Shown: positions 1-32,871 of the stretch, piece after piece
Layout of the letters: each line of letters begins with the position of its first letter
Position numbering within the stretch: position 1 is the stretch's first letter
Source: Candidatus Zixiibacteriota bacterium
Lineage (GTDB): Bacteria; Zixibacteria; MSB-5A5; GN15; PGXB01
DNA length: 32,871 nt
Assembly (NCBI GenBank): GCA_040753495.1
Contig: JBFMEF010000159.1
Location: 1-32,871 of the forward strand
Direction of reading: 5' to 3'
Notes under the pieces: model-generated
What the model saw: only the letters and a program-made list of their open reading frames with translations
The model's database searches: none
Told to the model about the DNA's origin: nothing
Translations under genes and position numbers: made by a program

Positions 1-978
1 GAGAGTATAGTTGTCAACAGTGAAGCGGTCAGTTACCGGCGGAAGGAAGGCGTATTTCCAAAAAGGGGGTCCGGCCCATTTGACCAGGGCGTAAAACAGC
101 AGGAATGAGAGGGCGGTTCCGGCGACAATAAGTTTTCCCTTCTTCTCCAGCAGGCGCCGCGAATTATTCTTCCCGATGAAGTATGCCAGGTAAAGCAGGA
201 GGGCCGGAAGGTACACAATGCTAATCCAATGAAGAAGGACAGCGATGGGGAAAGCCAACAGAGGGACGGCTGAGAATTTGCCCGACTTTATTGCCGAGAG
301 CGCGGATACAAGGGAGAGAAAAATAATGGCGCTGGTGACCGAATAGGTTTCGACATAACCGTAATAAAGAATGGTGCCGGCGGCAAGAAGGTTCAAGAAC
401 ACAAACGCCATATATGAGAACCGCGCGGCAAACAGTTTTCGTCCATAGTAAAGCAGCGAAAAGACAAAGATGAAGCCGGCGGCAATCGTCAGGTCGCGGA
501 AAGTGCGATAGGCATCCCAGGCGTCGCCGGTATTTATGAGCTTATAATAGAATAATTGCAGTTGCATTTCGCCGTAAGCGCGACCTTTGATAGTGGGGTC
601 GGGACCGGCAAGATTGGCAAGCAGAGTGTAACCATCGCCGAGGAAATGTGTCTCCACCGCGAATATTATGAACGAAATGGCGGCGAGACCGAGTATGGAA
701 TAAGCAAAGATATCTTTATAGAGAGTGTCAGGCAGTCTTTCGCGGCTTATTCTATCGAGCCAGTGCGGACGGGTTGCGGCGATGTATAGAAATAGAATGG
801 CGACGGCTAAAGTCAGAGGGAAGAGGAAAGGCAATCGGTCAACAAAGGCGCCGTGGTTAATGCCCCAGAGGCGACTCTCGGGAAAGAAAGATGCTGCAAA
901 TCGTAAGACGAGGTAACCCGCCAACAGAATGAAACTGCGTTTTGCCAAGGGATATAGTTTGTCAGGCTCTTGTGTCAA
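1..978 (-). CDS. Multi-pass membrane protein, truncated at window edge
   Basis: The minus strand is open for 326 codons from a TTG at 978 to the window edge, so the C-terminal part is missing. The start is set by an in-frame TAA 24 bases upstream and by GGAGAG about 10 bases before the TTG; there is no ATG alternative near it. The translation is strongly hydrophobic, with about nine likely membrane segments (roughly residues 15-31, 50-68, 90-107, 164-178, 188-206, 212-228, 237-250, 254-268 and 283-299). After the third segment comes VETHFLGDGYTLL, an acidic loop reminiscent of GT-C membrane glycosyltransferases, but I cannot assign a family. It is divergent from the histidine kinase gene across about 130 bases. 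That it is a real gene is well supported; its function is unknown. Confidence 0.72.
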   Translation of the reverse strand, partial: MTQEPDKLYPLAKRSFILLAGYLVLRFAASFFPESRLWGINHGAFVDRLPFLFPLTLAVAILFLYIAATRPHWLDRISRERLPDTLYKDIFAYSILGLAAISFIIFAVETHFLGDGYTLLANLAGPDPTIKGRAYGEMQLQLFYYKLINTGDAWDAYRTFRDLTIAAGFIFVFSLLYYGRKLFAARFSYMAFVFLNLLAAGTILYYGYVETYSVTSAIIFLSLVSALSAIKSGKFSAVPLLAFPIAVLLHWISIVYLPALLLYLAYFIGKNNSRRLLEKKGKLIVAGTALSFLLFYALVKWAGPPFWKYAFLPPVTDRFTVDNYTL

Positions 979-1108
979 TCTACCGTCTCTCCGCTTTTAT
1001 CCGAAGAATCAACTTGATGATAACATCGGTAGCGGCGAATCAAAAGCAAAATTCGCTTGACTTTGCCTGCCGGCTTGAGCAATCTGTATCGGAGATGAAA
1101 GTGAATTG

Positions 1109-2869
1109 ATGCCATCAGACCGCCCAAATAGAGAAATTCCAGGCGATTCCCACCGCTCCAAAGACCCCTTCGGAGAGCTTTCGCGAGAAATTCTGCGGTT
1201 TGCCAACCGCGGTGTTTTGCGCGCGGAGTTTCTCCGGGAAGTCTCCCGGATGATTATGGATATAACCTGTTGCGATTCGGTCGAGATAAGAACCAGGGAA
1301 AGGGGACGACACTTTCGCACCATGGCAACCAGGGGGACCCCGTTGATATTTAATTTTGACGTCATAACCACTAACGGACGGCTTTCCTCGCGGATTTTCC
1401 CCGACCTGACAGATTCAGTTTCCGACTGGGAGGCGCTTCTGCATGATATACTTCTCCGGAATTATGACCCGGCATCAGGGCTCTTCGGCGCCAAGGGATT
1501 TTTTTCGGTAGGCGACGCCTCAATACCGATTCGATACCGCCGGCTGAAACCAGACCACGAAGTTGAGAGAGCGCTGAATTTTCGCGATGAATTTCCTTCA
1601 TTAGCCGTGGTGCCTTTTACGGCCGATATCGAAAGCGGCTGCCTTCTGATTCTCAAATGCCGTCAGAGGAATGCCTTTACCCCAGAAACAATGGAGGGTC
1701 TTGAGGCGGTGGCGCAGAACCTGGGGGTGGCGCTGGTGCATCGATATGCCCAGATAGCGCTGCGCGAGAGAGTCAAGGAGTTAACCTGCCTGTACGGGCT
1801 GGCGAAGATTGTCGGTATGCCGGAGATTTCTCAAGAAGAACTGCTTCAAGGAGCGGTGCAGTTGCTGCCGCCGGCGATGCTTTATCCGGAAGCGGCATCG
1901 GCCCGGATACTTCTCGATGGGAAGGAATTTGTCGCCGCCGGATATGGACCGGGAAAAGCCTCGCTGTCGGCGGAAATCAAAGTCGCCGGGGTCAGCCGCG
2001 GCATGGTGGAAGTTGTCTATAAAGAAGAAAGACCGGAACTGGATGAAGGACCATTTCTCAGCGAAGAGAGAAATCTGCTCGATACGGTCGCAGGGGAACT
2101 GGCGATAATAATTGAGCGACGTCAATCTCAGATGGAGCGGAATCTTCTTCAAGAGCAGCTTCGCCACGCTGACCGTCTGGCGACTATCGGGCAGCTTGCC
2201 GCCGGAGTGGCGCACGAACTCAATGAGCCGCTGGGCGGAATTCTGGGCTTCGCGCAGTTGGCTCTCAAAAATCCCGAGGTTCCTTCTTCCATAACCAGCG
2301 ATATCAAAAAAATCATAAATGCCTCCCTGCATGCCCGGGAGATAATCAAGAAACTGATGGTTTTTGCCCGTCAGTTGCCGCCACAAAAGATGAAGGTAAG
2401 TCTCAACCGGGTGGCGGAGGAAGGTCTTTATTTTCTGGAGGCGCGCTGCGCCCGAAGCGGGATAGATATTGTGCGCCAGTATGCCGAAGGACTGCCGGAA
2501 ATTGTCGCCGACCCGTCACAGCTGCATCAGGTGCTGATAAATCTGGTTGTCAACGCCGTTCAGGCGATGCCACAGGGGGGAGCCTTGACGATAAGAACGG
2601 AGCATCGCGACGGACATGTGGCGCTGGTGGTGGAAGATACCGGAGTCGGGATGAGCGCGGATATCATGCGGAAGATTTTTGTTCCCTTTTTTACCACCAA
2701 GGACCTTCATGAAGGGACCGGACTGGGACTGTCGGTGGTTCATGGTATAGTCAGTTCTCATGGCGGGACGATTAAAGTCGCGAGCAAACCCGGGGCAGGT
2801 TCCCGCTTTGAAGTAGAACTGCCGGTGGGTGAAATGAGCGCAATTAAGGAGTCAGAAGAAGATGGCTGA
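1109..2869 (+). CDS. Sensor histidine kinase with GAF-like N-terminus
   Basis: Probable soluble sensor kinase of 586 residues that autophosphorylates on His and passes phosphate to the adjacent response regulator. No membrane segment is visible, so it should sense a cytoplasmic signal. Residues 30-215 and about 220-338 look like two GAF-type sensory domains (inferred from pattern). A coiled linker leads to the H-box, AAGVAHELNEPLGG, with His369. The ATPase core has the N-box (VVNAVQAM, Asn482), G1 (EDTGVGM), the F-box (FVPFFTTK) and G2 (GTGLGLS). The H-box reads HELNEP rather than the common HEIRNP; this variant is typical of NtrB-like kinases that partner sigma-54 activators. The ATG at 1109 is preferred to the adjacent TTG at 1106; GGAG lies at 1091-1094. 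It overlaps the regulator gene by 8 bases, so the two are translationally coupled. Confidence 0.93.
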   Translation: MPSDRPNREIPGDSHRSKDPFGELSREILRFANRGVLRAEFLREVSRMIMDITCCDSVEIRTRERGRHFRTMATRGTPLIFNFDVITTNGRLSSRIFPDLTDSVSDWEALLHDILLRNYDPASGLFGAKGFFSVGDASIPIRYRRLKPDHEVERALNFRDEFPSLAVVPFTADIESGCLLILKCRQRNAFTPETMEGLEAVAQNLGVALVHRYAQIALRERVKELTCLYGLAKIVGMPEISQEELLQGAVQLLPPAMLYPEAASARILLDGKEFVAAGYGPGKASLSAEIKVAGVSRGMVEVVYKEERPELDEGPFLSEERNLLDTVAGELAIIIERRQSQMERNLLQEQLRHADRLATIGQLAAGVAHELNEPLGGILGFAQLALKNPEVPSSITSDIKKIINASLHAREIIKKLMVFARQLPPQKMKVSLNRVAEEGLYFLEARCARSGIDIVRQYAEGLPEIVADPSQLHQVLINLVVNAVQAMPQGGALTIRTEHRDGHVALVVEDTGVGMSADIMRKIFVPFFTTKDLHEGTGLGLSVVHGIVSSHGGTIKVASKPGAGSRFEVELPVGEMSAIKESEEDG

Positions 2870-4205
2870 TGATAGTTCGACAATACTGGTCGTAGATGAT
2901 GCCCCCGATACGCTGGAAGTGATTCAGCGGAACCTGACCTCGCAAGGGTATGCCGTATTGACGGCGCCGGGAGTTCCGGAGGCAATTCAGATACTGGATA
3001 ACAGCCCGGTGGACCTGGTTATCACCGATTTGAAGATGCCGAAAGTGAGCGGACTGGAACTGGTGCGGCATATACGGGAGAATTTTCGGGACACGGAAGT
3101 TATGATGATTACCGGCTATGCCACTATTGACGGCGCGGTGCAGGCGGTCAAGACCGGGGCGGATGAATATCTCTCCAAACCGTTTACCGACGAGGAACTT
3201 CTGGCGGCAGTGCGCCGGGTGCTGGAGAAATTGAAGCTGAAGAGGATGTCGGAACTGCAGCGGCGGGGATTCCCGACCTCGACCCACGGTCTGATAGGGA
3301 GTTCGGACGTAATGAAAAAAGTCTTTAATGCCATCACCAAAGCGGCCGGCATAAATGCCACGGTCATGATTCAGGGCGAAAGCGGCACCGGCAAAGAACT
3401 GGTAGCGCGGGCTATTCATTACAGCAGTCTCCGGGCTTCAGCGCCCTTTATTCCGGTCAACTGCGGGGGAATACCGGAAGGGCTTTTGGAGAGCGAGCTT
3501 TTCGGCTATGTCAAAGGGGCGTTCACCGGCGCCACCGAGTCGCGCGCCGGTTTCTTTCAGACCGCCGAAGGGGGGACTATCTTTCTGGATGAAATCAGCG
3601 AAACCAGCCTGGCGATGCAGGTCAAACTGCTGCGGGTGCTTCAGGACAAAGAAGTCTGTATGGTCGGCGCCAACCGCTCGCGGAAGATAGATGTCCGAAT
3701 TATTGCCGCCACCAATAAAGACCTGCTCAGCCTGATTAAGAAGGGAAGTTTTCGCGAAGACCTCTTTTTCCGGTTGAATGTGATTAATATAACCCTGCCG
3801 CCTCTGCGAGAGCGGGGGGATGATATTCTGATTCTCACCCAGCATTTCCTCTCCAAATATGCGCGGGAATTAGGCCGGGGGATACCGGAGTTCAGTCCTG
3901 ATGCCCTCAAATCGTTGCGGAATTACTACTGGCCCGGTAATATCAGGGAGCTGGAGAATATGATTCAACGGCTGGTGGTGATGACCGACAGCGACAAAAT
4001 CGAGGTCTCCGACCTCCCCAGCCATCTTCGGTTCACCGTCAGCCGGGAGGCCGGTTTTGACCGCACTCTGGCGGAAGTTGAAGCGGAGTATATCAAAAAT
4101 GTTCTGGCGACAGTCCACGGCAATAAGACCAGAGCGGCCGAAATTCTTGGTATCGACCGAAAGACGCTTCGGGAAAAAATCAAGAATATCACGCCGGAGC
4201 AATAA
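2862..4205 (+). CDS. NtrC-family sigma-54-dependent response regulator
   Basis: Complete 447-residue enhancer-binding activator. The receiver domain (1-120) has Asp12/Asp13, the phosphoacceptor Asp56 in VITDLKMP, Thr84 and Lys106. The AAA+ domain has Walker A GESGTGKE (172-179), the sigma-54 contact loop GAFTGA (219-224) and Walker B IFLDE (240-244). A Fis-type helix-turn-helix closes the protein (TRAAEILGIDRKTLREKI). When phosphorylated by the kinase encoded just upstream it should bind enhancer DNA and drive open-complex formation by RNA polymerase-sigma-54. A good sigma-54 promoter lies 190 bases beyond its stop codon, ahead of a small Cys-rich gene, which is therefore the best candidate target. 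The ligand sensed by the pair cannot be read from the sequence. Confidence 0.96.
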   Translation: MADDSSTILVVDDAPDTLEVIQRNLTSQGYAVLTAPGVPEAIQILDNSPVDLVITDLKMPKVSGLELVRHIRENFRDTEVMMITGYATIDGAVQAVKTGADEYLSKPFTDEELLAAVRRVLEKLKLKRMSELQRRGFPTSTHGLIGSSDVMKKVFNAITKAAGINATVMIQGESGTGKELVARAIHYSSLRASAPFIPVNCGGIPEGLLESELFGYVKGAFTGATESRAGFFQTAEGGTIFLDEISETSLAMQVKLLRVLQDKEVCMVGANRSRKIDVRIIAATNKDLLSLIKKGSFREDLFFRLNVINITLPPLRERGDDILILTQHFLSKYARELGRGIPEFSPDALKSLRNYYWPGNIRELENMIQRLVVMTDSDKIEVSDLPSHLRFTVSREAGFDRTLAEVEAEYIKNVLATVHGNKTRAAEILGIDRKTLREKIKNITPEQ

Positions 4206-4226
4206 TAATCGCCTGTGGGTAATTTT

Positions 4227-4274
4227 GCCCCATTGAGGTATTAATACCCGACAAAACCTCTCAATTTAAGGGGC
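4227..4274. promoter_or_regulatory. Hairpin and perfect palindrome, possible enhancer site
   Basis: GCCCC plus ATTGAG (4227-4237) can pair with CTCAAT (4260-4265) and GGGGC (4270-4274), leaving a TTAA bulge. Inside lies a perfect 12-bp palindrome, GGTATTAATACC (4237-4248). No T-run follows, so it is not a standard terminator. The palindrome sits about 150 bases upstream of the sigma-54 promoter, the usual distance for an enhancer bound by an NtrC-type activator. Binding by the adjacent regulator is inference. Confidence 0.4.
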
Positions 4275-4393
4275 TTGACGATGACTCTCCCCGTCCGCCG
4301 TCCGACGATAATTCTATTATTTTGAATATCAAGGACTTACAAGGTCATTTACACGGGTCGGTGGCAATATAAAAGAGACTGGCATCCGCTCCT

Positions 4394-4410
4394 TTGGCAC
4401 AGCAGTTGTA
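4394..4410 (+). promoter_or_regulatory. Sigma-54 (-24/-12) promoter
   Basis: TTGGCACAGCAGTTGTA matches the sigma-54 consensus YTGGCACGRNNNTTGCW at the -24 GG element and spacing. The -12 element reads TTGT instead of TTGC. Transcription would start near 4421, giving a leader of about 35 bases before the gene at 4455. It lies directly downstream of a gene for a sigma-54 activator, which raises confidence. Confidence 0.72.
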
Positions 4411-4454
4411 TTGATATAAGTTGAGAATTGTAGATTTAGTCGAAGGAGTTTGAT

Positions 4455-4787
4455 ATGCCGAATCATTTTGTGATAGAAAAGATCAAAAGAGACCCGGAAC
4501 CATCTGTTGTAGTTCCTCAGACAGGCGGAATCTGTTCGACCTGCCGCAACGAGTCAAACTGCATTTATTATCAGTCGCGGGGTGAGATAATTCACTTCTG
4601 TGAAGAGTATGATGGTGATGAGGCTCGTTTAATCATATCCCCAAAGAAAGGTGTCGGAATGGCGGCGCCGGTCAAAATTGAGAAGCTACCCGCCTACAAG
4701 GGATTATGTATCAATTGCGAGAAGCGGGAAAGTTGCCGCTTTGAGAAACCGGAAGAGGGGGTCTGGCATTGTGAGGAGTACGAGTAG
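4455..4787 (+). CDS. Small protein with two repeated four-Cys modules
   Basis: 110-residue soluble protein that I do not recognise as a named family. It contains the same module twice: Cys27-x2-Cys30-x5-Cys36-x12-Cys49 followed by EEYD, and Cys85-x2-Cys88-x5-Cys94-x11-Cys106 followed by EEYE. Four regularly spaced cysteines per module suggest two zinc- or Fe-S-binding knuckles, or a redox-active thiol protein. The region between them (residues 52-80) is basic and low in structure. AAGGAG precedes the ATG at suitable spacing. It is the only gene between the sigma-54 promoter at 4394 and the terminator at 4889, so it is a single-gene transcript and the likely output of the two-component system upstream. 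Confidence 0.85.
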   Translation: MPNHFVIEKIKRDPEPSVVVPQTGGICSTCRNESNCIYYQSRGEIIHFCEEYDGDEARLIISPKKGVGMAAPVKIEKLPAYKGLCINCEKRESCRFEKPEEGVWHCEEYE

Positions 4788-4888
4788 GCCTGGGCGCTTT
4801 GGAATAATAGGGAGATTGATATAGATATAGCATTCTGCAATTGCGAAATTGTCCCTTGCCGTTAGAACTGTCTCACGTGTGATGCTGT

Positions 4889-4919
4889 CATCCCGCCTTA
4901 AAAGCGGGATGTTTTTTTT
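4889..4919 (+). terminator. Strong intrinsic terminator
   Basis: CATCCCGC and GCGGGATG form a perfect 8-bp stem around a seven-base loop, followed by eight T. It ends the transcript of the two-module Cys protein. Confidence 0.93.
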
Positions 4920-5037
4920 GGTGCGGCATCGTATCATAGAATATACTGGGGAGAATCGGGGACTGGGGCGGGCCTTGGCAAAAGGAACCGAAGTCCTGAT
5001 TTGCGGTTAGACTATAATTGAAAGGGACAGAAAAACG

Positions 5038-6372
5038 ATGGCCGAAAGAGATAGAGTAGTAATCATCGGGGGAGGTTTTGGGGGGCTTGATGCCGCCCGC
5101 GCCCTAAAGAACGCGCCGGTCGATGTTACAGTTATCGACCGCCGTAACTATCATCTTTTTCAACCCCTGCTTTACCAGGTGGCGACCGGAGCGCTCTCCC
5201 CGGCCGATATTGCCTCACCTCTGAGGCTGATACTTCGCAAACAGAAAAACACCCGGGTGCTTCTGGCCGAAGCGGTCGGTATTGACGTAGAGGCGCGCAA
5301 GGTCCGCCTGAAAGATGGGGAGGTGCCGTATGACTCGCTTATTATTGCTGCCGGAGCGCAGAATCATTATTTCGGCAATGACCATTGGGGGCAATATACC
5401 CTGGCGTTAAAGAGTATCGAAGATGCCACTCGAATCAGACGGCGGATTCTTTTGGCATTCGAAGAGGCGGAAAAAGAAACTGACCCGGAAAAGATAAGGG
5501 CACTTCTGACTTTTGTCGTGATTGGGGGCGGTCCGACCGGCGCGGAACTTGCCGGAGCGCTGGGAGAAATCGCCTTTGATGCCCTTCGCCGCAATTTCCG
5601 CAGTATCGACCCGGCGGAGGCGCGGATAATTCTGATAGACAGCCTGGAGCGGATTCTGCCGACTTATCATCCCACCCTCTCGGCGCGGGCGACAGGGGCG
5701 CTGGAGAAAAAATTCAAAGTTACGGTCAAGACCGGCTGGATGGTCTCGGAGATAGAGGCGGAAACGGTTATCATCAAACGGGGGGATGAGCAAGAAGTTA
5801 TCAAGGCGAGGACTATTCTATGGGCAGCCGGCGTGAAAGCCTCACCGGTGGCGAATATTCTATCGCAGGCAATCGGGATCGAACGCGACCGGATGGGGCG
5901 AATCAAGGTCAATCCTGACCTGACTGTCCCGGGACATCCCGAGATTTTTGTTGTCGGGGATTTGGCGTATCTCAATGACCGCGAATGGACGCCGCTTCCG
6001 GGGATAGCGCCGGTGGCGAAACAGGAAGGGCAGTATGTTGCCAGGGTGATTACAAGACGTCTCAAAGGAAAGACAACCGGACCTTTCCATTTCCGAAATT
6101 ACGGCATAATGGCGACTATCGGGAAAACCTACGCCGTGGCTGATTTTGGATTTCTGAAGATATCGGGATATATCGGATGGCTGGCGTGGCTTTTTGTGCA
6201 CTTGATGTACATAGTGGAGTTTGAGAATCGGGTTCTGATTCTGGTGCAATGGGCGTGGAACTATTTCACCGGCAACCGCTCGGCGCGGCTGATAACCGAG
6301 GAGTGTCCGCCGGTGGCATCCGAAGTTGCCGCGAATTCCGGGACTGGCGCCAAGATGGAAGTGAAGCGGTAG
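5038..6372 (+). CDS. ndh: Type II NADH dehydrogenase (NDH-2)
   Basis: 444-residue flavoprotein of the NDH-2 family. It oxidises NADH and reduces membrane quinone without pumping protons. The FAD-binding Rossmann motif is VVIIGGGFGGLDAARAL (from residue 7) and the NADH-binding motif is FVVIGGGPTGAELAGAL (from 159). The FAD-contacting AAGV and FVVGDLAY segments are present. The C-terminal stretch from about residue 375 (SGYIGWLAWLFVHLMYIVEF) is the amphipathic or hydrophobic membrane anchor typical of the family. Length is normal. An AAAGGGA ribosome site precedes the ATG, and a TATAAT-like -10 lies at 5013-5018. Rex often controls ndh genes and rex is present 12 kb away, but no Rex box is visible upstream here. 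Sulfide:quinone reductase is a distant alternative, disfavoured because its catalytic cysteines are absent. Confidence 0.93.
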   Translation: MAERDRVVIIGGGFGGLDAARALKNAPVDVTVIDRRNYHLFQPLLYQVATGALSPADIASPLRLILRKQKNTRVLLAEAVGIDVEARKVRLKDGEVPYDSLIIAAGAQNHYFGNDHWGQYTLALKSIEDATRIRRRILLAFEEAEKETDPEKIRALLTFVVIGGGPTGAELAGALGEIAFDALRRNFRSIDPAEARIILIDSLERILPTYHPTLSARATGALEKKFKVTVKTGWMVSEIEAETVIIKRGDEQEVIKARTILWAAGVKASPVANILSQAIGIERDRMGRIKVNPDLTVPGHPEIFVVGDLAYLNDREWTPLPGIAPVAKQEGQYVARVITRRLKGKTTGPFHFRNYGIMATIGKTYAVADFGFLKISGYIGWLAWLFVHLMYIVEFENRVLILVQWAWNYFTGNRSARLITEECPPVASEVAANSGTGAKMEVKR

Positions 6373-6387
6373 AAGAAGGTAAAGACT

Positions 6388-6667
6388 GTCAGGTCTCGTC
6401 TCGACGGGTGTCGAGCCTAAGAGCTGACAGAAGATTTCGAAACCGCTGTATTCGTGCTATGGTCCATCCCACCGCAAGTCGCCGCGGCGACCAGGACGGT
6501 GGGGCACCGGATGACAATGTCGCAACCGCGGGGGTTTTGACCTGCGGATACTCTCATGTATAGCGTCAGGTCTCGCCTCCCGTCTGAAACGGGAGTCTGA
6601 GACCTGGCGCAACGTTGAAAGACTGTCAGGTCTCGCCTCGACTGGTGTCGAGCCTGAGATCTGAAAG
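6388..6667 (+). repeat. Composite hairpin repeat, array 1
   Basis: The 6373-6696 gap contains no gene, only repeat modules in the order A-C-D-B-A. A (6388-6428, 6625-6667) is a hairpin with arms GTCAGGTCT/AGACCTGAC around a CTCGAC/GTCGAG inner stem. C (6468-6508) has outer arms CCCACCG/CGGTGGG and an inner perfect palindrome GTCGCCGCGGCGAC. D (about 6516-6560) is a non-palindromic linker with GGGGGTTTTGACC. B (6563-6610) is a longer hairpin with arms GCGTCAGGTCT and, imperfectly here, AGACCTGGCGC. The distance from A to A is 237 bases, identical to the other two arrays. Confidence 0.88.
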
Positions 6668-6696
6668 AAGATTTCGGGCAGAGATGAAGTGGTAAA

Positions 6697-7266
6697 TTGC
6701 TTAAGATTGCTCTAATTCTGGGAAGCAGCCGCCGGGGAAGAATGAGTCCGCGGGTGGCGAAGTATATTCAGAGAAGGCTGGATGAAAGCGGTAAGGCGAA
6801 AACGGAACTTCTGGACCTTTTTGAATACAACTTCCCCGTCATGGAAGAGCGGCTCCATAAACGGGATGATCCCCCGTCTCGTCTCAAGGAATTCTCCGAG
6901 AAGATCGCCGCTGCCGATGCGGTCGTAATAATCAGCCCGGAATACAACAACGGGTATCCGGCCGTGCTGAAGAATGCTATCGATTATCTTCTTCCGGAGT
7001 TCAAACGGAAACCGGTGGGGATTGTGACAGTTTCCAATGGGCAATTTGGCGGACTCAATGCGCTGGCGCAGTTACGAATGGTATTGATTTCGATGGGGTC
7101 AATCCTGGTACCGGCGCGTTTTCCGGTGACGAAAGTCGGTGAGACTTTCGACGAAAATGGGAACCCGCTTCAGCCATGGGTGGAGAAGACCGCCAATAAT
7201 TTCCTGAAGGAACTTTTCTGGCTGTCAGAGGCGGTGACAGAAAAGATGTCAAGGGATAATCTCTGA
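6697..7266 (+). CDS. NADPH-dependent FMN reductase family protein
   Basis: 189-residue flavodoxin-fold protein of the NADPH-dependent FMN reductase (ArsH/SsuE/chromate reductase-like) family. Near the N-terminus IALILGSSRRGR is the FMN phosphate-binding loop, and SPEYNNGYPAVLKNAIDYL (from about residue 80) is the family signature contacting the isoalloxazine ring. It should use NAD(P)H to reduce flavin or a small electrophile such as a quinone; the true substrate cannot be told. The only plausible start is a TTG, because the nearby ATG at 6684 runs straight into a stop, and the ribosome site is poor. It stands alone between two arrays of the 237-bp repeat, with no partner gene on its strand. 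Confidence 0.9.
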   Translation: MLKIALILGSSRRGRMSPRVAKYIQRRLDESGKAKTELLDLFEYNFPVMEERLHKRDDPPSRLKEFSEKIAAADAVVIISPEYNNGYPAVLKNAIDYLLPEFKRKPVGIVTVSNGQFGGLNALAQLRMVLISMGSILVPARFPVTKVGETFDENGNPLQPWVEKTANNFLKELFWLSEAVTEKMSRDNL

Positions 7267-7292
7267 GTTGGAAGCGGTGTGGGGGGTGGTCT

Positions 7293-7632
7293 GTCAGGTC
7301 TCGTCTTGACTGGTGTCGGGCCTAAGACCTGACAGAAGATTTCGAATCCGCTGTATTCGTAGTATAGTCCATCCCACCGCAAGTCGCCGCGGCGACCAGG
7401 ACGGTGGGGCACCGGATGACAATGTCGCAACCGCGGGGGTTTTGACCTGCGGATACTCTCATGTATAGCGTCAGGTCTCGTCTCACGTCTGAAACGGGAG
7501 TCTTGGACCTGACGCAACGTTGAAAGATTGTCAGGTTTCGCCTCGACTGATGTCGGGCCTAAGAGCTGACAGAAGATTTCGAATCCGCTGTCTTCGTACT
7601 ATAGTCCATCCCACCGCAAGCGGTGGGGCACC
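7293..7632 (+). repeat. Composite hairpin repeat, array 2
   Basis: The 7267-7710 gap holds modules A (7293-7333), C (7373-7413), D (about 7421-7466), B (7468-7515), A (7530-7570) and a short C (7610-7632). The last lacks the 18-base insert with the GTCGCCGCGGCGAC palindrome found in the long C. Spacings A-C 80, C-B 95 and B-A 62 are the same as in the other arrays. No gene is visible here; minus-strand reading frames over the array only translate the repeat. Confidence 0.88.
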
Positions 7633-7710
7633 AAACGCTACAGGTTGGCGGTCAAGACCCTCGACCTGCCGGAGACTTTCCTATCGGTCGAGCGGTCTCG
7701 ACATATTCTT

Positions 7711-8118
7711 CTACATTACTCCGATAATTATCCCCATCACCACGAAACCGGCGATATGATATAGAATATTTGTCACGGTCAATCCCAGGGGGCGTTTCTC
7801 GGAGATATCATTGACTCCGTATGAGGGAAGGACAAAGCAGACTCCGGCAAGAAGGCCAATGACGATACCGTCGGCGACGCTTCCGCGCGCCGCCCAGAGC
7901 ATGATGCGGGCAATGCCGTAGGCGGCGACCAGAGATAGAATCAATATCCAGAGAAGGTTCAGTGGTTTGAAATCTTTGGCGACCTGCTCCTTGGTTTTGC
8001 CGACCCATTTCATCCAGGCGTTGGCGAACAGAATCGGCGAGTACCAGAGAGCGCCCAGCGCCATGTAGGCGACACCGGCGATTAGAACGGCCAGATAGTT
8101 CATGCTGACAGGTTCCAT
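7711..8118 (-). CDS. DUF1761 family membrane protein
   Basis: 135-residue integral membrane protein with four predicted helices (about residues 7-26, 53-71, 81-99 and 114-134). GALWYSPILFANAWMKWVG after the first helix is the hallmark of the DUF1761 family, whose function is not known. The start at 8118 is supported by AAGGAGG eight bases upstream; a second in-frame ATG at 8103 is less well placed. It is transcribed towards array 2, with array 3 upstream, so it is a single-gene unit enclosed by repeats. Confidence 0.88.
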   Translation of the reverse strand: MEPVSMNYLAVLIAGVAYMALGALWYSPILFANAWMKWVGKTKEQVAKDFKPLNLLWILILSLVAAYGIARIMLWAARGSVADGIVIGLLAGVCFVLPSYGVNDISEKRPLGLTVTNILYHIAGFVVMGIIIGVM

Positions 8119-8238
8119 AAACGAATCCTCCTTGATTTAAGAGAGAGCGATGGTTATTGAGTACCGCACTGTCGCAGAATCTATGGAGTTTTTAATGATG
8201 ATGTCTATGGGAAAGTTGGGGGGGGAGTAGATGATTGG

Positions 8239-8658
8239 GCGTCAGGTCTCGCCTCCCGTCTGAAACGGGAGTCTAAGACCTGACGCAACGTTGAATGACT
8301 GTCAGGTCTCGCCTCGACTGGTGTCGAGCCTAAGACCTGACAGAACATTTTGACTCCGCCGTATTCGTACTACAGGCTATCCCACCGCAAGTCGCCGCGG
8401 CGACCAGGACGGTGGGGCACCAGATGGTAATGTCGAAAGCGCGGGGGTTTTGACCTGCGGATACTCTCATGTATAGCGTCAGGTCTCGCCTCCCGTCTGA
8501 AATGGGAGTCTAAGACCTGGCGCAACGTTGAAAGACTGTCAGGTCTCGCCTCGACTGGTGTCGAGCCTAAGACCTGACAGAACATTTTGACTCCGCCGTA
8601 TTCGTACTACAGGCTATCCCACCGCAAGTCGTCGCGGCGACCAGGACGGTGGGGCACC
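8239..8658 (+). repeat. Composite hairpin repeat, array 3
   Basis: The 8119-8676 gap holds modules B (8239-8286), A (8301-8341), long C (8381-8421), D (about 8429-8475), B (8476-8523), A (8538-8578) and long C (8618-8658). B-B, A-A and C-C distances are all 237 bases, so this is nearly two full tandem units. The first 120 bases of the gap (8119-8238) hold only the leader of the DUF1761 gene and unremarkable sequence. Confidence 0.9.
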
Positions 8659-8676
8659 AGATGGTAATTTAGACCT

Positions 8677-9600
8677 CTATGCCTTTTTCTCCTCTGCCTT
8701 TTCCCCCTTTATCCCTTCGACCATCGCCGAGAGGGCGGAGATTATGCCGCTGGCTTCGTACGGGATGAAAATTTTGTTGGCCGTGCCGCTGGAGAATTTG
8801 GGGAGCATTTCCAGATACTTAAGAGTAATCAGTTCCTTGTCCGGTTTACCTTCATGGATAGCGTTGAAGACATTCCCAATCGCTTTGGCTTCACCCTCGG
8901 CGACTGCAATCTGCCGGTATTTTTCGGCGTCGGCTTTTTTCCTGACCGCCTCGGCATACCCCTCGGCTTCAAGAATCGCCGCCTGCTTGCTTCCTTCGGC
9001 CTTGGTAATTGATGCCTGCCGGATACCTTCGGCTTCAAGAATGGCGGCACGCTTGTCGCGCTCCGCTTTCATCTGACGGCTCATTGCCTCGGTGATATCT
9101 ACCGGCGGGTCGATGCGCTGAATTTCAACCCGGTTGACTTTCATCCCCCATTTGTCAGTCGCCGTGTCGAGCACCTGTCGCAACTGGTTGTTGATGGTAT
9201 CGCGGGAAGTGAGCGACTGGTCGAGCTCCATTTCGCCGACGATATTGCGAAGGTTGGTCTGCGCCAGTTTGGTCGCCGCCAGGATATAGTTGCTGATTTC
9301 GTAACGGGCACGGACCGGGTCCGTCACCTGGCAGTAAATGATGGCATCGACTTCAACATTGACATTATCCTTGGTGATAACCATCTGCGAGGGGACATCA
9401 AGCACCACCTCCCGCATATCGACCTTCTGCACCGAATCGAAAAACGGCATAATCAGATTCAAGCCGGAATCGAGCGTCCGCTGGTATTTGCCGAGACGTT
9501 CCACCAGCCCTTTTTCGTACGGACGGATAATCACGATAGACATCCCGCCCAGGATAAAAGCGAGCAGGACGGCGACACCTACAAAGACATATGCTTCCAT
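8677..9600 (-). CDS. SPFH/band 7 protein, slipin/QmcA type
   Basis: 307-residue stomatin/prohibitin-like protein. An N-terminal membrane anchor (about residues 4-27) is followed by the SPFH domain with [24 protein letters not shown]. An alanine/glutamate-rich helical region (about 185-240, with repeated AILEAEG and KAEGSKQA) should form a coiled coil for oligomerisation. Such proteins build ring-like membrane microdomain scaffolds. The [11 protein letters not shown] segment near the C-terminus is typical of the QmcA/YbbK branch. It lies 39 bases downstream of an nfeD-like gene on the same strand, the classic NfeD-SPFH operon. An AAGGAAAGGAT ribosome site precedes the ATG. Confidence 0.94.
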
Positions 9601-9639
9601 TTTCTATCCTTTCCTTCCCGGAATTTTTATAATGAAATT

Positions 9640-10068
9640 CTATTCTTCCCTGACCACATTCAACCGGGCGCCGACCACGCTCAAGACTTTGATTTTAGCG
9701 CCTTCATTTATAATCTCATTGGCTTTGGCGCGCCAGACTTGCCCATCAACGCGCACCTGCCCCGATTCTGTGCTGGGGTCGATTTTTTCCAGGACCACGC
9801 CCGATTTGCCAATCATGGCGTCAACATTGGTCGGCTGCGGCGATGGTTTGGTGATTTTGCGCGCCAGCGGGCGGGTGGTCGGTATCAGAATTATTGAAAT
9901 TCCGGCGAAGACCGCCAGTTGAATCAGATATGAGCCCCCCAGCCAGGAGGTGACGGCGGCGCCGATGGAGCCTACCACAAAACAGGCAAAGACCAGCGAA
10001 GGGGTGCCGATTTCGATTATCAGAAAAATCACTGCCGCGGCCAGCCAGAGCCAGAAGATTGTCGGCAT
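9640..10068 (-). CDS. NfeD family membrane protein
   Basis: 142-residue NfeD-like protein, short form without the protease domain. Hydrophobic helices at roughly 3-20, 25-45 and 47-67 are followed by a soluble OB-fold-like domain (about 82-142) with GKSGVVLEKIDPSTESGQVRVDG and a closing KVLSVVGARLNVV strand. The family works with SPFH proteins in membrane quality control or microdomain organisation, and a slipin is encoded next in the same operon. The ATG at 10068 is chosen because AAGGAGT sits five bases before it; the frame extends 16 codons further upstream without a ribosome site. Confidence 0.92.
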   Translation of the reverse strand: MPTIFWLWLAAAVIFLIIEIGTPSLVFACFVVGSIGAAVTSWLGGSYLIQLAVFAGISIILIPTTRPLARKITKPSPQPTNVDAMIGKSGVVLEKIDPSTESGQVRVDGQVWRAKANEIINEGAKIKVLSVVGARLNVVREE

Positions 10069-10144
10069 AGAATACTCCTTTCCGTTCCGAGAGGCCGGAA
10101 TCCAGGTCCGGCTCAATAAATAATGCTTAAGATGCAGTTACGAG

Positions 10145-10172
10145 CCATTGGATAATATGTTCCCTCCAATGG
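10145..10172. promoter_or_regulatory. Inverted repeat in divergent intergenic region
   Basis: CCATTGG (10145-10151) and CCAATGG (10166-10172) form a 7-bp inverted repeat with a 14-base spacer between the nfeD-like gene and the methyltransferase gene. It could be an operator or a small hairpin. No regulator can be assigned. Confidence 0.25.
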
Positions 10173-10262
10173 GGAAATATAGATATTTGAGTCGGCAAGC
10201 GCAACAGAATCGGAGGATGTTATTATCTTGAGTCGGGGCGGAGACAAAGATATCTTAAGCGA

Positions 10263-11051
10263 ATGCCGCGCCGTTTCCAACCGTATACCCGTCTTGCCGA
10301 AATCTGGGATGAAATCGGTCAAGATAGATTCTCGGCGAGGATGGTCGATTATACCTTCCAGATTCTGAAGCGGAAGAATTTCCAGCCCCGCTCGGCGCTC
10401 GACCTCTGCTGCGGCACCGGCACCGCGGCAATACGTTTCGCCCGGAAAGGGTGGGAAGTTTACGGGCTGGATGGCTCCGCCGATATGCTCAGGCTCGCCG
10501 CGATGAAAATCCGAAAAGAAAGAGTAAAAGTGAACCTGATTCATCAACGTCTGCCGGAGTTTGAAATCAGACACACCGGCGGACTCGGTCTCAAGATGTT
10601 CGACCTTGTTACATCGTACTACGACAGCCTGAATTATCTTCTGAAAGAAGAGGAACTATCGGCCTGTTTCCGCAATCTGAATCGGCATCTGAATCCGAAT
10701 GGATTATTCATCTTTGATATGAACACGAAAGAAGCGCTCAAGTGCCTCTGGGGAGACAAGGTTTATGCCCGCTCTTACGATAATGTCGCCTGGATATGGC
10801 AGTCGCTGTTTTACGAGCGGGCATCACAGGCAGACCTGCGGGCGGTCTGTTTTGCCCGTAAAGGAAAACTCTGGGAACGGTTTGAAGAAGTGCATACAGA
10901 GAAGGCGTATTCTTTGTCCGTCCTCAAGAGATTGCTTCACTCAGCCGGTTTTCGAGTGGAGCATCTGTATGACTGCTTCAGATTTGTGAAACCGAAAAGG
11001 GGAGCGTATCGGATAGCGGTGGTGGCGCGGAAAGTCCGGAATATCGCTTAG
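10263..11051 (+). CDS. Class I SAM-dependent methyltransferase
   Basis: 262-residue Rossmann-fold methyltransferase. Motif I is ALDLCCGTGTAAIRFARKG (Asp47 to about Gly63), and the acidic residue ending strand 2 is Asp70 in VYGLDGSADML. Motif IV-like FDLVTSYYDSLNYL and the later FIFDMNTKEALK resemble small-molecule methyltransferases rather than RNA or DNA enzymes. The substrate is unknown. The ATG at 10263 is used although its ribosome site is weak; the frame is open further upstream but offers no start codon. It is divergent from the nfeD operon and 120 bases ahead of a membrane protein gene on the same strand. Confidence 0.88.
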   Translation: MPRRFQPYTRLAEIWDEIGQDRFSARMVDYTFQILKRKNFQPRSALDLCCGTGTAAIRFARKGWEVYGLDGSADMLRLAAMKIRKERVKVNLIHQRLPEFEIRHTGGLGLKMFDLVTSYYDSLNYLLKEEELSACFRNLNRHLNPNGLFIFDMNTKEALKCLWGDKVYARSYDNVAWIWQSLFYERASQADLRAVCFARKGKLWERFEEVHTEKAYSLSVLKRLLHSAGFRVEHLYDCFRFVKPKRGAYRIAVVARKVRNIA

Positions 11052-11171
11052 AGGTTTAATTCTTCCGGGGGCATATCAACTTATCTTCTTGAGCATCATC
11101 GCCCAATCTTTCCCGGTGCATAAAAGGTTCCGTTTCGCCGATATATAGAGAGACCGGTAAACGGAGCAATT

Positions 11172-11606
11172 ATGAAATTGCCGACGCGTGTGCTTCTTCA
11201 TTCCCTGGGCTTATCTCTGGTGCTGGCGATATTTATCGCCATCAATAATGCGGTCAAAACTTTTCTTCTGGAGTCGCAACTGGGATATTACCCGGCGCAT
11301 CTGATAAATATCGCCAATATCCTGATATTTGTGGCGGTGGTGGCATATTTGCTGGTGTCGCATATGAAATTTCCGTTTTCGCGCTGGCATTATTTTGCTA
11401 TGGGACTATTCTGGGGAATTTTCGGGACCGCCTTTGATATTATCTTCGAATATCACGTTATGGGAGACACGTGGGAAGCGATTATCGCCGAATTCAGCCT
11501 TCTGGACGGACGTCTCTCGATACTTATTTTCATCTCTGCCTTCCTGGCGCCGCTGCTTTCCTACAGTATTCGCAGCCGCAAGAGCGGCAATCTGACGACG
11601 CAGTGA
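11172..11606 (+). CDS. Four-helix membrane protein of unknown function
   Basis: 144-residue protein I do not recognise. It shows four likely membrane helices (about residues 9-31, 43-62, 74-90 and 110-128), with a conserved-looking GLFWGIFGTAFDIIFEYHVMGDTWE between the third and fourth. The N-terminus (MKLPTRVLLH) and C-terminus (RSRKSGNLTTQ) are basic, suggesting both ends are cytoplasmic. CGGAG lies about seven bases before the ATG. It converges with the beta-barrel gene, whose 3' end is only five bases away. Confidence 0.78.
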   Translation: MKLPTRVLLHSLGLSLVLAIFIAINNAVKTFLLESQLGYYPAHLINIANILIFVAVVAYLLVSHMKFPFSRWHYFAMGLFWGIFGTAFDIIFEYHVMGDTWEAIIAEFSLLDGRLSILIFISAFLAPLLSYSIRSRKSGNLTTQ

Positions 11607-11611
11607 ACCGT

Positions 11612-12481
11612 TTATCTTTTCAGTTTCAGCAGACGGGTGATATTAAAGCCGAGACGCCATTCTTTGCTCTTGAACTGGAATTCGCTCCCTGAAAGATACT
11701 GCGATGGATTCAGATAGAGGGCGTTGGTCAAGATTATTTTGAAGAAATGCCCGCCGGTGTTCAATTCGATACCGAAGGATGCGGCGTTGTAATCTTTCTT
11801 GTAACCATCTATGACCGGACTCCATTCCGCCAGAACCGCCAGAAGCGGGCTTATGTAATATTCGGCGTATGTGCCCAGAGTGACAGTATGCTCGGAACTG
11901 GGGGCATAGATGTCGCTGTTGGAAACCACTGAAGGGACAATCCCCAGGCCGAGTCGGCGGTTAATGAGCGTGTTGACAATCAACTGTCCGTAGAACTGGA
12001 AGTTGCGGGAGTCGCCCTTATCGCGCCCGGCGACATAGACTTCAGTATTCCAGGCGGCGCCGCCATGTATCCCAACCAGAAGCGGCAAGGTGCTGCTGTG
12101 AAACTGTAGCGTTTTGTAACGGAAACTGAGGTCGATATTGTCATTGGCGTTGCTTCGCGCCAGAGTAACTACCAGGCGGTTGCTAAACGCATAGCCGAGC
12201 CCCAGACGCATCTGAACCGGACCATCCAGTCCCCAGAGATAATCGGAGCCTTCGGAAAGAGCCGGAGCGAAACGGTGCGAAATCTCGAACTCGAGGTCCC
12301 CTTTTTGCAGAGTCTCGGCGGTCGGAAGATTCGCCACCTGCAATGCCCGGAACAGTTCCAAATCAAGTTCGGTGGCGGGAGCCTGTCTTTGCCAGTTGCT
12401 TCCGGATGACTGGGCGACAGCGATATCGGCAACGATTGAAAGCAGCATTATGGCCAGAAATGAGGGTATGAATCTATGCAA
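11612..12481 (-). CDS. Outer-membrane beta-barrel protein, DUF5777-like
   Basis: 289-residue exported protein with a signal peptide (about residues 1-23, ending AVAQ). The mature part is rich in alternating hydrophobic strands and begins with LPTAETLQKGDLEFEISHRF, which I associate with DUF5777-type barrels. The last residues (LGFNITRLLKLKR) do not end in the usual aromatic residue. It starts at TTG 12481 because AAGGAGG lies five bases upstream of it. It is the last gene of a minus-strand cluster after a YceI-like gene and a haem lipoprotein gene. By analogy with such clusters it may be an envelope partner of those proteins; a transport role is not shown. Confidence 0.8.
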   Translation of the reverse strand: MHRFIPSFLAIMLLSIVADIAVAQSSGSNWQRQAPATELDLELFRALQVANLPTAETLQKGDLEFEISHRFAPALSEGSDYLWGLDGPVQMRLGLGYAFSNRLVVTLARSNANDNIDLSFRYKTLQFHSSTLPLLVGIHGGAAWNTEVYVAGRDKGDSRNFQFYGQLIVNTLINRRLGLGIVPSVVSNSDIYAPSSEHTVTLGTYAEYYISPLLAVLAEWSPVIDGYKKDYNAASFGIELNTGGHFFKIILTNALYLNPSQYLSGSEFQFKSKEWRLGFNITRLLKLKR

Positions 12482-12506
12482 GCGGCCTCCTTTTCAAGAA
12501 TCCGAT

Positions 12507-13097
12507 TTATTTTCCTTTGTTATCTGCCAATATTAGATTAAAACCAAGTTCCAGCTGGATTATTTCGCTGATTTTGAGGAACATCAGTGACGGCACCTCA
12601 ATCTGAAAGTCAGGCAGTTTCACCGAAAACCTGCTTGTAACGTGGTATGATTTTCCATCGCCGGTCACTTCCGCTACGATGGTCATTGCTTTGCTTTTGC
12701 CATGCACTTCAAAGTCGCCGTCGCTGACGACAATGAAACCTCCCGACGGTGATTTCTTTACTTCTGAAATACGTCCTTTGTACCGCGCGTATGGGAATTT
12801 ATCCGTTTCCAGATAATTCTCCCGCATATGACGATTGCGAAGGCCAATGCCGGTATCGAGGCTTTTCAATTCCACCTCAAAATAGAGCTCGCTGCCCTGG
12901 TACTCCGTGCCTTCGCGCAGGGAGTCTTCCTGCCACAAAACGTAACCGTCAATCTTGTCGGCGACCCCTTCAAAATCTTCGATGGGGGCATCAGAGATAA
13001 ATTTCACCTGATTTTTGGCGGACAGGTCAACATGATACTCCGCTGCCGCCGCGGATAGAGCGGTAAATGCCAGGACCGAAAATATAATTTTTGTCAT
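12507..13097 (-). CDS. YceI-like periplasmic lipocalin
   Basis: 196-residue exported protein. The signal peptide MTKIIFSVLAFTALSAAAA is followed by a YceI-type domain, recognised by VDLSAKNQVKFISDAPIEDF, the LDTGIGLRNRHMRENYLETD segment and the FPYARYKG strand. YceI proteins form an extended barrel that binds long isoprenoids such as polyprenyl quinones. The start at 13097 is preferred because GAGG precedes it and the signal peptide begins there; the frame runs 10 codons further upstream. It is 25 bases ahead of the barrel gene and 42 bases after the haem lipoprotein gene. Confidence 0.9.
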   Translation of the reverse strand: MTKIIFSVLAFTALSAAAAEYHVDLSAKNQVKFISDAPIEDFEGVADKIDGYVLWQEDSLREGTEYQGSELYFEVELKSLDTGIGLRNRHMRENYLETDKFPYARYKGRISEVKKSPSGGFIVVSDGDFEVHGKSKAMTIVAEVTGDGKSYHVTSRFSVKLPDFQIEVPSLMFLKISEIIQLELGFNLILADNKGK

Positions 13098-13139
13098 ATC
13101 GGGCGACCTCAATGCCATACCGGGCAATCAGTATCGCGG

Positions 13140-13583
13140 TTAGTTATTCTTGGCGCCTTGACTGATCCAGTTTTTTATATTTTGAATTTCGGTATCACCC
13201 AGCGGTGTGGCGTTTAGGGGCATACGGCCGCCGACCGTTTGCGTCCCCTCGATTTTATTCACGAGATAGCTGTTGGCAACGTCGCTTGGGACCACCCGCT
13301 TCTTAGGCGGCTCATTGGTGGATGTAACATTTACCAGATTGGCGTAAGATTGACCGGAGGCGAGAATCAGGCCGGCGCTGGCGGTGCTTGCGGCATGACA
13401 GCCGACATTGCTGCAACCGCGGTTGTTAAATATTGCCTGAATATCGGACGCAAAAGAGGGGTCAGTTTTGACACCGCCGCCGCCCCCGCCGCCGGAGGTC
13501 GGATTGCTGTCGCTGCCGCAACCGGAAATGATGATTAATAATGCCATTACCATCCCTGCCGCCGTGGGCTTCAGAATCGCCAT
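13140..13583 (-). CDS. Cytochrome c-like lipoprotein
   Basis: 147-residue predicted lipoprotein. The signal sequence ends in the lipobox IISGC (Cys22), then a serine/glycine linker with seven consecutive glycines leads to a small domain. CSNVGCH (Cys57, Cys62, His63) is a CX4CH haem-attachment motif, as in planctomycete-type cytochromes, and GGRMPL provides a likely axial Met121. IQNIKNWISQGA is the typical C-terminal helix of these domains. It should be a monohaem electron carrier tethered to a membrane. The ATG at 13583 has AAGGAG nearby; the frame extends 14 codons upstream without support. Confidence 0.88.
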   Translation of the reverse strand: MAILKPTAAGMVMALLIIISGCGSDSNPTSGGGGGGGVKTDPSFASDIQAIFNNRGCSNVGCHAASTASAGLILASGQSYANLVNVTSTNEPPKKRVVPSDVANSYLVNKIEGTQTVGGRMPLNATPLGDTEIQNIKNWISQGAKNN

Positions 13584-13791
13584 ATTGCTCTCCTTGTGAA
13601 TGAAACAGAAGAATAAAGCCAGCATAACTGCCCTGGCTGTTATTCTTCACCAATGTCGAACTCAGGTTCTATAACAATGATTCCATTGGTATGGTTCGCT
13701 CCGGGTTTAAAATATATACAATTGCAGTCCATAATAGTGAGAATCCGGGTATTTCGAGGGCGGCGATTTTGAAAGGGGATTCCGTTAAGGC

Positions 13792-14568
13792 TCAAGGGCA
13801 TACCGGGTCAGGTCCATTTTTATAGAGAGTTGAAAGCAGATAGGCGACATCAATAATGTTCACAGGATAAGCGCCGTTGGCGTTGGCTTCATCGGGGCAG
13901 GGCAAAGCCGGTCCCGATTTATAGAGATAGGCGACCAGGTAGGTTACATCGATTATATTCACGGCGCCGTTGTTGTTGACGTCACCGGGGAGGTCACAGC
14001 AGGCAGCCGGGGCGTTGGCCGTCCGGGAAGCGGTATAGATAAAATCGCCGGTGCTGCTGAAATTGCCGTTGGCGGCATTGCCGGCGGCATAAAAACGAAC
14101 CTGGCCTATATTGTTGAGGGGCGCCTGCCAGGTAAAGCTCCAGTTGACCGGACCATGAGCGGTGCCGTTGAAGGTTCCGTTGCTGGTATGTTTGACATAG
14201 TCGCGGGCGGGAGCGGGTTGGTCGGACAACTGGGTAAGAGTCGGCGCCGTTATGATAAAGGAGCCGGCGCCGGCGCCTTCCGGGTCAATGGCGGTCAGCT
14301 CAAATCCCCAGCGTTGTTGTCCTTCATCTTCAAGACGGACGGTAATAGTATAACCCTGCCCCGGAATATAGGTTGAGGGAGCACCAAGGATACTGAGGCT
14401 ACCATCACCGGCGGCGCTCCCGTGGCAGGCAGTACAGGTACTTTCGCCGGGGGCGCCGGTCAGGGCATCCAGTGGTCCACTGGAGTAACTGGCGACCATC
14501 ACCGGAACAAAAGTCACGCCGCATATAATCAATCCTCCCGAAAGCAAGACAGCCATGCGTCGGCTCAT
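13792..14568 (-). CDS. Secreted CXXCH protein with dockerin-like C-terminus
   Basis: 258-residue exported protein. A signal peptide (about 1-26) is followed by STCTACHG (Cys45, Cys48, His49), a CXXCH motif at the head of a reeler-like or choice-of-anchor V domain (about residues 30-180, with GYTITVRLEDEGQQRWGFEL). The last 65 residues contain two dockerin-like calcium loops, GDVNNNGAVNIIDVTYLVAYL and a second NIIDVAYLLSTLY, each followed by a GP-x-PC segment. CXXCH may bind haem, but here it can also be a structural feature of the family. AGGAA precedes the ATG. It is upstream of, and co-directional with, the haem lipoprotein gene across a 208-base gap, so it may be a separate transcript. Confidence 0.85.
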   Translation of the reverse strand: MSRRMAVLLSGGLIICGVTFVPVMVASYSSGPLDALTGAPGESTCTACHGSAAGDGSLSILGAPSTYIPGQGYTITVRLEDEGQQRWGFELTAIDPEGAGAGSFIITAPTLTQLSDQPAPARDYVKHTSNGTFNGTAHGPVNWSFTWQAPLNNIGQVRFYAAGNAANGNFSSTGDFIYTASRTANAPAACCDLPGDVNNNGAVNIIDVTYLVAYLYKSGPALPCPDEANANGAYPVNIIDVAYLLSTLYKNGPDPVCP

Positions 14569-14863
14569 AATGATTCCTATTTAAATTCTGGTTTTCAATT
14601 AAGTTGTGAGGCGGTGTCGGGGCTGCTTCTGCTCGTGGAGTTAGCCATACGGCAAAACAGCTTTTGTACTGTAACAGCATGAAGGGACTGTAAGTTCACA
14701 ACCGGAACAAAAAAATGGGCTGAGATGCTCCAGTATTCGAAAAATTTTGCAGTTCCGGAGGCTCCGCGGGGAGAAGAGGGCTAGGGCAGTCTTGACTTTT
14801 CGCTCCAGATTGACGAAATTAAGGCGGTTTTGCAAGTAGTTGTCTGAAGGAGAAGATAAAAAG

Positions 14864-15070
14864 ATGATAGACAAAACGACCGACCCCCAGGAGGCGATAA
14901 GGATCGCCATACAGCGGGAGCAGGAAGCGTACGATTTCTACCATGAGCATGCCCGTCTTTTTGAAAACGAGGCGACCCGGGAGATGTTCGAGTTTCTCGC
15001 CAAAGAAGAGCTGAAACATAAGGCGCGCCTTCAGGAAGAACTTGACAAGAATTACCTGTATGAAATGTGA
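14864..15070 (+). CDS. Half-ferritin (two-helix rubrerythrin-like) protein
   Basis: 68-residue protein equal to one half of a ferritin-like four-helix bundle. Glu19 in the first helix and Glu49-x-x-His52 in the second are the expected metal ligands for one half-site, so two subunits would be needed for a di-iron centre. It aligns without gaps to the first 55 residues of the next gene product: Glu19, Tyr23, Phe25, Tyr26, Glu49 and His52 fall at the same positions in both. The ATG at 14864 is chosen because AAGGAG precedes it; an upstream in-frame TTG at 14840 would bypass that site. It is 32 bases before the full-length ferritin-like gene. Confidence 0.85.
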   Translation: MIDKTTDPQEAIRIAIQREQEAYDFYHEHARLFENEATREMFEFLAKEELKHKARLQEELDKNYLYEM

Positions 15071-15102
15071 GATGTTCTTTAGAAGCAGATTGAGGAGATG
15101 AT

Positions 15103-15585
15103 ATGGCACCGGTAAATCCCGATATACTTCAAGCGCTGACCGCCGGTATTCAATCGGAGGTGGCGACCTATGTTTTTTATTTGGAGGCGGCCAGGCATGC
15201 CCGTGGCGCCGACATCAGGGAGACCCTGGAGCAGCTTGCCGGCGAAGAGAAAGCGCATTTTCAGATTCTGGAGAGGCAGTATGATTCGCTGGTTCGCTCC
15301 GAGAAATGGATATCGACAGCCGACATACTGAAGAAGGAGGGACTTCCGGAGATAAATGAAGAGATGGCGGCGCCGCACCGGGAACTGGTGGCGCAAGTGC
15401 GGAAGATGAACTCGCGCAAAGAAATCCTGCAAATGGCATTGCAGCTGGAGATAGATTCGCGCGACCTGTTTAAAGGGGCGGCGTCATCGACCCCGGCCAA
15501 AGAGGCGCAGGAGATTTTCCAGCAGTTGGCGCGCTTTGAAGAGGGGCATGTCAAACTGATAAACTCTCTTCTGGCGCAGTCCTGA
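15103..15585 (+). CDS. Ferritin-like (rubrerythrin-type) di-iron protein
   Basis: 160-residue four-helix protein of the ferritin-like superfamily without a rubredoxin domain. Both half-sites are intact: Glu19 with Glu49-x-x-His52 in LAGEEKAHF, and Glu116 with Glu146-x-x-His149 in LARFEEGHV. Family members oxidise iron or reduce peroxide at the di-iron centre. It follows the half-ferritin gene in an apparent two-gene operon that ends at the terminator at 15610. GAGGAG lies a few bases before the ATG. Confidence 0.9.
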   Translation: MAPVNPDILQALTAGIQSEVATYVFYLEAARHARGADIRETLEQLAGEEKAHFQILERQYDSLVRSEKWISTADILKKEGLPEINEEMAAPHRELVAQVRKMNSRKEILQMALQLEIDSRDLFKGAASSTPAKEAQEIFQQLARFEEGHVKLINSLLAQS

Positions 15586-15609
15586 AGTAAAGTTGAATTG
15601 AAAAGTCAG

Positions 15610-15638
15610 ATAAGGCGCCATCGGCGCCTTATTTTTTA
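15610..15638 (+). terminator. Intrinsic terminator after ferritin-like genes
   Basis: ATAAGGCGCC and GGCGCCTTAT form a perfect 10-bp stem with a three-base loop, followed by a T-rich tract. It separates the ferritin-like operon from the alanine racemase gene. Confidence 0.92.
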
Positions 15639-15674
15639 TTTGCGGGGCGCTATCAGTTGCAATTAATTCCACCC

Positions 15675-16817
15675 ATGCGGAAAAAACATCTCACCTGGGT
15701 TGAAATCAACGCCCGTAAACTCTCCGGAAATATCAGTACCATTCGTAAACTTGCCGGTAAACGACTGGTGGCGGCGGCTGTGAAGGCGAATGGTTACGGG
15801 CATGGGTTGGAGCTGATGGTGGACCTTCTCCGGCAAGAGAAAATCGAATACCTGGCGGTTCATTCGCGGGAAGAGGCGGAACGGGCGCGCCATCGGGGGT
15901 GGAAAAGAAAAATTCTGGTGGTCGGTTATATTCCGCTGGCGGACTTGGAGGTAGTGCCGGAACTGGGGCTGGAATTGACGGTCTATAATATAGAGACCGT
16001 TAATCGTCTGGGCAAACTGACGGAAAAAGCGGGCAAAAAGGCGGAGATACACCTGAAGGTCGAGACCGGCACAAATCGCCAGGGAGTGGAGCCGGAAAAT
16101 ATTGAGAAGATAATCGCCGCCATAAGAAAATCTCCGCATCTTCATCTCAAAGGGGTTTCCACCCATTTCGCCAATATAGAAGATACCACCGACCATACCT
16201 ACGCCAACTATCAACTTGCCGAGTTCAATAAGATAGTAACCAAGATAAATTCGCTGGGACTGAAACCGCCGCTTCGTCACACCGCCTGCTCGGCGGCGTT
16301 GCTTCTGTTTGAAAACACCAAGTTCGAGCTGGTCCGTCCCGGTATCGCGCTCTACGGGCACTGGCCCTCCAAAGAGACCTACCTTTCCTATCGCCTTGCC
16401 GGCGGTTCCAACAGCATTTTGTCGCCGCTTTTGACCTGGAAAACGAGGGTGATACAGGTCAAAAATGTGCCGGCGGATGCCTTTGTCGGATATGGGTGCA
16501 CCTATCGGACAACGGCGCCGACCAGACTGGCGATTCTTCCGGTCGGCTACTTTGACGGATATGACCGGGGGCTCTCCAATCTGGCGTATGTTCTTATAAA
16601 AGGGAAACGGGCGCCGGTGCGGGGAAGAATCTGCATGAATCTTATGATGGCCGATATCACCGATATTGAAGGGGTGAAACTGGAAGAAGAAGCGGTTCTT
16701 CTGGGGGAGGATGGCAAAGAGAAAATCACCGCGGAACAGATGGCGGCATGGGCAGGCACGGTCAATTATGAAATCTTGAGCCGAATTAATGGAGATATTC
16801 CACGAGTAATAGTATAA
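15675..16817 (+). CDS. alr: Alanine racemase
   Basis: 380-residue PLP enzyme that interconverts L- and D-alanine for peptidoglycan. VAAAVKANGYGHG carries the PLP-binding lysine (Lys37). VETGTNRQG, HFANIED, the FELVRPGIALYG segment, VGYGCTYR (catalytic-tyrosine region) and GRICMNLMMADIT are family landmarks, and both the TIM barrel and the C-terminal beta domain are complete. The ATG at 15675 is preferred; an in-frame TTG at 15657 would add six residues, and neither start has a strong ribosome site. It begins shortly after the ferritin operon terminator and precedes rex by 221 bases. Confidence 0.95.
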   Translation: MRKKHLTWVEINARKLSGNISTIRKLAGKRLVAAAVKANGYGHGLELMVDLLRQEKIEYLAVHSREEAERARHRGWKRKILVVGYIPLADLEVVPELGLELTVYNIETVNRLGKLTEKAGKKAEIHLKVETGTNRQGVEPENIEKIIAAIRKSPHLHLKGVSTHFANIEDTTDHTYANYQLAEFNKIVTKINSLGLKPPLRHTACSAALLLFENTKFELVRPGIALYGHWPSKETYLSYRLAGGSNSILSPLLTWKTRVIQVKNVPADAFVGYGCTYRTTAPTRLAILPVGYFDGYDRGLSNLAYVLIKGKRAPVRGRICMNLMMADITDIEGVKLEEEAVLLGEDGKEKITAEQMAAWAGTVNYEILSRINGDIPRVIV

Positions 16818-16949
16818 TAGGAGCGGAATTATCCAGATTGGTAGATAGAGGGAAATCGCAATTTATAGAATACGGCTCAAGCAATAATACAATATCTTGA
16901 ACTTATTTTCATTGCCATCGATATTCTGGTTATATGAGATAATTTTTTC

Positions 16950-16978
16950 TTGACACAAACTTGACGGGGCGGTAATTT
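16950..16978 (+). promoter_or_regulatory. Putative rex promoter
   Basis: TTGACA (16950-16955) and TAATTT (16973-16978) are 17 bases apart. The -35 is perfect and the -10 is weak. The start point would fall at the first bases of the Rex operator at 16984, a suitable place for repression. A second -10-like TATATT at 17006-17011 is possible. Confidence 0.45.
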
Positions 16979-16983
16979 TATAT

Positions 16984-17001
16984 TTGTGAATCAATTCACA
17001 T
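16984..17001. promoter_or_regulatory. Rex operator
   Basis: TTGTGAATCAATTCACAT matches the Rex-binding consensus TTGTGAAnnnnTTCACAA at 17 of 18 positions, differing only in the last base. It lies 38 bases before the rex start codon, so it supports autoregulation by the NADH/NAD+ ratio. Confidence 0.88.
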
Positions 17002-17038
17002 TCATTATATTGGCATAACATAACTTTACGAGGCTATC

Positions 17039-17701
17039 TTGATATCAGAAAGCAGTAAGAGAAGAATTTCGGAATCAACCATCCATCGCTTGTCCCTTTA
17101 TTATCGGTTGCTTTCGGTTCTGGAGAAGGAGAGCAAGGAGACGGTATCCTCGAAAGAGTTAGCCAAGCGGGAGAAACTGACTCCGGCTCAGGTTCGGAAA
17201 GACCTTTCGTTTTTTGGTTCGTTCGGGACACGCGGTCTGGGGTATCCGGTTTCGGAGTTGAAACGTCGTATCGGCGAGATACTCGGTTTGGACCGCCAAT
17301 GGAATGTGGCACTTATCGGGGTGGGCAATATCGGCTCGGCGCTGGTGGGGTATAAGGAATTTCAGCGGCAGGGATTCAATATCAGGCTGATATTCGACAA
17401 TGACCAGCGGAAGATTGGCTCCAATCACAAAGGGATTGTGGTGGCCGATATCAAGAACCTGGAGAAGGAACTTAGGGAGAACAAAATCGAGATAGTGGTG
17501 ATAGCGGTGCCGGCGACGGTGGCGCAATATATTGTTGACGATGTAGTGAAAGCGGGGATAAAAGCGATACTGAATTTTGCGCCGGTGAATCTGAAAGTTC
17601 CGGAAGATGTTTTCTTGCGCAATGAGAATATGTCGATGGAGCTGGAGTATCTGTCGTTTGCGCTGGTGAACCTTTACAACGGCAGGGGAACAAACCGGTA
17701 G
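17039..17701 (+). CDS. rex: Redox-sensing transcriptional repressor Rex
   Basis: 220-residue Rex homologue, a homodimeric repressor that leaves DNA when NADH binds. The N-terminal winged helix (about residues 15-80) includes the recognition segment KLTPAQVRKDLSFFGSFGTRGLGYPV. The Rossmann domain has GVGNIGSAL for the NAD(H) pyrophosphate and an acidic FDND at the end of strand 2. The C-terminal LEYLSFALVNLY helix is the domain-swapped dimer element. Length is normal. The start is TTG at 17039 with GAGG five bases before it; there is no nearby ATG. A Rex box lies in its own promoter. NDH-2 and other NADH genes elsewhere in the genome are expected targets. Confidence 0.96.
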   Translation: MISESSKRRISESTIHRLSLYYRLLSVLEKESKETVSSKELAKREKLTPAQVRKDLSFFGSFGTRGLGYPVSELKRRIGEILGLDRQWNVALIGVGNIGSALVGYKEFQRQGFNIRLIFDNDQRKIGSNHKGIVVADIKNLEKELRENKIEIVVIAVPATVAQYIVDDVVKAGIKAILNFAPVNLKVPEDVFLRNENMSMELEYLSFALVNLYNGRGTNR

Positions 17702-17777
17702 GAGATGATGTAATAAAGTTAAAGCCGCTCTAAGGGAATGGGGCGGCTGATTACCTCTTAAAGTGACACCTTGGGTT

Positions 17778-17811
17778 GGCGTCCCCGTCAAAGACGGGGA
17801 CGCCTTTTTTT
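17778..17811 (+). terminator. Strong intrinsic terminator after rex
   Basis: GGCGTCCCCGTC and GACGGGGACGCC make a perfect 12-bp stem with an AAA loop, followed by seven T. Confidence 0.94.
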
Positions 17812-17849
17812 GTGGGATGGAGCGATTCTTAAATGGCAACCTTATAGTC

Positions 17850-17872
17850 CCGTCAGGAGAGACTCCTGACGG
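17850..17872. repeat. Perfect intergenic hairpin
   Basis: CCGTCAGGAG and CTCCTGACGG pair perfectly over 10 bp around an AGA loop. No T-run follows. The GTCAGG/CCTGAC arms resemble the ends of the A and B hairpins of the 237-bp repeat, so it may belong to the same family of mobile hairpins. Confidence 0.55.
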
Positions 17873-18124
17873 CGCGGGAAGAGGGAAAATAGATAGATTG
17901 AATTGCGTGATGGTTGAGAACAAGAGGCGTGCAAAGATGGAAGGAGAGGGTAAAGAGAAGATGTGAACGGGGTTGCTGATATCGGAAAGATTTTTTCATA
18001 CTTGCTGTTACAGTCCTCATTGCTTATCCTTAACCTGTTGCCGAATAAGCGGATATTTTTCGCTGCCAGGGATTGGTATCGGCACGGTGGTCGCTTGATA
18101 TATCCATGGATAGGAATATATAAA

Positions 18125-21061
18125 ATGAAGATAAGTCTTCTGATTGCGAAAGTTGTCTTCCTCGTAATTGTCCCCATCTTTTCCGCTACATCCGGGGATT
18201 TAGCGGCGTCATTAAGAGCGAAGTTAAATTCGGCTCCTTCCGATTCGTTAGTAACGGTGGTGATTGCCTTCAAGAATGGCGAGACTCAAGGGGCGCTGAA
18301 AAAAGATTTGAATGCCGCCTTCAGGACTTTTGGCGAGCGATATCGTTTCGGACTGGAGAAACTGCAGAGAGCATCAAATGAGAAGCAGGGCAATCTGCTG
18401 GGGCGGCTTCGGTCGCTGGAGCAGAAGGGACAAGCCCGGAATATCAAGAGCCACTGGATTATCAATGTTTTAACGGCGGAGGTGGCGGTAAGCGAATTGG
18501 AGGCGCTGGCGTCACAAAGTGACGTTGCAGAAATCTTTGAATTGCCGCAGGTGAGTTTGATTGAGCCGGAAGATGGGGGAGCCGCTCCCTATACGGTCGG
18601 AGGGGTGGAGACAAATGTGACCGCCCTGAAAGCGGACTCGGCATGGAAGCTCGGTTTGACCGGCAAAGGGAGAATAATCTGCTCCTTTGATACCGGCATC
18701 CAGGGGACGCATCCGGCGCTTTATAAGAACTGGAAAGGGCATGACGGCGATTCCTCGGCGGCCTGGTTTGACCCGATCGGGCAGCAGAGTTTTCCGCATC
18801 CAATCGGCAGCGGCAATGCTTATGAGCATGGGACGCACACGATGGGGATAATGGTGGGGCATGATGATTCCACCGGTGATACGATAGGGGTGGCTCTGGA
18901 GGCGAAGTGGATATCGGCGGCGGTGATTGATATTGTAGGAGCCTCGATAATCGATGCTTTCGAATGGGCGGCGAACCCGGACGGCGACCCGAATACGATA
19001 AGCGATATTCCGGATGTGATAAATCACAGCTGGGGGATTTCGAATGTTTCGATAGGCTGCCATGAATATTTCTGGGAGATGATTGACAATACCGAAGCGC
19101 TAGGGATAGTCAATATTTTTGCGGCGGGAAATTTGGGTCCAAATCCATTGACGATAGTCAATCCGGCCAACCGGGTAATTGATTCGCTCGACTGTTTCGC
19201 CGTCGGGAATTTCAATCTTCAGGATGACATAATTATCAACAATTCGTCACGGGGACCGTCGGATTGTGACGGGATATCAATCAAGCCGAACGTAGTAGCG
19301 CCGGGGTACAATATAAGGTCATCGGTGCCGAATAATTATTACAAATATAGGACTGGGACTTCGATGGCGGCGCCGCATATTTCAGCAGCGGTGGCGATAC
19401 TGCGTCAGTATGCGCCGAACGCAACAGCTGATGAAATCAAAGAGGCGCTGATAGAGAGTTGCCGTCCCATTCTGCACGAAGGGGTATCGCCTAATAATGT
19501 TTATGGATGGGGGTTTGTCGATATACCGCTGGCACTGGAAAAATTGACACCGCCCGATGCGCCGGTGGTGCGGGTCTATTCCTTAGTCGATGGGCAAATG
19601 AATCCGGGGGACACGGTGCGGGGAACAGTCTTCCTCAAAAATTATGGAATTGATGTAAGCCTGGTAACGGGCCGTGTGACTGTGGCGAGCCCAGGACTGG
19701 AACTATTGACACCGCTTCTTAATTTCGGAAGTATCAAACGGGATAGCATTTCCGCCAGCCAGGAGCAGTTGATAGCAGTGATAGCGGATACGGTGGTTCC
19801 GGGGACATTGCTCTCGTTGAATATGATGATTTATGGAAGTATGCCGCCGTACATAACAGCGGCTAAGATTTATCTTCAGGTCGGCGAGATACCGCGCGCC
19901 GGATACTATACTCATCAAAGTGATGTACTCCGGTTCACCATTTCCAATCTCGGTCAGTTTGGTTTTGCCGGCGGAAGTATGCTTCCGCTCGGATACAGCG
20001 GGTTCCGGTATGTCGATTTCAGCCGCAATGATATGTATGAAGGGGCGCTGATGATAGGAACCGATTCCGGACATGTATCCGATGGGGCGCGCAATATCGC
20101 CGAGGAGCCGGATAATGATTTTGCGGTGGCGCCGGGGGGAAGCCTGATTGTTACGTCGCCGGGAGCCAAAGCAGACCAGGAGACTTACTCGGTCTTTAAT
20201 GACTCCAGAGCGGAATTCCCTCTGGGGCTGACCGTAAGCCAACGGACTTTGGGCTGGTTGACAGCGCCCGACAACAATTATGTCATTCTGGAATACAGGA
20301 TAATAAACAGCACCGACACGGCGCTTCCACCATTATACCCGGGGCTCTATCTTGACTGGAATATATTTAACTATACCTACAATCGCGGCGGGTTTGATGA
20401 AGCGACCGAACTGGGGTATATGTACTATTATTTCAATGCGCCGTCACGTTTCCGCGGGGCGACCGTGATAAATCCTGAAGGGGCGACAGGGTTCAAGTTG
20501 CGACATAACCCGCCGGCATCGTCTTTGAATCCACTCTTCTATTCAGAAGGGGAAAAGTTTGCGAATTTGACGTCGTCGCCGTTGACTCATGACAGCAGCA
20601 GCGATTGGTCGATGGCACTATCGACCGGACCTTTTGCCCTGGGCGCGGGGGATTCCTGCTTGGCGGTTTTTGCAGTGGTGGCGGCCGACAATCTAAATGG
20701 ACTGAAAGAAACGGCGACGCGGGCGAAGAACCGGTACTTTGAAGCGACCGATTATCAGCCTCATGCCGAAAATCTTCTGCCGGAGCAGTTTGAGTTGGGG
20801 CAGAATTATCCCAATCCATTTAATCCCGGGACGGTGATTTCGTTTGCCTTGAAGAGTCGGGAAAAGATAACCTTGTCAGTCTATAATATTCTGGGTGCGA
20901 AAGTCGCGCGGCTGGTGGAAGATGAACTGGCGGCGGGGAATTATACGGTTTACTGGGATGCGACCGACGACCGGGGCAAACCGGTGGCAAGCGGGGTTTA
21001 TTTTTATCAGTTGAGGACTCCGCAGGGTAGTCAGACGCGCAAAATGGTGATGGTGAAATAG
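18125..21061 (+). CDS. Secreted subtilisin-like serine protease with sorting tail
   Basis: 978-residue exported S8 peptidase. Signal peptide at residues 1-24 (MKISLLIAKVVFLVIVPIFS), propeptide to about 150, then the catalytic domain with Asp189 (CSFDTG), His235 (YEHGTHTMG), the oxyanion Asn336 (AAGN) and Ser413 (GTSMAAPH). Two or more beta-rich domains follow. The last 80 residues begin YPNPFNPGT and end GVYFYQLRTPQGSQTRKMVMVK, a FlgD-like/T9SS type A sorting tail found on many secreted FCB proteins. The catalytic residues look complete, so it should be an active extracellular or surface protease. The ATG at 18125 is used rather than the open frame back to 17963, because the signal peptide starts here. 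It is monocistronic, between a terminator and a tRNA gene. Confidence 0.92.
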   Translation: MKISLLIAKVVFLVIVPIFSATSGDLAASLRAKLNSAPSDSLVTVVIAFKNGETQGALKKDLNAAFRTFGERYRFGLEKLQRASNEKQGNLLGRLRSLEQKGQARNIKSHWIINVLTAEVAVSELEALASQSDVAEIFELPQVSLIEPEDGGAAPYTVGGVETNVTALKADSAWKLGLTGKGRIICSFDTGIQGTHPALYKNWKGHDGDSSAAWFDPIGQQSFPHPIGSGNAYEHGTHTMGIMVGHDDSTGDTIGVALEAKWISAAVIDIVGASIIDAFEWAANPDGDPNTISDIPDVINHSWGISNVSIGCHEYFWEMIDNTEALGIVNIFAAGNLGPNPLTIVNPANRVIDSLDCFAVGNFNLQDDIIINNSSRGPSDCDGISIKPNVVAPGYNIRSSVPNNYYKYRTGTSMAAPHISAAVAILRQYAPNATADEIKEALIESCRPILHEGVSPNNVYGWGFVDIPLALEKLTPPDAPVVRVYSLVDGQMNPGDTVRGTVFLKNYGIDVSLVTGRVTVASPGLELLTPLLNFGSIKRDSISASQEQLIAVIADTVVPGTLLSLNMMIYGSMPPYITAAKIYLQVGEIPRAGYYTHQSDVLRFTISNLGQFGFAGGSMLPLGYSGFRYVDFSRNDMYEGALMIGTDSGHVSDGARNIAEEPDNDFAVAPGGSLIVTSPGAKADQETYSVFNDSRAEFPLGLTVSQRTLGWLTAPDNNYVILEYRIINSTDTALPPLYPGLYLDWNIFNYTYNRGGFDEATELGYMYYYFNAPSRFRGATVINPEGATGFKLRHNPPASSLNPLFYSEGEKFANLTSSPLTHDSSSDWSMALSTGPFALGAGDSCLAVFAVVAADNLNGLKETATRAKNRYFEATDYQPHAENLLPEQFELGQNYPNPFNPGTVISFALKSREKITLSVYNILGAKVARLVEDELAAGNYTVYWDATDDRGKPVASGVYFYQLRTPQGSQTRKMVMVK

Positions 21062-21115
21062 GGGAGTATGGGAGTCAGCCATTTTGTGGGGGTGTCTTAA
21101 GAAGATTAATTGGGC

Positions 21116-21143
21116 TTGACAGAATCTGGTAATTTGTTATACT
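21116..21143 (+). promoter_or_regulatory. Promoter of tRNA-Glu
   Basis: TTGACA (21116-21121) and TATACT (21138-21143) are spaced by 16 bases and placed about 20 bases before the tRNA. This is one of the best sigma-70-type promoters in the window. Confidence 0.85.
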
Positions 21144-21163
21144 GTCAGCCGCATTTGGGTTAC

Positions 21164-21241
21164 GTCCCCATCGTCTAGCCCGGTCTAGGACACTGCCCTT
21201 TCACGGCGGCAACAGGGGTTCGAATCCCCTTGGGGACGCCA
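21164..21241 (+). tRNA. tRNA-Glu (anticodon TTC)
   Basis: Acceptor arms GTCCCCA and TGGGGAC pair fully. The D-arm carries AGCCCGGTCTAGGAC, typical of glutamate tRNAs. The anticodon loop CTTTCAC gives TTC, and the T-arm is AGGGGTTCGAATCCCCT. CCA is encoded at 21239-21241. Confidence 0.97.
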
Positions 21242-21253
21242 AAGTTTATGATT

Positions 21254-21282
21254 CGGCGATTTTTCACCAGGTCGCCGTTTTT
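21254..21282 (+). terminator. Terminator after tRNA-Glu
   Basis: CGGCGA and TCGCCG pair around a 12-base loop, followed by five T, 13 bases beyond the tRNA 3' end. Confidence 0.78.
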
Positions 21283-21333
21283 GTTGGGAAGCGGGGCAAT
21301 ATCCAGGCATGACGGGGCGGAAAGCTCCTGCTG

Positions 21334-22014
21334 TCAGAGTTTCACGCCAATTCCTGCCATAAGCGGAATATCGGTGACTGATTCGCCGTGACGAAGAAAA
21401 GAAACCTGGGCGTCAATGTCGGAATAAATAAACAACCTGGCACTCAGGGCAAGGTCGAAACCGATTCCTACCGCCATAACAGGACCGGCGCCATCAATCT
21501 GCTGCCGGTCACCCCCTATCACTTCATGAAAGTGATAGATACTCCCTTCAATATCAGTCCAGCCTCCGCGCATCGAAAACCGTGGAGAAAAACGATTAAT
21601 TCTTCCCGCGGGATAAATGGTTATACCTGTCCAGAATGTCATCTGGCGGACAGAGTTGGCATCTGTAAACGAAATAATAGGGGAATTATCATCTGTATCG
21701 CCGCCACCGGGAGGTCCCACTCCCGAGGTTTTCCCCAGCGGGTAGATGGCGTGACTCATTCGGTAATCAAGATAGGCTGATTTATCGAAACCGAAATCGA
21801 TGAGATTGATGCCGATTTTCCAGAGGAGTTGGTCGTTCAGCTCAAATCCGGCGCCGAGCGAGACAGCAATACCGTTATCCCAGAATTCGGTCAGTTCAAA
21901 TGGGGCCGAGGTTATCGAATACCCGTATCCGATATAAATCTCCGACGGGGTAATGCCTGCGGCAGCAACGACGGGTAGAATGAAAATGAGCGCCGTCAGA
22001 TTAAGAATTTTCAT
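21334..22014 (-). CDS. Predicted outer-membrane beta-barrel protein
   Basis: 226-residue exported protein with a signal peptide (MKILNLTALIFILPVVAAAG). The mature part has repeated amphipathic strands (IYIGYGYSITSAPF, GIAVSLGAGFELN, LFIYSDIDAQVSFL) and a glycine/aspartate-rich loop near residues 95-110. The pattern fits an 8-stranded OmpA- or OmpX-like barrel, but I recognise no family. GGGAGG lies a few bases before the ATG. It is divergent from the OsmC operon and faces the tRNA terminator. Confidence 0.72.
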   Translation of the reverse strand: MKILNLTALIFILPVVAAAGITPSEIYIGYGYSITSAPFELTEFWDNGIAVSLGAGFELNDQLLWKIGINLIDFGFDKSAYLDYRMSHAIYPLGKTSGVGPPGGGDTDDNSPIISFTDANSVRQMTFWTGITIYPAGRINRFSPRFSMRGGWTDIEGSIYHFHEVIGGDRQQIDGAGPVMAVGIGFDLALSARLFIYSDIDAQVSFLRHGESVTDIPLMAGIGVKL

Positions 22015-22133
22015 ACCGACCTCCCAACGAATATGTTCTTAAAACATGAAAATCGCGGATGCCGGCCCTGCTGTCACTCCAAATATATGCTTAATAGGTC
22101 CGGATGTCAACTCTTTAGGCTGTCTTCAGGCAG

Positions 22134-22162
22134 TTGTAATTATGGGGAACATTTTGTATTTT
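22134..22162 (+). promoter_or_regulatory. Possible promoter of OsmC operon
   Basis: TTGTAA (22134-22139) and TATTTT (22157-22162) are 17 bases apart, about 40 bases before the osmC-like start. Both boxes are imperfect. Confidence 0.35.
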
Positions 22163-22203
22163 GAATCATTAAAGAAGTTTAAAGATGGAGTAATTGATAC
22201 AGT

Positions 22204-22623
22204 ATGGTAGAGGCAAAACTGAAATGGGTTGGGGGCAGGCGGTTTGAAGGGGTTTCGACCTGGGGCTTTCCGATAGCGACCGATATCTCCAAAAATTCCG
22301 GCGGCGCCGAAAGCGGCTACCGCCCGACCGAGCTTCTGATGTTCGCCCTTGCCGGATGCACCGGGGTTGATGTCGTCAATATTCTGGAGAAGATGCGTCA
22401 GAAGATTACCGGCGTGGAGGTGACTGTTACCGGGCAGCAGCCGGAGAGTTTCCCCAAACCGTTTAATCATATAGAAGTTAAGTATCTTTTCAGGGGCGAA
22501 AACCTGGATAGAGAAAAAGTCCGGCAGGCGGTGGAACTCTCGGAGGGAAAATACTGCTCGGTGAGTCAAACGCTTGCGGGGGTGGCAAAAATCGTATCAA
22601 CTATTGAGATAGTAGAGGAATAA
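22204..22623 (+). CDS. OsmC family peroxide/thiol protein
   Basis: 139-residue OsmC/Ohr-superfamily protein. The two reactive cysteines are Cys52 in LAGCTGVD and Cys118 in KYCSVSQTL. PTELLMFALAGC is the family signature just before the peroxidatic Cys. Members reduce organic hydroperoxides with thiol cofactors; the short YhfA-like branch is less well understood. It is the first gene of a four-gene set with a DUF302 protein one base downstream, a small TGA-containing membrane protein and a zinc-ribbon protein. Confidence 0.92.
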   Translation: MVEAKLKWVGGRRFEGVSTWGFPIATDISKNSGGAESGYRPTELLMFALAGCTGVDVVNILEKMRQKITGVEVTVTGQQPESFPKPFNHIEVKYLFRGENLDREKVRQAVELSEGKYCSVSQTLAGVAKIVSTIEIVEE

Positions 22624-22624
22624 T

Positions 22625-23011
22625 ATGAAAGAGATGGCGTATCGTCGGGAAACCACCAAGCCGTTTGAGCAAGTAACTTCAGAGCTGGAAAAACTTACTC
22701 CGGAGCGGGGATTCCGGGTGCTGGCGATTCATGATACCAAAGCGACCCTGGCAGAGAAGGGATTTGAGATTGAGCCGCTGAAGATATTTGAAGTCTGCAA
22801 CGCCGGCTTTGCTTATAGGGCGCTAGGGAAGAATATCGATACGGCGCTCTTTATGCCGTGCAAGATAGTGGTGCGAAGCGAGAAAGGGAAGACTCATCTG
22901 GCGCTGATGAAACCGTCGCTTATCGCCGAGTTTCTTCCCGGCTCGGAACTGGAGGAACTTGCCGGCGAGGTCGAAAAACAGATTATAGGGATAATGAATG
23001 AAGTTGCCTAA
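22625..23011 (+). CDS. DUF302 family protein
   Basis: 128-residue cytoplasmic protein of the DUF302 family, recognised by FEQVTSELEKLTPERGFRVLAIHD, the KIFEVCNAGFAYRAL strand and FMPCKIVVRSEKGKTHLALMKP. The family has no settled biochemical role and often sits near sulfur or redox genes. Cys residues are present in VCNAG and MPCK. It begins one base after the osmC-like stop. Its end overlaps the next start by 14 bases, so the downstream small gene is translationally coupled to it. Confidence 0.9.
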   Translation: MKEMAYRRETTKPFEQVTSELEKLTPERGFRVLAIHDTKATLAEKGFEIEPLKIFEVCNAGFAYRALGKNIDTALFMPCKIVVRSEKGKTHLALMKPSLIAEFLPGSELEELAGEVEKQIIGIMNEVA

Positions 23012-23186
23012 AAAGAAAATTGCCAAAATCGGCATCGGTGTTATATTAGGCGGGATAGCCGGTATCGGTATCAGTTATGTCTACGGACTGGTGGGGGTGA
23101 CCTGACCGCTGGTCTGTGATACCGGAAGAGCCTTTCTTCTCGGTTCCATAGCCGGTGCGGCTATTGCGATGGTTGATTTGAGGTGA
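22998..23186 (+). CDS. Candidate small membrane selenoprotein (in-frame TGA)
   Basis: The frame starts at ATG 22998 and meets TGA at 23103-23105 (codon 36). It then continues coherently for 26 codons to a second TGA at 23184. Read through, it gives 62 residues with two membrane helices, IAKIGIGVILGGIAGIGISY before and AFLLGSIAGAAIAMVDL after the TGA. The context GVT-(TGA)-PLVCDTGR resembles the CP(L/I) motif of DUF6132-like small membrane proteins, with the TGA exactly where Cys would be; that alignment is from memory. A SECIS-like hairpin follows (23121-23144). It overlaps the DUF302 gene and ends two bases before the next start, as expected of a working gene. The alternative is a 35-residue peptide or a nonsense-mutated pseudogene. 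No selenocysteine machinery lies in this window. Confidence 0.6.
23121..23144 (+). promoter_or_regulatory. SECIS-like hairpin after in-frame TGA
   Basis: ACCG-GAAG (23121-23128) pairs with CTTC-T-CGGT (23136-23144), leaving one bulged T and a seven-base loop AGCCTTT with G at its second position. The loop starts 23 bases after the TGA. As I recall, bacterial SECIS elements need an apical loop roughly 16-37 bases downstream with G among its first two bases, and this fits. Folding was done by eye. Confidence 0.5.
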
Positions 23187-23188
23187 CT

Positions 23189-23395
23189 ATGCCGATTTTT
23201 GAGTATAGATGCCGTTCCTGCGGAAATCAGTTTGAACTTCTGATTTTCAAAACCTCCGAGATTCCGGTCTGCCCAAAATGCGGCGGGGCCGAGACCGAGA
23301 AGATGGTTTCCACTTTTGCTTCCAACGCTTTTGTAGGAAATACCTCCGCGGCCTGCTCCACCGGTTCCTGCAGCAAGAAAAGCAGTTTTGGCTGA
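23189..23395 (+). CDS. FmdB-type zinc-ribbon protein
   Basis: 68-residue FmdB/CxxC-CxxC regulatory-type zinc ribbon. MPIFEYRCRSCGNQFE and VCPKCGG supply the four zinc cysteines. The tail adds CSTGSC, a further possible metal or thiol site. GAGG five bases before ATG 23189 decides the start over the GTG at 23183. It is the last gene of the osmC-like set. A GAGCCG/CGGCTC hairpin (23412-23426) follows without a T-run. Confidence 0.88.
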   Translation: MPIFEYRCRSCGNQFELLIFKTSEIPVCPKCGGAETEKMVSTFASNAFVGNTSAACSTGSCSKKSSFG

Positions 23396-23540
23396 GCTTC
23401 CTGCTGAGTTTGAGCCGGTTCGGCTCGTGAGGATTGTATTGAAAATGCGGGGGACCATTTGCGAGAAAAGGCTGTCAAGAAATCGAATTTGGGGGTGAAT
23501 GAGGGAGAGTGAGAGGGGAGTTGTCGAAACCTAAGAAGAA

Positions 23541-23720
23541 TCTCGACCTGCGAGAGAGCGGCAACCATTAAAGAGGCGTCAGTTCTCACCCCGACAGGAG
23601 TCGGGCTTAGGAACTGACGCAACGTTTCAAGAAAAATTTCGACATACGAGAGAGCGGCAGCCATTAAAGAGGCGTCAGTTCTCACCCCGACCGGAGTCGG
23701 GCTTAGGAAATGACGCAACG
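23541..23720 (+). repeat. Direct pair of 84-bp hairpin repeats
   Basis: Copies at 23541-23624 and 23637-23720 differ at only a few positions and start 96 bases apart. Each carries a hairpin with outer arms GCGTCAGTTCT and GGAACTGACGC (one arm mutated in copy 2) and an inner CCCGAC/GTCGGG stem. This is the same architecture as modules A and B of the 237-bp repeat, with a different sequence variant. Confidence 0.85.
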
Positions 23721-23795
23721 ATTTATGGCACAATGGCGGCTGCCGCAACCTTGATTTCGACAATGGGCGAACGTGCGGGTTCGCCCCTACGGAAG

Positions 23796-23854
23796 ATTGT
23801 CAAAACCCCCACTCGTCCCTCGCTATGCACACGAGACTCGGGGGGATTTTGACC
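23796..23854 (+). repeat. 59-base dispersed repeat, copy 1
   Basis: An imperfectly palindromic element bounded by GTCAAAACCCCC and GGGGGGATTTTGAC. An inverted copy with few changes lies at 32803-32861. The ends also resemble the GGGGGTTTTGACC core of module D in the 237-bp arrays. Confidence 0.85.
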
Positions 23855-23886
23855 TACAAACTGTGGGAAGTCCGCATATTTAAAAT

Positions 23887-23909
23887 CCCACCGCAAGCGG
23901 TGGGGCACC
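23887..23909 (+). repeat. Short C hairpin
   Basis: Arms CCCACCGC and GCGGTGGG around an AA loop, followed by GCACC. All 23 bases are identical to the short C at 7610-7632. Confidence 0.85.
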
Positions 23910-23944
23910 GAGGAATATTCCTGAGAAGTTTGCGGTATCGATAG

Positions 23945-25462
23945 TCAGGGGGAGGCTTTGATAATGCCGCTGGCGAGGATTTTATCGGTCAGCAGTTCCG
24001 CGATGAGGCGATGCCCCTCGGCGGTGGGATGGCAGTGGTCAATGAACAGTTTTTCGCCGCCGCGGGAATGAAATAGCGCGGGAAGGTCAAGAATCATGAC
24101 GCCGACGGTGTCAAGGCGGTCGATGGCGTCAAGATACTTCTGTTTGATACGGAGCGAGAAGTAATCGGCCTGCAGGGCGGAGTCGAGATAGATGAAGGGG
24201 AGAGAGGCGGAATCCGCAAGCGCTTCCAGCGATGACTGCGAGAGATGATTGATGCCGATATTATATAAAATGGGGGAGCCGCCGCTGAGCCGCAGAAAGT
24301 TATCAGCGGCGGAGTTTTCATGAGCATATAACTGACGGGCGGTAATCAGGCAATGTTCAGCCTGGATAAATTCCCGGTTGCGCCAAAAGGCGACGCCGAG
24401 GTTGTTCCAGAGAAGAGGATTGTTCTGCTCCTGTCGAAGAGAATCTTCATACATCTTCTTGACCGCGGCGGCAGGGAGATTTTCAGTGAAAGCCGACTGG
24501 AATACGGCGCGGGTGAAAAAATCGCCGTCACCGTATAACTGATGAAATAGATTGCTGTCGAGGCAGTAACTAATGTTTTGTCCCAGAATCGCGGCGAGCG
24601 GTTGGGGAATTATCGTTTCACCGGTTCGACCTGTTAAATGGGTGAAGACACGGAATTGCAGACCGGCGGGCCAGAGGCGCGGCGCGGGCGGTTTCAGGAT
24701 AATCAGCGGAATCAGTCTCTGACGGCATTCGGTCTTTATCAGACGAAGATTCTCCTCAAATTCATCAGAGGAAACGCGCGGTTTTAAAGGCTGCGCGGGC
24801 GCCACATTTTCTTTTTCGCGGTGAAAGAATAAGGACTGGAGAAATCGGTAAAAAGCGGAACCCTGTAAGAGTTTTCTGAGTGAAATCAGTTTCTGTTTCT
24901 GCAGCAGTTCCCGGTCGGAATATTCGCCCGAAATAGAGGCGTCATTATTGCCGCAGTACAGAATCACGGCATCGGGCTGGTAAGACCATCCTTTATTCCG
25001 CAGGAAGTGAATAATCTGCTCGCTGGAGTAACCGGAAACGGCGGCGTTGACCAGTTCGATTTCGGCCTTTCCCGCCAGATTGAGTTGAAGAAAATGACGC
25101 AGCAGTTCTCCGAAAGCCTGTTTTCGGGAAATGAGCCCTAACCCTACGGGGGAGGAATCTCCGAGCAGGAGGATGCGGAACTGGTTGCGGGTTTTCTTTA
25201 TGGGCAATTCATCGCCGAGGAGATGGCTGGAGTTGGTTTTAATCAGCGGATTCTGGAGATTGGCGCGGAAACGCCAGAGAAGTTCGGGGTCCGGTTCGTG
25301 CCAGTCGAAGAAGCGACTGAAAAACGCCGTTTGCCATCCTTCGGAGGGCTCGAGCGAGAGAGCGTTTCGGCCGGTCTTAAATTCAACTAACCGCGCGACC
25401 GCTTCCAGAGCCAGGAGGCTTAAGACAATGGCAATTACTGCGAATATCAGTTTTCGAGGCAT
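23945..25462 (-). CDS. Membrane-anchored SGNH hydrolase-like protein
   Basis: 505-residue protein with one N-terminal membrane anchor (about residues 4-24) and a large extracytoplasmic part. FRILLLGDSSPVGLGL (Ser103) is block I of the SGNH/GDSL fold, YCGNNDASISG is a block III-like Asn segment, and FIDHCHPTAEGHRLIAELL near the C-terminus supplies the catalytic Asp-x-x-His. The fold is split by a roughly 150-residue insertion containing a TPR-like stretch (NNPLLWNNLGVAFWRNREFIQAEHC). Such proteins deacetylate or acetylate surface polysaccharides, but the substrate is unknown. The ATG at 25462 is preferred because the anchor begins there; TTG at 25495 would add 11 residues. Confidence 0.85.
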   Translation of the reverse strand: MPRKLIFAVIAIVLSLLALEAVARLVEFKTGRNALSLEPSEGWQTAFFSRFFDWHEPDPELLWRFRANLQNPLIKTNSSHLLGDELPIKKTRNQFRILLLGDSSPVGLGLISRKQAFGELLRHFLQLNLAGKAEIELVNAAVSGYSSEQIIHFLRNKGWSYQPDAVILYCGNNDASISGEYSDRELLQKQKLISLRKLLQGSAFYRFLQSLFFHREKENVAPAQPLKPRVSSDEFEENLRLIKTECRQRLIPLIILKPPAPRLWPAGLQFRVFTHLTGRTGETIIPQPLAAILGQNISYCLDSNLFHQLYGDGDFFTRAVFQSAFTENLPAAAVKKMYEDSLRQEQNNPLLWNNLGVAFWRNREFIQAEHCLITARQLYAHENSAADNFLRLSGGSPILYNIGINHLSQSSLEALADSASLPFIYLDSALQADYFSLRIKQKYLDAIDRLDTVGVMILDLPALFHSRGGEKLFIDHCHPTAEGHRLIAELLTDKILASGIIKASP

Positions 25463-25545
25463 CTTGATGTCAACTTCTTTAAGTAGCGTGAGCAAATATA
25501 AATAACTATTTCGAGGAGAAGGGATTTTTTGTATCTTTGAGCGGT

Positions 25546-26280
25546 ATGATGGAGTTTCCGGAAATTCTTATGGAGCGCCTGAAAAAGGCGAAGAAGGTGG
25601 CGGTTTTGACCGGGGCCGGGATATCGGCGGAATCGGGGGTGCCGACTTTTCGTGGCAAGGAGGGACTCTGGTCGAAATTTCGTCCCGAGGAACTGGCGAC
25701 GGTGGAAGCGTTTATGAGCAATCCCAAGCTGGTCTGGGAGTGGTATTTGCATCGGCGGGAGATTATGAATAAAGTATCGCCGAACGCCGCGCATTACGCC
25801 CTGGTGGAAATGGAGAAATTTTATCCTGATTTCACATTGATTACGCAAAATGTGGATGGCTTGCACCGAAGAGCCGGCTCGCAGAAGGTTCTGGAAGTGC
25901 ACGGGAATATAACTAAGAATAAATGTTTTGAATGCGGCGAGCCGTATGAAGGGGAGATAAGTCTCGAAGGCGGGAATCTTCCCCGGTGCGATTGCGGCGG
26001 CCGTATTCGCCCGGATGTGGTCTGGTTCGGGGAGATGCTTCCGGAGCGGGCATTAAGCGATGCTTTTGAGGCGTCATCGCGGGCGGAACTGTTTTTCTCT
26101 ATCGGCACCTCGGCGCTGGTGCACCCGGCGGCGGCTATGCCGTTGACGGCAAGACGTCACCGGGCATATCTGGTGGAGATAAACCTGGAGCCGACTCCGC
26201 TGACCGAGTACGCCGATTTTGCCCTGCAGGGAAAATCGGGGGAGATTCTTCCTCAGTTAGTTGAGATATTCAAGAAATGA
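25546..26280 (+). CDS. cobB: NAD-dependent protein deacylase, sirtuin
   Basis: 244-residue Sir2-family enzyme that removes acyl groups from lysines using NAD+. GAGISAESGVPTFRG and TQNVDGLH form the NAD+ pocket, and His119 in VHG is the catalytic base. Zinc cysteines are Cys127, Cys130, Cys148 and Cys150 (CFEC and CDC). Tyr67 and Arg70 (WYLHRR) match the acid-pocket pair of class III sirtuins, so desuccinylase or demalonylase activity is likely. The ATG at 25546 is used; an in-frame TTG at 25537 is possible. It is the first gene of a six-gene operon, and its stop overlaps the next start as ATGA. Confidence 0.94.
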   Translation: MMEFPEILMERLKKAKKVAVLTGAGISAESGVPTFRGKEGLWSKFRPEELATVEAFMSNPKLVWEWYLHRREIMNKVSPNAAHYALVEMEKFYPDFTLITQNVDGLHRRAGSQKVLEVHGNITKNKCFECGEPYEGEISLEGGNLPRCDCGGRIRPDVVWFGEMLPERALSDAFEASSRAELFFSIGTSALVHPAAAMPLTARRHRAYLVEINLEPTPLTEYADFALQGKSGEILPQLVEIFKK

Positions 26281-27188
26281 TAAGAAAATCGGCCGAGGAA
26301 ATAATAAGGCTCGGGGAGGAGTTGTTCGAAACACTTACGCGGTGTGAACTTTGTCCTCAAGATTGCCGGGTGAATCGCCGCGAGGGGCAACTGGGTAAGT
26401 GCGGCAGCACCGCGACTCTGAGGATTGCCAGCGCCAATCTGCATTATGGAGAGGAACCGCCGCTGTCGGGAGGCGGCGGGTCAGGAACGATATTTTTCTC
26501 CAACTGCTCGCTCTTCTGCAAATATTGCCAGAATTATCCGATATCCCAGTATGGGAACGGACGGGATGTCACGGTGTCAGAACTGAAAGAATTGATGCTG
26601 AGTCTTAAGAAGCGCGGCGCCGACAACATCAATTTCGTAACGCCCGACCATATGTTGCCGATGGCATTGATGGCGTTGGGGGAAGCGCGTCGGGAGGGGA
26701 TGGAGCTTCCGCTGGTCTATAACTGCTCCGGCTATCAGAAGCGGGATATAATCAGGCGGCTTGCGGGTATAATTGATATATATCTTGTGGATATGCGATA
26801 TAATGATGACGCCGTAGCGCTGGAATATTCCGGATGCCATAATTATGTAGCCACCAACCGCGCGGCGGTGAAGGAGATGTTTGACCAGGTGGGAAACCTG
26901 CGCTGCGACCGGAACGGAATCGGGAAAAGCGGCGTAATAGTCCGGCATCTGGTGCTTCCGAATCGATTGTCCGGTTCAGCGGGGATATTTCGCTTTCTGG
27001 CGGAGGAGGTTTCGCCGGAGATTCATTTGTCGCTGATGAGCCAGTATTTTCCGGCGTATAAGGCGCCGGACGTGAAGCCAATTTCGCGGCGCATTTCGGT
27101 GGAGGAGTTTGAGGAAGCGGTGGAGGCGTTTTACGACGCCGGATTGAGCCAGGGATTTATCCAGGAACTGGAATATGAGACGGCATAG
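26277..27188 (+). CDS. Radical SAM protein, PflA-like
   Basis: 303-residue radical SAM enzyme. CSLFCKYC (Cys77, Cys81, Cys84) binds the catalytic 4Fe-4S cluster. An N-terminal CELCPQDC plus Cys42 could bind a second metal site, as in PflA-like proteins of the YgiQ/AmmeMemoRadiSam-related type. Further landmarks are GTIFFSNCSLFC, NFVTPDHMLP and a YNCSGY strand. The substrate is unknown; glycyl-radical enzyme activation is possible, but no such enzyme lies in the window. It overlaps sir2 by 4 bases and the lipoprotein gene by 14, so it is part of one coupled operon. Confidence 0.9.
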   Translation: MIRKSAEEIIRLGEELFETLTRCELCPQDCRVNRREGQLGKCGSTATLRIASANLHYGEEPPLSGGGGSGTIFFSNCSLFCKYCQNYPISQYGNGRDVTVSELKELMLSLKKRGADNINFVTPDHMLPMALMALGEARREGMELPLVYNCSGYQKRDIIRRLAGIIDIYLVDMRYNDDAVALEYSGCHNYVATNRAAVKEMFDQVGNLRCDRNGIGKSGVIVRHLVLPNRLSGSAGIFRFLAEEVSPEIHLSLMSQYFPAYKAPDVKPISRRISVEEFEEAVEAFYDAGLSQGFIQELEYETA

Positions 27189-29277
27189 TTTATTAAGCGC
27201 GGCGTTTTTGACGCTGCTGATTGTCTCCGGATGTGTTTACTATAACACCTTTTATCATGCCCGGAAGGCATTTAATGACGCCGAGTCGGGCCGTAAAGCA
27301 GCCGGTCGAACCGGCGGGAAGGCGTACGCCGGGCAATACAGCAGAGCGATAGAGAAATCGCAAAAGGTTCTGGACAAGCATCCGAATTCAAGCTGGTATG
27401 ATGACGCTCTTTTTGTCAACGGGGTTTCGAGTTTCTACACTGAAGATTACGATCGCGCGGAACGTCGTTTCCGCGAACTCTTAGCCAATTATCCGGAGTC
27501 GGAATATGTTAAAGAGGGTCGTCTTTATCTGGCCAAAGCGAAGATGAAGCTGGGGGACGAAGAGGATGCGATGGCACTTTTCGAGAAGCTTTATCAGGAG
27601 AGCAAAGAGAAGTCGATTCGGACCGAAGCGGCGATGACGCTGGGAGAGTATTACTTTGAGAATAAGAAATATCCGGAGGCGGAAAGGTATTTTAACGTCA
27701 TTGTCGATTCGCTGGGGAATCGCAACGAAAAAATCATGGCGCAGCTTTATATAGCGGACGGCCATTTCGCCCGCTACAACTACCGGAAGGCGCGCGAGAA
27801 TTATCTGAAGGTGCTCAGTTTCAAACCGGACCTGGCCGAAGAATTCCGGGCGACCCACAAGGCGGGGGAATGCTCCATATTCATATATGAAATTGAGGAT
27901 GGGATGGGGTATTTGAAGAAACTGGCGGACAACAAGCTCTTTTATGACTCTCTGCCGGCAATTAATCTTCTGGTGGCATATGGTCATGAACTAAACGGCG
28001 ACCTGAGTCTGGCGGAAGAGGTTTACAAGCGGGTGGCAAACTCGGAACAGAAGCAACATGCGGCGTACGCCAATTATAATCTGGGGCTGATTTACCAGTA
28101 TGATTATGAGAATTATAAGAAAGCAAAAGAATATTACGACCTGGCGAAGAGCGGCGGATATGGCACACCGATTCAGCAGGATGCCCTTCAGCGCTCCGCC
28201 GATATCGGAAAACTTGAGGAGTACACGAAGAAGAAGACGCTGGAGCCGACCTCGGATACGGCGGCCCCTCCGGGCGCTCTCGATAGCGCCGCCATGACGC
28301 AGTATCTTCTGGCGGAACTGTACTTGATGCAGTTGGGGAAACCGGACTCCGCGTTGAATGAATTTCAGTATGTGATACAGCATTTCGAAAGCACTTATAT
28401 CGCGCCCAAGGCGATGATAGCGACGGCGCTTTTATACCGCGACCAGTATAATGATACGCTGGCGTTCGATACCACGCTGCGGGCGGTGCTGAAGAGATAT
28501 CCCCGCTCCGATTTTATACCCCAGGTGATAGACCTCCTGGGGCTGGCGGGAACGGCCGCCGATACCGGTTATGCGCAATATTACTACCGGAAAGCGGAAT
28601 CTTTTGCTTTCGACTCGAGCAAGGTAGATTCCGCCCGCTATTACTTTCAGCTGGTGGCGGACAGTTTTCCGAAATCGCATCTTTATCAGCAGGCGCGCTT
28701 TGCGCTTCTCTGGTTAACGGAAACTTACGAGAGCCCGGGCGACTCCTCGCTCTATTTCGCTTACGCCGATTTCGCCGACTCCTTTCCGCGGACCGACCTG
28801 GGAAAGGAAGCGGAGAAAAGACTGAGCTACAAACCGGGGATTTTCAGACAGACCGATGATAATCGCGATGAAGGGGCGCAGGCGAAGCCGAAACCGGCAA
28901 CGGTAGCCGACAGGACGATCGATACCACCGAGCAGCGGACCATGACCACCGAGGAGAAGTATTTCATTGGACCTGACGGCGATACGTTGATGCTGGTACA
29001 GGAGGCGCCGATAAGGGTGGACCGGGAGTTCAGATATCCGCCGGCGGCATACACGCTGAATTTTGAGGGGTCTTTATATTTCCAGGTAAAAATTGACCCC
29101 TTCGGGGACGTGGTTGATCTTCGTCTGATGAACCCGTCTCCTTCTCCCGAACTCAATCAAGAGGCAACAGAGATTGTCGCCCTGTCGCATTTCAATACCG
29201 GCTGGATACCGCCGGATAAACTTGACTCCTGGTTCGTTTATAAGTATTTTGTGGCGCTCCCAAAGAGCATAAGATGA
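27175..29277 (+). CDS. TPR lipoprotein with TonB-like C-terminal domain
   Basis: 700-residue predicted lipoprotein, lipobox IVSGC at about residue 20. The body is a long array of TPR-like helical repeats (AERRFRELLANYPESEYV, DEEDAMALFEKLYQES, AERYFNVIVDSLG and more) to about residue 560, resembling outer-membrane assembly or gliding-type TPR lipoproteins. A charged linker leads to residues 615-700, where GSLYFQVKIDPFGDVVDLRL and NTGWIPPDKLDSWF resemble a TonB C-terminal domain. That pairing is unusual. It overlaps the radical SAM and pyrK genes at both ends (14 and 4 bases). The protein is likely periplasmic, anchored by lipid. Confidence 0.85.
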   Translation: MRRHSLLSAAFLTLLIVSGCVYYNTFYHARKAFNDAESGRKAAGRTGGKAYAGQYSRAIEKSQKVLDKHPNSSWYDDALFVNGVSSFYTEDYDRAERRFRELLANYPESEYVKEGRLYLAKAKMKLGDEEDAMALFEKLYQESKEKSIRTEAAMTLGEYYFENKKYPEAERYFNVIVDSLGNRNEKIMAQLYIADGHFARYNYRKARENYLKVLSFKPDLAEEFRATHKAGECSIFIYEIEDGMGYLKKLADNKLFYDSLPAINLLVAYGHELNGDLSLAEEVYKRVANSEQKQHAAYANYNLGLIYQYDYENYKKAKEYYDLAKSGGYGTPIQQDALQRSADIGKLEEYTKKKTLEPTSDTAAPPGALDSAAMTQYLLAELYLMQLGKPDSALNEFQYVIQHFESTYIAPKAMIATALLYRDQYNDTLAFDTTLRAVLKRYPRSDFIPQVIDLLGLAGTAADTGYAQYYYRKAESFAFDSSKVDSARYYFQLVADSFPKSHLYQQARFALLWLTETYESPGDSSLYFAYADFADSFPRTDLGKEAEKRLSYKPGIFRQTDDNRDEGAQAKPKPATVADRTIDTTEQRTMTTEEKYFIGPDGDTLMLVQEAPIRVDREFRYPPAAYTLNFEGSLYFQVKIDPFGDVVDLRLMNPSPSPELNQEATEIVALSHFNTGWIPPDKLDSWFVYKYFVALPKSIR

Positions 29278-30065
29278 GCAAGATAACGGTCGAGCAAGCG
29301 ACAATTGAGCGAAAGAAAGAATTAGGCAACAGTTATTTTGCTTTCGAAATAAGTCCCTTCTCAAAAGTCAAGGCGATAAAGCCGGGGCAGTTTGTTCATA
29401 TAAAGATTCCCCACACCGACATCTATTTCCGCCGCGCTTTTTCTGTATATGATGTTCATCCCCAAAAGAAAGCGGTGGAAATCATCTTTAAAGTCTTCGG
29501 ACGGGGGACTGCGCTCTTATCGCGACTTCATCCCGGCGACCATCTCGACATCCTGGGACCGCTGGGGAATTCCTTTGCCTTTCCGACAAAGAAGGAAACC
29601 GCCTTGCTTGTCGCCGGCGGCATTGGCATGCCGCCGATATATTTTCTGGCAAAAGAACTGGCGCCAATAATGACCAATAAATCGAAAGCGGTATTTTTCT
29701 ACGGCGGCAACTCCAGAACAGACCTGGTGGAACTGGCACGAATAAAGAGACTCGGCATCAGGGTTGTCACCGCCACTGAGGACGGCAGTCTGGGATTCAG
29801 GGGACTGATAACCAAGGCGCTGGCGAAGGAGATTGACGGTTTATCTGGAGATTGCAGGATATACGCCTGCGGTCCGGAAGGGATGCTTAAAGCGGTGGAC
29901 AGATTGGCTCTCGAAAAATCAATACCGGGACAATTGTCGCTGGAGGCGCCGATGCCGTGCGGGATTGGTATCTGCCTGGGATGTATTCTTCCGCTGACAG
30001 CCGGGGGATATACCCGTGTCTGTCGCGAGGGACCGGTCTATAATGTCGGAGAGGTGCGGTTATGA
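29274..30065 (+). CDS. pyrK: Dihydroorotate dehydrogenase electron-transfer subunit PyrK
   Basis: 263-residue iron-sulfur flavoprotein that passes electrons from PyrD to NAD+. RRAFSVYDV binds FAD, LLVAGGIGMPPIYFLA contacts NAD(H), and Cys-x4-Cys-x2-Cys-x11-Cys in the MPCGIGICLGC to VCREG segment binds the 2Fe-2S cluster. Length is normal. It overlaps the upstream lipoprotein gene as ATGA and pyrD likewise, consistent with a PyrDK heterotetramer. Confidence 0.95.
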   Translation: MSKITVEQATIERKKELGNSYFAFEISPFSKVKAIKPGQFVHIKIPHTDIYFRRAFSVYDVHPQKKAVEIIFKVFGRGTALLSRLHPGDHLDILGPLGNSFAFPTKKETALLVAGGIGMPPIYFLAKELAPIMTNKSKAVFFYGGNSRTDLVELARIKRLGIRVVTATEDGSLGFRGLITKALAKEIDGLSGDCRIYACGPEGMLKAVDRLALEKSIPGQLSLEAPMPCGIGICLGCILPLTAGGYTRVCREGPVYNVGEVRL

Positions 30066-30976
30066 CCCCCGACCTTAAAGTTGAAATCGCCGGAGTCAAA
30101 TTCGAGAATCCGATTCTGACGGCGTCAGGCACCTGCGGTTACGGCGAGGAGCTTGCCGATATTTATGACCTGTCGGTTCTCGGGGGAATAGTCACTAAAT
30201 CGATTACGGTGAAACCGCGCGAAGGACATCCACCGCCGCGCACAGCGGAGACGTCATCCGGGATGCTCAACGCTATCGGTCTGGCGAATGTCGGGGTGGA
30301 TAAATTCATCGATGAGAAGCTGAAATTCCTCGAAAAGTACGACACGAAGGTTATTGTCAATGTCGCCGGGGCGAGAGTTCAGGAATATGTCGATATCTGC
30401 GCCCGGCTGGCTGACTGCCCGCGCGCCGATATGGTGGAGCTGAATTTTTCCTGCCCCAATGTGGATGAAGGGATGGAAATAGCCCGCGACCCGCTGCTGG
30501 CGGAAAAAGCGGTGGCATCAGTTAAGAAAGTATTCGGCCGTCCGGTAATAGCGAAACTATCGCCGAATGTGACCGATGTGGCGCTTATAGCCCGCGGCTG
30601 CGAAGCGGGAGGCGCCGATGTTTTATCGCTAATCAACACGTTGGTTGGAATGGCGGTCGATATCGAGAGTTTTCGTCCCCGCCTGACCAATAATACCGGC
30701 GGGTTATCCGGCCCGGCTATCAAGCCGGTGGCGCTGGCGATGGTGAATAAAGTATATAAGGCGGTGAAGATTCCGCTTATTGGGATTGGCGGAATAACCA
30801 GCTATCAGGATGTGGTAGAGTTTATGCTTTGCGGGGCATCGGCAGTACAGGTTGGCACGGCGCTATTTGTCGAGCCGGATGCGCCGGTAAAAATAATCAA
30901 AGACTTGAAAAAATTCTTAATAAAACGTAAATTGAATAAAATCACCGACCTGATTGGGCAATTAAAGGAATATTGA
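30062..30976 (+). CDS. pyrD: Dihydroorotate dehydrogenase B, catalytic subunit
   Basis: 304-residue FMN-containing TIM barrel that oxidises dihydroorotate to orotate in UMP synthesis. TASGTCGYGEE, KSITVKPREGHPPPR, GLANVGVD and LNFSCPNVDEG with the active-site Cys131 identify class 1B. GGITSYQDVVEFMLCGASAVQVGTA is the FMN phosphate-binding region. It uses PyrK as partner, encoded just upstream with a 4-base overlap. Confidence 0.97.
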   Translation: MTPDLKVEIAGVKFENPILTASGTCGYGEELADIYDLSVLGGIVTKSITVKPREGHPPPRTAETSSGMLNAIGLANVGVDKFIDEKLKFLEKYDTKVIVNVAGARVQEYVDICARLADCPRADMVELNFSCPNVDEGMEIARDPLLAEKAVASVKKVFGRPVIAKLSPNVTDVALIARGCEAGGADVLSLINTLVGMAVDIESFRPRLTNNTGGLSGPAIKPVALAMVNKVYKAVKIPLIGIGGITSYQDVVEFMLCGASAVQVGTALFVEPDAPVKIIKDLKKFLIKRKLNKITDLIGQLKEY

Positions 30977-31809
30977 TGAGCGCCGCCGGCGAATTGAAAC
31001 GAGTCCAGGAAAAGAATAAATCGATGCTCTGTATCGGGCTCGACCTCGACCGGAAGAAAGTTCCGACACAGTATGCCACGACTATTAAGGGATTGTACGA
31101 TTTTACCACCCGGATAATCGAGGCGACGGCCGATCTGGTCTGCGCCTATAAGCCGAATATCGCTTTTTTTGAAGAACTCGGTCCGGAGGGTTTCTCGCTT
31201 CTGGAGAAGATTGTGGCAAAGATTCCGGATGAGATTCCGGTGATACTGGATGGGAAATTTGGCGATATCGGCAATACCGCGGCGCATTACGCCACCGCCA
31301 TGTTTGAGAGGTTCGGCGCCGACTGGGTGACGGTCAATCCGTATATGGGGTATGACTCGATTCGCCCGTTTCTGGAATATAAAGATAAAGGGGCGTTTGT
31401 GCTCTGCCTGACCTCCAATCCCGGCAGTCGCGATTTTCAGTTTCTGCACGTGTTGAATAAGCCGGTTTATATGTATGTCGCTGAGAAAGTCGCCTACTGG
31501 GACAAGGAGCAGAACCTGGGGTTGGTGGTGGGGGCGACCCATCCGGAGCAACTGACTGAAATCCGAAAGGTCGCCGGAGAGGTGCCGATTTTGATTCCCG
31601 GGGTAGGGGCGCAGGGAGGAAGCTTGGAGCAGGCGGTCACTAACGGAACGGACAATTTCAAGCGGATGGCTCTCATAAATATATCCCGCACAGTGCTTTA
31701 CGCCTCATCTGAGGAAGATTTTGACAAAGTCGCCCGGGCCGAGGTGGAGAAACTGAACGGGATAATCAGTGGGCTGAAGGCGGGGGAATCGAAACCACCG
31801 AGTGCATAA
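30976..31809 (+). CDS. pyrF: Orotidine 5'-phosphate decarboxylase, subfamily 2
   Basis: 277-residue OMP decarboxylase making UMP. CIGLDLDRKK, YKPNIAFFEELGPEG and DGKFGDIGNTA carry the catalytic Asp-Lys-Asp; the last reads DGKFGDIGNT instead of the usual DAKRGDIGNT but keeps all three charges. PGVGAQGG closes the phosphate site. ATG 30976 shares its first base with the pyrD stop (TGATG) and has AAGGA upstream. It ends the operon. A weak A/T hairpin (31838-31856) follows. Confidence 0.95.
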   Translation: MSAAGELKRVQEKNKSMLCIGLDLDRKKVPTQYATTIKGLYDFTTRIIEATADLVCAYKPNIAFFEELGPEGFSLLEKIVAKIPDEIPVILDGKFGDIGNTAAHYATAMFERFGADWVTVNPYMGYDSIRPFLEYKDKGAFVLCLTSNPGSRDFQFLHVLNKPVYMYVAEKVAYWDKEQNLGLVVGATHPEQLTEIRKVAGEVPILIPGVGAQGGSLEQAVTNGTDNFKRMALINISRTVLYASSEEDFDKVARAEVEKLNGIISGLKAGESKPPSA

Positions 31810-31966
31810 TCTTGTCAAGACCGAAAAATCAGCGAAATGATCTAAAAAATAGATCAATTTAAGAAAAAAACTGATTAAGCGTGGGGTAGATATCAATGAG
31901 ACTGAAGGGTCTGTCCACCAGATTGAACCCCAGGTCAACTCCAGAAGGAAGAAAAGCACGTATCTA

Positions 31967-31980
31967 ATACCATTTGGTAT
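31967..31980. promoter_or_regulatory. Operator-like inverted repeat
   Basis: ATACCATTTGGTAT is a 6-bp inverted repeat with a two-base centre, and TATACCATTGG follows at 31987. It lies 28 bases upstream of the -35 box at 32008 and may bind a regulator of the SIMPL gene. No regulator can be named. Confidence 0.35.
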
Positions 31981-32007
31981 AAAAGATATACCATTGGGGC
32001 AGCCATC

Positions 32008-32037
32008 TTGACATCATCGAAGAAAAGTCGATATATT
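32008..32037 (+). promoter_or_regulatory. Promoter of SIMPL-domain gene
   Basis: TTGACA (32008-32013) and TATATT (32032-32037) are separated by 18 bases, 45 bases before the start codon. Confidence 0.65.
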
Positions 32038-32082
32038 TCCTGAAAGGAAGAGCGGAATCTATTTTTTTCACAAGGAAATAAT

Positions 32083-32787
32083 ATGAAAGGCAGTTATGTT
32101 GTTGTTATCGGGCTGAGCGTGATAATCGCGTTTTTTGTGCTGGGGCTGTTCATTTATAATTCGCGGGCGGTGGTGGACAGTGTCAATGTGGTCGGCGCCG
32201 CTACCAAACGGTTCGAATCGGATATTGTCAAATGGCGGATTTATCTGAGCCGCGACACCGATTTGAGCAATGTCAGCGCCGGGTATAAACTTTTGCAGAA
32301 CGATATGAGCCTTCTCAAAGCGGTGTTGACCGAGAAAGGTTTGAGCGAAAAAGATATGACAGTCCAGCCGATTAACACCATGCAGCGGTACAACAACCAG
32401 GGACAGGTGACCGGCTATACCCTTCAGCAGGGGGCGTTTGTGATAACTTCAAACCTGACAGCGGTCGAGGAGTTGGCGCTCAATCCGGCGGTCCTGATGG
32501 AGAAGGGAGTGGTGTTCCAGAATTCGAATTTGGAATATTTCTATTCCAAGCTGGCGGATATCAAGATGGAACTTCTGGCCGACGCCACCAAGGATGCGCG
32601 GCGTCGCGCCGAGGAGATTGCCGGGAATGCCGGGATGAAACTGGGGGCGGTGACGTCACTTCGGGCGGGGGTTTTCCAGATAACCGAGCCGTTCTCGGCC
32701 GAGGTGAGCGATTACGGGATGTATAACACGCAGACCAAGCAGAAGGATATCACGGTGACGGTGCGGGCGGCGTTTAAGATGGAGTGA
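32083..32787 (+). CDS. SIMPL (DUF541) domain protein
   Basis: 234-residue exported or membrane-anchored protein. Residues 5-26 form a signal anchor; the rest is a SIMPL domain with VNVVGAATKRFESDIVKWRIYL, a GYTLQQGAFVITSNL strand and ADATKDARRRAEEIAGNAGMKLG, the family's most typical helix. These periplasmic proteins are widespread and their role is not settled. AAGGA precedes the ATG. It is a single gene with its own promoter, followed by a dispersed repeat. Confidence 0.92.
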   Translation: MKGSYVVVIGLSVIIAFFVLGLFIYNSRAVVDSVNVVGAATKRFESDIVKWRIYLSRDTDLSNVSAGYKLLQNDMSLLKAVLTEKGLSEKDMTVQPINTMQRYNNQGQVTGYTLQQGAFVITSNLTAVEELALNPAVLMEKGVVFQNSNLEYFYSKLADIKMELLADATKDARRRAEEIAGNAGMKLGAVTSLRAGVFQITEPFSAEVSDYGMYNTQTKQKDITVTVRAAFKME

Positions 32788-32802
32788 GGCAGCGGCCGAG
32801 TA

Positions 32803-32861
32803 GGTCAAAATCCCCCCGAGCCTTGTGTGCATGGCGAGGCGCGAGTGGGGGTTTTGACAAT
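32803..32861 (-). repeat. 59-base dispersed repeat, copy 2 (inverted)
   Basis: The reverse complement matches 23796-23854 over the full 59 bases with a few substitutions. It lies 16 bases after the stop of the SIMPL gene. Confidence 0.85.
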
Positions 32862-32871
32862 CGGAGATTTT

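Follow-up and report, generated by a model that had tools for sequence, protein, structure and literature searches.

Does the TGA that interrupts a 62-codon open reading frame in the window (by which we mean the whole 32,871-nucleotide stretch of DNA analyzed here) terminate a short peptide, or is it read as selenocysteine (Sec)? The frame contains this TGA, at codon 36, as its only internal stop and is closed by an ordinary TGA; its translation, with U for codon 36, is MKLPKKKIAKIGIGVILGGIAGIGISYVYGLVGVTUPLVCDTGRAFLLGSIAGAAIAMVDLR. A preliminary description, made from sequence alone, had proposed that it encodes a new small membrane selenoprotein in a thiol-redox operon. Our comparative analysis makes it very likely, with a probability of roughly 0.95, that UGA 36 is decoded as Sec to yield a 62-residue selenoprotein; the comparative evidence is strong, and the incorporation of selenium is inferred in the absence of any experiment.

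The gene lies in a compact cassette (Table 1), with its ATG inside the DUF302 frame, which it overlaps by 14 nt, and only two bases between its stop and the ATG of the FmdB gene. The preliminary description thus held as to the 62-codon frame with one internal TGA, both junctions and the neighboring OsmC-type thiol protein. The arrangement is widely preserved in Zixiibacteriota: FmdB is downstream of the family member in all 65 loci, and homologs of OsmC and DUF302 are upstream in 51 and 50 of them, respectively. Just 3′ of the cassette, at 23533-23723, lies a tandem repeat of two 95-nt copies that are 92% alike; this is likely to be a dispersed REP- or MITE-like element, because about 30 related matches occur in the genome, several of them clustered on a single contig (C46).

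Table 1. Features of the probable selenoprotein gene and its cassette, in window coordinates
Feature	Coordinates	Strand	Remarks
OsmC-family gene	22204..22623	+	Pfam OsmC PF02566, E 1.6e-18; first gene of the cassette
DUF302 gene	22625..23011	+	Pfam DUF302 PF03625, E 2.6e-18; directly upstream of the selenoprotein gene
Probable selenoprotein gene (62 codons) for a small membrane protein with two helices	22998..23186	+	Sister group of DUF6132
In-frame TGA, residue 36, very likely read as selenocysteine	23103..23105	+	TGA in 55 phylum homologs and Cys in 10; the codon matches the position of the invariant CP-motif Cys in DUF6132
Cys40 codon, probable redox partner of Sec36 (UxxxC)	23115..23117	+	Nearly every member has its partner Cys either at +4 or a few residues before Sec, but not in both places
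SECIS-position hairpin	23121..23144	+	Apical loop 23130-23134 (GCCUU), starting 24 nt past the TGA; family-wide synonymous-recoding test
FmdB-family zinc-ribbon gene	23189..23395	+	NCBIfam TIGR02605, E 5.2e-15; last gene of the cassette

The principal support for decoding comes from the conservation of the TGA itself. Among 132 genomes of the same phylum, Zixiibacteriota, homologs were recovered in 39 by a single-sequence search and in 65 by a profile search. The position corresponding to codon 36 is occupied by TGA in 55 of these 65 and by Cys in the other 10, which read open through the site, and by TAA or TAG in none; a chance origin of the open frame is excluded by this pattern. In the 55 TGA genomes, which belong to many genera, the frame is maintained on both sides of the codon with no other stop before the common end, and its downstream part includes conserved glycines and C40. 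A sequencing error at the TGA is likewise excluded by these independent genomes. These homologs share descent, and hence neither the 55 TGA cases nor our other counts are independent trials. The two states are also interchanged within the phylum: one family (f15) includes both a Sec form, GSQUMLMC (G111), and a Cys form, GSQCMIIC (G112), and by parsimony the tree requires some five switches between Sec and Cys, of which well-supported branches force at least two. The tree rests on 58 columns only, and many of its forks are unresolved. Within family f1, dN/dS is 0.44 after the TGA and 0.30 before it; this lends only weak support to coding after the TGA, partly because a constrained hairpin would lower dS too.

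Most of the machinery for inserting Sec was found in the genome. It encodes a tRNA-Sec (71.5 bits), which ARAGORN also calls, together with SelB (334 bits) and SelA (487 bits); a second match above the cut-off of the tRNA-Sec model (L002) proved to be a tRNA-Ser. The selA and selB genes stand side by side on contig C48 (G000:C48:58292-61504). No SelD above the cut-off was found in this genome, an incomplete assembly of 221 contigs; it is present above the cut-off in a genome of the same genus, where selD itself carries an in-frame TGA, and in 117 of the 132 phylum genomes. SelA was detected at E<=0.001 in 127 of the 132 (116 above the cut-off), and also in two genomes outside the phylum that have the TGA form of the gene (those of L131 and L126, see below).

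A hairpin begins 16 nt downstream of the TGA, as the preliminary description had stated; its further claim of a G at loop position 2 failed, as the predicted fold places the G at loop position 1. Taken singly, this hairpin is moderately unusual against dinucleotide shuffles (z -2.4) and is not significant against synonymous recoding (p 0.09), so the SECIS case rests on the family. There, we recoded the codons 15–45 nt after the TGA synonymously with local codon usage and found the native RNA to fold at -11.5 versus -6.2 kcal/mol for the recodings (mean z -2.21, n=55), with p<0.05 in 36 of 55 TGA genes. No excess folding at +15..+45 was seen in the Cys homologs (z 0.00, n=10), and upstream control stretches showed little (z -0.24 and -0.43). 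Measured from the UGA, the loop begins at 24.3 +/- 2.0 nt, and in 55 of 55 genes it lies within 16–37 nt, the interval commonly accepted for bacterial SECIS loops. G shows only mild enrichment at loop positions 1 and 2 (49% vs 36%). Applied to the whole set, RNAalifold yielded no common structure for the SECIS position, and when covariation in the hairpin was tested without gaps, only 68% paired in the best register; the synonymous-recoding energy test was used in its place. The lack of a consensus arises because the stem register and loop vary among members. A second small hairpin at +42..+57 (AGCCG-GUG-CGGCU / GACCG-GUG-CGGUC) appears compensatory by eye, and its signal is weak (z -0.65); we make no claim for it. 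Thus, selection on a hairpin at the SECIS position is supported family-wide and is not significant for the window gene by itself.

The TGA form is not confined to one phylum. A TGA-specific DNA pattern scanned over the GTDB genome collection recovered, besides Zixiibacteriota members, one from Candidatus Fischerbacteria (L131) and one from a further bacterium (L126); Nostoc, gammaproteobacterial and Chloroflexaceae matches were rejected as chance, the surrounding protein being missing. In a 386-relative search, four more out-of-phylum genomes (G307, G368, G261 and G236) displayed the TGA form, some with hairpins that look weak, and ten genomes outside Zixiibacteriota displayed the Cys form. 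In all, the TGA form occurs beyond the phylum in six genomes or more.

What kind of protein is this? The window protein has no match in Pfam, falling short of the gathering score of DUF6132 (PF19628), and no model of NCBIfam release 20 matches it convincingly. Seven of its relatives gave weak DUF6132 matches, and the out-of-phylum homolog L126, read with Cys in place of Sec, scored 27.5 against the Pfam cut-off of 23.2. A direct comparison with hhalign of a profile of Sec members (A2, with Sec masked) against one of Cys-bearing DUF6132-type proteins (A4) gave a probability of 98.8 and an E-value of 1.1e-16, with Sec falling on the invariant cysteine of the CP motif; the A4 set was collected with a profile of our own, and both of the rows checked from it exceed the Pfam DUF6132 cut-off. 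This profile comparison shows the family to be a sister group of DUF6132 that has Sec in place of the invariant CP cysteine, and upholds the earlier proposal that the TGA occupies the Cys-before-Pro site of related small membrane proteins.

The layout of cysteines around Sec is suggestive. A cysteine occurs only at +4 in 54 members and only upstream (-5 to -7) in 22; one member has it on either side (-4 and +4), and four lack it on both. Such a distribution is what one would expect if the partner in a redox pair had shifted its position, with a count inflated by shared ancestry. The four members with no Cys near Sec (L085, L086, L089 and L095, in genomes G027, G025, G029 and G026, respectively) are of the GGTUPVMVNP type, and it is conceivable that their partner thiol resides on another protein. 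AlphaFold models the window protein, with moderate confidence (pLDDT 73, pTM 0.43), as two long helices (5–32 and 42–61) with Sec36 in the hinge. Many members bear positive charges at both ends, which suggests cytoplasmic N and C termini; it is likely, as an inference from this charge pattern and the moderate-confidence model, that Sec36 and Cys40 lie at the outer face of the membrane. As to neighbors, the Cys-form gene is adjoined by a thioredoxin in G237, G337 and G277, by secreted thioredoxin-like proteins in G262 and in the Zixiibacteriota families f6, f9 and f10, by DUF302 in G337, by OsmC in G262 and by a rhodanese, identified by eye, in G206; OsmC also adjoins the Sec form in G261. FmdB, too, recurs beside Cys or Sec forms of the gene in other lineages. 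The proposal of a new selenoprotein in a thiol-redox operon is thus supported by thiol-redox neighbors across phyla, with both selenium incorporation and the biochemical role remaining inferences.

Our best explanation is as follows. UGA 36 is very likely decoded by tRNA-Sec, SelA and SelB, aided by the hairpin whose loop lies 24 nt downstream; the product is inferred to be a two-helix membrane hairpin that probably presents the Sec36/Cys40 pair at the outer face; and, as a proposal only, it would act as a membrane-anchored selenol/thiol relay that alternates between a selenenyl-sulfide and the reduced pair, its putative partners being thioredoxin-like, OsmC and DUF302 proteins. Whether thiol-redox relay is the role could go either way, the function being inferred only, and the naming of any exact substrate would be doubtful. 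A bolder reading, which we hold more loosely still and would not expect to prevail on present evidence, is that of a new selenoprotein family in which a minimal two-helix membrane hairpin, with its Sec/Cys pair at the outer face, operates with thioredoxin, OsmC and DUF302 to move reducing equivalents, or else sulfur/selenium, through the membrane or along it. Were it true, this would be among the smallest membrane thiol-redox modules known.

Of the rival explanations, the one that survives best accepts the selenoprotein and gives it a part in carrying or channeling metal, sulfur or selenium in place of redox relay, which remains possible. Such a role would suit a small membrane hairpin, rich in glycine, whose thiol lies at the membrane face, and would also suit the rhodanese neighbor in G206; known Sec-containing proteins include YeeE/YedE and a putative mercuric transport protein (PMC13188914). 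MerF, a small Cys-bearing membrane protein, offers a comparison. Against this, the recurrent thioredoxin and OsmC neighbors fit redox better, and no metal-resistance genes were noticed adjoining in the loci that were read. Hence, the membrane-anchored thiol/selenol relay is the best-supported role, and one cannot rule out a carrier or channel. A second rival, that UGA is read through by near-cognate misreading or under a reassigned code (e.g., as Trp or Gly), gains what force it has from the inability of a reading frame alone to reveal the inserted residue. It is very unlikely: Cys is the sole replacement in homologs, tRNA-Sec, SelA and SelB are encoded in the genome, the fold signal is missing in the Cys homologs, and normal genes end in TGA, as does the selenoprotein gene itself, so the codon is not simply reassigned. 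A third, an ordinary stop releasing a 35-residue peptide with the remainder untranslated or a decayed remnant, is favored by the assembled sequence ending there under table 11 and by the window hairpin not being significant alone, but is very unlikely given the downstream frame kept in 55 genomes, the Cys homologs open through the site and a fold signal specific to TGA members.

If Sec decoding at UGA 36 is accepted, the bacterial selenoproteome apparently gains an unlisted family, whose genes annotation would truncate at the TGA in dozens of Zixiibacteriota genomes and in those of a few other lineages. A 2026 review tabulates 119 families or subfamilies of prokaryotic selenoproteins (PMC13188914, Table 1), and no DUF6132-like small membrane hairpin is among them; the sole match to DUF6132 in the literature searched was an EamA (DUF6) paper, evidently spurious. 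It is thus likely that the family is absent from public catalogs, although its earlier detection under another name is not excluded, as a groundwater selenoprotein survey cited in the review was not covered.

With DUF6132, a family of unknown function, the Sec family shares the glycine-rich two-helix architecture of a small membrane protein and a common set of neighboring genes, namely FmdB, OsmC, DUF302 and thioredoxin-like genes. It differs in having a UGA-encoded Sec where DUF6132 has Cys, and in the partner: DUF6132 has a Cys five residues upstream of the CP cysteine, whereas most Sec-family members, the window protein included, lack it and have a Cys four residues downstream. Three Sec members, two of them from beyond the phylum and the third from within it, retain the -5 Cys. 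Intermediate motifs (CAMGSTUQLTSNP, CTGGTUMMFSNP and CTGGGUSIYSNP, in L092-L094, L136 and L138) pair Sec with a Cys on the upstream side, the layout seen in classic DUF6132. Since Sec usually marks a catalytic thiol, the CP cysteine of DUF6132 is itself probably redox-active, with a partner that can lie on either side. Like the cataloged bacterial selenoproteins (PMC13188914), the family combines an in-frame UGA, a downstream hairpin, Cys homologs and a redox-type context. OsmC-like, FmdB-family and YeeE/YedE selenoproteins appear in that catalog; unlike its OsmC and FmdB entries, here Sec is borne by the membrane protein and not by OsmC or FmdB.
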